Shown here one piece after another: positions 1-52,265 of a stretch of 52,265 nucleotides of DNA. The position numbers and the translations under genes were made by a program. The DNA is from Pirellula sp. (GTDB taxonomy: Bacteria; Planctomycetota; Planctomycetia; Pirellulales; Pirellulaceae): assembly GCA_021299695.1 (NCBI GenBank), contig JAJTEK010000026.1, positions 1 to 52,265 of the forward strand. Direction: 5' to 3'. Below the pieces are notes generated by a model. That model was not told the DNA's origin. It saw nothing but the letters and a program-made list of their open reading frames with translations, and searched no databases. Positions within the stretch are counted from its first letter, which is position 1. The number at the start of each line of letters is the position of its first letter.

Positions 1-112
1 TGGATACCACGGTGGCCGTCACTCGTGGAATGCTGAATTTTCTTGGGTCCCTCTAAGGCCTTTCGACCGATCGCCCCCAATGGGAACAGTACAGACACTC
101 GACAGACTTTCT

Positions 113-331
113 TTACTTCGGCGCTGTGTATCTCATCGGTCTAAGGCGTTTCACTAATTCAGGGGGGGCGCATTGGCATTTTCGACGATACCACGTTACG
201 CGCTCCCTTGTCGATGCGGCCCCGTATGGGGTTCCGCATGTTTTGCATTTGGGCGCGTCCTCTTTTTTGGCTCGCTTCAATCGGCCCTCTTTGCTCGAAT
301 TCCATGGCATCAAGTGCATCAACTCAAACAT
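113..331 (-). CDS. Small Cys-containing hypothetical protein (possible zinc ribbon)
   Basis: This 72-residue reading frame is not a family I recognise. It has a CKTCG knuckle near residue 29 and a CQC pair near residue 53, a spacing that could bind zinc, and it is rich in Lys and Arg. An AGGGAG motif lies about eight bases before the ATG, which supports translation. It has no long neighbour on the left, and the first 112 bases of the window show nothing I can name. It may be a genuine small nucleic-acid-binding protein or a chance frame. Confidence 0.35.
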   Translation of the reverse strand: MFELMHLMPWNSSKEGRLKRAKKEDAPKCKTCGTPYGAASTRERVTWYRRKCQCAPPELVKRLRPMRYTAPK

Positions 332-397
332 AGGAAAAACTCCCTAGGACCACAAACAGGACCACAACCAAAAAAAACCCGTCGTTTTGTTGCTCGT

Positions 398-418
398 GCG
401 AGTCTTGCTTAGACTCGC
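398..418 (-). terminator. Perfect stem-loop after the small ORF
   Basis: GCGAGTCT and AGACTCGC form a perfect 8-bp stem with a five-base loop directly at the end of the small minus-strand frame. On the minus strand a run of eight T lies only about 22 bases further on, so it is an imperfect rho-independent terminator at best. Confidence 0.35.
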
Positions 419-549
419 TATCGTTGAGATTCGGCGGTTATTTGTTTCGCCATGTGGACCAACTCTACAAGCGTTTCGGCGTCTGCATCGGCGATAATGT
501 CCAGCAACTCCGCTAACGTCTCGGCTTGTCCCTGCGTCGGATTTATCAC
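418..549 (-). CDS. Possible small ORF or gene remnant
   Basis: A reading frame on the minus strand is open from about 624 down to a TAG at 418-420. The only plausible start is a GTG at 549, giving about 43 residues. The product is acidic and helical in appearance (for example AETLAELLDIIADADAETL), which looks more like real protein than the overlapping frames. No ATG and no clear ribosome binding site are present, so it could equally be the 3' end of a decayed gene. No function is assigned. Confidence 0.25.
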   Translation of the reverse strand: MINPTQGQAETLAELLDIIADADAETLVELVHMAKQITAESQR

Positions 550-641
550 ACGTTTTTTCAGTACCTCGTTTTCCCTTGTGTTTTCCTTGGTATCCGAATT
601 TTGTTCGAATCCCTTGTCCTCCGCTTAGAAATCATGCTTAC

Positions 642-675
642 CCTGGAAAACCGCGCTTCTCGCGAGTTTTCCAGG
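642..675. terminator. Stem-loop downstream of the kinase gene
   Basis: CCTGGAAAAC and GTTTTCCAGG form a perfect 10-bp inverted repeat, with a further CGCG/CGCG pairing inside. It starts about 55 bases past the stop of the kinase gene. No U-tract follows it on the minus strand, so termination is inferred from position and stem strength only. Confidence 0.4.
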
Positions 676-729
676 ACTCTTTTAGTTCGGGCGCGACTCG
701 GTGCTTGACGATTCCGGTCGGGGGCTGGC

Positions 730-3123
730 TTAGAGTTCATTTGTCCTGTAGGGGACGGGAACTTTTACTAGTTTAAAGGGATAGGACTGAGGCTTTCCCG
801 TTTTCTCGGTCGCTCGGACAATGACCGACTGAATGTCTCGACCGTAAGGTAGTGCGCCAAATGTAAACGTTTGTGTACTATCAGAGTAAGTTTCTTGTCC
901 GAACGATCCGCGTCCATTGCCAATGCCACCTCCACTGCCACCAGCACTGCTACTGCCACCTGCACTTCCCGAAGCACCGGGAGCATGCAACACCCCTTCG
1001 CTGTCTTGAATCAACACCTCAAAGGCACTTTGTTGATCCAGAATGGACTTCATCATCGCCTGCGGGTTTCCAAACTGATTTCCTCGCTTCTTAACAAGCT
1101 GAGGAAGTGCCAGTGTGACGTGGATGCCGCGATCATTGCTTTGAAGATCTTTGAGAGCAAACGAGTGTTCTCCGCTCTTCTTTGTCGACGGTCTGCCATT
1201 CGGGAACTCCACTACAATACGACGACCGGGAGTCACTTTGAGATCTCCGGAGATAGTCAGATACTCCGTCGCATTTTCCTCCTGAAAGTAGGCTACCAAT
1301 TCACCTTCAAGTCCTTTCTCGAAAGCAGGATCGAAGAAATTCAATGCGCCAGGTCCCATCCATGGTACCGGATTTTCCTTATCATCAACGGCTTTCATGT
1401 TCTCCAGTTCGAAGATCCCTTTGTCGTTTGAATCGACCTTCAATGCGATTGCGATGTTGGGGCGGACCAAGCCGCCATTGCCACCGGATGTAACGCTTCC
1501 GGATGAGGAGCTTGAGCCACTTGAAAATCCTCCTGATACACCACCTAAGATCCCTGAAGCGTTTCCGTTGCCACCGAAAAACTGCTCGTTCCTTTGAAAG
1601 TTACTTGACGAGTTCTGGGTTGAATCATTCTGAAGATGCTCAAGCAGCAAGTTAACTGCACGATTCGATGGGGGTTTCATCCCTAGATTCATTTGATCGA
1701 TCGAATCGGTTTTTGTCACTTTGATGACGAACTTGCCTGCCTTAGCAGTGATCGGTGCTTCTGGTTCGTCCTTTGGAGCACTCGCAATCGATTGCTCAGA
1801 TGCACTCGGTGTTTTTTGAGCGGTGTTCACCTCTTGCTTCTTTGATGAATTGCCCGATTTCCCTTCCGGCTTCCCTTCCTGGCCTAGTTGTCCCACTTGG
1901 AGCAAGAGCAGCCAAGTACTAATCGAAGCGAGTGCTATCCACGGTGTTGCCATCATCAATCTCCTGAAAAGAGTCTTGGAACGAGACTTTCGGTCGGTCT
2001 GAAAAAACGACTTGGGAAAAGGTACCAGTTGAGGTTGTTCGACGTGCGCCAAACATTGCTTTAGTAACGCTCCAACCTCTGAAGCAGATTGGAATCGAGA
2101 GTTCTTGTCTTTGCTAAGCAGTCGGCGAACGATCTCCGCAAACCACTCTGGTAGTTCCGACACCAAAGAAAGCACGGAGGGCGGATCAACGTCTATGACT
2201 TTGCGTATCGCTCCGTAGGGCGTGGATGATCGAAATGGCGAGCGCCCAGTGCTGGCTTCGTAGAGCACACATCCAAGACTAAACAGGTCCGTTCGATAAT
2301 CGAGTGGCTCGTCGCGAGCCTGTTCGGGAGACATATACTCGGGTGTACCTAGCACGGTGTTTGTGCCGGTGAATCTTAGATCGTCGATAGCTTTGGCAAT
2401 ACCGAAATCCGTAATCATGACTCGATCCACATCGCTCTCAAGCAGGATGTTTGCTGGCTTGATATCGCGGTGAATAAGTCCCTGCGCATGGGCCGCTTCA
2501 AGACCTGCAGAAATCTGCAAGCCAATCCTAAGAACTTCTCTCAAACTCAGATGACCGCGATGATGCAATCGAGATTGTAGGGATTGCCCTCGTACAAATG
2601 TCATCACCAAGTAGGGATTTCCCTGCCACTCTGAGGTCGCATGGATCCCAACAACATTATCGTGCACAACCGCCGCAGCAGATTGCGCCTCACGAAGGAA
2701 TCGCTGCTTGAAGACTGCACTTGGAATCAGCATCGGGGCCAGCATCTTGATCGCAACGTAACGATTTAACGATGGATCGAAAGCCTTGAAGACGACTCCC
2801 ATTCCGCCACGACCTAGCAGCCCGAGGATTTCGTAAGTTCCGATTCGCCCCATCATTCTTGGATCATCCGATGGACCCAACAGTTTTTTCAGAGACGCAA
2901 AATCTTCCAGGCCTGAGGTCGTATTTGAGTTTTGCTCGTCGCTCAAGGAATCTCGGATCGCATGCCACTCGTTTGCTGATGCAGTACTCTCCTCGAGACG
3001 GATCCTACAAGATGTGCATGCAGAAAGATGTGTCTCTAAATCCACGACCTCAACATCGGATAACTCACCTTGAAGAAATCGATCCAAGACATCCTTGTTG
3101 CAATAGGTATGCTTCAACTTCAT
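730..3123 (-). CDS. Membrane Ser/Thr protein kinase with N-terminal anti-sigma-type zinc finger
   Basis: The 797-residue product combines three parts. Residues 8-39 carry Cys8 and an HxxxCxxC motif (His32, Cys36, Cys39), like the zinc-binding anti-sigma (zf-HC2) domain. Residues 97-360 are a Hanks-type kinase with a glycine loop (GRGGMG, 104-109), Lys126 in VAIK, HRDIKPAN with catalytic Asp220, and DFG at 239-241. One membrane helix (about 389-412) is followed by a Gly/Ser-rich extracytoplasmic region of nearly 400 residues with no domain I recognise. The gene starts 16 bases after the stop of an ECF sigma factor gene, so the two are very likely co-transcribed. By analogy with planctomycete sigma/kinase pairs, the kinase probably binds or phosphorylates that sigma factor in response to a surface signal. 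The assignment as an active kinase is secure; target and signal are inferred. Confidence 0.93.
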   Translation of the reverse strand: MKLKHTYCNKDVLDRFLQGELSDVEVVDLETHLSACTSCRIRLEESTASANEWHAIRDSLSDEQNSNTTSGLEDFASLKKLLGPSDDPRMMGRIGTYEILGLLGRGGMGVVFKAFDPSLNRYVAIKMLAPMLIPSAVFKQRFLREAQSAAAVVHDNVVGIHATSEWQGNPYLVMTFVRGQSLQSRLHHRGHLSLREVLRIGLQISAGLEAAHAQGLIHRDIKPANILLESDVDRVMITDFGIAKAIDDLRFTGTNTVLGTPEYMSPEQARDEPLDYRTDLFSLGCVLYEASTGRSPFRSSTPYGAIRKVIDVDPPSVLSLVSELPEWFAEIVRRLLSKDKNSRFQSASEVGALLKQCLAHVEQPQLVPFPKSFFQTDRKSRSKTLFRRLMMATPWIALASISTWLLLLQVGQLGQEGKPEGKSGNSSKKQEVNTAQKTPSASEQSIASAPKDEPEAPITAKAGKFVIKVTKTDSIDQMNLGMKPPSNRAVNLLLEHLQNDSTQNSSSNFQRNEQFFGGNGNASGILGGVSGGFSSGSSSSSGSVTSGGNGGLVRPNIAIALKVDSNDKGIFELENMKAVDDKENPVPWMGPGALNFFDPAFEKGLEGELVAYFQEENATEYLTISGDLKVTPGRRIVVEFPNGRPSTKKSGEHSFALKDLQSNDRGIHVTLALPQLVKKRGNQFGNPQAMMKSILDQQSAFEVLIQDSEGVLHAPGASGSAGGSSSAGGSGGGIGNGRGSFGQETYSDSTQTFTFGALPYGRDIQSVIVRATEKTGKPQSYPFKLVKVPVPYRTNEL

Positions 3124-3139
3124 GTTCTAGTTCGCCATA

Positions 3140-3733
3140 TCATTGGGTTATCGAATCATCGTCCAACTCAGCGATCCTCTGCTTGATCCTCTGCATTACC
3201 CGAGATCGGGCAATGTACACAGCCCCGACTGACCTCCCTATTTTCTCGGCGACTTCTTGAGCTGGCAATTGCTCGATGGCCGTATCCCAAAATGCAGTCC
3301 AAGTTGTCGATTCAAATTCACCACGAACTTGCTGGGCAACCCACCGGAGTGTTTCTCGCTGCCATTCGAGATCAAACGATAGCGAATCGGACTTGTCGGG
3401 GCGTTGATGAAGTTGCTGCAAAGAATCCGTCCCACCAGACGCTTGGTCCTTTGGTCGCCTGCTCAATGCGTTCATCGTCGCGTTGCGAACCACTGTTTGA
3501 AGCCAGGTTCTGAATCGGGCTCGAGCCGGATCACTCTTCCACTTGTTAATGTTCTTTAGAACCAGTAGAAGCACTTGCTGTGCTAGATCCTCCGCATCGT
3601 CAAATTGCATCTGTTTACGAAGAGCAATTCGAACGATGACGGGACGGTAAATGGACGCAAACTCTTCCCAGGCAGCATTGTCACCACCGTCCTGCAATCG
3701 TTGGATCAAGCTGTGTCTGGTCTCGGGAGGCAT
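3140..3733 (-). CDS. ECF-type RNA polymerase sigma factor
   Basis: The 197-residue protein has the two-domain build of extracytoplasmic-function sigma factors. The region-2 signature lies near residues 40-90 (DDAEDLAQQVLLLVLKN, then FRTWLQTVVRNATMNAL). A region-4 helix-turn-helix lies near residues 155-185 (QEVAEKIGRSVGAVYIARSR). It would recruit RNA polymerase to a small regulon, probably including itself and the adjacent kinase gene. The kinase lies 16 bases downstream and carries an anti-sigma-like zinc finger, which makes it the likely controller. The ATG at 3731-3733 has no strong Shine-Dalgarno sequence, so the exact start is less certain than the family. Confidence 0.93.
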   Translation of the reverse strand: MPPETRHSLIQRLQDGGDNAAWEEFASIYRPVIVRIALRKQMQFDDAEDLAQQVLLLVLKNINKWKSDPARARFRTWLQTVVRNATMNALSRRPKDQASGGTDSLQQLHQRPDKSDSLSFDLEWQRETLRWVAQQVRGEFESTTWTAFWDTAIEQLPAQEVAEKIGRSVGAVYIARSRVMQRIKQRIAELDDDSITQ

Positions 3734-3947
3734 GGGCCGCGTGGTGCTTTGGGTAGGCTAGTTATTGCTTCACCAGAATACACACAGGAGACAACTATTT
3801 TCTTTCAACAAAAGACCCCAAATAGCTGCTTTTAGCCTTTTTTTCAGCCGACGCGATGGAATGGGCGACCGTTTGTGTCCTGTGAGAACTTTTGTGAAGA
3901 AACCAACCCTACTCCGGTAGCAAGCCCTCTTCTATCCCTTATTTATT

Positions 3948-4030
3948 AACCACACAACCCAACGAAACCACGGAAACAAATCCTCCCACCGTTATGCCAT
4001 CTTTCCGTGGTTTCGGTGTGTTCCGTGGTT
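3948..4030. repeat. Interspersed inverted repeat, family A copy 1
   Basis: The segment begins and ends with copies of AACCAC/GTGGTT-type sequence. The left arm contains GAAACCACGGAAA and the right arm TTTCCGTGGTTTC, then TTCCGTGGTT closes it. Two related copies lie at 29903-29972 and 32110-32180. It sits in the 497-base gap between the sigma factor and ppdK, which otherwise shows only the hairpin and tandem repeat listed separately. Confidence 0.75.
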
Positions 4031-4133
4031 CCCTGTTTTTCGGCGATAAGAGCCAGTATGTGTTCACTGCGACTCACAAGACGAGTCAACAGCAGACGAT
4101 GCGCGTTCCCCAAACGTAGCCACACGTCACCAG

Positions 4134-4169
4134 GCGGTGGAGAGGCGCTATTCGCGCCGCTCCCACCGC
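4134..4169. terminator. GC-rich stem-loop downstream of ppdK
   Basis: GCGGTGG and CCACCGC bracket a second pairing of GGCGC with GCGCC, giving a nearly continuous 15-bp stem about 60-100 bases beyond the ppdK stop codon. There is no U-tract on the minus strand, so a terminating or mRNA-stabilising role is inferred only. Confidence 0.35.
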
Positions 4170-4170
4170 T

Positions 4171-4210
4171 TGGCAGCGGATGGCTACGGATGGCTACGGA
4201 TGGCTACGAT
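4171..4210. repeat. 10-bp tandem repeat, four units
   Basis: Four head-to-tail units of TGGCTACGGA lie between the hairpin and the ppdK stop codon. The two middle units are identical and the outer two each differ by one base. It is non-coding. Confidence 0.85.
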
Positions 4211-4230
4211 TCGGAAGCAAAAGCCCCCAA

Positions 4231-7035
4231 CTATCGCTTCGATACCGTCTTGGACTTCGTCGCTCCCTTAGCGGCCTTGGTGTCTTTGACCACCTTGGCC
4301 GAAGGTGCGTTGGCAGGATGTCGCAAGGCAGCCTGGGCGGCGGCCAATCGTGCGATCGGCACGCGGAACGGACTGCAACTGACGTAGTTCAATCCGATCA
4401 TGTGACAGAACTCGACCGAGTTGGGATCTCCACCGTGCTCACCGCAGATACCGATCTTCAAATCGCTGCGGGTCGATCGCCCCTTCTCAACACCGATCTT
4501 CATCAATTGCCCAACTCCGCCTCGATCGATCGATGCAAATGGGTTGGCCTTGATGATGTCAAGCCCTTGGTAGGCCGGCAAGAACGAACCCGAATCGTCA
4601 CGGCTCATCCCCAACGCTGTTTGGGTCAAGTCGTTCGTGCCGAACGAGAAGAACTCGGCCGACTCGGCGATCTCGTCTGCGGTGATCGCTCCGCGAGGGA
4701 CTTCGATCATCGTACCGACGCTGTAAGCGAACTTCTTGCCAGAAGCCTTCATGACCTCGGCGGCGACGCGATGGACGATCTCGACCTGGAGATCCAGCTC
4801 TCGCTTGAATCCAACCAGAGGAACCATGACCTCAGGCTTGACCTTGGTCCCTTCTTTGAGAACCGTGACAGCCGCTTGGAAAATCGCCCGAGCTTGCATT
4901 TCGGTGATCTCCGGACGGATGATCCCGAGCCGGCAACCTCGGAAGCCGAGCATGGGGTTGAACTCATGGAGTTCATTGACCATCTTGGCAACCTCGGCGA
5001 CCGTTGTACCGAGCTGCTTGGCGACTTCTTCCTGACCCTTCTTGTTGTCCGATTGGGGCAAGAATTCGTGCAACGGTGGATCGAGCAAGCGAACGCAAGC
5101 TGGCAGACCATCGAGGGCTCGGAAGATCCCCTCGAAGTCCTTCTGCTGATAAGGCAAAAGCTTGGCCAAAGCCGATTTGCGCGCGTCCTCGGTCTTGGCG
5201 AGAATCATCTGACGTACGGCGATGATCCGATCCCCTTCAAAGAACATGTGCTCGGTGCGGCAGAGTCCAATCCCCTCGGCTCCGAAAGCAACCGCGTTGA
5301 GGACCTGATCGGGTTGATCCGCATTGGTGCGGAGACCCAACGTTCGGTACTTGTCGGCTAGCTTCATCATGAAGTCATAGTATTGGAAAACCTTCGAGTC
5401 CTTGGGCTTGAGCGTCTTACCGACCAAGACTTGCTTGAGCTCGCTGTCGGCCGTGTCGATCTTGCCATGGAACACCTCACCGGTCGTCCCGTTGATGCTG
5501 ATCGCATCCCCTTCCTTGAGCGTGACTCCCTTGCACTTGAGCACACCCTTGTGGTAGTCGATTTCGATGTCGCCTGCACCGGCGACACAGACCTTACCCA
5601 TTTGACGGGCCACGAGCGCCGCGTGGCTCGATACACCACCGCGAGCCGTGAGGATCCCGTCGGCTGCGATCATTCCGCGAAGATCTTCTGGACTGGTTTC
5701 GATCCGAGCCAAAACCACATTTTGCCCCTTGGCGGCGAGCTCTTCGGCTTTGCCCGCTGTGAAAACCACGGCTCCAGAGGCAGCTCCAGGACCCGCAGGC
5801 AATCCTATGGCCATCAATCGACCGTCCTTCTTGGCCTTGTCGTAAGCCTTGATGTCGAAGATCGGCTGAAGCAATTGGTTCAAAGCTTCTGGATCTCCAG
5901 ACTTGATCGCATGCTCAGGGGTCATGAGCTTCTCTTTGACCATGTCGTGAGCGATTTTCACGTAAGCCAACGCGGTACGTTTACCGTTTCGCGTCTGCAA
6001 CATGTAGAGCGTTTTGTTCTCGATCGTGAACTCAAAGTCTTGGACGTCCCCAAAGTTCCTCTCAAGAATCTTGCGAACATCGACCAGTTCCTTGTAGGCA
6101 GGTCCTAGGATCTTGTCCTTGGCCATGTCGGAAATCTTCAGCGGTGTTCGCACACCGGCGACGACGTCCTCTCCTTGGGCGTTGACCAAGTATTCTCCGT
6201 AGAAAACATTCTCGCCGTTGGCCGGGTCGCGAGTAAAAGCCACGCCCGTTGCGCAGTCGTCGCCCATGTTTCCAAAGACCATGCTCTGGATGTTGACCGC
6301 TGTGCCCCACTCGTCTGGAATGCGGTACTTCTGGCGGTAAAGAATCGCTCGCTCGTTCATCCAAGAGCCGAAGACGGCCTGGACTGCACCCTCGAGTTGC
6401 TTCATCGGCTCGTTCGGAAACGCCTTACCCGTCCACTCCTTGATGAGCTTCTTGTATCGCTTGACCAACTCCTGCAGATGCTCCGCAGTCAGATCGGTAT
6501 CCTCTTTAACCTTGACATCGCGCTTCAGACCGTCCATGACCTCTTCAAACGGTTCGTGGTCGTTCTCGTTCTTCTTTTGAATCCCCATGACGACATCGCC
6601 GTACATCTGGATAAAGCGACGATAAGAGTCCCACGCAAATCGCGGATTCTTGGTCGCTGCAGCTAGGCCTTCGGTGGCCGCATCGTTGAGCCCCAAATTC
6701 AAAATAGTGTCCATCATCCCGGGCATCGAATCCCGAGCACCCGATCGGACCGATACCAACAAGGGATTCTTCACATCCCCAAACTTCTTACCGGTCTCCT
6801 TCTCAAGCCACTTGACCGCCTTCTCCAACTCGCTGGACAATTCTGCTGGATACTTGCGACCATTCTTGTAATAGTTGACGCACACCTCCGTCGTGATCGT
6901 AAAACCCGACGGAACTGGTAGTCCAATCTTGGTCATCTGAGCTAGGTTGGCTCCCTTGCCTCCCAACAAGGACTTCATGTCCCCGCTGCCGTCGGTTTTG
7001 GATTTGCCAAAGAAATAGATGAGTTTATTTGCCAT
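4231..7035 (-). CDS. ppdK: Pyruvate, phosphate dikinase
   Basis: The enzyme interconverts pyruvate, ATP and phosphate with phosphoenolpyruvate, AMP and pyrophosphate in the cytoplasm, linking glycolysis and gluconeogenesis. The 934-residue product has the expected order. An N-terminal nucleotide-binding region contains [10 protein letters not shown] and [16 protein letters not shown] central swivelling domain carries the phosphohistidine motif ([19 protein letters not shown]). The C-terminal PEP/pyruvate barrel carries [26 protein letters not shown] and the [10 protein letters not shown] catalytic-cysteine loop. A start at 7116 is possible, but family alignment points to the ATG at 7033-7035 (product begins [13 protein letters not shown]). 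The extra Lys/Ala-rich tail of about 25 residues makes it slightly longer than usual. It stands alone on its strand. Confidence 0.97.
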
Positions 7036-7206
7036 AGCTGGACTGAAGACTCCAAAATAGTTGTGCGAAATCAAAGGGAATGTCGGCTTCCTACCGCCGT
7101 TAGCCCCACCTGTCACTCTCAGACGGAAAGTTTAAGCCTGCTTGGAATAACCGTCAATTACCGAACAACCCGCATCCCCCTAGCCCAACCCAAAGTAGTT
7201 GCCGCG

Positions 7207-7860
7207 ATGATCGCAGATCCCCCCCGTTGCTTGCTGACCTGCTTGTTGGCCCTGGCCGTCCTATCCTCGGGGGCTTACGCCCAGGTCGTTGAGGAACTGC
7301 CCAAACCCATCGAAGCCCCAAACCAACTGAGAATCACCCAGTCGATCCAGAAATCCGAACTGCAAATGGATCGTGAAATCTCCCCGGAAAAGTCCAGGGG
7401 CCGATTCACCCTGGTTCTAGCGGATGCAATCGAAAGCAACCTCCAGATACTCCCGTGTGCGACCCAGGAGCTCCTCGGACCTGCCCAAGCCCAGTGGCGA
7501 ATCCAAAGCGAAAACTTCGCCCCGGAAATCGTCCTTAGCCTTCAAAGCAAGCCCGCCCGACGGTGGCAAGTCTCGTGCACCGTGCAGATCCCCTCGCAGG
7601 CCCAAGGCCCGCTGGTTGAACTCGGTCCCAAAGACCCAGAGTCGGTTCTTCGACGCCTCAGAGCCTACGACCAATGGCTCACAAACACCGTCGAACAGTG
7701 GGAGCTCGCCCCGAGGAGTTCCCCCAACTTCCGAACGGCAAGATCCTATGCGGCTCGACAAAAAGAAACGCAACAATCCCTGGAACGCTGGTCCCAAATC
7801 GAACAACTCGCTTCGCAAGTTTTCCATGCCGCTCGCATCGAGTTCGAACTGACCCCGTAA
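7207..7860 (+). CDS. Exported hypothetical protein
   Basis: The 217-residue product starts with a clear Sec signal peptide (MIADPPRCLLTCLLALAVL, then SSGAYAQ). That is why I choose the ATG at 7207 over the upstream in-frame start at 7063. The mature part is rich in Gln, Glu and Pro, has no Cys pair or membrane segment, and does not match a family I know. It is transcribed divergently from ppdK with about 170 bases between the two starts, so the promoters probably share this gap. A periplasmic role is inferred from the signal peptide only. Confidence 0.7.
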   Translation: MIADPPRCLLTCLLALAVLSSGAYAQVVEELPKPIEAPNQLRITQSIQKSELQMDREISPEKSRGRFTLVLADAIESNLQILPCATQELLGPAQAQWRIQSENFAPEIVLSLQSKPARRWQVSCTVQIPSQAQGPLVELGPKDPESVLRRLRAYDQWLTNTVEQWELAPRSSPNFRTARSYAARQKETQQSLERWSQIEQLASQVFHAARIEFELTP

Positions 7861-8004
7861 AGGACCAACCCACAAAATTTGTAGCCCCCAGGAAGTTTCG
7901 GTAGCCTGTTGACTATCGGTTCTTTTGAAGTAATCTTACGACCCTTGATGCCGATTCGAATCCCAGGCCCAACGAAAGCCGATTCAAATCATCGTCGAGA
8001 AAAG

Positions 8005-8264
8005 CGCGTGGTGAACTCCAAGCTTCATAGCTTCGAGGGCAACAGGGAACTCCGGTGCAATTCCGGGACGGTCCGGCCGCTGTAAGTCGTCGCTGAGATG
8101 CCCTCAAGGGTTATCAGCAACACACCCTCCTTCTGTTGATTTCAATCCAATTGAAGCGTGCCATTGGCATCGACTGCATCCTGCACAAACCGTGCAATGC
8201 GGACCGATAGGCTGAGAAGGCAGTGAGGGTCTGCTAGACGACAAGTCAGAAGACCTACCATGCG
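8005..8264 (+). ncRNA. Cobalamin riboswitch
   Basis: The conserved core is present in order. GGGAAC at 8045 is followed by CCGGTGCAATTCCGGG at 8052-8067, then GACGGTCC and CCGCTGTAA ending near 8085. Farther down, GCCATTGG near 8160 and GAGAAGGC near 8213 match the variable-arm landmarks. A B12 box, AAGTCAGAAGACCTACC, lies at 8243-8259. The outer stem closes with CGCGTGGT (8005-8012) against ACCATGCG (8257-8264), including one G-U pair. It lies in the untranslated leader of the DUF4465 gene, 120 bases before the chosen start codon. Binding of adenosyl- or another cobalamin would normally repress the downstream gene. Confidence 0.9.
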
Positions 8265-8314
8265 AAATCGCAGCTTATAGCCTCCCGAATCTGAGGCTGT
8301 TGCGGTGAACGATC

Positions 8315-8349
8315 CCTCATTTGAGGATCCTCGAGTCGACGTCGACTCG
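8315..8349 (+). promoter_or_regulatory. Palindromes in the riboswitch expression platform
   Basis: Between the B12 box and the start codon lie three nested or adjacent palindromes: CCTCATTTGAGG, GAGGATCCTC and a perfect 18-bp palindrome CGAGTCGACGTCGACTCG at 8332-8349. The last can fold as a 7-bp stem with an ACGT loop. They share bases, so alternative folds are mutually exclusive, as expected of an expression platform. No U-tract follows, which suggests translational control more than transcription termination. Confidence 0.55.
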
Positions 8350-8384
8350 TGCCAACAATGCCATTTCCATCGAAGGGTTCCGCC

Positions 8385-9242
8385 ATGCTTCTGGCTAGAA
8401 TTTCGCGCGCAGTTTGCGTCGCCTCCTACATGCTCCTGTCGGCCGCAACGCTCTGCTCGGTCGGCCGTTCGGATATCGTCGGATTCGAAGACAACACCCG
8501 CTATTCCCAAGGATCCAACGGCCAGTTCTACAACGGCGACCTGGGAAACAACACGAGCAACTCCCAAGGTTGGTCCAGCGGTGGCATCCACTTTTCAAAC
8601 TCCTACACGTTCGACACCCAATTCAACTACGGCTACTGGTCAGGCTTCTCCTACTCTCGCGTCAACGCCGGAAATCTCTCAGGATTTGAAAACCAATACG
8701 CTGCGAAACCTGGGATCGGGAGCGATGGCTCTGCCCACTACGCAATCGTCTACAACGCCTTCTCGGGAAATGCCGTCGTGACCTTCGGCGCCCAAGTCCA
8801 ACTCTCTTCGATCGATGTCTCGAACACGGCTTACACCTATTTTTCCATGCGAGACGGCGACCAATTCGCCAAAAAATTCGGTGGCAATAGCGGCAACGAA
8901 GAGGATTTCTTCAAACTCGAAATCCAAGGATTCCGAGGGACCGTCGCGACCGGTTCGGTCGATTTCTTTCTGGCGGACTATCGCTTTGCCGACAACTCCC
9001 GAGACTACCTCGTCGACCAATGGGCTCGTGTGAATCTCTCAAGCTTGGGGGCTGTCGACTCGCTCAAATTTGCATTGAGCTCAAGCGATGTCGGGCAATT
9101 TGGTATGAACACCCCGGCCTACTTCGCCATGGATCGCATCGAGTTCTCTGCTGTGCCAGAGCCCGGCAGTATGGCGCTTCTGGGCGCGGCGAGTGCCGCA
9201 GTTTGGCTGCGACGAAGATGGAAAAGAGGATCGGCTCGCTAG
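8385..9242 (+). CDS. DUF4465 family PEP-CTERM protein under B12 riboswitch control
   Basis: The 285-residue product has a signal peptide, a DUF4465-type domain and a C-terminal PEP-CTERM sorting tail (VPEPGSMALLGAAS, a short hydrophobic stretch, then RRRWKR). Family features include WSGFSYSRVN, ENQYAA, YFSMRDGDQFAKKFGG, VDFFLADYRFADNS and GMNTPAYFAMD. An AAGGG ribosome site seven bases before the ATG at 8385 decides the start; in-frame GTG 8349 and ATG 8358 lack one. The cobalamin riboswitch in its leader implies a role in cobalamin capture or use. From memory, related DUF4465-like surface proteins of Bacteroidetes bind B12, which would fit, but ligand binding here is inference. The protein should be exported and surface- or membrane-associated. 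It faces the cysteine desulfurase gene tail to tail, 12 bases away. Confidence 0.88.
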   Translation: MLLARISRAVCVASYMLLSAATLCSVGRSDIVGFEDNTRYSQGSNGQFYNGDLGNNTSNSQGWSSGGIHFSNSYTFDTQFNYGYWSGFSYSRVNAGNLSGFENQYAAKPGIGSDGSAHYAIVYNAFSGNAVVTFGAQVQLSSIDVSNTAYTYFSMRDGDQFAKKFGGNSGNEEDFFKLEIQGFRGTVATGSVDFFLADYRFADNSRDYLVDQWARVNLSSLGAVDSLKFALSSSDVGQFGMNTPAYFAMDRIEFSAVPEPGSMALLGAASAAVWLRRRWKRGSAR

Positions 9243-9254
9243 AACCTCTCAAAC

Positions 9255-10403
9255 TCAGACCAACTTGCGGGCCGCGATGACCCGACCGGCCGATGCGAGG
9301 GCCTCGACCAAAGCTACCCGGTCTGTCTGATGACTCCAAGACAATCGGACCGCACCGCTCAACTGAGGCTCGCAGAGCCCCATAGCCGCTAACACATGGC
9401 TTGCCGTTGCACAGACGCTCGTGCATGCCGCCCCGTCGGAGATCGAAATCGATTCTCGCACCGATTCGAGCAGATCGTCGGCATCCCATCCGGGAAACGA
9501 AACGTTCAGCACATGCGGCATGCGGTACTGGGCACTGCCGTGAATCTGACCTCCATGGGACTCTGCCCAGTCGATCACGATCCTGCCGATGCACTCGCAT
9601 GCCTGCTTGCGAGCCGCGTGCTCCTGAAGTGCCAATTCGGCCGCTAGCCCAAATCCAACAATCAAAGGGACAGCCAGCGTCCCGGATCGAAGACCCAATT
9701 CTTGACCTCCGCCGACAAAAATCGGTTCGAGGACCGGTCCCTCCTTGGGCTGTCGCCTAAGGATCAATGCTCCTATCCCTTGTGGGCCGAAAATCTTATG
9801 AGCGCTGATGCTTATCGATGCAATTCCCCGATGCGCGAGCGGTTCGAACTCTCGACCGAACCCTTGGGCCGCGTCGACATGCAACCAAACCCCTCGGTCC
9901 TCGGCCGCTTGGGCCAACTGGGAAATCGGCTGAATAACCCCTGTCTCATTGTTCGCATGCATCAAACTCACAAGCAACGTGTCGGTACGGATTGAATCGA
10001 TCAAATCCTCAATTCGGACGCGACCATCGCCCTGCGGCTTGACAAGCGTCACTTCAAATCCCCACGACCGCAGCCGTTCAAGCGGTTCGAGCACCGCCTT
10101 ATGCTCGATCGCCGAACTGACGACATGACGCTTACCAGAGGCGAGTCCGTACTTGGCAAGACCAAGGATCGCAAGATTGTTGCTCTCGGTCGCCCCACTG
10201 GTGAAAAAAACTTCATTCCGTTTGGCGCCCACCACCCGACCAATCCGATCCCGAGCCTCATGCACCGCATCTTTGGCGTTGTGCCCGTGGACATGGGGAC
10301 TGCCCGCGTTGCCCGGCAACCATCGATAAGCATCGAGCATTGCCTGCAAGACCCTCGGTTCGATCGGATTCGATGCATTGCAATCGAGATAGACCGGACT
10401 CAT
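9255..10403 (-). CDS. Cysteine desulfurase, class V aminotransferase (IscS/NifS-like)
   Basis: The 382-residue product is a PLP enzyme that takes sulfur from cysteine as a protein persulfide. The fold-type I signature is clear: YLDCNASNPIEPRVL at the start, TSGATESNN near residue 68, the PLP lysine in SAHKIFGPQGIG (Lys203), and the catalytic Cys327 in SDGAACTSVCATASHVL. The start ATG overlaps the stop of the terpene cyclase gene by four bases (ATGA), so it is translationally coupled to the operon and is its last gene. It may supply sulfur for the operon's Fe-S proteins or for a sulfur-transfer step. No scaffold protein gene such as iscU lies beside it, and the general housekeeping IscS role cannot be excluded. 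Confidence 0.92.
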   Translation of the reverse strand: MSPVYLDCNASNPIEPRVLQAMLDAYRWLPGNAGSPHVHGHNAKDAVHEARDRIGRVVGAKRNEVFFTSGATESNNLAILGLAKYGLASGKRHVVSSAIEHKAVLEPLERLRSWGFEVTLVKPQGDGRVRIEDLIDSIRTDTLLVSLMHANNETGVIQPISQLAQAAEDRGVWLHVDAAQGFGREFEPLAHRGIASISISAHKIFGPQGIGALILRRQPKEGPVLEPIFVGGGQELGLRSGTLAVPLIVGFGLAAELALQEHAARKQACECIGRIVIDWAESHGGQIHGSAQYRMPHVLNVSFPGWDADDLLESVRESISISDGAACTSVCATASHVLAAMGLCEPQLSGAVRLSWSHQTDRVALVEALASAGRVIAARKLV

Positions 10404-12454
10404 ACTTCGCCCCGTCTGAAGGATTCAGCACGCCTCAAGGCAGCGACCCGCTCTAAAGCAGCAACACTGTAGCAGAGGGGATAATGCCTCTCGAAATACC
10501 AAAGCTTGGCAAAGTAAAATCCGATCGGACTTGCCGGAAATTCGGTCCCTTGCTTGGTGCCCTGAGCGATCCAACCTACCCCAAAATCCATCGCCTTTCG
10601 ACAATCGTCCAAAAGCTCAGGCTCGCAAGGGAACTCCTCAGGGCGCATCACCGCTCGATAGCAAAGGTCGGCCAACACCTCAACCGCTAGAGCAGTCTCC
10701 TCGATCGACCCCAAGGCTCCCGCTTGCGAAGATGGATTTTCGACCCGCAACGAACCTCGATCCGATCCGGTCCAACTCCCATCGGACTGTTGAGCCCTCA
10801 GGAGCCAACGGGCGGCCATCGCAATGCGAGAATGCACCTCAAGTTTGTTGCTTTGCATCAGCCATGGCGCCTGGGTCGCAGCAAGCCAAGCCAACAGCAC
10901 ACGGCTCGTGCCGTAGGTCGGATTCTCTTCATCGCGAACGTGTTGGTTACCAAACCACAACGGCACCCATGATCCGTCCCGCCGCTGGCGCCCCTTGAGG
11001 AATTCCATCGCACGAAGGATCGACTTGCGCATTCGAGATTGCAAGCTCACGTCGGCAAGGTCGATCCAGGCCAACCATGCGCGGATCCCATGGGCCGTGA
11101 TGTCCGGATTGGAGCGATCAAAAGGTAGGGTTCCCCATCCCTTACAAAACGTCGGAATCCCACCGTCGCGATTCTGCAAATCCAATAACCAGATCGCTCC
11201 GGCAAGAGCCTGCTCCCGAAGTTTCCTCTCAGGTTCGATCGCATCAGGACTCGTCTGCGAGTCCCGAGCATCGTAGTAAGCCCGCAAGGCCAGCAGCGCA
11301 CCGGGCGTATCATCTGCATCGGGAACTCCGCCGCTCAGCGGGGTCCATGACCACCCACCAGGGGCCGCGTTGGTGAAGGGATGGACTCGGGTGTACTGCT
11401 GATCGCAGATCCATTGTTTTAGCGATAATTCGCCAGATCCTAATCGGGATCGCCAGTGGCTCGAGTGGCTCAAGGCATTGACCGAGAGGGTCGAGACCCA
11501 GGTTGCTAGATGCGTGTCGATGGCCCAACTCCCGTCGGATCGAAATGAATCGAGCAAAAAACCGACACCTTGGGCGACGGTCCGATGGCCACCGTATCCT
11601 GCGCCGATGAGCGCGATAACGACAAAACTTGTCAGCGGGATCGCTTCGAGAAATCCACCGCTCTGAGGCTGAATCGATTCGAGAACCCGCAAACACCTTG
11701 GGGTCGTCGCATTGCGTATCTGACGCGCCAGCGGGTTGAGCGATGGCGCCTGCCGATGCCGAACCAATCCGATCGCAATCAAGGCTGGCAAGGCATAACT
11801 GACGACTGGGAGTTTCATCGCCGCGAACCAACTGCGAGGAAACGCAGCCAGTTCAAAGGGAAGTTGCGGTACGAGTTTCCATCCTTGTTTCGCAGACGCT
11901 CCGAGCCGTCGGGTCGATGCCAATGCCATCAAGATCGGTACCGAAAACGTTTGGTCTTTGCCATAGCGAGCCCGGACGGCTCGCGCAATGTCCTCGGGAG
12001 CTAAACTCCCGGCAACACGTTTGATCCAGGCCTCCGCCCGCGAAATCGGACCCAAAACAGCTTGCGAGCCTCCGGCGGCTCGCGCCTGCTCTGGCCCCTG
12101 CAGGTTGTTCAACGCCCCCCAAACCAAGAGTGTCGTACTGATGTTGCTCATGCTCTTGACGGTATCTCCCCAGCCTCCGTCGGTGTTCTGGTTCTCGATC
12201 AACCAAAGCCTCCCACGCACGATCCGTTCGTGGATCGCTTCGCGCATGCGAGCATCCAGACTTTGGCAATCGCAAAGGTGGGCTTCCAAAGCACAGACGG
12301 CCGTGGCGGTCGAAAGCGCGCTGCTCGATAGCTCGCCTTCCCAATACCCATGGGCATTGCGAGCTTCCAACAGCGACCGGCGCGCGTTGGCCAAGAGAGC
12401 GTCAAAAGGGTAGACCTGCTCAGGCCGTTGGGGTTCTAAGGCGGGCTCGTGCAT
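10400..12454 (-). CDS. shc: Squalene-hopene cyclase family class II terpene cyclase
   Basis: The 684-residue protein has the length and double alpha-barrel repeat pattern of squalene-hopene cyclases. The catalytic acid motif DXDD is present as DADD at residues 379-382 (GGVPDADDTPG). QW-type repeats recur, for example NTDGGWGDT near residue 90, RSDGSWAIDT near 305, and RRDGSWVPLWFGNQ plus SDGSWTG in the C-terminal half. It would protonate and fold a linear isoprenoid such as squalene into a polycycle at the membrane. It overlaps the cysteine desulfurase gene by four bases and starts just four bases after the prenyltransferase-like gene. No hpnCDE squalene synthesis genes are in the window, so the true substrate is open. 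Confidence 0.9.
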   Translation of the reverse strand: MHEPALEPQRPEQVYPFDALLANARRSLLEARNAHGYWEGELSSSALSTATAVCALEAHLCDCQSLDARMREAIHERIVRGRLWLIENQNTDGGWGDTVKSMSNISTTLLVWGALNNLQGPEQARAAGGSQAVLGPISRAEAWIKRVAGSLAPEDIARAVRARYGKDQTFSVPILMALASTRRLGASAKQGWKLVPQLPFELAAFPRSWFAAMKLPVVSYALPALIAIGLVRHRQAPSLNPLARQIRNATTPRCLRVLESIQPQSGGFLEAIPLTSFVVIALIGAGYGGHRTVAQGVGFLLDSFRSDGSWAIDTHLATWVSTLSVNALSHSSHWRSRLGSGELSLKQWICDQQYTRVHPFTNAAPGGWSWTPLSGGVPDADDTPGALLALRAYYDARDSQTSPDAIEPERKLREQALAGAIWLLDLQNRDGGIPTFCKGWGTLPFDRSNPDITAHGIRAWLAWIDLADVSLQSRMRKSILRAMEFLKGRQRRDGSWVPLWFGNQHVRDEENPTYGTSRVLLAWLAATQAPWLMQSNKLEVHSRIAMAARWLLRAQQSDGSWTGSDRGSLRVENPSSQAGALGSIEETALAVEVLADLCYRAVMRPEEFPCEPELLDDCRKAMDFGVGWIAQGTKQGTEFPASPIGFYFAKLWYFERHYPLCYSVAALERVAALRRAESFRRGEV

Positions 12455-12458
12455 CGTG

Positions 12459-13349
12459 TTACCAAAAACTCAGATGCCCGAGGCTCAAGAGTCCATAATA
12501 GGTGTATTCGATATCCAACGCATCATCCTCCCAGCTTCCGACAAAGCCACCGCGTGCCGTCCAAAGCGTATCGAGGTAATCAAGGTTCTTCTCGGCGATG
12601 AGCCCTAGGTCGAACGAGGTGGTACTCAGCGCATGCAACGCGGTAGCCGTCGACAAAAGGTCGGGCATGACGATCCCTTCTCCGACGCAAAATCCACCGT
12701 CTTGGTGCATCTGCGAGAGCAACCAATCCCGAACTTGGTTCCCCTCGTCGCTGCCTAGGTGACGGAACAAAGAAGCTGCTGCTGCAGTCGTTGGTGTCAG
12801 ACCAAAAGGTAAGTCGGGGCTATTGGAGTACCCTCCATCGTGTGCCAATCGACTTCGGATGCACGAGAGCATTTCCTCTTGAGAACCGATTCGGTAGCCG
12901 ATGTCGTGCTCCAAACCCAAAGCGACATAACAACCGTAGAGCGAGCCGTGGGTTTCGCCCGGCTCGGTAAAGAACCCTCCGTCCTGAGCCCGAAAGCACT
13001 CGAGCCTGGCAATAGTCCGTTCCCGCAGATCCTCCGGCCATAGGCTCTTTGGCAGAAAGGCCCAGCAACGTGCCAAACAGGACAGATCGACGAGGTTGAG
13101 CTCCTCGATTCGCTGATGCTGCGAATTCAGATACCGAGCGATCGGCTCGACCGGCAAAGGCATTTGCAAGGCCATGTAGCCTGCGATTCCAAAGGTGGAA
13201 TAGTACAAATCGGGCTTGCCCTCCCGATCGCAAAATCCACCACTCGGGTGATGCTGCGAGCGAAGAAAGCACGCGACCAATTCGGTCGCATCACCCAGCA
13301 ATTTGGGGGCTAGGCGAGCGACCTGGAGCATTTCTAGTCTCAAACTCAC
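12459..13349 (-). CDS. Prenyltransferase/squalene oxidase repeat protein
   Basis: The 296-residue product is built from repeated units of the protein prenyltransferase beta-subunit / terpene cyclase barrel type. Examples are PSGGFCDREGKPDLYYSTF, AQDGGFFTEPGETHGSLYG, HDGGYSNSPDLPFG, QDGGFCVGEG and ARGGFVGSWED. No DXDD motif for class II cyclisation is evident, so it is either a lone barrel partner of the adjacent cyclase or a prenyl-binding protein. The start at 13349 overlaps the preceding polyprenyl synthase gene by 59 bases; the internal ATG at 13331 would shorten the overlap. The coupling supports a shared pathway. The catalytic activity is unknown. Confidence 0.82.
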   Translation of the reverse strand: MSLRLEMLQVARLAPKLLGDATELVACFLRSQHHPSGGFCDREGKPDLYYSTFGIAGYMALQMPLPVEPIARYLNSQHQRIEELNLVDLSCLARCWAFLPKSLWPEDLRERTIARLECFRAQDGGFFTEPGETHGSLYGCYVALGLEHDIGYRIGSQEEMLSCIRSRLAHDGGYSNSPDLPFGLTPTTAAAASLFRHLGSDEGNQVRDWLLSQMHQDGGFCVGEGIVMPDLLSTATALHALSTTSFDLGLIAEKNLDYLDTLWTARGGFVGSWEDDALDIEYTYYGLLSLGHLSFW

Positions 13350-15015
13350 TGCACCAATCCTTCACTTCCACCGTGAATATCTTGCTGATCACTCGCCGCA
13401 ACAAACCTTTGACACTGGGGTTCTCCAGTTCGGTCAAACACCGGATCGCCTCCTCCTTGTAGGATTCCTGCAGGACGCGGCATCGATCGGCTATCTGATA
13501 TTCGGTAAATAATTTTTCGACCTGTTCGAGTTCGTCGGCCGAGCATGCTTTTCTCCAAGCTCGATCGACAAGTTCTCGATGTTGGGGATTTCCACGGACC
13601 CGCTCATAGAGCAACGCCAAAGGCAACGAAGGTCGCATGGCTTTCAAGTCGCTGAGCGACTCTCCAGAGACCATGTCCTCAAGGTCATCTCGGATTTGAT
13701 AAGCCACCCCAAGCGCATCGCTAAAACGACTGATGATGCCACAGACGGCCGCATCGCAATCGGCTGCCAAGGCCCCGAACTGAAGCGCCACTTCGAAGGC
13801 CGTTGAGGTCTTCTTGCGGAAGATGTCGAGCACCTGCGTCGAACTCAACGGGGCAGGGGACTTGGCCCACTGAAATTCCGCGCCTTGACCTAGACACAAC
13901 GTCCGATGCCCAGAGGCAGCAACCTTGCTGATCGCAATCCGCTGCTGGGCAGATAACCCGCAATCGGCGATCAACGCGTATCCATCTCCGAGGAGCAAAT
14001 CGCCAACGTTCAACGCCACAGCGATGCCCTCTTGGCTATGGAGCGTCGGCTCGCCGTATCGCAAATCGTCATTGTCTTCGATGTCGTCATGAACCAACGA
14101 AGCCTTATGGAAACACTCTGCTGCGACCGCCAACTTCTTGAGCGATATCGGGACGGTGACCTCCGGGTCATCGACCATCGACTTCCAGACACAAGCGGTC
14201 AAGAACGGTCTCCAACGCTTGCCATTTTTGGCCAACCAAGCTCGAGCGATCTGCTCGGTCTGGGTCGGTGCTGGCCCCATGATCTCTTCGAGCGATTCGT
14301 CGTTAAACCACTCCTTGACCTCCCCACGGAGGCTATCGAGGTTGAGTCGATAGGTCGCATCGTCGCTGGTCAAGTGAATCGTCTCCCAAATCCACTCCAA
14401 GTCGACTGTCACGTCCTTGCAGTCGTCTTGAAGCAATGGAATCGCCACGCCAGGGATCGCTGCGGACTCCATGTACGGGAACGCTTTTTCCAAAACGCTC
14501 AAGCAACTGACCCCTACGATCGCATCGATTTTGCCAGTCTCAATGATCGCCATGACCAAGGCCGAACCTTCTGCAACCAAGACCGCATAACCAAGCCGTT
14601 CGGCTTCCTCTTGCAACTCTTGGATGGTGCACAAGCCACACTGTTTGCACAGTAACCCGAACTCATCGAACGGGGCAGGGCACTTGTCCTCGATCCGCAT
14701 GCACTTGGGGAGCAACAGCAGGCGTCTTTGGTAAGGAACCCTCGCGAGTTGGTCGCGCCAAACCTCGCTGTTGAGCAACACGCCGACATAGTCGGTGTAG
14801 ATCGCGGCTAAGCCCTGCTGCTCGACGCAGATCTCTGCATGCCTGCGCAGATCTGCAATCGATAAAGGAGCGACCAACTTTGCATCGATCACGTACTGCC
14901 GAAGCTTGGTTCGCACCGATTCTCTCTCGGGTCGCGTCTGCGGAATGTTCTCTTTGGGCCTGCGCTCGCGCTGCACAGGCACGGCGCGAGGCAAGGTCAT
15001 GATGGGCAATTGCAT
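13291..15015 (-). CDS. DUF116 domain fused to polyprenyl (isoprenyl) diphosphate synthase
   Basis: The 574-residue product joins two domains. Residues about 30-200 match DUF116: LLPKCMRIEDKCPAPFDE then LLCKQCGLCTIQEL, with Cys105, 112, 123, 126 and 129, followed by VLVAEGS and VGVSCLSVLEKAF. The cysteines could hold an Fe-S cluster or zinc. Residues about 250-560 are a trans-isoprenyl diphosphate synthase with KRWRPFLT, the first Asp-rich motif LVHDDIEDND (about residue 310) and the second YQIRDDLED. It would condense isopentenyl diphosphate into a longer allylic chain. I choose the ATG at 15015 because the open frame to 15147 runs into the radical SAM gene. The fusion is unusual and may join redox or radical chemistry to chain synthesis. 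Confidence 0.88.
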   Translation of the reverse strand: MQLPIMTLPRAVPVQRERRPKENIPQTRPERESVRTKLRQYVIDAKLVAPLSIADLRRHAEICVEQQGLAAIYTDYVGVLLNSEVWRDQLARVPYQRRLLLLPKCMRIEDKCPAPFDEFGLLCKQCGLCTIQELQEEAERLGYAVLVAEGSALVMAIIETGKIDAIVGVSCLSVLEKAFPYMESAAIPGVAIPLLQDDCKDVTVDLEWIWETIHLTSDDATYRLNLDSLRGEVKEWFNDESLEEIMGPAPTQTEQIARAWLAKNGKRWRPFLTACVWKSMVDDPEVTVPISLKKLAVAAECFHKASLVHDDIEDNDDLRYGEPTLHSQEGIAVALNVGDLLLGDGYALIADCGLSAQQRIAISKVAASGHRTLCLGQGAEFQWAKSPAPLSSTQVLDIFRKKTSTAFEVALQFGALAADCDAAVCGIISRFSDALGVAYQIRDDLEDMVSGESLSDLKAMRPSLPLALLYERVRGNPQHRELVDRAWRKACSADELEQVEKLFTEYQIADRCRVLQESYKEEAIRCLTELENPSVKGLLRRVISKIFTVEVKDWCSEFETRNAPGRSPSPQIAG

Positions 15016-15037
15016 AAGTGGGTTCTTTACAAGCGGA

Positions 15038-16228
15038 TCAAGTGTAGGCACCGAAACCAAAATACCAGTGCTTCTTGGCGAACCGGTATATCCAACTCTC
15101 TTCCGGGATCTCCTGCCCGGGCTGGTGCTGGCTGGTCCGCGATTCAAGAGCCTCTAATTCTAACATCGCTGTTTTGCGCTGCGTGGTGTCGACGGCAGAA
15201 TGTTTTTCCACCAAAAGCTTGACCAAATCGGGCCGCTCGAGCACCACACAGCCGCGAGTCGCGGCCGCCGATGTCTTGCGAAAATCATCCAAAAACTCGG
15301 ACTTGGCCATGATCTGGTAAATGCTCGGACCGTCGTGAATGCTCTCTTTAGCAAATTGAATGATCGGACAAGGTTCGATCGCCCCCGATGGACCGATGTG
15401 GTGACTGACACCGGTAGCCATCGGACAAAGCGCTCCGCCACGGTCGTCCCAATAAGGCTCGACAATGCCGATCGGAACCCTTGTTCGCATCGAAACGATG
15501 AAGCGACGCAACTGGACGATCTGCTCGGGACTCAACGCCAATTCAGGCGTGGGCTTGGGGCCAACGACTCGATACGTATGGAACCAAGCATAATGGACCC
15601 CCATGCCGATGAGCTTTTTGAGCCACTGCTCGCTGACCAGATCGTAATTCGTTTTGCACACGCTCGTGGCGACCCCCACAATCAACTTGTGCTTGACGGC
15701 CGTCTGCAATCCCAACAATGTCTTGTCATAGACATTCTTCGCTCCGCGACGCTCGTCGCTGATCAAATCGGTCCCTTCGATGCTGATCAAAGGCGTGGCA
15801 TTGCCCGCCTTGCGCAACCGACTCGCGACCTTGTCCGTGATCAACTGACCATTGGTGAATATCTGAAAGTAACAGTCCTTGTGCGACTCGATCACATCGA
15901 GCAAGTCCGGATGCATGAACGGCTCGCCACCGAGAATCCCAAAATAGCTGTTCCCGTGCTTCTTCGCGTCGGTGATGATCCGATTGAGATCGTCTTTGCT
16001 GATCATCTGACGAGGAGATGCGACGTCGACCCAGCATCCCTGGCATCGCAGTTGGCACGAATTGATCACCGAAATAAATAGAAACGGAGGAAAATGCACC
16101 CCCTGCTCGAGCCGCTTTTTGTACTTCTGAACCGATCGCATCCCCTTGTACCCAAAGTTGTAAGCGAACTTCCATAGCAACCGTGTGTCGACGGTTCTGA
16201 GCATGCGTGTTGCGAGTCGTGCGACCAT
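15038..16228 (-). CDS. Radical SAM protein
   Basis: The 396-residue product carries the radical SAM Cx3Cx2C cluster motif in NSCQLRCQGCW (Cys58, 62 and 65), then FGILGGEPFMHPDLL, the GGE loop that contacts SAM, and ISIEGTD. Extra cysteines (LCPMATG, EPCPII, RGCVVLE) lie in the C-terminal half and could bind a second cluster, as in SPASM-like enzymes. It does not match the short HpnH adenosylhopane synthase pattern. I start it at ATG 16228 (product MVARLATRML), because the frame upstream to 16330 runs through the end of the ferredoxin gene. It lies 22 bases after that gene and 22 before the DUF116-polyprenyl synthase. A role in modifying the operon's isoprenoid is inferred from context. Confidence 0.9.
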   Translation of the reverse strand: MVARLATRMLRTVDTRLLWKFAYNFGYKGMRSVQKYKKRLEQGVHFPPFLFISVINSCQLRCQGCWVDVASPRQMISKDDLNRIITDAKKHGNSYFGILGGEPFMHPDLLDVIESHKDCYFQIFTNGQLITDKVASRLRKAGNATPLISIEGTDLISDERRGAKNVYDKTLLGLQTAVKHKLIVGVATSVCKTNYDLVSEQWLKKLIGMGVHYAWFHTYRVVGPKPTPELALSPEQIVQLRRFIVSMRTRVPIGIVEPYWDDRGGALCPMATGVSHHIGPSGAIEPCPIIQFAKESIHDGPSIYQIMAKSEFLDDFRKTSAAATRGCVVLERPDLVKLLVEKHSAVDTTQRKTAMLELEALESRTSQHQPGQEIPEESWIYRFAKKHWYFGFGAYT

Positions 16229-16250
16229 GGTCAAGTCTGCCTGCTGAGAA

Positions 16251-17165
16251 CTAGGATGTTGCCGGTTTGGGGGATACTTCAACTTGTGCTTGCCCAGCCT
16301 GTGCTTGACTAGCCTGTGCTTGCCCAGCAAGAGCCTGCTCGGCTCGCTGCTTGGCCGCCTGCGCCTTGGACTGGATCTGGTCGAAACTCGGCAAACTCGA
16401 GAGCACTTCGGCAGGGATCTCCAAGCCGTCGATGTTGGTCTTGAGTTTATCGAGGCATCGCTGACGTTCTTTCAAGGCTCGATCGTCGTCACGTTCCTTG
16501 GAGAATCGCGACTTGGCCTTCTCGCTGCGGTCCTTGAGCATCGAGTATATGTCTCCGCCGAGCAAGGCGCTGATGTCGACCTTCATCGCCTCGCGCCGCA
16601 CGTCATCCTGGTTGACTTCGTCTCCGTTGATCGGGCCGGCTTTGTACTTCGGAAACAAAATTGCAACTTCGGGACACACGCGCGAACATGCCGGACAATC
16701 GGTCTTGCAATTGGTCTGATTCTGCACGGTGATCTGATTGGCTTGGTTGACACCATACACATCGAACAGACAGAAACTCAAGCATTGCATGCAGTTGGTG
16801 CATCGGTCGTAATCGATCACTGGAAACCATGGCTTCCAATGCGGCCTTGCCTCGGATACCCCGGCGGCCACCGAGTCGATGTATTCGGTCAGAGTTTCCA
16901 AACTGTCGTCCCGAACGTCCCTGGTGTGGATCTTCAAGTCCCCTTGGTCGGATTGGAAGTTCGCAGGGCGCGTGAAGTGACCCAAGATGATCAACTCGGT
17001 ATGTCCAAGATTCCCCAAATTGGCGTTTTGGGTAATCCGCGTGACGGTGTAGCCAAGGTCAAGCAACTTCGGAACGATGCTCCTTCGTAAAGCCGCATCG
17101 ATGGGCTCTGCTCCGGTTCCCTCGTAGAGCAATACCCGTGGACGCTCGCGATTCGTAGCTATCAT
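16251..17165 (-). CDS. Ferredoxin-type protein with two [4Fe-4S] clusters and N-terminal Rossmann-like region
   Basis: The 304-residue protein begins with about 105 residues of alternating strands and helices (RPRVLLYEGTG, then TELIILGHF) that I cannot place. Two four-cysteine motifs follow: Cys122/125/128/132 in CTNCMQCLSFC and Cys153/157/160/164 in CKTDCPACSRVCP. The C-terminal third is charged and ends in a QAQAGQAQ-type repeat encoded by three 15-bp units. It would pass electrons, most simply to the radical SAM enzyme encoded 22 bases downstream. Its start overlaps the stop of the small Cys protein by four bases. The electron-transfer role follows from the motifs; the partner is inferred. 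Confidence 0.88.
   Translation of the reverse strand: MIATNRERPRVLLYEGTGAEPIDAALRRSIVPKLLDLGYTVTRITQNANLGNLGHTELIILGHFTRPANFQSDQGDLKIHTRDVRDDSLETLTEYIDSVAAGVSEARPHWKPWFPVIDYDRCTNCMQCLSFCLFDVYGVNQANQITVQNQTNCKTDCPACSRVCPEVAILFPKYKAGPINGDEVNQDDVRREAMKVDISALLGGDIYSMLKDRSEKAKSRFSKERDDDRALKERQRCLDKLKTNIDGLEIPAEVLSSLPSFDQIQSKAQAAKQRAEQALAGQAQASQAQAGQAQVEVSPKPATS
16285..16329. repeat. In-frame 15-bp tandem repeat, three units
   Basis: Three units of TGTGCTTGCCCAGCC or close variants lie in the 3' end of the ferredoxin-type gene. On the minus strand they encode the GQAQA/SQAQA/GQAQV tail. Confidence 0.9.
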
Positions 17166-17602
17166 GGTGAAACTCCTGTGGCTTGGCTCTCGGCACCCTC
17201 GGTCGTCTCGGCCTTCCCTATCCCAAGCTTGGCACAGACCGTATCGGCCGAATCGGTCCGCATGTTGACAACCTCAATGTACACAGGCTGCTTCGCATCG
17301 CTGTGGCTTGAGTCGCTCTGGTTTGATTCGCTCTGGTTTGAGTCGGTCTGGATCGCAGCACCGGCCGCCGAAAAGAGCCATTTGACGGCCCTGGGATAGC
17401 AAGCCACGATCCGCAAGCCAGCCTGCTGCGAAAGAGGCACAAGCCCCGGATCCTTGCGAGCCGACATCTCGCACAAATCGCTGACGGATTCAAACGGTAA
17501 ATTCGAATCGATCAGACGCTCGAGCACCGAATCCTTGACATCCTCAGGAAGTACTTTCGCGTAGGCGCATCGGCAATACAAAATCGGTCGGTGCTCGCTC
17601 AT
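17162..17602 (-). CDS. Small Cys protein resembling an HdrA N-terminal segment
   Basis: The 146-residue product has YCRCAYAKVLP at residues 9-19, a further Cys in SDLCEMSARKDPG, and LRIVACYPRAVKWLFSAAG near residues 64-82. This order (CxC, lone Cys, then ACxPR with LF) recalls the N-terminal part of heterodisulfide reductase HdrA proteins, though the flavin domain is absent. The resemblance is my pattern reading, not a firm family call. Residues about 86-100 are a Ser/Gln/Asn/Asp linker encoded by 15-bp repeats. It overlaps the ferredoxin gene by four bases, which suggests that the two proteins act together, for example in electron or thiol transfer. Confidence 0.7.
   Translation of the reverse strand: MSEHRPILYCRCAYAKVLPEDVKDSVLERLIDSNLPFESVSDLCEMSARKDPGLVPLSQQAGLRIVACYPRAVKWLFSAAGAAIQTDSNQSESNQSDSSHSDAKQPVYIEVVNMRTDSADTVCAKLGIGKAETTEGAESQATGVSP
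17301..17345. repeat. In-frame 15-bp tandem repeat, three units
   Basis: Three diverged units of CTCTGGTTTGAGTCG lie inside the small Cys protein gene and encode its Ser/Asn/Gln-rich linker. A partial fourth unit follows. Confidence 0.88.
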
Positions 17603-17652
17603 GCGTCCCTGAAGTTTTAGAGGAGATCGGTTTTGCTGCGGCCAAGCAACAA

Positions 17653-18759
17653 TTATCGCAAGACACGATGGGTGGGAGTCGGTGGGAGCGGCCGGAACGC
17701 CGCAGAGTGAAGTTCCTGTGCTGCCAATCTAAACTCCTCACAACCCTTTTGCAAGGATGCTTCGACGGCTTGGCTCAACAATTGAGGGTCGGCTTCGGCT
17801 CGCAAATTCAAAGTCAATTCCCCACTCTGTAGCGATTCGAGCAAATGATGCGACTGTTCGACGATCCCGTCTTCTCGGACCAAATTCGCCACAGCGATAT
17901 CGTTCCCCTGGTCAGGAACCAACGTCCCCTTCAAATGCGCAATGGAAATCCGATCGGCAAATCGCTCGTGAAGCCCCTCGAGCAACCCCGTCAAAAAATC
18001 ATTCCCATCGAATTCCCCACCGCTGATTCTCCAAGAGTAGTTCACCCATCCGAGCAACGCCTCGCCCTGGGCATACGTCTCGTAGTCGACATCCATCGTC
18101 GTGCGGTCCTGCTGCTGCGGTGACGCCAAAGATGATGACAGAATCGTAAACCAATCTTTGAGGCCCTCGCCGGTCCGGGCGCTGAGACTCAATACGCGAC
18201 TCTTGGGATAGCGATCCTGAAGGGCCCTGGTCAAGCGATCCAAACTTTGTGCGTCGAGCAACTCCTTCTTGTTGATGACGATCAAGTCGGCTTCTTCTAG
18301 CTGCTTGTCGTAGATGTAATTGACCTTGGGAGAAAACGTCTTGCCCGTCAAAATCCCCAAAAATCGCTGCGCTCGGATCGGGTCGACCAACACGCTCAAA
18401 GGTGCGATGCTATAGCGATGACCGACCATCTGCTCGAGCGGATAGACGACCGTGGCGACCAAATCGGTGCACGAGCCGACCGGCTCGGCCAAGTAAACGT
18501 CGGGCTGCGCGTCGCGATCGAGCCGCTCGGTGGCTTCTAGCAAGGAAGGGAATCGGCAACAAAAACACCCCCCCGATATCTCCTCGGTTGCAAATCCACT
18601 CGAACTCAACAAGTTCGTATCGACGAGTCCCTGACTCTGATCGTTCGAGATCAAACCCACGCGAAGCCCCTGATCGGAAAAATACTCAGCCGCCTTGAGC
18701 ATACAGGTCGTCTTGCCCGCACCGAGAAAGCCGCCGATCATGATGTACTTGAGCTTCAA
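17653..18759 (-). CDS. COG0523 (CobW/P47K) GTPase
   Basis: The product has the Walker A loop GGFLGAGKTT at residues 9-18 and the diagnostic metal-binding GGCFCC motif, followed by YLAEPVGSCTD and the NKKE guanine-specificity motif. COG0523 proteins use GTP to deliver metals such as zinc, cobalt or iron to target proteins. An ATG-initiated frame extends to 18882 but would overlap the H-protein gene by over 120 bases. I prefer the TTG at 18757-18759, which overlaps that gene's TGA (TTGA), with GTG 18762 as alternative. The C-terminal 150 residues lack an obvious His-rich metal tail. In this operon it may metallate one of the Cys-rich partners; the substrate is unknown. Confidence 0.87.
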   Translation of the reverse strand: MKLKYIMIGGFLGAGKTTCMLKAAEYFSDQGLRVGLISNDQSQGLVDTNLLSSSGFATEEISGGCFCCRFPSLLEATERLDRDAQPDVYLAEPVGSCTDLVATVVYPLEQMVGHRYSIAPLSVLVDPIRAQRFLGILTGKTFSPKVNYIYDKQLEEADLIVINKKELLDAQSLDRLTRALQDRYPKSRVLSLSARTGEGLKDWFTILSSSLASPQQQDRTTMDVDYETYAQGEALLGWVNYSWRISGGEFDGNDFLTGLLEGLHERFADRISIAHLKGTLVPDQGNDIAVANLVREDGIVEQSHHLLESLQSGELTLNLRAEADPQLLSQAVEASLQKGCEEFRLAAQELHSAAFRPLPPTPTHRVLR

Positions 18760-19232
18760 CACTTCTTTTGCTGCTCCTGTTCCTGTGACAAAATCCGGTC
18801 GATCGCCAAATCGAGGGCTTCGACATAACCCTGACAATCGACCACCCTCGAGTCGGGATTTCCTCGCGCGATGTACAGCCATCCGCGATCGTAAGGGTCG
18901 CGGTCCATGAACTGCGGGTTGTTAGCAAGCTCTGTGTTCGACTCGACAAAATCGCCATCGATCACGCTGTAAAGATCCGATACGGCCTTGAACCCCTCGA
19001 TCCAGCCCAAGGGCAAGCCGACTTCGATTCCATCACCGGCATTTTTTTTAAACTCACACTCGACAAAGTCTCCGAGCATGCGGGTGGCAAAATGGGTGAT
19101 GCCAACGCGGTATAGATTCGGCTCAAGCTCCTGCAACCAAAAATGCGACAACGCATAGCGGTACGTTTTAGGCAAGCGAGTCGTGAACCTCGCACGCCGG
19201 TAATAGACTGTGTTGGAAGGGTCCACCGGCAT
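18756..19232 (-). CDS. GcvH-like lipoyl-carrier protein
   Basis: The 158-residue product matches the glycine cleavage H-protein fold: YRVGITHFATRMLGDFVE, then GWIEGFKAVSDLYS with the predicted lipoylated Lys82, and NNPQFMDRDPYDRGWLY. I use the ATG at 19232; an in-frame ATG at 19292 would add 20 residues. No gcvT or gcvP gene is near. It is followed by a GTPase, an HdrA-like fragment and Fe-S proteins, so it may act as a dedicated lipoyl carrier like the LbpA proteins of sulfur-oxidising Hdr-like systems, rather than in glycine cleavage. Family membership is secure; the alternative role is inferred from neighbours. It is the first gene of the tight part of the operon. Confidence 0.88.
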   Translation of the reverse strand: MPVDPSNTVYYRRARFTTRLPKTYRYALSHFWLQELEPNLYRVGITHFATRMLGDFVECEFKKNAGDGIEVGLPLGWIEGFKAVSDLYSVIDGDFVESNTELANNPQFMDRDPYDRGWLYIARGNPDSRVVDCQGYVEALDLAIDRILSQEQEQQKKC

Positions 19233-19328
19233 GAGGTCGTCGACTCTTTGGGATGCAATGCAGTGCAGGAAACCGAGGCTCAGTGCGTGCATAAGACCCC
19301 GGAAAAGTCCAGTCTATCCGGCATCCGT

Positions 19329-19362
19329 ACCGAATTCAAGTCACCACCGAATTCAAGTCACC
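19329..19362. repeat. 17-bp tandem duplication
   Basis: Two identical copies of ACCGAATTCAAGTCACC lie head to tail across the end of the symporter gene, in the short gap before the H-protein gene. Confidence 0.9.
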
Positions 19363-20830
19363 GCCTACCTCTAGACCGCATGGCCAACCAACCCGCGGTT
19401 GCACTAGCGCTCAATCCGACCAAACTCGCTGGGACTCCACTTCGCGATTCGAAAGCAAACCCGATCGACCATGCGACGAAACCTGCGATCATCGCGCTGT
19501 TGCCAACTCCAGGACGCGCTTGCTGGCTCGGAAAGAACAGCGCAAGCGTCATCGGGACAAACAACGAAACGAGCACCAGCACCAACGACAACTCCAAAAG
19601 CCCCATGATCGATTCACCCGAGAATGCGACCGCAAGCGAACCTGCAATCACCAACCCAACGCTAGCTCTAGTACCCCAGACTCTAGTACCCCAGACTCTA
19701 GCAACCCAGAGCGAATCGCCGCCTGCCGAGTCCCGGACCAATCCACGCAGTGGCTTGATCACATTCCGCGAGACGATCGACGCTTGACTGAGCGTCGCCC
19801 CAGCAGCGACCGCCAAACACAAACTGAACATTCCAACAATCAAGAGAATCTGAAACGGTTCGCTCAGATACTCCGTGGCGATCGCATTGAGCGGCAATTC
19901 CGATTCGCTCAGTCCATCGCCAAACCTCCATCGAGCCGCCAGACCCAGATAAAGCGGGATCAATCCAAAAAGCAAATACAACACCCCACCGACCACACAC
20001 ATCCATCGGGCCGTCGTGGCACTCTTGGCCGATGCGACGCGCTGCTGAAGATCCTGTCCGGGCACATTCCCGAGCAAACCGATCAACAATACGCTTAAAA
20101 TCGCAAAACACTTCTCAAGCGATTCGGTATCGAGCGTCAGATGTTCCTTCGGTGCCGCGTCGATCACACGGACCCAACCTGCAACCGCATCGCCATCGCC
20201 TATCCCATAGGCGGTCGCTCCAAACAACACGAACAAACTCGTGAGGGACACGAGGATCATGATCGAGTTGGCCCAGGTCACGGCCCACATCCCACCCCCG
20301 ACAACAATCGCCCAAGCAACCACCGCCGATAGCAATATCGAAACGCTCAAAGGGAGCCCCAAGGCGGACTCCAGAAGCTGCCCCATGGCCAAAAACTGCG
20401 CCCCGATCCAAAGAAAAAACGATGGGACCTGGATCGCACAACTCAGCCGCTCCGCTGTTGGACCAAACTGCTGCCGAAACAAATCCGCTACCGTCGCTGC
20501 TTGTGTCTTCCAAAACCGCTCCGCGAAAAACAATCCAGTGAAAATTAACGTCGCACCACAGGCGATCGGATCGAGCAAAACCTCGCCAATCCCCCCACGA
20601 TACATCTTGGAGGAAGACTCGATGACCGACGAAGATCCAAACCACGTCGCAAGCAAAGCCAAGACCGATAACCACAAAGGGACTTGGCGATCGGCGACCA
20701 GATACTCCGCTTCGGATTCAACTCGCCTAGCGGCCAATCGGCCCACGATTGATAAGACGCCCACAAAGAGCAACAGCGTGCTTCCAAGCACGATTTTCCC
20801 AATCGAGGACAAATCGTTGACTTCGATCAT
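19358..20830 (-). CDS. Sodium:solute symporter family (SSS) transporter
   Basis: The 490-residue protein is almost entirely hydrophobic helices, about twelve to thirteen, with the SSS-type start (EAEYLVADRQVPLWLSVLALLATWFGSS). The core contains MYRGGIGEVLLDPIACG and GNVPGQDLQQRVASAKS, both typical of the family. It would import an organic solute, ion or vitamin driven by sodium across the inner membrane. Substrate is not readable from sequence. A short cytoplasmic loop near residue 380 contains VWGTR repeated by 15-bp duplications. It starts nine bases after the 2-hydroxyacid dehydrogenase gene and ends 65-125 bases before the H-protein gene, so it may be in the same transcript. Confidence 0.9.
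   Translation of the reverse strand: MIEVNDLSSIGKIVLGSTLLLFVGVLSIVGRLAARRVESEAEYLVADRQVPLWLSVLALLATWFGSSSVIESSSKMYRGGIGEVLLDPIACGATLIFTGLFFAERFWKTQAATVADLFRQQFGPTAERLSCAIQVPSFFLWIGAQFLAMGQLLESALGLPLSVSILLSAVVAWAIVVGGGMWAVTWANSIMILVSLTSLFVLFGATAYGIGDGDAVAGWVRVIDAAPKEHLTLDTESLEKCFAILSVLLIGLLGNVPGQDLQQRVASAKSATTARWMCVVGGVLYLLFGLIPLYLGLAARWRFGDGLSESELPLNAIATEYLSEPFQILLIVGMFSLCLAVAAGATLSQASIVSRNVIKPLRGLVRDSAGGDSLWVARVWGTRVWGTRASVGLVIAGSLAVAFSGESIMGLLELSLVLVLVSLFVPMTLALFFPSQQARPGVGNSAMIAGFVAWSIGFAFESRSGVPASLVGLSASATAGWLAMRSRGRR
19666..19710. repeat. In-frame 15-bp tandem repeat in the symporter gene
   Basis: Two identical units CTCTAGTACCCCAGA and a third with two changes encode the repeated VWGTR segment between membrane helices. 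Confidence 0.92.
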
Positions 20831-20839
20831 CCCGTTACC

Positions 20840-21820
20840 CTAACTGGGCTGATACAAAACGCTCGGGTGCGGGAACCCCAACCGCTTGTCGACAATGTTG
20901 TAGAGCGGCTTGCCAGCCAAATAACGTTCCAAATTTTCGCAAATCAATCGGGTCGAATCGTCGTACCTCGGACCCGATTGCGCTCCGACATGCGGTGTGA
21001 TCAAAACATTCGGATGGCTATACAACGGACTCTCGGCCGGCAATGGCTCGACGGCCGTCACATCCAAACCGGCCCCAGCTAAATGACCTTGATCGAGGGC
21101 TGCGATCAAATCCCCTTCGTTGACGCATTGACCTCGGGCCACGTTGATCAGCCATGAGCCTTTGGGCATCGCCTCAAATATCTGCCGATCGATGATCCCT
21201 CGCGTCGATGCGTTCAGCGGGAGGGTCAAGATCAAGATCTCAGACCATGCAGCCAAGCTCTCCAATTGCGTGTGGGGCAAAAGCTCCTGGACCTCCGAAG
21301 GCTTGTGCTCAGGAAAGTAATCGGTCGCTCGGATCGTCACTCGAAATGGCCAGAGGACCTGAGCCAATCGTCGCCCGTTGCCCCCGAGCCCTACGATACC
21401 GACGCGTTTGCGATGCAAGTCCCCTGTGGGCCTGCGGACAAACTCCCGCTGCTGCTGCTGACGGTAGAAGATCGGCAAACCCCTTAAGAGTCCCAGCAGC
21501 AAGGCCAACGTCTGTTCGGCCACTTGGTCTGCAAACAGCCCCGATGCGCTGCAGACGATCACCGGCGACTCGATGATCGAGGGCGCCAGGCAGTGATCCA
21601 ATCCAGCAGCCGAGGATTGAATGAACTTCAATCGACCTGCAGAGGCCACCCGATCCCAATCGACTGGAACCTTGGCATGACCGACGAACAGATCCGCATC
21701 ATGGATCTTCTCGGGGATACTCTGCTGATCGGCCAGAACGATTCGATAACCTGGGGCAGCACGCCCGATGGCTTCTAAATGCCGTTGCTCGGCCGGATAG
21801 CAAACCACCAGTTGTTTCAT
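20840..21820 (-). CDS. D-2-hydroxyacid dehydrogenase (NAD-dependent)
   Basis: The 326-residue product has the two-domain layout of the family. The Rossmann fingerprint GIVGLGGNGRRLA lies near residue 140. The catalytic Arg is in INVARGQCVNEGDL, the Glu in VEPLPAESPL and the His in ITPHVGAQSG. It would reduce a 2-keto acid to the D-2-hydroxyacid or the reverse; a phosphoglycerate, glyoxylate or hydroxypyruvate substrate cannot be separated by eye. The start codon shares one base with the stop of the ABC-2 permease gene (TAATG), so the two are co-translated. The symporter gene begins nine bases after its end. Confidence 0.92.
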   Translation of the reverse strand: MKQLVVCYPAEQRHLEAIGRAAPGYRIVLADQQSIPEKIHDADLFVGHAKVPVDWDRVASAGRLKFIQSSAAGLDHCLAPSIIESPVIVCSASGLFADQVAEQTLALLLGLLRGLPIFYRQQQQREFVRRPTGDLHRKRVGIVGLGGNGRRLAQVLWPFRVTIRATDYFPEHKPSEVQELLPHTQLESLAAWSEILILTLPLNASTRGIIDRQIFEAMPKGSWLINVARGQCVNEGDLIAALDQGHLAGAGLDVTAVEPLPAESPLYSHPNVLITPHVGAQSGPRYDDSTRLICENLERYLAGKPLYNIVDKRLGFPHPSVLYQPS

Positions 21821-23589
21821 TAGGCCAAGTCGCGATCTTCAAAGAGCAACAGGCCCAGAAGCGTGGCCATAAGGAAGTACATGACCGTGTAGATCAAAAC
21901 GCTCGCGAGGATCGACCATGGAATCCCGATGTCCGAATCGATCGCCGCTTCCATCGAGAAGAGGCTCAAGTTAGGAACCGCTGCAGAAATCAACTGCGAG
22001 AAAAACTCCACCAGAGGCAGTCCCCCCTCGGCACTTGCCACAATCGTGGGAGTCAGATGCCCGAGCATGTAGATCGAAAAGCAGATGGCAAAGTTCGCCA
22101 CAAACGACAACCGAGTGCCCAATGCCACCGAGATCGCCCCCAAAACCACCGCTTGGAAGAATGCCATGGCAAGACCAGGGATCGTTTGCATCATCTCGAA
22201 GTGGCATTGCCGCCAATCGGGTTGCTCGAGCGACGATTCGCGCGCGTCGTAGATCGGCTTGTAAGCCACCGCGAGTAGTTCGATCGAGCCGAGGACCAAA
22301 AACATAAACATCACAATCCAGAAGATCCCAAGCATCTTGCCGACGATAAACGAGCGGCGGTGAACCGGTTTGCTCAAAAGCGTCAGAGCCGTACGCCCCT
22401 CGATCTCCTCATTGACCGATGTGCTAGCCGACCAGACCGCTTGGAACGAGCAAGCGATCAAGATCAACGTGATCCCATTCTCTTTGAGGAACTTGATGTC
22501 CTCGCCGAAGGTGATGAAGGGGAGGAAAACAAAGAGCAAAATGGCGATTCCGACCAACGCCATCAGAAACAAGGGAAGGGGTTGGGAAAGCTCGCTCTTG
22601 GCCGTCGCCATGGCGATCGCCGACGCTTTGGGCGCGATGGCTTGCATCAAGAAAAACAACAACCCGAAGAGAACCACGAACAATCCAGCAAGCAGGAACG
22701 TGGAGGCTTGAGGTACCGCCGGGGAACTGATCAGCCCGACGGTCAACGTAGCATCCCCGATTTCTTGGTTTTGTACCCATACCTCGGCCCCTTGGGCCAA
22801 AGGCAAAGGACACTTTTCGGCTCCCATCGACCGATTCCACCCGAAGGCCACGCCGTTTTCTACCTGGAAGCCAGGCCCACGAAAATCAGCGATCGTCGGA
22901 CCGTCACCGATCAGCAGGTTCTTGTCCGACTGAAGCGTGATCGCTTGAAGCGTCTTGGAGTCGTATTTCAGGGGAATCGAAGTGAAGGTCGCATCGCTCC
23001 CGTCTTGAATCCCGGGAATCGTAAACTTCTGGTCGTTCGTCCCTGGACTAAGCGACAAGAGTTGAGTCGCATAATAGGACAGACTCGAAAAAGCATCGCG
23101 AGGCGACTCGACCAGAAACGTCGAGGCAAGACCGATGATCGAGAGAAACCCAAGGACGCTAAGCATATAGAAACCGACGCCGTCGGAAATCATAGATTTC
23201 AACTCGAGCATGAATCGATGGCTCGAACAGTAGATCAGTGACCACCAGAAAATAGCGAAGAGCAAACCCGTGGCGATCGAGAAAAGCACATACTCGTCGA
23301 TCGCGAATTCAGAGGTGCTCGCGCCCAATCCGAAAAATGGTGCAAAAATCCGGCTGGCAAGAAACGTCGAAATCAGGGTCGCGATACCCGCCAGAGCATG
23401 GGAGATCCCCGTGCTGCGAACCGTGTCAAGAGCCCGAATTTTGGAAAGCACATAGCAGAGGCCCAAAAACGCCGACAAGGCGAGCAAGCCAAAGACCACT
23501 CCGATTCCCAGAAACCAGATGGGAGTCAACCACCTTGCCATCCAAAAGTCGGTCACACCCAGTATTGCTGAAAAATCAGACGCAAGCAT
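21820..23589 (-). CDS. ABC-2 type transporter permease with extracytoplasmic insert
   Basis: The 589-residue protein has hydrophobic helices at the N-terminus and a set of six or so in the C-terminal half. A soluble stretch near residues 185-290 (GTNDQKFTIPGIQD and onward) lies between them. The cytoplasmic motif EIEGRTALTLLSKPVHRRSFIVGKM is typical of ABC-2 permeases. A partner ATPase gene is not beside it in the window, so the exporter would need a subunit encoded elsewhere. It is the first gene of the minus-strand series and is divergent from floA across a 289-base gap. Substrate is unknown; ABC-2 permeases of this build often serve surface lipid, gliding or bacteriocin export. Confidence 0.85.
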   Translation of the reverse strand: MLASDFSAILGVTDFWMARWLTPIWFLGIGVVFGLLALSAFLGLCYVLSKIRALDTVRSTGISHALAGIATLISTFLASRIFAPFFGLGASTSEFAIDEYVLFSIATGLLFAIFWWSLIYCSSHRFMLELKSMISDGVGFYMLSVLGFLSIIGLASTFLVESPRDAFSSLSYYATQLLSLSPGTNDQKFTIPGIQDGSDATFTSIPLKYDSKTLQAITLQSDKNLLIGDGPTIADFRGPGFQVENGVAFGWNRSMGAEKCPLPLAQGAEVWVQNQEIGDATLTVGLISSPAVPQASTFLLAGLFVVLFGLLFFLMQAIAPKASAIAMATAKSELSQPLPLFLMALVGIAILLFVFLPFITFGEDIKFLKENGITLILIACSFQAVWSASTSVNEEIEGRTALTLLSKPVHRRSFIVGKMLGIFWIVMFMFLVLGSIELLAVAYKPIYDARESSLEQPDWRQCHFEMMQTIPGLAMAFFQAVVLGAISVALGTRLSFVANFAICFSIYMLGHLTPTIVASAEGGLPLVEFFSQLISAAVPNLSLFSMEAAIDSDIGIPWSILASVLIYTVMYFLMATLLGLLLFEDRDLA

Positions 23590-23878
23590 GGCAATTCGAA
23601 TCGTGAGAAAAGTGCGGATACCGGCTCAGTGGGAACCCCATCTGACTCCGGCTTTACGCTCAAAAACCAGCCTCGGTTCGCCCGCTCTTGCCGCTGAGGC
23701 AAAGATTTCCCAACTGTTTGCCCCCGCCTAACTCCCCTGCTAGCGCTGCGACCACCTCGAAAACTCGCAGTTCCAGGGATTTTTGAAAGATTATCCGTTA
23801 CAATCGCGTCCGTTTCGCGCAAGATAAGCACTACTCAGACGAAAAGATCCATCCGTAACACACCGCCCACAACGAACC

Positions 23879-24895
23879 ATGCTCACCGAATCGCTTTTGA
23901 TTTTTGCCCAACCATTGATTTTTGCCCAACAAGCAGGCCCCCAACTCACAGCCCAATCCGCCTTGCTCATCGTGTTGCTGATCTTTGGCGCCCTGGCGGC
24001 CTTGGTCTGCATCAGTCTCCTTTGGAACTTCGGAAGCCTTTGGATTCAAGCCATGATGAGCGGTGCAGATGTTTCGATGCCGAGCTTGATCGGAATGTAC
24101 TTCCGACAAGTCCGCTCGTCGGTCATCGTCAACGCGAAAGTCATGGCGGCCCAGGCCGGCTTGGACATCGATCGAGGCGTGGGGATCAGCACCCAGAGAC
24201 TCGAAGCCCACTACTTGGCCGAAGGGAACGTCATGAATGTTCTCAACGCCATCATCGCTGCACACCGAGCCGGGATCGATCTGGATTTCGATCGCGCCGC
24301 GGCGATCGATCTAGCAGGACGCGATGTGCTCGACGCGGTCCGAACCTCCGTACACCCCCGCGTGATCGATTGCCCTGACCCCCGATACAGCCCGACCGGC
24401 TTCCTATCGGCCATCGCCAAAAACGGTATAGAACTCAAAGTCAAAGCCCGTGTAACGGTCCGGACCAACCTCGAACAACTCATCGGCGGTGCGACCGAAG
24501 AGACCGTCATCGCCCGAGTCGGCGAGAGCATCATCAGCTCGATCGGATCGAGCGAAACACACTTAGCCGTCCTGGAGAACCCAAATCTCATCGCCCGGAC
24601 GGTTCTCAAAAGAGGCCTCGACAACCAAACCGCTTTTACCATCGTCTCGATCGATATCGCCCACATCGAAGTCGGCCAAAACATCGGAGCAAGACTTCGG
24701 GCCGACCAAGCCGAAGCCGACGTTCGCATGGCACGCGCCCAGGCCGAACAGCGACGCTCCGAGGCGATCGCTCAGGAACAGGTCATGAAAGCCGAGGTCG
24801 CTCGCAACCGTGCCAACCTTGTGCTCGCCGAAGCCGAAGTCCCCAAAGCGATGGCATCGGCGTTCCGAAGCGGCCATTTCCAAAGCCAAGAATAA
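23879..24895 (+). CDS. floA: Flotillin-like protein FloA (SPFH family)
   Basis: The 338-residue protein fits FloA. A single N-terminal membrane helix lies near residues 25-50, an SPFH domain follows (AKVMAAQAGLDIDRG, TQRLEAHYLAEGNV, ARVTVRTNLEQLIGGATEETVIARVGE), and a helical tail is rich in Ala/Glu/Arg (ARAQAEQRRSEAIAQEQVMKAEVARNRANL). Flotillins scaffold ordered membrane microdomains, which in some bacteria depend on polyisoprenoid lipids. That makes its position next to an isoprenoid operon suggestive, but the genes are divergent and a functional link is inferred. The first residues carry an 18-bp duplication encoding LIFAQP/LIFAQQ. No clear Shine-Dalgarno precedes the ATG. Confidence 0.95.
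   Translation: MLTESLLIFAQPLIFAQQAGPQLTAQSALLIVLLIFGALAALVCISLLWNFGSLWIQAMMSGADVSMPSLIGMYFRQVRSSVIVNAKVMAAQAGLDIDRGVGISTQRLEAHYLAEGNVMNVLNAIIAAHRAGIDLDFDRAAAIDLAGRDVLDAVRTSVHPRVIDCPDPRYSPTGFLSAIAKNGIELKVKARVTVRTNLEQLIGGATEETVIARVGESIISSIGSSETHLAVLENPNLIARTVLKRGLDNQTAFTIVSIDIAHIEVGQNIGARLRADQAEADVRMARAQAEQRRSEAIAQEQVMKAEVARNRANLVLAEAEVPKAMASAFRSGHFQSQE
23897..23932. repeat. In-frame 18-bp duplication at the start of floA
   Basis: Two units of TTGATTTTTGCCCAACCA, differing at one base, encode LIFAQP and LIFAQQ just ahead of the membrane helix. Confidence 0.92.
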
Positions 24896-24960
24896 CCAGC
24901 CTGTTTTCTCCCCATCCTGTTTCGATCCTCCCCGTTCTCGGGGTTTGCACGGAGCGTGCC

Positions 24961-26013
24961 ATGCGTTTTTTACTCCCGCTGACTTCCATCGTGCGCTTGA
25001 CCTTGGCAATCCTCCTTCTAGGCCTAAGTTCGATGACCCTAGCACAATCGGAAAACACCCAACCCAACGGCACGATCCGGGTCGGAGTCATCGGCCTGGA
25101 CACCTCGCACGCAGGCGCGTTTGCCAAAATCATGCGAGAAGCCCCAGCCTCTAGCCCAATGGCCCGATTGAAAATCGTCGCCGCGTTCCCGGGCGGTAGC
25201 CCCGACTTGCCCTCGAGCATCGATCGCGTCCCGAACTACACCAAAGAGTTTCAAACCCAAGGAGTCCAGATCGTCGAGTCGATCGACGAACTCCTAGGAA
25301 AAGTCGATGCGGTCATCCTCAATAGCCTCGATGGCCGCAAGCATCTCGAGCAGGCCTACCCGGTCTTCATGTCCGGCAAACGCGTCTTTATCGATAAGCC
25401 CTTGGCCGCCGACCTTACCGATGCGATCGCCATCGCCAAGCTCGCCGAACACTTCAAAACACCCTGGTTTACCTCCTCGTCATTGCGATTTACCCCAACC
25501 ATCTACCGATACCGCGAAAACACCGGTCGCAAAATCCTCGGCGCTCAATCCTGGAGCCCTTGCTCGCTCGAACCCCATCACACCGATCTGACTTGGTACG
25601 GCATCCATGGTGTCGAAGCCCTCTATACCGCCATGGGCACCGGATGCGAGCAAGTCACAAGGACCAAAACCGAAGGCGCAGATCTGGTCGTCGGCAAATG
25701 GAAAGATGGCCGGATCGGAGTCTTCCGAGGAATCCGTACCGGCACCCAAGGCTATGGACTGACCGTCTTTGGCAACGACTTTTTAGAAAATGATGCCAAG
25801 TACGAAGGGTACGAACCGCTAGTCCTGCAAATCGCCAAGTTCTTTGCCGGTGGCCCAACACCCGTCGAGAGCCAAGAGTCGATTGAAATCATGGCGTTCA
25901 TCCAAGCCGCCCAGCAATCCTCCGACCAGCAAGGGATCCCCGTGACGCTCCAGAGCGTCATGGAAAACGCTTCGGCACAAGCCCTCAAAAAAATCCAGCC
26001 TTGGATCCAATAA
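24961..26013 (+). CDS. Exported Gfo/Idh/MocA family oxidoreductase
   Basis: The 350-residue product has a signal peptide (about residues 1-28, ending SSMTLAQS) followed by a Rossmann start (IRVGVIGLDTSHAGAFAKI) and the family motif RVFIDKPLAADLTDA with the conserved Lys-Pro. The C-terminal alpha/beta domain runs through GIHGVEALYTAMG. Members usually oxidise or reduce sugars or inositols with NAD(P). Export of such an NAD-type enzyme is common in planctomycetes and suggests a tightly bound cofactor in the periplasm. A GGAG motif lies eight bases before the ATG. It follows floA by 65 bases on the same strand, so co-transcription is possible. Confidence 0.9.
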   Translation: MRFLLPLTSIVRLTLAILLLGLSSMTLAQSENTQPNGTIRVGVIGLDTSHAGAFAKIMREAPASSPMARLKIVAAFPGGSPDLPSSIDRVPNYTKEFQTQGVQIVESIDELLGKVDAVILNSLDGRKHLEQAYPVFMSGKRVFIDKPLAADLTDAIAIAKLAEHFKTPWFTSSSLRFTPTIYRYRENTGRKILGAQSWSPCSLEPHHTDLTWYGIHGVEALYTAMGTGCEQVTRTKTEGADLVVGKWKDGRIGVFRGIRTGTQGYGLTVFGNDFLENDAKYEGYEPLVLQIAKFFAGGPTPVESQESIEIMAFIQAAQQSSDQQGIPVTLQSVMENASAQALKKIQPWIQ

Positions 26014-26155
26014 GCTTCCTTAAAAAGCGTCCTCAAGCGAACCTTGCCCAGCCACAGCAGGCCGTCCACGAATCGCTTCGAGAACGTATACTAACGACGA
26101 ACTTAGCTGATCCCGTCAGCCGATAATCACTCGAAGCAAGCGCAGACAAGCAACC

Positions 26156-28339
26156 ATGAGACGACTCAAGGCCGGTGGAGGTTGGCAAGCCGTTCGATAC
26201 ACATTCCGCAAAGGGTTCGAATCCGGCGGCATTTGGAAAATGTACAAGGCCCTGCGGTCGCGGAACGCATGCAAGACCTGCGCCCTGGGGATGGGTGGCC
26301 AACACGGCGGCATGGTCAACGAACACGGCTCGTTCCCCGAAGTCTGCAAAAAATCTCTTCAAGCCATGGCCGCCGACATGCAACCGGCGATCACCGCAGA
26401 TTTCTGGTCCAAGTTCACCGTCCCGCAAATGAGTCGCTGGACCCCCAGGCAACTCGAAACCAGCGGCCGACTCATCCAACCGATCCTCTACGAACAAGGC
26501 AAAGCGAATTATCGCACCATCACTTGGACCGAAGCCTTCGCCAGGATCAGCGCCAAGCTCCAATCGCTCAATCCCGAGCAAACGTTTTGGTATTTCAGCG
26601 GCAGGTCGAGCAATGAAGCAGGTTTTTTACTGCAACTTTTTGCCCGGGTCTATGGGACCAACAACGTCAACAACTGCAGTTACTACTGCCACCAAGCCAG
26701 CGGGGTAGGACTGCAAACGACCCTCGGGACCAGCACGGCCACCGTGGTCCTCGAGGATCTCGACAAGTGCGATACGGTCTTTATCATCGGTGGAAATCCC
26801 CCAAGCAATCACCCTCGCTTGATGACCAGCCTGATGCACCTGCGCCGACGCGGTGGCAAAATCGTCGTGATCAATCCCATCAGAGAGTTAGGGCTCATCA
26901 AGTTCAAAGTGCCCAGCGACCCGATCAGCATGGTTTTTGGGACCAAGATCGCCACCCACTACATCCAACCCCACATCGGAGGCGATCTAGCCCTTCTGAC
27001 AGGGATCGCCAAAGCGACGGTGGAAATGGGACGCCATGAGCCTGCCTACCTCCAAGAGCACACCCACGGATCGGCCGAATACCTAGCAGAACTTGCCGCA
27101 AGGCCATGGAGCGAGATCGTCGCAAAAAGTGGTGTCGACGAATCGACCATCCGAGAGTTAGCCGAAGTGTACTCTCAGAGCCAAGGAGCCATCTTCTCCT
27201 GGACCATGGGGATCACTCACCACACCCACGGCGTTCAGAACGTCCAGTCGATCGTCAACTTGGCATTGCTCCGAGGAATGATCGGACGCGAAGGGGCAGG
27301 GGTCATGCCCATCCGCGGCCATTCGAATGTCCAAGGGATCGGATCGGTCGGGGTGACCCCCAAGCTCAAAGACGAGTTGTTCGAGAACTTGAAGAATCAT
27401 TTTGGGGTCAAGTTGCCGACGAGCCCGGGGCGCGACACGCTCGATTGCATGGAAGCCTCCCATCGTGGAGAGCTCAAGTTCGGGTTTTGTTTAGGGGGGA
27501 ATTTGTATGGATCCAATCCAGACTCCCAGTATTCCGACGAAGCGCTCCGGAATCTCGACATGCTCGTGATGCTCAATACGACCCTAAACACCGGGCATGC
27601 CAATGGATTGGCCAAAGAGACCATCGTCCTGCCGGTGCTCGCAAGAGACGAAGAGCCCGAGCCGACGACCCAAGAGTCGATGTTCAACTACGTGCGACTG
27701 AGCGATGGGGGGCCGAAACGTCTGCCCGGTCCGCGCAGCGAGGTTCATGTTATTGCGCAGATAGCCAAGTTGACCTTAGGGAAATCCGAAGCCATCGATT
27801 GGGAGCAGATGGAGCAGACCAACACCATACGGCATTGGATATCCAAAGTGGTACCTGGCTACGAAGCCCTCGATACGATCGCCACGACCAAGCAGGAGTT
27901 TCAGGTGGGAGGGCGGACGTTCCACAAAGCGAGGTTCAACACTCCCGATGGCCGAGCCCGGCTTGTGGTCCATGAGTTGCCCGAAATCACCCCCCTGGCG
28001 CAGAACCAATTGAGGCTTATGACCGTACGCAGCGAAGGTCAATTCAACACCGTGGTCTATGAGGACTACGATTTGTACCGGCACCAAGAGCGGCGGGATG
28101 TGATCCTGATGCACCCAGACGATTTGGCCAAGATGGGTTTGGAGCATGACCAAAGGGTGACCGTCTCGAGTTCGACCGGAACGATGCATCACATCCTAGC
28201 TCGAGGTTATGAAGACATACGAGCCGGGAGTGCGATGATGTATTATCCGGAGTCCAATGTGCTCGTACCTCGCGTCGTGGACCCGAAATCCCGCACCCCG
28301 ATGTTCAAGAACATTCTCGTGACGATCACCAAAGAATAG
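26156..28339 (+). CDS. YdeP-type molybdopterin oxidoreductase (formate dehydrogenase alpha-like)
   Basis: The 727-residue protein belongs to the molybdopterin-dependent FdhF/YdeP group. CKTCALGMGGQHGGMVNE begins at Cys39 (with Cys42) and matches the short N-terminal motif of this group, which lacks the full four-Cys cluster of true formate dehydrogenases. Further landmarks are FYFSGRSSNEAGFLLQ-like sequence near residue 145, NCSYYCHQASGVGL, IIGGNPPSNHPR, RGHSNVQGIGSVGVTP and the C-terminal cofactor domain (RFNTPDGRA, YEDYDLYRHQERRDVILMHPDD). In enterobacteria YdeP is tied to acid resistance; the reaction is not established. It is followed 33 bases later by a response regulator gene. Plus-strand base composition changes from C-rich to G-rich inside this gene. 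Confidence 0.92.
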   Translation: MRRLKAGGGWQAVRYTFRKGFESGGIWKMYKALRSRNACKTCALGMGGQHGGMVNEHGSFPEVCKKSLQAMAADMQPAITADFWSKFTVPQMSRWTPRQLETSGRLIQPILYEQGKANYRTITWTEAFARISAKLQSLNPEQTFWYFSGRSSNEAGFLLQLFARVYGTNNVNNCSYYCHQASGVGLQTTLGTSTATVVLEDLDKCDTVFIIGGNPPSNHPRLMTSLMHLRRRGGKIVVINPIRELGLIKFKVPSDPISMVFGTKIATHYIQPHIGGDLALLTGIAKATVEMGRHEPAYLQEHTHGSAEYLAELAARPWSEIVAKSGVDESTIRELAEVYSQSQGAIFSWTMGITHHTHGVQNVQSIVNLALLRGMIGREGAGVMPIRGHSNVQGIGSVGVTPKLKDELFENLKNHFGVKLPTSPGRDTLDCMEASHRGELKFGFCLGGNLYGSNPDSQYSDEALRNLDMLVMLNTTLNTGHANGLAKETIVLPVLARDEEPEPTTQESMFNYVRLSDGGPKRLPGPRSEVHVIAQIAKLTLGKSEAIDWEQMEQTNTIRHWISKVVPGYEALDTIATTKQEFQVGGRTFHKARFNTPDGRARLVVHELPEITPLAQNQLRLMTVRSEGQFNTVVYEDYDLYRHQERRDVILMHPDDLAKMGLEHDQRVTVSSSTGTMHHILARGYEDIRAGSAMMYYPESNVLVPRVVDPKSRTPMFKNILVTITKE

Positions 28340-28372
28340 CCCTCAACCGACCCCCAGGAAGCAATAGCCACG

Positions 28373-28807
28373 ATGTCCATCGAGCCCGCTTGGAAGCAGC
28401 AGAATCGCGTCCCGCGAATACTCATCGTCGACGACGACTTCGAGATAGCAACGCCGGTTAAATTTGCGATGGAGTCGTTAGGCTACGAGGTCGTGCACAT
28501 GCCTGACGGCCATTCCGGGATCACTAAGCTTGAGAGCTACGAGCCGGACTTGATGGTCTTGGACATGATGATGCCGCGTCAGAGTGGATTTTTGGTACTT
28601 GAGCATTTGCGCAAAACCAATCGGGACCGGATTCGGGTGATCATGGTCACGGGCAACGAGGGTGAGCGTCATCAAGCTTACGCCAGGATGCTCGGGGTCG
28701 ACGAGTACTTGCACAAGCCGTTTTCGATGGAGGAGTTGAAAGGACATGTCCAGCGATTGTTGGACAAACCATTTCCCGACGGCAAAGCTCCTTCAGAGTC
28801 GAGCTAG
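28373..28807 (+). CDS. Single-domain response regulator (CheY-like)
   Basis: The 144-residue product is a receiver domain only: acidic pocket VDDD near residues 19-22, phosphoacceptor Asp64 in MVLDMMMP, the Thr in MVTGNEG, and the Lys in LHKPFSMEEL. With no output domain it must act through a partner, as CheY or Spo0F types do. An AGGAAG site lies before the ATG. It sits 33 bases after the YdeP-like gene, so the two may form one transcript. No histidine kinase is adjacent. Confidence 0.93.
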   Translation: MSIEPAWKQQNRVPRILIVDDDFEIATPVKFAMESLGYEVVHMPDGHSGITKLESYEPDLMVLDMMMPRQSGFLVLEHLRKTNRDRIRVIMVTGNEGERHQAYARMLGVDEYLHKPFSMEELKGHVQRLLDKPFPDGKAPSESS

Positions 28808-28833
28808 TCGTTCATGGCACAATTTACGGCAAG

Positions 28834-28853
28834 TCGGCTTCGAAGCCGATTTT
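28834..28853 (+). terminator. Rho-independent terminator after the response regulator
   Basis: A perfect 16-bp palindrome TCGGCTTCGAAGCCGA is followed by TTTT, about 25 bases past the stop codon. It marks the end of the plus-strand unit before the repeat-rich stretch. Confidence 0.65.
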
Positions 28854-28878
28854 CTGGCCAGGAACCAGTCGATCGCAT

Positions 28879-29196
28879 TCAATGGTAGGTATCGTGCCAT
28901 CTTAGGATCGCTTGGTGTTTTCGACCGGCGACCTCTGTGAGCAAACGCTCAACAGGCTCCCAGTCGTAAACTCCGCTCTCCTGAACGATTTGACTGTATT
29001 TTAGGTACGCATACTCCAATTGGATCGGAGCCGTCGATGCCGCTTCGTTGGTCGTCCACAGAGCGATTCCTGTCATTGGCTGAACACTTGATAGGTTCGA
29101 TTGCAGTCGCTGGGGCTTCAAGTCATCCGCCAAGCCCGCCGAGAACAAGTAGACAACCACAAGCATAGCAGAGTGAAGAAATTGGCTTGATCGCAT
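28879..29196 (-). pseudogene. Truncated N-terminal fragment of a secreted glycoside-hydrolase-like protein (DUF4832 type)
   Basis: The 105-residue frame starts with a signal peptide (AMLVVVYLFSAGLADD) and continues with MTGIALWTTNEAAST, QLEYAYLKYSQI, YDWEPVERLLTEVAGRKH and ILRWHDTY. This is the opening of the TIM-barrel-like proteins that carry DUF4832, where YDW and the ILRW strand recur. The frame stops immediately after DTY, whereas intact members continue for several hundred residues. The rest of the gene is missing, and the break lies beside the terminator of the response regulator gene. I read it as a deletion remnant. The family call is from memory of the pattern. Confidence 0.6.
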
Positions 29197-29354
29197 TTTT
29201 TAGACCTACTCGACGAACATTTCGACTCCACTGGTGGCGGGATGAATCATCGATTGGTCAGTGTACAGGATCGCTGCAGGGGTGCAATCAATGGCGCCCA
29301 ACGGCTGGCGCTCGTTGGCTCACCGGTGATCCAACCACGCATCATTTGCTCGGG

Positions 29355-29480
29355 GTATCCCCCCAGTTTTTTTTTCCATCCAGTGTGTCGGCCCTCCGGG
29401 CCTCTCGGATTTTGCTTTGCACTGCTACCGAGGCCTTCGACCTCGGCAGAGGGTGTTCCAGCCCTCCGGGCTTACCCGAT
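29355..29480. repeat. Cluster of short hairpins (REP-like)
   Basis: Three small inverted repeats follow each other: GGCCCTCCGGGCC near 29389, CCGAGG...CCTCGG around 29429-29447, and AGCCCTCCGGGCTT near 29461. The first and third share the CCCTCCGGGC core. The surrounding bases up to about 29860 hold only unconvincing overlapping frames. This resembles degenerate REP-type intergenic repeats. Confidence 0.45.
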
Positions 29481-29865
29481 CGGTGGAAAGCAGCGGATCC
29501 CGAGGCGGTGCGTGAGTACCGCAAGCGAGAGCGACGGGACAAGGCCGACACGGCCGTTATGCAAGCTGCAAGGCGTCGCATCCTCACTGCACTTGACTCT
29601 TCACCGGAGGGCATGCGCCCAACCGCTTTCAAAAACCCCTCGGCATGCGCCGAAAACCATTCAAATCCAATCTTTCGAATGTTATCTTTCTGGGATGTAC
29701 GGGATGAGTCCTTTCCGAAGTGCTTCCTCTTGAATCTCACGCTTGAGGGAACGAGCATCCACCATGAAGCCATTTACCTGAATCATCCACACCATCGGGT
29801 TCTGGTCCACGCGGATGCGAAGCGACCATTCCGGGTCCATCGGCCCACTTATTCCAACCGTTTAA

Positions 29866-29972
29866 AACCCCAGAGTCTGTGCCGATTACCAGCCAGGAAT
29901 CCAACCACGGAACACGCCGAACACACGGAATGACGGCCTTATTTTTCCGTGGTTTCTGTGTATTCCGTGGTT
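29866..29972. repeat. Composite interspersed repeat, families B and A, copy 2
   Basis: A family B segment (AAACCCCAGAGTCTGTGCC, then ATTACCAGCCAGGAATCC) runs directly into a family A inverted repeat (29903-29972), whose right arm is TTTCCGTGGTTTCTGTGTAT followed by TCCGTGGTT. The same B-then-A order is found at 32030-32180. Confidence 0.75.
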
Positions 29973-30090
29973 AACCCGTCCTGCTTGGTCACCCCGTCGT
30001 GCGTGTTGAACATCACCATGGGACTGTGCGGAGTTACTAGCGATCTTGTTTTGACAGGTCCGTAGCCGTCGAACGAAATCTCATAGGTTC

Positions 30091-30119
30091 TTGACCGCAG
30101 CCCGCAAGGCATGTATAGT
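30091..30119 (+). promoter_or_regulatory. Sigma70-type promoter of mazEF
   Basis: TTGACC at 30091-30096 and TATAGT at 30114-30119 are spaced by exactly 17 bases. Transcription would begin about 25 bases before the mazE start codon. Confidence 0.7.
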
Positions 30120-30149
30120 CAATGTATCTACAACCCAAGGGAGACGCGA

Positions 30150-30395
30150 ATGATGGCGACGGTACAAAAGTGGGGAAACAGCCTTGCAGTCCGAATTCCG
30201 CAATCGCTTGCAGGACAGATCGATGTCGCGGAGGGTTCGACTATCGTGTTAATCGTTCGCGATGGTGAACTCGTCATCCGACCGGATCGATCCGCTAAGC
30301 TCAGCCTCGAAACTTTACTCAAGGACTGCAAACCGTCCCAGCAACATGGTGAAACGGACTTTGGGATCGACGTTGGCAAGGAGATTGTTGAATGA
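30150..30395 (+). CDS. mazE: MazE-type antitoxin (AbrB/SpoVT fold)
   Basis: The product (about 81 residues) is a swapped-hairpin DNA-binding antitoxin: MATVQKWGNSLAVRIPQSLA, then VAEGSTIVLIVRDGELVIRP, with an acidic C-terminal tail that would wrap the toxin. AAGGGAG lies six bases before the ATG at 30150. An earlier in-frame ATG at 30111 overlaps the -10 element and is therefore ruled out. It overlaps the toxin gene by four bases. As in other MazEF pairs, it should neutralise the toxin and repress its own promoter. Confidence 0.92.
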   Translation: MMATVQKWGNSLAVRIPQSLAGQIDVAEGSTIVLIVRDGELVIRPDRSAKLSLETLLKDCKPSQQHGETDFGIDVGKEIVE

Positions 30396-30751
30396 CCCGC
30401 AAGTCTCCGACTTACATTCCAGACCGAGGCGACTTTGTCTGGATATCCCTGAGTCCTACGTCTGGCCATGAACAAGCTGGTCGTCGACCTGCGCTTGTAG
30501 TTAGCCCAAAGAGTTACAATCGGAAAACCGGGCTTTGCGTCCTTTGTCCGGCGACGCGTCAAGCAAAGGGGTATGCGTTTGAAGTAGCGATCGCTCGCGA
30601 TGACGAAAGTTCCGGAGTCGTCCTTGCCGATCATTTGCGCAACGTCGACTGGAAGGCTCGAAATATTCAGTTCATTCATCGCGTGTCCGATTCTGAGTTA
30701 TCCGAAGTGATTGCCAGAATTGAAGCGTTACTCATCAGCCCTGATGTTTAG
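30392..30751 (+). CDS. mazF: MazF/PemK-type endoribonuclease toxin
   Basis: The 119-residue protein shows the MazF sequence plan: PDRGDFVWISLSPTSGHEQAGRRPALVVSP near the start, then CPATRQAKGYAFEV, and a late DHLRNVDWKARNI segment with a C-terminal helix. MazF toxins cleave mRNA at short sequences and stop growth when the antitoxin is lost. The ATGA overlap with mazE indicates translational coupling. The pair sits in a repeat-rich stretch, as expected of a mobile or horizontally acquired module. Confidence 0.93.
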   Translation: MTRKSPTYIPDRGDFVWISLSPTSGHEQAGRRPALVVSPKSYNRKTGLCVLCPATRQAKGYAFEVAIARDDESSGVVLADHLRNVDWKARNIQFIHRVSDSELSEVIARIEALLISPDV

Positions 30752-30883
30752 TCATCCGTGCTTTGAAAAGGGTGTTCTACGCTAGTCGTTGCAAGCAATC
30801 GACTACGAGTAGGAATACGGGTACCTCGTTGCTGAGTACGAAAAAGCAGGAAACCAACGGATGCCCACTAATATTCTCGAAAC

Positions 30884-30930
30884 GCCTCTCTGTATTCCCT
30901 CTGTGGATCCTCTGTGTTACTCTGTGTTTG
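30884..30930. repeat. Interspersed repeat, family C, inverted copy
   Basis: CTCTGTGT-type words repeat every 8-13 bases (CCTCTGTGTTACTCTGTG and neighbours). It is the reverse complement of the CACAGAGGCACAGAG repeat at 31919-31951. The gap from 30752 to 30962 holds nothing else I recognise. Confidence 0.7.
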
Positions 30931-30962
30931 AATCTCTTCCTGATCTTGACGAGTTCTTTCCC

Positions 30963-31739
30963 TTAAAACCTCAGCTTGTTTCGAATCGCGTTTCTTTGGC
31001 TAAGGCTCTTGTAGACCGGCTGCTCGATTCGATCGCATGAGAATTCGAGTCGACCCCACGGATTATGCATCGGAGATCCTACAAGAGACTTGTCGTCGAT
31101 GATTTTATGGACTTTGAATAACCGTGCGTAGGGTAGATCCATCTGGTGCCCTTCGTCGAAACTTTGGTCCGAAGTGGCGGTTTTCAACATCAGGTCGATG
31201 ATCACCGAACCCTCTTGGCCTGCGCTCTTGGTTGGCATGATCAAATCAGGTTTCCCGAAGACTTGCATTCCGACGGTATAGGTATATTGCTTGCTGCGCA
31301 CGATGTTGACAAAGCCGAACGTCAAAGCATCAGCATCGCAGAAGCCAGCCATTTTGCACCAGTCGGATGCTCCAAAAGAAAGTGCCGAGTTGTCGACAAA
31401 AACGCCTGCGCCTCCGGCTTGGAGGATAGGGATGGCACTGCGCATCATGGCCGAGGCGCTTTGCATGGATCCTCCTGGACCGACCAAGCAGACTTGTAGG
31501 TGGTAGTTTCGAACGCTTTCGGATTCTTGTCCCGTGGGATCTAATCGGTTGCTGGCTTTGAAGACGTCCACGAATTGCCGATCCCTGGGCCGGACGTAGA
31601 GTTCGACTTGGGATCGATCGGTCAAAACCAGCGAATTGCCTGTGAGTTTGCAGTCGCTTGGGATGGCTTGAGCCAACAGCTCTTCGTTGGCCCAAGTCCC
31701 TGGAATGCGCAGGGCGATTTCGATCGGGTGACTAGTCAT
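30963..31739 (-). CDS. Hypothetical protein, possibly DUF4261-like
   Basis: The 258-residue product has no signal peptide or membrane segment. A central stretch (VCLVGPGGSMQSASAMMRSA, then ILQAGGAGVFVDNSALSFGASDW) resembles the DUF4261 group, whose function is unknown; this is a weak pattern match. It lies between two copies of family C repeats, reads opposite to its neighbours, and its base composition lacks the strong G skew of the plus strand nearby. It is probably an accessory gene that arrived with the mazEF stretch. No function is proposed. Confidence 0.65.
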   Translation of the reverse strand: MTSHPIEIALRIPGTWANEELLAQAIPSDCKLTGNSLVLTDRSQVELYVRPRDRQFVDVFKASNRLDPTGQESESVRNYHLQVCLVGPGGSMQSASAMMRSAIPILQAGGAGVFVDNSALSFGASDWCKMAGFCDADALTFGFVNIVRSKQYTYTVGMQVFGKPDLIMPTKSAGQEGSVIIDLMLKTATSDQSFDEGHQMDLPYARLFKVHKIIDDKSLVGSPMHNPWGRLEFSCDRIEQPVYKSLSQRNAIRNKLRF

Positions 31740-31865
31740 CTGAATTCCTCCTGGTGGAAAATGATCGTTCCGCGGTGTGAATTTGCGATTTTATCAAACA
31801 GGGGTACCCAGCATGCTTTTTTGGTTCAAAGTATTTTCATCGGCCAGCCGATTCCAGCGTTTCCA

Positions 31866-31951
31866 AACCCCAGGGACTGTCCCGAGTTACTTGCCAGGTG
31901 CTGGATTGTGATTCTTTTTTGAAACACAGAGGCACAGAGAGCACAGAGGAG
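31866..31951. repeat. Composite interspersed repeat, families B and C
   Basis: AAACCCCAGGGACTGTCCC and GAGTTACTTGCCAGG (family B) are followed within 30 bases by GAAACACAGAGGCACAGAGA and CACAGAGG (family C). B is here joined to C instead of A, so these short repeats behave as separable modules. Confidence 0.72.
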
Positions 31952-32029
31952 AGGGTGAGAAGAGGAGGGGGGAGGGTAGTGGGGAGTGGGGAGACTGAGA
32001 TCTGGAGGTTGCCGAACGGTGGATTAAAC

Positions 32030-32180
32030 AAACCCAGGGACTGTCCCCAGTTACCGGCCAGCAGTTACCGGCCAGCAGTTACCGGCCAGCAGTTACCGGC
32101 CAGGAATCCAACCACAGAAAACACCGAAACCACGGAACGAGAGCCTGCTTCTTTCCGTGGTTTCCGCGTATTCCGTGGTT
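32030..32180. repeat. Composite repeat: B element, 14-bp tandem array, family A copy 3
   Basis: AAACCCAGGGACTGTCCCC is followed by four 14-bp units of AGTTACCGGCCAGC (32049-32104), then CAGGAATCCAACCAC, and a family A inverted repeat ending TTCCGTGGTT at 32180. In the two single-copy B elements the GTTAC-CAG word occurs once, so the array arose by local amplification inside the repeat. The gap 31740-32311 contains no gene. Confidence 0.8.
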
Positions 32181-32311
32181 TAAAAGCCATCACCCCATCG
32201 GAGCCTGGCTAGATCGCGGGTGCATGGACTTTTGGAGCCGGATGGTCCACAATTCGATCAGCACGCCGACCGTACCGCTCGATCCTCTGACCTCTGAGGC
32301 AATCCCTGCAA

Positions 32312-32587
32312 ATGACTAACCAACTGGATCAACAGCTTGCGGAACTCCGCGCTTTGCTCTCCCGCTCCGAACACCTCGAACCCGAGACGCTCGAGGCGCT
32401 CGGGGATCTCGCAGGCGATATTCAGCAATTGCTCGAATCGAACAACCCTGACCCCCATGCGACCACGGGCCTCTCAAGTGTCTCGGAACGACTTTCCGGC
32501 TGGATCGATCGATTCGAACTCGAGCACCCAGAGCTGACCCATACTCTGTCCCAAGTCGCCGAGCGACTGGCTGATATGGGGATCTGA
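32312..32587 (+). CDS. DUF4404 family small protein
   Basis: The 91-residue, acidic, helical protein matches the DUF4404 pattern: paired heptads at the start (QQLAELRALLSRSEHLEPET), LGDLAGDIQQLLE, then a C-terminal WIDRFELEHPELTHTLSQ ending in LADMGI. The function of DUF4404 is not known. It lies just after the repeat array and 45 bases before a two-component regulator gene. Confidence 0.82.
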   Translation: MTNQLDQQLAELRALLSRSEHLEPETLEALGDLAGDIQQLLESNNPDPHATTGLSSVSERLSGWIDRFELEHPELTHTLSQVAERLADMGI

Positions 32588-32632
32588 GCCTCGGAGGCTC
32601 GTACCAGCTACTTAACATGAGCTAAAAGCTAG

Positions 32633-33322
32633 ATGCATACCGTACTTTTGGTGGAAGACGACCAGGAGCTTGCTTCTTTCGTTAGGGACTACCTATCCCA
32701 GAACGGGTATTGCGTGCACATTGAGTCCTGTGGCACTTTGGCCGTCGGGCGAATACTCCAGGAGTTACCCGATGCGGTGATTCTCGATGTGAACCTTCCA
32801 GGCAGCAATGGGTTTGAGGTGTGCAAGGAGGTGCGGAGTCGATACCCGGGTGTGATTCTGATGCTCACGGCCAGGTTGGAGGATGTCGATGAGGTACTTG
32901 GATTAGAAAATGGGGCAGACGATTATCTGGCAAAGCCAATTCGTCCGAGCGTGCTTTTGACCCGAATGAAGCTACACTTGCAACGGCAATCGACTAACAG
33001 CGACCCCCAGGACGAGGCGATTCACGCAGGGGGATTGGTCATCTACCTACAGCGAAGAGCGGTGGAATTGCGAGGTCAGCCCGTCAAGGTTTCCAGCGCG
33101 GAGTTCGATCTCTTGTTGATCTTGGCAAAACGAAAAAGCTCGATCGTCACCCGTTTGGAGATTCACAACACTCTCTACCCAGCAGAAGTTTACGATTACC
33201 GCAATCGTTCGATCGATCTGAGGGTGTCTCGGCTGCGGAAAAAAATCGAGGACGATCCGTCCAATCCTGTTCGGATCAAGTCGGTATGGGGGGATGGCTA
33301 CATGCTTTCCGTCGAGCCGTGA
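32633..33322 (+). CDS. OmpR-family response regulator (RstA-like)
   Basis: The 229-residue product joins a receiver (VEDD at residues 7-10, phosphoacceptor Asp52 in ILDVNLPG, Lys in DDYLAKPIRP) to an OmpR-type winged helix (residues about 130-225: VSSAEFDLLLILAKR, RSIDLRVSRLRKKIEDDP, RIKSVWGDGYMLS). Phosphorylated, it should bind direct repeats upstream of target genes. Its TGA overlaps the GTG start of the sensor kinase gene (GTGA), a standard two-component operon. The partner kinase is disrupted, so the regulator may now be uncontrolled or cross-regulated. Confidence 0.94.
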   Translation: MHTVLLVEDDQELASFVRDYLSQNGYCVHIESCGTLAVGRILQELPDAVILDVNLPGSNGFEVCKEVRSRYPGVILMLTARLEDVDEVLGLENGADDYLAKPIRPSVLLTRMKLHLQRQSTNSDPQDEAIHAGGLVIYLQRRAVELRGQPVKVSSAEFDLLLILAKRKSSIVTRLEIHNTLYPAEVYDYRNRSIDLRVSRLRKKIEDDPSNPVRIKSVWGDGYMLSVEP

Positions 33323-34780
33323 TTAGGCTTTTTTTGAAACTCTTTATCCTGCTGATGGTGGTGTTGCTCGCTACCAAATGGACATTCGAAAAGTTCCTCG
33401 AAATACAGGTCTACTCAGATCGCGATCGCATCGTGGCCGGCTTGGTCGAGGTGCAGCTTGACGGCTTGCGATCGCTGTCCAAAGAGCTTTTGAGTTTTGA
33501 TGAACCGCAGATCCAGCAACAGCTCGAAGCCTATCGGCAGGAGTTCGACATACCGTTGCGGATTTGTCCCATTGCACAACTCTCTCGGGAAGAGCTTGCG
33601 CAACTCCAAGAGCCCGATGGGTTTGTCTACGAGTACTACAACGGGATGGTCGATTACCTTGGGGTGCCGCTTGGACCGGATACTTACCTGAGGCTCGGTC
33701 CCCTTTCCGACCAAACGCTTGGCATGATTGAAAACGAAGTCGCCACTTGGTTGCGAATTCAAGCAAGGAAGATCGATACCTCCTTAGACCCAATCGCCCT
33801 GGACTCGATCCAGCGTTTGTCCCGTTTTCCATTGAAAATTCGAACGCGATCCGAATTGCCCTCGGAGGTATCGAATAGGTTTTCCGACGGGAAAGAAGCC
33901 GCGTTCTATCGATTGGGAGGAGATTCCTTTGTCGCCCTGTTGCTCCAAGCAAATCGCGTTGGGGAAACTCGACACAAGGGTCGATGTCCATAGGGCTGGG
34001 GAGGCAAAGGTACTGGCCCTGGCATTCAATTCGATGGCCGAAAAGACCGAGGGGATGATCCGCGCGAAAAAGGATATGCTTCATGTCGTCTCGCATGAGC
34101 TACGCACACCGCTGGCCCGATTGCGTTTCGGTCTGGAGCTCATGGACACCGCAGAAGACGAATCTCAAAAAAAGGCCCTGCGCGCCTCGCTCGATCATTC
34201 CATCGAAGAATTGGATGCGATCGTCGCAGAAGTTCTCGAGTATGTTCGCAATGAGAACTCGGCCACCCATTTGGAGCGGGTTTGGATCGGAGTACAGCAA
34301 GCGTTCTTGCAGACAATACGGGGCAGTGAGCAGCAGGCAAGCCGAGTGGAGTTTCAATGGGTGTTTCCCGACGATCCACCTCAGAGCCATGTCTTTGCCG
34401 ATCGGATCGCTTTTCATCGCGTTTTGGGAAATTTGGTCTCCAATGCGCTGCGCTACGCGCGCAGAACAATTTGCATCCGGGTCTATCGCGTGCCGACTTC
34501 CCCTGGCAAGACCGACGTCGGCCAAGTGTGCTTGGAAGTCCAGGACGATGGTCCGGGGATTGCGCCGGAGGATTGCCAGCGGGTGCTTGAGCCGTTTGTA
34601 AGGTTGGAGGGGACGGATCGAGCCGCAGTTGGGTCCCAAGCATCGAATCACGCGGGATTGGGATTGGGGCTTGCGATTGTCGATCGGATCCTTCAGCAGC
34701 ACGGCGGGCAGGTTACGATCGACCAGGGGAGTTTGGGAGGGTGTCGGGTCCGAACGTATTGGCCTACGACTGGGAATTGA
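33319..34780 (+). pseudogene. Sensor histidine kinase broken by a frameshift and loss of the second membrane helix
   Basis: The 5' part (GTG 33319 to TAG near 33993) encodes a first membrane helix (LFLKLFILLMVVLLATKW) and the sensor domain. The 3' part continues in the next frame from about 33930 to 34780. It holds the end of a HAMP-like segment (ALGKLDTRVDV, ALAFNSMAEK), the phosphoacceptor His in HVVSHELRTPLARL, the N box LGNLVSNALRYA, DDGPGIAPED and GLGLGLAIVDRI. Between FVALLLQ and ALGKLDTRV the second membrane helix and most of the HAMP domain expected in RstB-like kinases are absent. Frame change and deletion coincide near 33940-33965. It could be a real inactivating deletion or an assembly error. 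All catalytic boxes downstream are intact, so decay would be recent. Confidence 0.82.
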
Positions 34781-34804
34781 GTATGCTCAAAGGAATCTCA
34801 GAAC

Positions 34805-34843
34805 AAAAAAAACCGAGGAGGGGACAAAAGGTCCCCTCCTCGG
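34805..34843 (-). terminator. Strong rho-independent terminator on the minus strand
   Basis: A perfect 13-bp stem (CCGAGGAGGGGAC with GTCCCCTCCTCGG, loop AAAAG) is followed on the minus strand by eight T residues. This is the clearest terminator in the window. The histidine kinase gene converges on it, but no convincing minus-strand gene ends here, so it implies a short or non-coding minus-strand transcript starting right of it. Confidence 0.85.
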
Positions 34844-35064
34844 CAGCCACTTCCCTGACCGGCCCTACACACACGAACACATGAGCCGACCAGAGAATTG
34901 CGCTTTGGAACCCATTTGAGTTCTTCCATCTCAAATCGGTTCCAACTTTTCTCCCAACCGTCCTTAGGAAACACGCGACGGCTGTATCGAAACGTCCGTC
35001 GCGCCGAATCGGTGTAGAGCAATGTTGGTGCCAAAGCCCCAATCAAAACTGCTTTTTGTCCGAG

Positions 35065-35087
35065 CCTTTTGAAAAGGTTGGTTTTTT
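35065..35087 (+). terminator. Weak terminator-like hairpin
   Basis: CCTTTTGAAAAGG is a 13-base palindrome followed by TTGG and six T residues on the plus strand. It lies in the 485-base gap between the kinase and the 646-residue gene. Confidence 0.35.
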
Positions 35088-35109
35088 CCCTGATTTTTCA
35101 TAAGGTTTC

Positions 35110-35259
35110 ATGAATCGACCCATCATGATGGATCGACGAAGCCGAACAGGCCGACTTGAACTACTCGGGCAACTCGCAGAGAATCCCGGTGGCTTACGAT
35201 CTCAGAACAAGTGTCCATTTCTCAAATTGCGAATTGCTAGAACCGCGAAAGAGACCTAG
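35110..35259 (+). CDS. Possible 49-residue leader ORF
   Basis: An ATG preceded by AAGG at a fair distance opens a 49-residue basic frame (contains RRSRTGRLELLGQLAENPGG). It ends six bases before the next start codon and overlaps that gene's ribosome site. It may be a small coupled gene or chance. No family is recognised. Confidence 0.28.
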   Translation: MNRPIMMDRRSRTGRLELLGQLAENPGGLRSQNKCPFLKLRIARTAKET

Positions 35260-35265
35260 AAGGCA

Positions 35266-37206
35266 ATGAGCGTTTTTTCGTATGGCGATTGGTTGACGTT
35301 GATTCCGGTAGTGCATGGCAGTGCGGCTTATGCCAGTGCGCTTCGCAAGGAGTTATTGAGTCGATCGTTTGATGCGTTGGCTGTGCCGTTGCCGGAGTCT
35401 TTTTCCGAGGAGGTGATTCGAGGGGTCGAGCGGTTGCCGGCCTTGTCGATCGTCGTCCGGAGAAATGCACTTGAGCAAGATCGTATCGAGGATACAGCGC
35501 GGTGGTATCAGGAATCGGGGCACCAGGAATTGGGGGACCAGGAATTTCCCGAGGCGATGCCTCGGGGGACTTATGTTCCGATCGATCCTTGCCAGGCTCT
35601 GATCGCAGCGATCCGCATGGCCTTGGGAGAAAGGATTGCTTTAGAGTGGATTGATAGCGAGGGGGATTCGATCGAGAATCATTCGCCGGTGATCGCCGAC
35701 TGTTATGCGATACGCCACACGACGCTTGAGCGATTCTGCAGTGCGATGTTGCCGGCCATTGGTCCGCCGAGTTTAGGGTTAGCCAGTTCCTCGATTCTCG
35801 AGCGGATCGATACGATGGCCCGGAGGATTTTAGCGATGCGCGCTCGCTATTCTCGGATTGTGGCATTGTGCCCGCTGGAGACTTGGCCATGGCTTCGAGA
35901 GGCGATTGGCAAGGGGCAGTCGGATGCGGGGGATCGCGAGGATGCACGTGGGGATGACGCTCCGAGAGCGGAGCTTTATGGGGTCGATCCGCGGAGTTAT
36001 CTTTTTATGCTCGGCGAGTTGCCGTTTATCACGGGGCTTATCGAGCAGGCTCGGCAGGATTTCGAGGATGACGATCGGGTGGTTGCCGAGGGTCTTAAGG
36101 AGTTGTTTGTCACGGCCCGGAGTTCCTATCGCCAGGAGCTTGGGAATCGCGCTCGGCAGATTACCCCTTTGTTGATATCGCAGTGTTTGAAGTATGTGCG
36201 GAACCAGACGTTGCTCGATCGTCGGATGACACCGAGTTTTTATACATTGGCCAAGTCGGCACAGCAGATGATGGGCGATACGTACACGAGTCACTTGGTC
36301 AATTCGGCGACCGAGTATCGTTTTGATAGTTACGAGCAGACGGTGGGTTTAGAGACGATCCGGATGGGGATTGGGGTCGGGCAGTTGCCTGGTACGGGTC
36401 CGACTGCGTTGGTATCGCGATTGCCAGGCCCCCCGATGCAGTGGCATGCATTGGAGCTTAAGCGGCCCGCGGGGAAAAAAGATCAGCGTCGTTGGGAGAG
36501 CCGTTGGAATCCTTACATGCAGTGTTCGTGGCCTGAGGAGGACACGCAGATCGAGAGTTTCCGCAATCGGGTGGCAGAGCGAGCGCGTCAGATCCTCGGA
36601 GCCGACTTGGCCAGGACCGAGAAGTTCACGACGAGCATTATGGATGGGTTGGATCTACGAGAGACTTTGCGGCATTGGCATGACGGATCTTTGTATGTGA
36701 AGGTCAATCCGCCGTCGGTCGGGCAGGTCAACGTGACGGTGATGATATTCGATCCCGAACCGGATCCTCGGGAGTATTCATGGAGAGCGACTTGGTTTTC
36801 CGAGCATCCTGAGGAGTCGACGTTGGCCTTTTTCGCTACCCCTTTTCATAAACAGATGATTGGACCTGGGGTAGCGATGGCCACCTATGGGGGGTCGATG
36901 TTCATCTATCCGCCTAGGCCGATTGTCGACATTTGGCAAGACGAGCGATTGGACTTTACCGACACGCTCGAGCAGCGGCTGGTTGCCGCTGCATGTATGC
37001 ACTCCGAATCGCGGCATGTGGCCTTGATGAGTTCGACTCCGCCGGGTCAGGTGCTCAAGAAGATAGCCAAGCGGTTTTCACGCAAGTTGGTTCATGTGCC
37101 GCTTGCGCATTTCTCGGACAGTGTGATTCAGCAGTTGCGGGTCTTCCATGTTCTCAATGGTCGTCACGTGCGAACTTACGCGGCGAACTTTATCCGCAAG
37201 TCCTAA
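35266..37206 (+). CDS. Unrecognised 646-residue cytoplasmic protein
   Basis: The product has no signal peptide, membrane helix or clear catalytic motif. Its opening (LIPVVHGSAAYASALRKELL, FDALAVPLPESFSEEV) faintly recalls the TraB/DUF5682-type start in which a His-containing strand is followed by a helix and a Pro-rich loop. I do not rely on this. The middle is helical with many Arg and Glu. The last 200 residues include a probable beta-rich unit (VNVTVMIFDPEPDPREYS) and a small cluster of His, Ser and Cys (AAACMHSESRHVA). AAGG lies five bases before the ATG. Three short 15-bp-like units encode HQELGDQEF near residue 86. It appears to be a conserved-looking planctomycete protein of unknown role, on its own in the locus. 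Confidence 0.72.
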   Translation: MSVFSYGDWLTLIPVVHGSAAYASALRKELLSRSFDALAVPLPESFSEEVIRGVERLPALSIVVRRNALEQDRIEDTARWYQESGHQELGDQEFPEAMPRGTYVPIDPCQALIAAIRMALGERIALEWIDSEGDSIENHSPVIADCYAIRHTTLERFCSAMLPAIGPPSLGLASSSILERIDTMARRILAMRARYSRIVALCPLETWPWLREAIGKGQSDAGDREDARGDDAPRAELYGVDPRSYLFMLGELPFITGLIEQARQDFEDDDRVVAEGLKELFVTARSSYRQELGNRARQITPLLISQCLKYVRNQTLLDRRMTPSFYTLAKSAQQMMGDTYTSHLVNSATEYRFDSYEQTVGLETIRMGIGVGQLPGTGPTALVSRLPGPPMQWHALELKRPAGKKDQRRWESRWNPYMQCSWPEEDTQIESFRNRVAERARQILGADLARTEKFTTSIMDGLDLRETLRHWHDGSLYVKVNPPSVGQVNVTVMIFDPEPDPREYSWRATWFSEHPEESTLAFFATPFHKQMIGPGVAMATYGGSMFIYPPRPIVDIWQDERLDFTDTLEQRLVAAACMHSESRHVALMSSTPPGQVLKKIAKRFSRKLVHVPLAHFSDSVIQQLRVFHVLNGRHVRTYAANFIRKS

Positions 37207-37240
37207 GGTCCGGCGCTGAGAGCCTCAGGCGATGAGAGCC

Positions 37241-38173
37241 TCAGAGCGGTTTGCAGTTTGGGTATTCGAAGAAGCCTTGTCCGGTTTTGACACCGAGGTG
37301 GCCCGCAGCGACCAGGGGTTCGATGCGAGCGATCAGGGGAGCCCATACATGGTCCCCTTCGACGAACCGTGCGTTGGACATTGTCTGGAGCATCAGATCG
37401 AGTCCAATTTGGTCCATGATGCCAAAGGGCCCGACGCTCATTCCGGTGGCTTTGGTCCAGGCCAGGTCGATGCTTTGTGGGTCGCTGACACCTCGATCGA
37501 GGAGTTGCAAGGCCGAGAGGAGGACCGATTTGAGCATGGCGTTGAATAGATAGCCGCTGTTTTCGACCGTTTGGACGATCGGAGTTTGTCCGATTTTGCG
37601 AGCCAGTTGGCTCAGGCGTTCGAGGGTATCGGGGTGGGTATCGGGGCCGGCGGCCACATCGACTAGGGTGGCTTTCCAGATGGGGACATGGAAATGGAAG
37701 TGCGCATAGCGAGCCGGGTGTTGGATGTATTTCGAGAAGGTCGAGGGTACGAAGTACGAGCTGTTCGAGGCCAGGATCGTTTCGGCGGAGAATGCTTCGG
37801 AGAGCTGTTTGAGGAGTCGTCGTTTCAGGGCGGCCAATTCCGGGACGCATTCGAGAACCAGATCGACCTGGGGAAGTTGCGAAGCGCGTTCTAGCAGGGC
37901 GGGGAGTTCAAGGAGTTCGAGGTTCGCTTCGATTTGGGCTTGGGAGCATTTAGGCCAATAGCCTTCGTCGCCAAAAGGTCCGAGGTTCTCAAGGATCCAG
38001 TCTTTCGAAGCAATAAGAGGAGCGGGGTAGGGGTCGCACAGCAGGACATTTAGGCCGTGCGAGAGCATTTGGCCGGCGATTTGTCGGCCGGTCCAGCCTG
38101 CACCGACGATCGCGACGGTTTCGCGACGGGATGCCGAGGGGTTGATCGGAGAGTTCGATGGGGATGATTTCAC
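37241..38173 (-). CDS. 3-hydroxyacyl-CoA dehydrogenase family protein
   Basis: The 310-residue product has the NAD-binding start VAIVGAGWTGRQIAGQML and ECVPELAALKRRLL. The family's SNSSYF segment is followed by HFHFHVPIWKATLVDV, where the catalytic His falls, and the C-terminal helical domain ends in GVKTGQGFFEYP. It would oxidise 3-hydroxyacyl-CoA (or 3-hydroxybutyryl-CoA) in beta-oxidation or a related pathway. The start codon is GTG. It is oriented against its neighbours, converging on the unknown 646-residue gene and diverging from rpsB. Exact substrate chain length cannot be told from sequence. Confidence 0.9.
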   Translation of the reverse strand: MKSSPSNSPINPSASRRETVAIVGAGWTGRQIAGQMLSHGLNVLLCDPYPAPLIASKDWILENLGPFGDEGYWPKCSQAQIEANLELLELPALLERASQLPQVDLVLECVPELAALKRRLLKQLSEAFSAETILASNSSYFVPSTFSKYIQHPARYAHFHFHVPIWKATLVDVAAGPDTHPDTLERLSQLARKIGQTPIVQTVENSGYLFNAMLKSVLLSALQLLDRGVSDPQSIDLAWTKATGMSVGPFGIMDQIGLDLMLQTMSNARFVEGDHVWAPLIARIEPLVAAGHLGVKTGQGFFEYPNCKPL

Positions 38174-38306
38174 GGGTAGGGTGCGGGAGTTCTTCGAGGT
38201 GGATTTCGGGGACTACTTTTGGGGCTGTTTTGGGCGGAAGTGGGTTTTGGAGGTCAAGGAAGGGTGGATTTTGGGTTCGATTGGAGCCGATGGACGGGAT
38301 TTACGA

Positions 38307-38334
38307 TTGACGGAACCGGCAGATCCGTTGTAAT
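38307..38334 (+). promoter_or_regulatory. Probable rpsB-tsf promoter
   Basis: TTGACG at 38307-38312 and TGTAAT at 38329-38334 are spaced by 16 bases. This predicts a leader of about 210 bases before rpsB, long enough for autoregulation by ribosomal protein S2, though no known leader motif was recognised in it. Confidence 0.5.
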
Positions 38335-38553
38335 TCTCTCCGTAAAGGGTCGGCAAGTAAGGGGTTAGACAGACTCCGTGCGTCCCGATTTGAGAAACCT
38401 TGCGAAATTCTTTTTAGTGGCCGAAGGTCTGCGTCGTTGCGGATCTGTGGGGAATTTGGTTTTGCCGCCGAGTTCTTTCATGGCAGGATTTCGCCCATGT
38501 CTGGTCTTCCGGGGGGGAACCTTTGGAATTCCGGGAATTTGAAGGAGATAAGC

Positions 38554-39345
38554 GTGGCAAACGAGTTAGTAAGCAAATTGATTGAGGCAGGTGCGCACTT
38601 CGGACACCGAGTGAGTCGGTGGAATCCCAAGATGGCACCGTACATTTACGGCCGCAAGAATCTGATTCACATTATCGACATTCGCGAGACGCTTCGTGGG
38701 ATGTTGCGAGCCAAGAAGTATTTGAGCCAAGTGGCCCAGGGTGGTTCGCTTGTGCTCTTTGTCGGGACCAAGCGTCAGGCATCCGAGGTCATCCAACGAG
38801 AGGCGACCCGATGTGGAATGCCCTTTGTCAGCGAGCGTTGGCTAGGAGGTTGTTTGACAAACTTCCGAACGATTCGCGATCGGATGGGTCGACTCGAGGA
38901 ACTCGAGACGATCATGAACAGCGATAAGCTCAACGGTTATTCCAAGAAGATGCAATCGGCCTTGAGCCGTGAGTATCGCAAGATCTATCGGAACCTCAAC
39001 GGTATCCGCACCTTGAACCGGATGCCAGAGTGCCTTGTCATTATCGATCCGAAGAAAGAAAAGAATGCGATTCGCGAAGCGAAGGCTTTGGGGATCACGA
39101 CCGTCGCACTGATCGACACCGACTGCGATCCATCGCAAGTCGACCTGGTCATCCCGGGCAACGACGACGGGATTCGCTCGATCGATTTGATTGTCAAGCA
39201 GCTTGCTGATGCTGTGTTGGCTGGCAAGTCGGAGAATCCCGAGTTGATGAAGACCGTCCCGCAGTCCGCACCGGCAGCCTCATCGGCGGTCAAAGACGCC
39301 GTGAGCGAAATGGCAGCGATGGCTGAAAAAGAAGCTTTGGGCTAA
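38554..39345 (+). CDS. rpsB: 30S ribosomal protein S2
   Basis: The product (263 residues from this start) is ribosomal protein S2: [20 protein letters not shown] near the start, then [37 protein letters not shown] and the late [14 protein letters not shown] strong AAGGAG site seven bases before GTG 38554 decides the start; an ATG-initiated frame from 38437 would add 39 unrelated residues. It forms the usual pair with tsf, 47 bases downstream. The C-terminal extension rich in Ala/Ser is modest. Confidence 0.98.
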
Positions 39346-39392
39346 CGCATTCGATCCATGCTAATGAGCTAACAATTGGAGAAAACAGATCA

Positions 39393-40373
39393 ATGTCGAA
39401 TATTTCCGCAAGTGACGTAGCCGAGCTCCGCAAGCAAACCGGGGCTGGTTTGATGGATTGCAAAAAGGCGCTGCAAGAGTCCAGTGGCAACTATGAAGGG
39501 GCTCTTGAGTACCTTCGCAAGCAGGGCCGCAAGGTTGCCGATAAGGTTGCCGATCGGGACACCAACGAAGGTTGTGTTGTCACGGCTTTGAACGACACCA
39601 AGACCACGGGTGTTGTTTTGGCGCTCTGTTGCCAGACCGACTTTGTCGCCAAGAACGAAGGTTTTACTTCGCTAGCCACCCGGCTTGGCAAGCTGGCTTT
39701 GGACAACAACGTCGAGAGCGTCGAGCAATTGAACGCTTTGCCGATCGATGGCATGAGCGTTGCTGAGAAGCTCGTCGAGCAAACCGGCAAGATCGGCGAG
39801 AAGCTCGTCGTCTCGGAGCTTTACCGGCTCAGTGGTGACAAGCTCTCGAGCTACATCCATGCCGGCAGCAAAATCGGTGTTTTGCTTGCGTTCAAAGATG
39901 GTGGCAAGGCAGGATCCGACGAGTTCTTCCGAGGGGTGGCCATGCACATCGCGGCGATGAAGCCATCGATTTTGAATTTCTCGGAATTCGATCCTGGATT
40001 TGTCGCCACCGAGACCGAGTCGATGGCCGCGCGGATCAAGACCGAGAACGAAGACTTAGCCCGTCTTGGCAAACCCTTGAAGACCGTTCCGCAGTTCGTC
40101 AGCCGATTGCAGTTGACCCCTGAGGTCATGAAGGCAGCCGAGGACGCGATCAAGGACGTGCTCAGGGCCGAGGGCAAGCCTGAGAAGATTTGGGACAAGA
40201 TTGTCCCGGGCAAGCTGGATCGGTTTGTCGCCGATAATACCCTTTTGGATCAAGACCGCTGTTTGCTCAACCAATTTTATGTGCTCGACGAGACCAAAAC
40301 CGTCGAGGCGGCCGTGAAGGCTTTTGCCGACACCGCATCGATCGTCGCATTCCGACGCGTCGCGATCGGTTAA
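39393..40373 (+). CDS. tsf: Elongation factor Ts
   Basis: The 326-residue product exchanges GDP for GTP on EF-Tu. The N-terminal UBA-type helix set reads VAELRKQTGAGLMDCKKALQ, followed by the core TDFVAKNEGF motif and the C-terminal dimer-like region. It is somewhat longer than the E. coli protein. It lies 47 bases after rpsB, the conserved bacterial order, and a hairpin terminator follows. Confidence 0.98.
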   Translation: MSNISASDVAELRKQTGAGLMDCKKALQESSGNYEGALEYLRKQGRKVADKVADRDTNEGCVVTALNDTKTTGVVLALCCQTDFVAKNEGFTSLATRLGKLALDNNVESVEQLNALPIDGMSVAEKLVEQTGKIGEKLVVSELYRLSGDKLSSYIHAGSKIGVLLAFKDGGKAGSDEFFRGVAMHIAAMKPSILNFSEFDPGFVATETESMAARIKTENEDLARLGKPLKTVPQFVSRLQLTPEVMKAAEDAIKDVLRAEGKPEKIWDKIVPGKLDRFVADNTLLDQDRCLLNQFYVLDETKTVEAAVKAFADTASIVAFRRVAIG

Positions 40374-40478
40374 ATCGGTCATATCGGTTAAATCAGATTG
40401 TCCGGCTTGTGCCTAGATTTTCCGGCTTGTGCTGAGATCGCCTAGGGAAAACAAGTTCCGATACAACAAGTTCCGATA
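40374..40478. repeat. Short tandem duplications after tsf
   Basis: Three successive duplications lie in the gap after tsf: ATCGGTTAAATC-type units at 40374-40395, a pair containing TCCGGCTTGTGC near 40400-40435, and AACAAGTTCCGATAC twice near 40450-40478. They are non-coding and precede the terminator. Confidence 0.75.
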
Positions 40479-40487
40479 CGAAGAAAC

Positions 40488-40525
40488 AAAGACCCTGGGG
40501 TTTGCGAAAACCCTGGGGTCTTTTT
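40488..40525 (+). terminator. Rho-independent terminator of rpsB-tsf
   Basis: AAGACCC and GGGTCTT form the base of a bulged hairpin whose upper part pairs GGGTTT with AAACCC. TTTTTA follows on the plus strand. Confidence 0.8.
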
Positions 40526-40625
40526 ATTTGACGGGTTCTTGGGGAAATCCGGTCCGAATTTGAGTACAATTCTGCGTGTCCATTGCTCGAAGCTACAGAA
40601 TATTGAGTCATGGTGTTAGGGATTC

Positions 40626-42395
40626 ATGGCGGAACGGAAAGGGAAATGCACAATCATGCGGACCAAGAAACTTCGACGACCTTTGGTTTTCCAAGCTGCA
40701 TCGGTTGTTTTTTCGGCCTTGTTGCTCTTCGTTGGCTTAGGCAACCTCTGGGGCGTTTCAGGTTTCGCAACTCGGGCATTTGCCCAGGACGAGGCTTCGA
40801 AGCCCAATCGCAAGGCGACGGTTCCGGTTCAGACGGAAAAGATCGATAAGGCGATCGAGGCCAGTTGGTCCGATGCAGGGGTGCGTCCTTCGCCGGTCGA
40901 AGACGATTTGAAGTGGTGCCGTCGGGTCTATTTGGATGTGATAGGGCGGATACCGAGTTTCGAAGAGATGTCGGTGTTCATGAAGGACAAGTCGTTGGAT
41001 CGCAAGTTGAATTTGTTGCGACGGCTCTTGGAAGACGATCAGTACACCGAGGAGTACGCGAACCATTGGTCGACCGTATGGACCAACATTCTCATCGGTC
41101 GCAACGGGGGAATGGAAGAGCGATCGCTGACGAGTCGCCAGGGGATGCAGAAGTACCTGCGCGACAGTTTTGCAAGCAACAAGCCTTATAACACGATGGT
41201 TCATGAGTTGGTCACCGCAACGGGCTCTACCAAGCCTGGTGCGGAGAACTTCAACGGAGCGACGAACTTCTTGGCGATGAAAGTCAACGAGGAGAACGGG
41301 GTTCAGGCGACGGCGGCGGTATCAAAGATTTTCTTGGGGTTGCAGGTTCAGTGCACGCAGTGCCATAACCATCCATTCAATCAATGGAAGCAGCAAAAGT
41401 TTTGGGAGTTCAATGCGTTCTTCCGTCAAACGCGGGCTCTGCGCCGCTTTGTGCGAGGGACCGACGACATCGACCACATCGAGTTGGTCAATGAGGATTT
41501 CTCTGGCGAGGGTTCGCATCCGGACAAGGCCGAGATTTACTACACGCTGCGCAACGGGGTGGCCAAGGTTGCTTATCCGGTTTTTGTCGATGGAACAGCC
41601 GTCGGCAAAAGCGGGTATGTCTCGGAGGTCAACCGACGCGGCGAACTAGGGAACCTCATGATGGAGAGCGATTATCTCGACAAGACGATCGTCAATCGCA
41701 TGTGGGCGCACTTTTTGGGGTACGGCTTTACCAAGCCTATCGATGACTTGGGGCCTCACAATCCGGTAGCCAACTTGGAGTTGTTTGAGACCTTGGCCAA
41801 GGATTTCCGAGAGAACAGTTATGACCTCAAGCAATTGATCGTCTGGATCACCTTATCGAAGCCTTATCAATTGACCTCGAAGATGACCAAAGACAACGAG
41901 TCGGACGATCCGACGATGGGAGAGATGCCCAAGTTCAGTCACTTCTATACCCGTCAGATGAGCGCCGAGCAGTTGTATGCTTCGTTAGCGGTTGCCACTC
42001 AGGCCAATCGCAAGGGAAATTTGGAGGAGCAGCAACGGCGGCGCGAGGAGTGGATGCGTCAGTTCATCGTCGCGTTTGGAACCGATGAGGGGGATGAGAC
42101 GACGACGTTCAACGGCTCGATTCCTCAGGGGCTCATGATGTTCAACGGCGATTTGATCCGCGCGGCGATCGCGCTCGAACCCGGGACTTGGCTCCATCAG
42201 CTCAGCACGGGCAAGGGAACACCGCAGGACAAGGTTCAGTTTTTGTTCATCGCCGGACTCGGTCGCAAGCCACGTCCAGAAGAGTTGTCCGTCGCGACGC
42301 AGATCTTGGTCGCGCGCAAGGGTGAGGTCGGGGGGATGCTCCAGGACATGTGGTGGGCGATCCTCAACAGCAACGAGTTCATTTTCAACCACTAA
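40626..42395 (+). CDS. DUF1549 and DUF1553 domain exported protein
   Basis: The 589-residue product has a long signal peptide (hydrophobic SALLLFVGLGNLWGVS then ATRAFAQ). The DUF1549 part contains RRVYLDVIGRIPSFEE, and a haem-type CTQCH motif lies at residues 243-247 (QVQCTQCHNHPFNQWKQ). The DUF1553 part contains LDKTIVNRMWAHFLGYGF and the ending GLGRKPRPEELSVA. These proteins are abundant in planctomycetes and their role is unknown. The CxxCH suggests that haem may be bound in the periplasm. AGGG lies eight bases before ATG 40626; the inner ATG 40656 is an alternative. It is followed by a DUF1501 gene, its usual partner. Confidence 0.95.
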   Translation: MAERKGKCTIMRTKKLRRPLVFQAASVVFSALLLFVGLGNLWGVSGFATRAFAQDEASKPNRKATVPVQTEKIDKAIEASWSDAGVRPSPVEDDLKWCRRVYLDVIGRIPSFEEMSVFMKDKSLDRKLNLLRRLLEDDQYTEEYANHWSTVWTNILIGRNGGMEERSLTSRQGMQKYLRDSFASNKPYNTMVHELVTATGSTKPGAENFNGATNFLAMKVNEENGVQATAAVSKIFLGLQVQCTQCHNHPFNQWKQQKFWEFNAFFRQTRALRRFVRGTDDIDHIELVNEDFSGEGSHPDKAEIYYTLRNGVAKVAYPVFVDGTAVGKSGYVSEVNRRGELGNLMMESDYLDKTIVNRMWAHFLGYGFTKPIDDLGPHNPVANLELFETLAKDFRENSYDLKQLIVWITLSKPYQLTSKMTKDNESDDPTMGEMPKFSHFYTRQMSAEQLYASLAVATQANRKGNLEEQQRRREEWMRQFIVAFGTDEGDETTTFNGSIPQGLMMFNGDLIRAAIALEPGTWLHQLSTGKGTPQDKVQFLFIAGLGRKPRPEELSVATQILVARKGEVGGMLQDMWWAILNSNEFIFNH

Positions 42396-42424
42396 GGTTC
42401 TTATCTAGAAAAAGGTGTTTTGCT

Positions 42425-43699
42425 ATGTGGAATCGATTTTCAACACCCAACGGGATGTCCCGTCGTCATTTCATGTCGCATATGGCCGGCGCAAGCGCGA
42501 TGCTTGGCAGCTCGCTGTCGCTTGGGCATTCGCTCCGAGTCCATGCCGACACGCTCAAGAAGAACCGCAAATCCTGTATCTTGTTGTGGATGGGTGGTGG
42601 CCCATCGACGATGGACATCTGGGATCTCAAGCCAGGTACGGACAACGGCGGACCGTTCAAAGCGATCAGCACCTCCGGAGACGTTCAGATTTCCGAGCAC
42701 ATGCCTTTGATGGCCCAGCAGATGCACCACATGGCGATCGTCCGATCGATGAGCACCCGCGAAGCCGACCACAACCGGGGTCGTTACTACATGCACACCG
42801 GGTATGTTCCCGATGCGAACGTAGACTACCCGAGTTATGGGGCGGTTATGGCCCACGAGTTGATCTCGCAACGACCGGATCTTGAGATTCCCCCGTTTGT
42901 CGCCGTCGGTGGGGCGAGCGAAGGTCCTGGGTTCCTAGGGATGTCCTGGGCTCCTTTTAACGTCACGAGCAATGGTCGGGTCCGCAACTTGGAGATGAGC
43001 GTCGATTCCGATCGGCTCAACCAACGGCGTATCGCCCTTGAGACGATCGAAAACTCGTTCATCAGTCAAAACCGAGGCGGAGTATTGGAAGACCACCGCA
43101 AGGTACTAGGAAAGACATTTGATTTGCTCACCAGCAAGCAAATGGAGGCTTTTCAGGTCGACAAGGAGCCCACGGAGGTCAAGGAGCGCTATGGCGTAGG
43201 CGGGTTCGGCCAAGGCTGTTTGCTTGCAAGGCGTCTTGTGGAGGCCGGCGTTGCGTTTGTCGAGGTCGACTTGGGTGGCTGGGACAACCACCAGAACATT
43301 TTCCGAACTCTCGAAAACGATCGCTTGCCGGTTTTGGACAAAGCCATGGCGGCCTTGACCTCCGACCTCGACGAACGAGGGCTATTGGAAGACACCTGCA
43401 TTGTTTGGATGGGTGAATTCAGTCGAACGCCACGTATCAATGGTGATGCGGGACGCGACCACTGGGCCCGAGCCTGGAGCGTTGTCGTCGGTGGTGGCGG
43501 GATCAAGGGAGGTCAGGCCATCGGTGCTACGAACGAGGATGGGACGGAAGTCGACGGCGAGCCCTACTCCTCGGAGGACGTGATGGCGTCGGTTTGCCAT
43601 GCTTTGGGAATATCCCTTGAGACGACGTTCACGAGCCGAAGTGGTCGTCCGATGAAGATCGCTAACAGCGGCAAGCTCATCAAGGGACTATTTGCTTAG
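42425..43699 (+). CDS. DUF1501 family exported protein
   Basis: The 424-residue product carries a Tat-like signal (MSRRHFMSHMAGASAMLG) and DUF1501 features related to sulfatases/alkaline phosphatases: ILLWMGGGPSTMDIWDLKPG, HMPLMAQQMHHMAIVRSMST, DLGGWDNHQN and EFSRTPRINGDAGRDHW. A start at 42350 would extend it into the preceding gene; ATG 42425 gives the Tat signal and is chosen. It follows the DUF1549/DUF1553 gene by 29 bases, the standard pairing. The molecular role is unknown; a metal-dependent periplasmic hydrolase-like fold is inferred. Confidence 0.95.
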   Translation: MWNRFSTPNGMSRRHFMSHMAGASAMLGSSLSLGHSLRVHADTLKKNRKSCILLWMGGGPSTMDIWDLKPGTDNGGPFKAISTSGDVQISEHMPLMAQQMHHMAIVRSMSTREADHNRGRYYMHTGYVPDANVDYPSYGAVMAHELISQRPDLEIPPFVAVGGASEGPGFLGMSWAPFNVTSNGRVRNLEMSVDSDRLNQRRIALETIENSFISQNRGGVLEDHRKVLGKTFDLLTSKQMEAFQVDKEPTEVKERYGVGGFGQGCLLARRLVEAGVAFVEVDLGGWDNHQNIFRTLENDRLPVLDKAMAALTSDLDERGLLEDTCIVWMGEFSRTPRINGDAGRDHWARAWSVVVGGGGIKGGQAIGATNEDGTEVDGEPYSSEDVMASVCHALGISLETTFTSRSGRPMKIANSGKLIKGLFA

Positions 43700-43700
43700 T

Positions 43701-44252
43701 GTGCACGAGGATCTGACCAATCGCTCCGATGGTTTCGAACTTGGTTCTTGGGACCCCGAGAAGCTCATCGCTGAGCATTATCTTGGGGTCTGGAGATATT
43801 TAAAAGCGATCGGATGCCCGATCCATTTGGCAGACGATCTAGCCCAAGAAACTTTTGTCGCGGTTCTGAGAAAGCCCTTCGAGTTGATCAATCCGCAAGC
43901 GACATCGTCGTATTTACGACGAGTCGCCTTCCACCTGATGCTCGAGTACAAGCGGAAGTTTGGTGCGACCGGATTGACCGATCAAGCTGAGATTCTCGAC
44001 CGTTACTGGACCCGTTGGGCTGGATCCGACGTCTCCGGAGATCGGGTGCTCGATGCGCTCGGAGAGTGCTTTCAAAGACTTACGGCAAGGGCCCAAAAGT
44101 CCTTGAAGATGCGTTTTGAGGAGCGAGCATCGCGAGAGCAAATCGCCGCTGATTTGCAGATCAGCCAAAACGGCGTGAAGAACTTACAGCAAAGGGCCAA
44201 GGCCCAATTGAGACAATGCCTTGAAGAGAAACTCGGAGCGGTAGACCGGTAG
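43701..44252 (+). CDS. ECF-type RNA polymerase sigma factor
   Basis: The 183-residue product has region 2 (ADDLAQETFVAVLRKP, then SYLRRVAFHLMLEYKRK) and region 4 (ERASREQIAADLQISQNGVKNLQQRAKAQLRQCL). GTG 43701 follows the DUF1501 stop by one base; TTG 43692 is an in-frame alternative that overlaps that gene. It is followed four bases later by a gene for a single-span membrane protein that could serve as its anti-sigma factor. Co-transcription with the DUF1549/DUF1553-DUF1501 pair suggests that it controls this surface system. Confidence 0.92.
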   Translation: MHEDLTNRSDGFELGSWDPEKLIAEHYLGVWRYLKAIGCPIHLADDLAQETFVAVLRKPFELINPQATSSYLRRVAFHLMLEYKRKFGATGLTDQAEILDRYWTRWAGSDVSGDRVLDALGECFQRLTARAQKSLKMRFEERASREQIAADLQISQNGVKNLQQRAKAQLRQCLEEKLGAVDR

Positions 44253-44256
44253 ATCG

Positions 44257-46650
44257 ATGAGCAGTTATGAGTTTGACAATTCGAAGCGACCCGAGGAACC
44301 CGTGCTCGATACGGCTCTCGATACTATGCTCGATGCGATGCTCCAAGAGTGGCTCGAGGGAGACGCCGGGGGGGACCAGGGTTCCTCGAAGGTTTTCGAT
44401 CCAGGCGAGATTTATCGGTCGGTTCTCAAACGATCTGAGACGAGTGTTTTCAGCGACCAAGAGCATGCGCAAGCCATTTCAAGAGCCCAACGAGAGTTCT
44501 TGCAAGAGGGCTTACAAGAGTCCGGGCCAGACAAATTAGAAGGACCCAGTGCGAAGCCTCAAGGGGGGCTCAAGAATCCGGCCAGTGGCCGGCTTTGGAC
44601 AGAACGCTTTTGGAGGTCTGCGGCTATTGCAGCATCGATTGCAGTATCGATCGGTGGTTTGTCGTTGATAGGCCGTTGGGTTCAAAGCGACCTAAACAAG
44701 CCAGTTGAAGTAGGGCAAACTTCGCTCGATGGAGCACCATCGTCGGGTCCCCGGCTGCCAGAGGCCCGGGAGCCAGAGGCCCGGGAGCCAGAGGCCCAGG
44801 TAGCAGAGGCCCAGGTAGCAGAACCGACTGCAAAAGGCAAGCAGGAGGGAATGGTTGCAGATTCGAGGATAGTCGATGGGGCATTGGATCCAGAGCGCCG
44901 CGGGCCGATGCAGGACAAGCTTGCAGTTCAGCGGCAAATCGAGCAGAACCAGGAGCAAGTTGACGCACAGGTTGCATCTGAGGGATCGAAAATGGCTTCG
45001 GCCTTGCCGTCGGCTCGGGGCTTGAGCCTAGGGACGTTGGAGGATCGGGAGATTGTCTCGGTAATCGATTCTCAGTTTCAGCAGATATGGAAAAGCTTGG
45101 GGATGCCAGAGTCGGACATGGTATCGGGTGGCCAAGCAAGCTTGAAAAAGCGGGGGCTGACTGCAGACCGCATCGCGCGATTGCTGTTGCATCGGGTTGC
45201 GACCGATTCGGAGCTCGAAGCGATGCGGCTCGATCGGCTCGGCGAGGACACTCAGCTTGAGAGGCTTGTGGCAAACTGGATATCGAGCGATGAGTTCGAT
45301 CGTGTTTGGTCGACTCGTTTAGCGAATTTTTACATGGGTGGACGGATCGAGTCGAGCCAGCAGGCTGTTGTGTTTCGCGAGTGGCTCGCGGCGCAAATAC
45401 GCGACGACTTACCTCTCGAGCAGGTGCAGCGGCAAGTCCTCTTAGGTTTGAGTCAGGCGGATCATCCGGCGAATTTTTTGGTGGGCTACTGGTCGGATCG
45501 TGGGGATCGTTGGTCCTTGCCGGCCGATAGTCCGCAGGTGGCTTGGGTGGGTTTCAGCGATACGGAGGTTAAGCGACTCGAGGGGCTCTCGCAGTTGTTC
45601 TTGACGGTGACGTCCAATCCGGCGATGGTCTGCACGCAATGCCATGGAGTCGAGGGGGACTCGGCGCCGAGTTGGCTTGCTGAACGCGCGGCCCCCGGTG
45701 GTGGATTGGGTGGTGGATTGGGTGGGTCCAAGTCGGTCGACTTCGATTCGATCGCCGCCTTGATGGTGGGTATTGCCCAGCCTGGAGTTTCGGAGTTGTT
45801 TCGGCGGCAGCAGGATGATCAGGTCCGCAAGATCGCAGCGAGGCTTCCCGACGGCAAGCGGGTCGGGAGCGAGTTGTCTTTCGAACAGGCGATCGATGGG
45901 TGGCTAGAGCAGGGGAGTCATTCCCATAGTGGGCTTTTGAATGCCCTTTGGAGAGACTTTTTCGGAGTAGGATTGGAGTCAGCTTTTGGGTTGGATGGTG
46001 CAGTGGCCTTGGAGGCACGGCGCGATTTGGTCGGATATTTAGGCAAGCAGATCGTCGAGCGTAGGGCGGGATTGCGTCAAGTGGTCTATTGGATGTTGAT
46101 GTCCGATCCGGCTCGGCAGTCCGAAGAGTCTTTGACCTATGCGCAGTACATGGTGATGGATGCTCAGAGGCTTGAGGATTACCTTCAAAGGCAGGAGGTG
46201 TTCAAGTCACTGGTGTTGGATGATTCGCGATCTGCGGTGCGCGATGAGGCTTGGCTCGTCGGTTATGCATCGGCCTTGTTCCCTGAGCAGACTCAGGGTC
46301 CGGAGCGATCGTTTTTGGCACAGCCATCGAATCAGGTTCAGGGGGGCAGCAATAGACCAAGTGCACAGGGGCTTGATACGGGGCTTGATCAGGGGCAGTG
46401 GCCCCGGGGTTTGCTCCATGCGGAGATTGGTTATCGCGTTGCGGGGGATCGAGCCCGCCGTTGGGCGGACTTGTTGTCTGCCAGCGAGCTTAGCGACAGC
46501 GCGTTGATCGATCATGCGTATTTGATGACCAAGCATCGCTTTGCGACGGCTCGGGAGTTTCGGGCATGGAGTTCGACATCGTGGACCAAGAGCCAGCGGA
46601 GCTCAGCGATACTTAGGCTTTTGATGGGCGTTGCGAGCGTTGCACCTTAA
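44257..46650 (+). CDS. Membrane-anchored protein with DUF1549-like region and CTQCH motif, possible anti-sigma partner
   Basis: The 797-residue protein has a cytoplasmic acidic N-terminus of about 115 residues, one membrane helix (about 121-143, SAAIAASIAVSIGGLSLIGRW), and a large outside part. That part has a Pro/Glu/Ala repeat linker (about residues 168-188) and a region reminiscent of DUF1549/DUF1553 proteins: LTADRIARLLLHRVATDSELEAM, RVWSTRLANFYMGGR, a CTQCH motif at 459-463 and RQVVYWMLMSDP. The topology and the sigma gene four bases upstream suggest that the N-terminus could bind the sigma factor while the outer part senses or assembles the surface system. No zinc anti-sigma motif is visible, so this role is inference. 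Confidence 0.78.
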   Translation: MSSYEFDNSKRPEEPVLDTALDTMLDAMLQEWLEGDAGGDQGSSKVFDPGEIYRSVLKRSETSVFSDQEHAQAISRAQREFLQEGLQESGPDKLEGPSAKPQGGLKNPASGRLWTERFWRSAAIAASIAVSIGGLSLIGRWVQSDLNKPVEVGQTSLDGAPSSGPRLPEAREPEAREPEAQVAEAQVAEPTAKGKQEGMVADSRIVDGALDPERRGPMQDKLAVQRQIEQNQEQVDAQVASEGSKMASALPSARGLSLGTLEDREIVSVIDSQFQQIWKSLGMPESDMVSGGQASLKKRGLTADRIARLLLHRVATDSELEAMRLDRLGEDTQLERLVANWISSDEFDRVWSTRLANFYMGGRIESSQQAVVFREWLAAQIRDDLPLEQVQRQVLLGLSQADHPANFLVGYWSDRGDRWSLPADSPQVAWVGFSDTEVKRLEGLSQLFLTVTSNPAMVCTQCHGVEGDSAPSWLAERAAPGGGLGGGLGGSKSVDFDSIAALMVGIAQPGVSELFRRQQDDQVRKIAARLPDGKRVGSELSFEQAIDGWLEQGSHSHSGLLNALWRDFFGVGLESAFGLDGAVALEARRDLVGYLGKQIVERRAGLRQVVYWMLMSDPARQSEESLTYAQYMVMDAQRLEDYLQRQEVFKSLVLDDSRSAVRDEAWLVGYASALFPEQTQGPERSFLAQPSNQVQGGSNRPSAQGLDTGLDQGQWPRGLLHAEIGYRVAGDRARRWADLLSASELSDSALIDHAYLMTKHRFATAREFRAWSSTSWTKSQRSSAILRLLMGVASVAP
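44758..44817. repeat. In-frame 15-bp tandem repeat, four units
   Basis: Units of CCAGAGGCCCGGGAG, two identical and two diverged, encode PEARE/PEAQV-type repeats in the linker outside the membrane helix. Confidence 0.92.
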
Positions 46651-46679
46651 GCATTTGCACCGTGCGCGTCGTTATGGTA

Positions 46680-46800
46680 GATCGATTGTCCCCAATCGAT
46701 CGGAACTTGAAGACACCGCAGCCAGTAAATCAAAAACAGCCGAAAAGCCCTAGGACGCCGCCGCTTACGCCTCGGGCGGAGCCATTGGGGACAATGGCTC
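46680..46800. repeat. Pair of 9-4-9 hairpins with complementary loops
   Basis: GATCGATTG-TCCC-CAATCGATC (46680-46701) and GAGCCATTG-GGGA-CAATGGCTC (46779-46800) are both perfect 9-bp stems with four-base loops. Their central 12 bases are reverse complements of each other. They lie in the 247-base gap between two convergent genes and may act as a bidirectional terminator or REP-type pair. Confidence 0.8.
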
Positions 46801-46897
46801 TACACTGGAAGACAAAACAGCTGAAGTCTTAAGCGTTCAAACCCACGTTTCGTTAAAACGATCAAGATGTCGATTTGACGGTTCTGAGGTTGAGCCT

Positions 46898-49183
46898 TTA
46901 GGGTTTCACGTTTTTGGAGTTAGAACCTACGAATCGCGTGGATCCTTCTTCGAGCAGATCTTCTTGGCTGCTGGGTGACTGGACCGCAGCGCGGAAGCGA
47001 TGGACACCGTTCTTTGATGCTTGGCAGATGACTCTCAGGGTGATGGTTTGGTTTGGACCGATCGAAGGTAGGTTATCGAAGAGGGCTTGACCTGGGACGA
47101 TGCGTCCGGCGTGGCCTTCGAGGGCCAAAGGTTCGATGCCTTCGGAGAATTGTGCAACGACGCGAATGTCTTCGGCGGCTTTGGAGCCTCGGTTCGAGAC
47201 TTGGAGTTCATAGACGACCCTCGCGCCGACGGGAGCTGGAGCTTGTGGTTCATTGACTACGAGTTCCAGATCGGCGATGGCTTCGACGAGCGTCGAGATA
47301 TCCGAACGGAGATTGATGTTTTGATCGGATCGGGCTTGGAAGGTCAGGGTATGGTTACCGGATCGGTTCATATCGCATCGGACCGGGAGGGTGAATTGGG
47401 ATTTCGGATCGAGTTTAGGGATCGACCAGCGGAGTTCGTTGCCCTGGCGAGTGACGCCTTCGGGGAGTTCGATCATTTCGATTCCGTCGGGGATCGCGAT
47501 GGAGCAAGCCAAGTTTGCGGCTGGAATCCCGCCGGAGTTTTCGATCACGAGTTCATAATCCGCTTTTGAGCCTTGGATGAATTCCTCGGGGCCGAACCAG
47601 GTCGCTTTAATTTCGATTTTTTGGACTTGGACATCGATACGTTGGCGTTGTTGGAGTTTCCCTGAGGGGTCTTTGGCCGCAGCGACGATTGGAAATAGTC
47701 CTGGGTGGTCGAAGGTCAGTTCGACATCGATGATTTTTTCGGAACCCGGAGCGATGGGTCCGATTTGGGAATCGTATTGGGAAGTCGTTTCAGTTTGGAG
47801 CGAGAGGGTCAGATCTGGCAGGACAGCCGAGCCAGGGTTTTTGATCCGCATACGGTACTTTTCGGGAACTCCGAGTTGGACGTCGGCTGGTCCGCTCAGC
47901 TCGAGTTCGAGTTTCGGTTGGTGGACTTGGACGTTCATTTGCGTCGGCTTTGGAGCCAGGGTCCATTCGAGGTTCAGGGCGAATTGGTCGGCTTCGAGGA
48001 CTTCGATTTGGAGTTCGAGAGATTTCGAATCGTTGGCTCCAAGGGAATCGAGTTCCCAAAGGACCCCTGAGTCTTCGGGTGTTTCGTCCAATTCGTAGGC
48101 GCCGACCATCGTTTTGATTCCGTCGATTAGGACCCCTTTTGGGGTTGAGGCCCGGACGATGAGACCTTGAAGATCCGAGGAGCCTTCGTTGGTCGCGTGG
48201 ATGGTGTAGGTTGCTTTTTGGCCGACGGCGATGGCTTGAGGGCCATCGACGCGCAGTCTCAGTTGGGGGACACGAACGTCAAGGGGAGTGGATGCTTGGT
48301 TGGTTTTGTTTGGACCTGCCGTCAGGATAGCGGGTACTTTGGGGGAGACGGCTCGTGGGATCGGCGCGAAATCGATTTGGGGTAGATCCGGGAGGTCGGA
48401 AACAGCGTTTGGAGACGTAGTTTGGGTTGGAGTTTGCGATGATGCGGAATCGCGTGAGGGGTTGGGGCCGGTTTTCGAGTTGTTGGGGGGTACTTGGGAT
48501 TTTCTGCGGCTTGTGTTTTTTGGATCGATCGCATCGGAGCGAGCCGCTTCATAGACGCGGAGTTCTTTGCGAGCGACCGGTTCGATGGCCGGTTCGATGG
48601 CCGGTTCGGGGGATGCAGGGAGTTGGGGCGACTCCTCGGCAGTCGGCTGGGGTGGGGTACGTTTTGCGACCCCGCTTCCGATCGTTTCGGAATTAGAGCG
48701 GGCTTCGGGGTTGGCTGAAGCTTCTTGCAGGGAGGCGCGACTTTGGAAGTTGTTGCGATACGCAGGGTCGTTCCGGGTGCGTGTCGGCTGCATTGCTTTG
48801 GGCAGATCGATCGGTTCGTTCAGACTTGCTTTAGGATCGTTGCTACGGTTTGACCAAGGCATATTGAACGACTGCAGGGGAACTTTCATCCCTCCGGTCC
48901 ATCGACGATCGCGGGGCTCTTGATCGGGGTCTGGGGAGTCTTTGGTGGGTTTCGGGTTTGAGTTCCGAAGCCGGCTCAGGAGGCCTTGGCCGTTGCCTGG
49001 GTTGGGTTTTGAGTTGGGGGAGAGCTTGGGATCGGATTGGAGAAAATCTCGCGGCAGATCTCGCGGCAGATCTCTCTGTGCCGCAGCGGGGTTATCCGAG
49101 CCAAGAAGGGCCAGGAGCAGGGCCAATAGGGAGGGTCCTAGAGGTGCTAAGCGTAGCGAGCAGCGTGTTCGATAATGCAACAT
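46898..49183 (-). CDS. Exported DUF11-type repeat protein
   Basis: The product (761 residues from ATG 49183) has a signal peptide (LAPLGPSLLALLLALLG, then NPAAAQ). A disordered stretch of about 260 residues rich in Pro, Ser and Asn includes 12-bp-encoded repeats (PAIEPAIEP, RDLPRDLP). Four or five Ig-like modules of the DUF11 conserved-repeat type follow, for example RLRVDGPQAIAVGQKATYTIHATNEG-type starts with later copies LELSGPADVQLG, ATWFGPEEFIQGS and LELVVNEPQAPAPVGA. I prefer ATG 49183 to TTG 49204. Such proteins are surface or cell-wall structural proteins in planctomycetes. The gene lies on the strand opposite to both neighbours. Confidence 0.87.
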   Translation of the reverse strand: MLHYRTRCSLRLAPLGPSLLALLLALLGSDNPAAAQRDLPRDLPRDFLQSDPKLSPNSKPNPGNGQGLLSRLRNSNPKPTKDSPDPDQEPRDRRWTGGMKVPLQSFNMPWSNRSNDPKASLNEPIDLPKAMQPTRTRNDPAYRNNFQSRASLQEASANPEARSNSETIGSGVAKRTPPQPTAEESPQLPASPEPAIEPAIEPVARKELRVYEAARSDAIDPKNTSRRKSQVPPNNSKTGPNPSRDSASSQTPTQTTSPNAVSDLPDLPQIDFAPIPRAVSPKVPAILTAGPNKTNQASTPLDVRVPQLRLRVDGPQAIAVGQKATYTIHATNEGSSDLQGLIVRASTPKGVLIDGIKTMVGAYELDETPEDSGVLWELDSLGANDSKSLELQIEVLEADQFALNLEWTLAPKPTQMNVQVHQPKLELELSGPADVQLGVPEKYRMRIKNPGSAVLPDLTLSLQTETTSQYDSQIGPIAPGSEKIIDVELTFDHPGLFPIVAAAKDPSGKLQQRQRIDVQVQKIEIKATWFGPEEFIQGSKADYELVIENSGGIPAANLACSIAIPDGIEMIELPEGVTRQGNELRWSIPKLDPKSQFTLPVRCDMNRSGNHTLTFQARSDQNINLRSDISTLVEAIADLELVVNEPQAPAPVGARVVYELQVSNRGSKAAEDIRVVAQFSEGIEPLALEGHAGRIVPGQALFDNLPSIGPNQTITLRVICQASKNGVHRFRAAVQSPSSQEDLLEEGSTRFVGSNSKNVKP
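48577..48612. repeat. In-frame 12-bp tandem repeat
   Basis: Three units of CCGGTTCGATGG (the third diverged) encode EPAI repeats in the disordered part of the DUF11-type protein. A second 12-bp duplication (TCTCGCGGCAGA twice, 49047-49070) encodes RDLP repeats near its N-terminus. Confidence 0.88.
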
Positions 49184-49258
49184 TCGCGGGTCGATAGCGG
49201 GCAAGGAGAGTTGTGCGAGGGTGAGCTAAGGGGTGGCATTTGGTTCAGAAAGTTAGAG

Positions 49259-49283
49259 AAAACAGGCTGGCTCCCTGTTTTTT
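49259..49283. terminator. Hairpin with T-run between divergent genes
   Basis: AAAACAGG and CCTGTTTT form an 8-bp stem with loop CTGGCTC, and two more T residues follow. It is symmetric and lies 76 bases inside the 378-base divergent gap, where a leader attenuator would be more expected than a 3' terminator. The rest of the gap shows no gene. Confidence 0.45.
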
Positions 49284-49561
49284 GATCTTGGCATGCCTTT
49301 TGCTCTGATACGGAATATGGAGGAATCCAGTTGGATTTCGGTACGATGGAACCCGACGGGTCGAGTGGGTGGTGTGCATTTCGATGGATACCCGGCCTAG
49401 ATCGCCTAAAAGGGGAAATTGATACCATCGGTTGATTCTTTGTCGGTGGGCCCTTTTTTAATGGCAACATTTGAGGGGTGTAAATACGATGAAAAGAACC
49501 GAGGATCTTTGGATTTCGGTAAACCTCTTTTCCAACCAGTGAATGTTCGGAGCGAATCGCG

Positions 49562-52265
49562 ATGCGGATGCAACGTCTTACTTTGAGTAATAGGGCAAGA
49601 CTGCCGGAGATGGCAGTCGGTTTTGCTTTGGCGTTTGGGCTGCCGATGGCTTCGAACGTCTTATACGCTTTGGATTCCCAGGCGGTATCGCCGAGGTTGA
49701 CCAAGGCGAGTCGGATGGCGACTTTCCAGCAGGATGGGAAGACCTACTTTGCCTTGAGTTTGGTTTCAGGGACGCTAACCGAGGCGTCGGCCGTTTCGAG
49801 GGTTGCGGTGATTGTCGACACGTCGGCATCTCAGAATGGCGTTTACCGTCGCGAGTCGATGGAGGTAGCCAGGTCGATCATTGAGTCATTGCCCGAGGGG
49901 TCGATCGTTTCTCTGTTGGCATGCGACGTGGAGCCTGAGTTGTATGCGGGGGGGGCGAAGTCTGATTCGGGCGACATCGCATCGGGTTTTGAGCGATTGG
50001 AGCGTCGCGTGCCGTTGGGGACCTCGGACATTGCCAGTGCATTGCGAGCCGCATCGGAGTCGCTTGGTGATCAGGGGCACAAGAGTGTTGTATACATCGG
50101 AGACGGTTTCCATTTGAATCGTTTGCTCAACACCTCGGAGTTCGATTCGTTGGTCGGTGAGTTGGTCGCGTCGCGATGTTCGGTAAGTTCGTTGGCGATT
50201 GGCCCGAAGACCGATTGTGAGTTTTTAGCGACGCTTGCCAATCACACCGGAGGGCGTGTGTTGGTTCGGAGCAACATTCAGGGTGTTACTTTGCAACAGG
50301 TCGCAAGCGAGCTTTCGAAGGTAGCTTGCGCACCGGTGTTTTGGCCTAAGGAGGCGAATTGGCCTGTGGGGATTGCGGCTCGGTATCCAGAGCGTATCCC
50401 GCCGATCCGCACCGACCGAGATTCGATTTTGATTGGCGTCATGTCCTCGAAGAGTCTGACTGGGGCGTTGCGTATTGATGGAGAGGTATTGGGCCAGTCG
50501 AAGTCACTTCAATGGGATTTGGTCTCAGAGGCATCGAATCCTGATTTAGGTTTTTTGGGAGCCTTGGTCAGCAAGTCCAGCAGCAATGGTGGAGTGTTGT
50601 TGCCGACGGCTGGATCCGATGCGTTGCGGGAGTTAGGAGATCTACTGAGCAGTTCGTCGGACACATTGGTCAAGGACGCGAAATTTGCGTTGCATGTCGG
50701 AGATGTCGCAGCCGCGCGGGTGATTGCCAAAGAGGCGTTAGACCGTTCGCCCTCGAATCTTGAGGCCAAGACGCTTTTGGAAGCTGCCCAGGTCGGCGGG
50801 CTCAAGCCAGCGTTGGCATCACCGAGTGATGAGGCCAAGGGTGGGGGTGAATCCCCTCGCAAGGTAACGGGATCGAAGATTGTCAAATTCGTTGCGGCTC
50901 GGGTTCAGCCACCTTCGGACGATCCGTTTGGGGATCCGGCACCTGCGGGTACTGCGCCGGCGGGTCAAGATCCTTTTGGGGATACTCCTGCTGAACCGGC
51001 CGGTGCTCCTGCGGCTGGAGTCGAACCGTTGAATGGGAATCCGGGTTTGAGCAATGCTCCTGGGAGGGACTTTGGCTCTGATCCATTGATGGCACCTAGT
51101 GATGGGCTCAGTGCACCGGCTGGATCGGATCCTTTTGGGGAGTTATCGAATGCTGGGGACTTGCTCAACCAGGACACAGAGATGCGCCGTGTGGCGGCTC
51201 AGGCTCTAGAGCGTCAGGTCATGTCGGAGTTGAGTCGAGCCCGGACATCGGACAATCCTTCGGGGGCCAAGGGTGATTTGAAGTTACTTTTGGATCAGAT
51301 TCGTCGATCGCCGGATTTGGATCCAGCCAGTCGCGTTCAGCTTGAGTCGAGGCTTGGTGCTGGAATTCAAGCGACGGCAAGATCAGAGGCGGATCTTCGG
51401 GAGCGCATCGCGAGGTCCGAGGCGGTTCAATCGGCGGCCTCTGCATCGCGTCGTTTGTTGGCCGATCGGGACCGACGCGAGGCGACGATTCAACAGCTTG
51501 TACAGCGATTTGACTCTTTGATTCAGCAGCAGTTGTATTCGGCTGCCAACAATGAGATCGCTCCTCAGATCCATGAGTTGGCACACAACTCGGTGATTGA
51601 CAAGGTTGTCAACTACGAATCGAGTTCGCTGGCGAACTATCGTTTGATCATGGACGTGATCAATCAGCGGAATCGAGCGTTTGTCGACGCGTTGTATCTA
51701 TCCGAGCAAGCGTTGATCCCCTTTGTTGACGAGCCACCGGTTCGCTATCCACCAGCCGATGTATGGCAGGCGCTTAGTGCAAGGCGTATCGAGCGTTATG
51801 GGACGATCGATTTGTCGGGCGGAAACGAGACCGAGCGAAGGATTTTCCGAGCGTTGCGTGAGCGAGGCGAGGCGACCTTCAACAACACGCCGTTGAGTAC
51901 GGTGATGCAAACGTTCTCCGATCAATACGGAATTCCGATTGTGATCGATCAGAAGGGTCTCGAGGACGAGACCGTTACTCCTGAAGATCCCGTATCGCTG
52001 AATGTTCCCGAAATTTCGTTGCGTTCGGCTTTGAAGTTGATTCTCGAGCCGTTGAACCTGACTTATGTCATCCAGGACGAAGTCATGAAGATCACCAACA
52101 AGAAAAATTCGGCCAACGTGGTGCGGGTTTATCCTGTCGGCGACTTGGTCGTACCGGTCATGAGCGGCATGATGGGTGGTGGCATGATGGGCGGCATGGG
52201 TGGCGGCATGGGTGGTATGGGCGGCGGCATGGGTGGTATGGGCGGCGGCATGGGAGGCATGGGCG
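49562..52265 (+). CDS. Large exported VWA / secretin-type (STN-like) protein, 3' end beyond the window
   Basis: The frame is open from ATG 49562 through the window end (901 codons), so the C-terminus is missing. After a signal region comes a von Willebrand A domain with a MIDAS motif DTSAS at residues 86-90. A TPR-like patch follows near 380-430 (DVAAARVIAKEALDRSPSNLEAK), then a Pro/Gly linker with three DPFG motifs and a helical region. Residues about 776-845 form an STN/secretin-N-like unit (TVMQTFSDQYGIPIVID, then LRSALKLILEPLNLTYVIQDE). From residue 867 a run of Met and Gly (GGMGGGMGG type) continues to the end. Planctomycetes carry many such proteins; an envelope or secretion-related role is inferred. 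ATG 49568 is an alternative start. Confidence 0.85.
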   Translation, partial: MRMQRLTLSNRARLPEMAVGFALAFGLPMASNVLYALDSQAVSPRLTKASRMATFQQDGKTYFALSLVSGTLTEASAVSRVAVIVDTSASQNGVYRRESMEVARSIIESLPEGSIVSLLACDVEPELYAGGAKSDSGDIASGFERLERRVPLGTSDIASALRAASESLGDQGHKSVVYIGDGFHLNRLLNTSEFDSLVGELVASRCSVSSLAIGPKTDCEFLATLANHTGGRVLVRSNIQGVTLQQVASELSKVACAPVFWPKEANWPVGIAARYPERIPPIRTDRDSILIGVMSSKSLTGALRIDGEVLGQSKSLQWDLVSEASNPDLGFLGALVSKSSSNGGVLLPTAGSDALRELGDLLSSSSDTLVKDAKFALHVGDVAAARVIAKEALDRSPSNLEAKTLLEAAQVGGLKPALASPSDEAKGGGESPRKVTGSKIVKFVAARVQPPSDDPFGDPAPAGTAPAGQDPFGDTPAEPAGAPAAGVEPLNGNPGLSNAPGRDFGSDPLMAPSDGLSAPAGSDPFGELSNAGDLLNQDTEMRRVAAQALERQVMSELSRARTSDNPSGAKGDLKLLLDQIRRSPDLDPASRVQLESRLGAGIQATARSEADLRERIARSEAVQSAASASRRLLADRDRREATIQQLVQRFDSLIQQQLYSAANNEIAPQIHELAHNSVIDKVVNYESSSLANYRLIMDVINQRNRAFVDALYLSEQALIPFVDEPPVRYPPADVWQALSARRIERYGTIDLSGGNETERRIFRALRERGEATFNNTPLSTVMQTFSDQYGIPIVIDQKGLEDETVTPEDPVSLNVPEISLRSALKLILEPLNLTYVIQDEVMKITNKKNSANVVRVYPVGDLVVPVMSGMMGGGMMGGMGGGMGGMGGGMGGMGGGMGGMG
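52160..52265 (+). repeat. Met-Gly tandem repeat region
   Basis: Units of GGCATGGGTGGTATGGGC and shorter variants repeat to the end of the window inside the VWA protein and encode alternating Met and Gly pairs. The repeat continues past the window. Confidence 0.9.

Follow-up and report, generated by a model that had tools for sequence, protein, structure and literature searches.

A compact block of nine abutting genes on the minus strand (9255-19292) of the window, the whole 52,265-nucleotide stretch of Pirellula sp. DNA analysed here, behaves as one inherited system. The reading we prefer, with a probability of roughly 0.5, is that it is dedicated to building and cyclising a long polyprenyl lipid, with squalene not needed in some hosts at least. 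An ORF check found all nine genes at the positions proposed by the sequence-only reading. From the high-coordinate end, all on the minus strand, these are a GcvH-like lipoyl carrier (18756-19292; PF01597, 3.4e-23), a COG0523/CobW GTPase (17653-18762; PF02492, 4.6e-23), a small four-cysteine protein, here called SmallC (17162-17602), a two-cluster ferredoxin with an N-terminal domain (16251-17165; Fer4 models), a radical SAM enzyme that has three additional cysteines (15038-16228; PF04055, 3.1e-15), a DUF116-polyprenyl synthetase fusion in one frame (13291-15015; PF01976, 8.5e-34 and PF00348, 1.9e-38), a prenyltransferase-repeat (alpha-alpha toroid) protein (12459-13349; PF00432, 2e-14), a divergent squalene-hopene-cyclase-like class II terpene cyclase (10400-12454; PF13243, 1.4e-21 and PF13249, 8.8e-10), and a cysteine desulfurase (NifS) with DndA as its nearest model (9255-10403; TIGR03235, 408.6 bits). 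Most of the families first assigned by eye were recovered by Pfam and NCBIfam (GCV_H, cobW, Radical_SAM, DUF116 with polyprenyl_synt, Prenyltrans, SQHop_cyclase N and C, and class-V aminotransferase); SmallC, which had been called HdrA-like, matched no Pfam or NCBIfam model and perhaps resembles the HdrA N-terminus. Of the four-base overlaps claimed, 17162-17165 and 10400-10403 both read ATGA, and 18756-18759, between the GcvH-like and CobW genes, holds if CobW starts at TTG 18759; GTG 18762, the other likely start, is also in frame. For both the radical SAM gene and the fusion gene, the longest ORF begins within the neighbouring gene; the likelier ATG starts, 16228 and 15015 respectively, leave gaps of about 22 bases.

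One scan of public genomes located relatives of the DUF116 half of the fusion at no fewer than 561 sites, and the 80 loci taken from them are the best 80 of at least 561 by likeness to the window, with the selection bias that this brings. The 130 loci with a fusion match comprise 124 distinct ones; long flanks were available for 70, of which 46 are type A and 24 type B or other. GcvH, CobW, SmallC, ferredoxin, radical SAM, and toroid genes all lie near the fusion in 32 of the 46 type-A loci, 31 of which share one gene order and 26 of which also have the cyclase. Speaking against chance grouping, the cluster partners recur in 27 to 40 of the 46 type-A loci, whereas the upstream neighbours in the window (a symporter, a dehydrogenase-like protein, and an ABC permease) recur in one. 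Within about 10 kb, the radical SAM gene is missing from 6, the cyclase from 19, and the desulfurase from 19 of the 46 type-A loci, and among type-B or other loci CobW is found in only 3 of 24 and NifS in none. The block recurs, in related gene order, in many Planctomycetota, Verrucomicrobiota, and Acidobacteriota, and one further contig that has it bears the title Lentisphaerales. Its carriers include two cultured strains, Aeoliella straminimaris ICT_H6.2 (L075) and Chthoniobacter flavus Ellin428 (L121). For the alignments, A1 holds 22 of 41 fusion proteins and A2 the window with 49 of the 80 loci; A3 keeps 26 of the 32 first listed, with L038 (stop in the chosen frame) and five others out, and A4 keeps 25 of 37, with L095 and L143 (stops) out and ten more dropped for a shorter list.

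Among 392 genomes of the planctomycete phylum, a sample not chosen by likeness to the window, the fusion was counted in 96, hand-picked from the match listing as matches reaching the DUF116 part and including partial ones at contig ends, and SmallC in 94, using a profile built partly from genomes of the same sample. Both were present in 91 genomes, the fusion only in 5, SmallC only in 3, and neither in 293. The neighbourhood comparison that could have refuted the sequence-only reading did not do so: the same partners are found together across phyla. Even where the fusion locus lacks partners, as in 12 Verrucomicrobiota genomes, SmallC is present in 10 of them, and at nine separate Verrucomicrobiota SmallC loci that were fetched GcvH adjoins in five and CobW in four. 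It is because the fusion and SmallC co-occur and the partners stay near the fusion that we regard the nine genes as one inherited system.

Polyprenyl diphosphate synthases carry two aspartate-rich motifs. In the fusion (numbering from the ORF start at 15147), the seven DUF116 cysteines and the first motif (D354, D355, and D358) are present in 41 of 41 rows, as are D488 and D491 of the second, whereas D487 is not one of the sites conserved in 38 or more rows; together with a PF00348 score of 132.6 bits, these residues are as expected of a polyprenyl diphosphate synthase. For DUF116, structure comparison gave no significant explanatory match. The zinc ligands of protein prenyltransferase beta subunits are Asp, Cys, and His; in the weak alignment (22.9 bits) of the toroid protein with its nearest solved chain, Rab GGTase beta, an Asp is kept, and the Cys and His appear to face Tyr in two overlapping alignments.

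The cyclase carries DXDD, the motif of class II terpene cyclases (D379, D381, and D382), in 71 of 71 rows, and its SQHop domains score 77.3 and 38.7 bits, over the Pfam cut-offs, which points to a class II enzyme of the squalene-hopene cyclase (SHC) type. Against a squalene-hopene cyclase in the PDB it aligns at 30.7 bits. A squalene/phytoene-synthase homologue (PF00494) went undetected in 20 of the 96 fusion genomes. Six of the 20 (G028, G036, G041, G075, G114, and G314) had no long locus fetched; among the 14 others, each with a fetched locus of 7.9-20 kb, the cyclase lies within about 10 kb of the fusion in 11. Five of these 11 genomes are at least 96% complete, and they include G307, a single contig rated 100% complete. 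This proximity suggests that in PF00494-free genomes the cyclase probably uses a polyprenyl chain. Elsewhere, squalene may be available to it, since the other 76 of the 96 fusion genomes do have PF00494 homologues; the genome of the window itself has three matches.

The radical SAM enzyme scores 57.2 bits with PF04055 (cut-off 29.5) and has Cx3Cx2C in 84 of 85 rows, consistent with membership of the superfamily, and its C302, C321, and C361 (numbering from 16330), kept in 85 of 85, are on our own reading SPASM/twitch-like. Another radical SAM protein occupies the slot before the fusion in four loci, and one is also present in L153 and L159. The carrier scores 83.3 bits with gcvH (TIGR00527), below the cut-off of 115.85 for glycine-cleavage GcvH, and a second GcvH, on a different contig, scores higher. 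Its Lys102 is kept in 64 of 64 rows, the window included, and aligns with a lysine of the H protein 3ift, as would be expected of a lipoylated H-type carrier. CxCC is the metal motif of COG0523 GTPases; the CobW protein has it in 60 of 60 rows (C106, C108, and C109, numbering from 18882) and scores 82.2 bits with PF02492 (cut-off 20.7), which supports its predicted place in that family. The ferredoxin has two [4Fe-4S] motifs, with single Fer4 models each below the Pfam cut-off and eight cysteines kept in 81 to 82 of 82 rows. The desulfurase stays below the DndA cut-off of 480; its H101 and K203 are kept in all 41 rows and C327 in 40, with one gap. It may serve iron-sulfur assembly only. The earlier idea that carrier and desulfurase provide the product with sulfur or reducing power is conjectural; the desulfurase is absent nearby from the 19 type-A loci noted above and from all 24 others.

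Hpn hopanoid clusters combine an SHC cyclase with the radical SAM enzyme HpnH, and the present block likewise sets an SHC-type cyclase alongside a radical SAM enzyme. The earlier view that it is not an hpn cluster is supported, because the cyclase reaches 60.1 bits against the hopene-cyclase cut-off of 431.1 (TIGR01507) and the radical SAM enzyme 40.1 bits against the HpnH cut-off of 225.05 (TIGR03470); the partner set and the occurrence in PF00494-free genomes differ as well. Nevertheless, one may imagine a hopanoid-like branch, in which squalene is made elsewhere, the cluster cyclase turns it into a triterpene, the radical SAM enzyme extends this in the manner of HpnH, and the role of the prenyl synthase is confined to precursor supply. 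The DXDD motif and the HpnH match, weak as it is, would fit, and PF00494 is commoner with the fusion (76/96) than without it (152/296; p 1.4e-6 in a Fisher's test that counts related genomes as independent). However, the cyclase stands near the fusion in the 11 PF00494-free genomes, and both enzymes score far under the family cut-offs, so that we consider such a branch unlikely.

It is similarly doubtful that the product is a prenylated redox cofactor or meroterpenoid, for which the radical SAM enzyme, CobW, lipoyl carrier, and desulfurase would build a quinone-like, thiol-bearing, or tetrapyrrole-like head group, to be joined to a polyprenyl chain whose end is folded by the cyclase. A plain hydrocarbon would seem to need fewer than the seven proteins or domains of redox, metal, or sulfur type present here, NirJ and AhbC are among the best models of the radical SAM enzyme, and a HemN-like radical SAM gene precedes GcvH in L062 and L069. 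Yet the radical SAM likenesses are at superfamily level and far below cut-offs, a scan of loci for extra genes placed HemN-like relatives near only four of them, and for the nine genes Pfam recognised neither a head-group gene nor a UbiA-type prenyltransferase. Least plausible to us is that two modules share an operon but no product, a terpenoid part (fusion, toroid protein, and cyclase) and an iron-sulfur and sulfur-carrier maintenance part (GcvH, CobW, SmallC, ferredoxin, and NifS). Although these parts lie at different places in some Verrucomicrobiota genomes, they mostly remain in the same genomes when separated, and the fusion and SmallC co-occur nearly one to one in the 392.

An SHC relative working on a polyprenyl substrate has a precedent in Bacillus, where SqhC acts on a heptaprenyl-derived substrate in the HepS/HepT-YtpB-SqhC route to tetraprenyl curcumene and sporulene (PMC11708026, consulted in part). 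That route and the one proposed here would share a dedicated long prenyl diphosphate synthase, a squalene-cyclase relative, and independence of squalene. In contrast, the radical SAM, lipoyl-carrier, CobW, DUF116, and ferredoxin partners are not mentioned for Bacillus in the text consulted of that source, and Pfam and NCBIfam gave no match to a recognisable YtpB family for any of the nine genes. Non-squalene triterpenes are also made by fungal chimeric synthases, according to the portion consulted of PMC9177416, but those are class I enzymes, unlike the window cyclase with its class II DXDD. The sHdr-LbpA sulfur-oxidation system likewise pairs a GcvH-like lipoyl carrier and iron-sulfur proteins, and one of those in the present block is perhaps HdrA-like. 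LbpA proteins, except some archaeal ones, strictly conserve two cysteines (PMC6067878, in part), whereas no cysteine position of the window carrier is conserved in more than 9 of 64 rows and the remaining genes are of isoprenoid type. In the section consulted of PMC5898192, Makarova et al. (2015) reported a fusion of DUF116 with polyprenyl synthetase in Pirellula staleyi (Psta_0175) and predicted electron transfer and a flavodoxin-like fold for DUF116 proteins, which are also archaeal. In line with the claim that no described pathway has this gene set, our literature search turned up no account of the cluster. The fusion itself was already in print, in one sentence of that paper, and the cluster, its partners, and its spread go beyond the account there.

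In the dedicated polyprenyl-lipid system that we favour, the prenyl-synthase half of the fusion would make a polyprenyl diphosphate, and the cysteine-rich DUF116 half would carry out an electron-dependent step on the chain, perhaps removing or reducing its diphosphate end. The DXDD cyclase would then protonate the terminal double bond and close rings, with the prenyltransferase-repeat protein binding or handing over the chain and the radical SAM enzyme modifying substrate or product. The redox steps could be fed by a low-potential relay of ferredoxin, SmallC, and the lipoyl carrier, with CobW as metal loader and the desulfurase as iron-sulfur supply. These chemical steps, the chain length, and the product are what we infer from the genes; the new cyclised isoprenoid first suggested is compatible with the intact DXDD and prenyl-synthase motifs. 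We know of no terpenoid pathway that uses a lipoyl-carrier/ferredoxin electron relay.

More tentatively, and with the balance somewhat against it, the block may make polycyclic isoprenoids of a bacterial class that is widespread but undescribed, occurring in Planctomycetota, Verrucomicrobiota, Acidobacteriota, and the bacterium of the Lentisphaerales-titled contig. These would be formed squalene-free from polyprenyl diphosphate by the iron-sulfur DUF116 fusion together with a class II cyclase, and the relay would drive their tailoring by the radical SAM enzyme. The relatives of the DUF116 half sit in phyla that are common in soil and water. Should the proposal hold, it would give bacteria with poorly known membrane lipids a common orphan lipid pathway, add an SHC-type route that bypasses squalene, and provide a function for DUF116. 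Surveys in which SHC genes count as evidence of hopanoids, as they reportedly do in PMC12195314, would be affected too.

The sequence-only reading had proposed nine genes on the minus strand of the window, between 9255 and 19292, and ORF calling with family models recovered them all, with the families it had assigned: a GcvH-like carrier, a CobW (COG0523) GTPase, a small four-cysteine protein (SmallC), a ferredoxin, a radical SAM protein, DUF116 and polyprenyl synthase joined in one frame (the fusion), a prenyltransferase-repeat (toroid) protein, a cyclase and a cysteine desulfurase. The three four-base overlaps it described (18756-18759, 17162-17165 and 10400-10403) are likewise seen, the first hinging on the choice of CobW start (18759 or 18762). 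The radical SAM gene likely starts at 16228 and the fusion gene at 15015. Convergent with the cluster end is a plus-strand ORF (8349-9242) whose terminus, on inspection by eye, resembles a PEP-CTERM sorting tail. The planctomycete genome concerned (G000) is 5.49 Mb and 95.1% complete.

Of 40 planctomycete loci (7.9-20 kb) compared by tblastn, most have cluster genes flanking the fusion; L070 and a few others hold it without cluster neighbours. A scan of genome contigs gave at least 561 relatives of the DUF116 half. Among the best 80 of these, which were kept, most titles name Planctomycetota, Verrucomicrobiota or Acidobacteriota; Lentisphaerales and Bacteroidales are each named on a single contig, and many neighbourhoods also resemble the window cluster. 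Among 46 window-like (type-A) loci with long flanks, near-copies taken out, the fusion is accompanied by GcvH in 32, CobW in 33, SmallC and ferredoxin in 34 each, radical SAM in 40, toroid protein in 37, and cyclase and desulfurase in 27 each. The seven-gene set (GcvH, CobW, SmallC, ferredoxin, radical SAM, toroid protein and fusion) is found in 32/46; the order GcvH, CobW, SmallC, ferredoxin, fusion, toroid protein is kept in 31 of these 32, and the cyclase is also present in 26. The genes upstream of the cluster in the window (symporter, dehydrogenase-like, ABC permease) are found again in 1/46, the close relative L071 (titled Pirellula sp.), whose DUF116 segment is identical to the window's and whose cluster proteins are 84-98% identical. 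The 24 more distant long-flank loci (type B and others) have cyclase in 20, radical SAM in 15, ferredoxin in 14, toroid protein in 11, GcvH in 9, CobW in 3 and desulfurase in none.

This association was also seen in 392 genomes of the phylum, a sample not selected by likeness to the window. Of these, 96 have the fusion and 94 match the SmallC profile (A3; it also covers the type-B domain fused to ferredoxin): both in 91, fusion alone in 5, SmallC alone in 3, neither in 293 (Fisher p 9e-79, uncorrected for kinship). In the phylum of Chthoniobacter, the DUF116 profile matched 31/194 genomes, always in a frame of >500 codons. SmallC is present in 10 of 12 Verrucomicrobiota genomes with a partner-less fusion locus, in one (L142) inside that locus itself, and absent from the other two (those of L136 and L140); in the genomes of L135 and L150 it lies ~13 kb from the fusion, on a contig equal in length to that of the fusion. 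At fetched Verrucomicrobiota SmallC loci, ferredoxin adjoins SmallC on the same strand in 8/9 and lies 5 kb away in the ninth (L180); GcvH is found at five (L177, L178, L179, L181, L185), four of which also have CobW. Also in Verrucomicrobiota, a desulfurase relative (31-35% identical) stands divergent, directly ahead of GcvH, in L102, L104, L109, L116, L120 and L127, and in L177, L178, L181 and L185.

Catalytic and cofactor residues, counted with the window included, are conserved: the lipoyl lysine of the carrier (64/64), CobW CxCC (60/60), four SmallC cysteines (63/63), eight ferredoxin cysteines (81-82 of 82), radical SAM Cx3Cx2C (84/85) and three further cysteines (85/85), seven DUF116 cysteines and the first Asp motif of the fusion (41/41), cyclase DXDD (71/71), and desulfurase His and Lys (41/41) and Cys (40/41). 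Cys437 of the cyclase (10400-12454) is also invariant in 71/71 cluster cyclases. Since a second, higher-scoring GcvH lies on another contig of G000, the cluster carrier is probably a dedicated one. The cluster cyclase gene is the top SHC-type match in that genome; the remaining nine are weaker, one of them also inside this gene.

A different radical SAM protein, matching PF04055 only, precedes the fusion in L041 (7648-9183), L054 (10235-11737), L100 (1694-3295) and L125 (9-941) and is seen again in L153 and L159, which suggests that the system needs a radical step. It stands before the fusion or the cyclase in loci whose titles span three phyla, and we guess at a B12-type architecture. In L062 (18201-19511) and L069 (16852-18162) the GcvH-like gene is immediately preceded by a HemN-like radical SAM gene, which has a relative past the desulfurase end of the cluster in L038 (3625-5043) and a further one in the L067 flank. 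In several type-B loci the fusion is followed by a ~185-aa protein that matches no Pfam family (L062, 8401-8946, and relatives); this protein has relatives in 108/148 genomes of the class, including contig C9 of G000.

In a tree of 97 fusion proteins, a branch sets the Verrucomicrobiota apart on one side, and the window groups with Pirellula, Roseimaritima and Aeoliella; deep joins are unsure because of long branches. L062 and L064, of the window's family, carry type B. In this family (f1) the distant type-B version, with a fusion 33-40% identical, is carried by G121, G205, G339 and others; the window is type A, and the two versions could have come about by either transfer or differential loss. 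Isolate contigs titled Akkermansia muciniphila also carry the fusion (L091, L098, L118, L119, L133, L138, L143, L145, L146). Since most fusions so titled are intermixed in the tree with Chthoniobacteraceae and Pedosphaeraceae, our guess is that this species label is loose.

PF00494 is the squalene and phytoene synthase family, which also includes HpnC and HpnD. It was unmatched in 20/96 fusion genomes, and 7.9-20 kb of the locus was fetched for 14 of these. A cyclase lies within ~10 kb of the fusion in 11 (G025, G031, G057, G079, G183, G200, G241, G284, G307, G341, G344), and none was found near it in G065, G126 and G145, the G065 contig stopping within the toroid gene. G307 is one contig at 100% completeness, and G057, G200, G344 and G284 are 96-99% complete. 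In these genomes the cyclase is probably independent of squalene made by known synthases. The remaining 76 fusion genomes, including the window's, have PF00494, at a higher rate than fusion-free genomes, and squalene is thus a possible substrate in them.

No published account of the cluster was found in the literature searched. Makarova et al. 2015 (PMC5898192) report the fusion in Pirellula staleyi and predict electron transfer for DUF116. According to 'Discovery of non-squalene triterpenes' (PMC9177416), known triterpenes had all come from squalene or oxidosqualene. Functionally, the nearest precedent is in Bacillus, where a route by YtpB and SqhC starts from heptaprenyl diphosphate (PMC11708026). 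The cluster cyclase scores under the curated hopene-cyclase cut-off, and the radical SAM protein, carrier and desulfurase under those for HpnH, GcvH and DndA, respectively; the conserved cysteines of LbpA are absent from the carrier. We class the cluster with SHC-type isoprenoid biosynthesis, as a putative new form.
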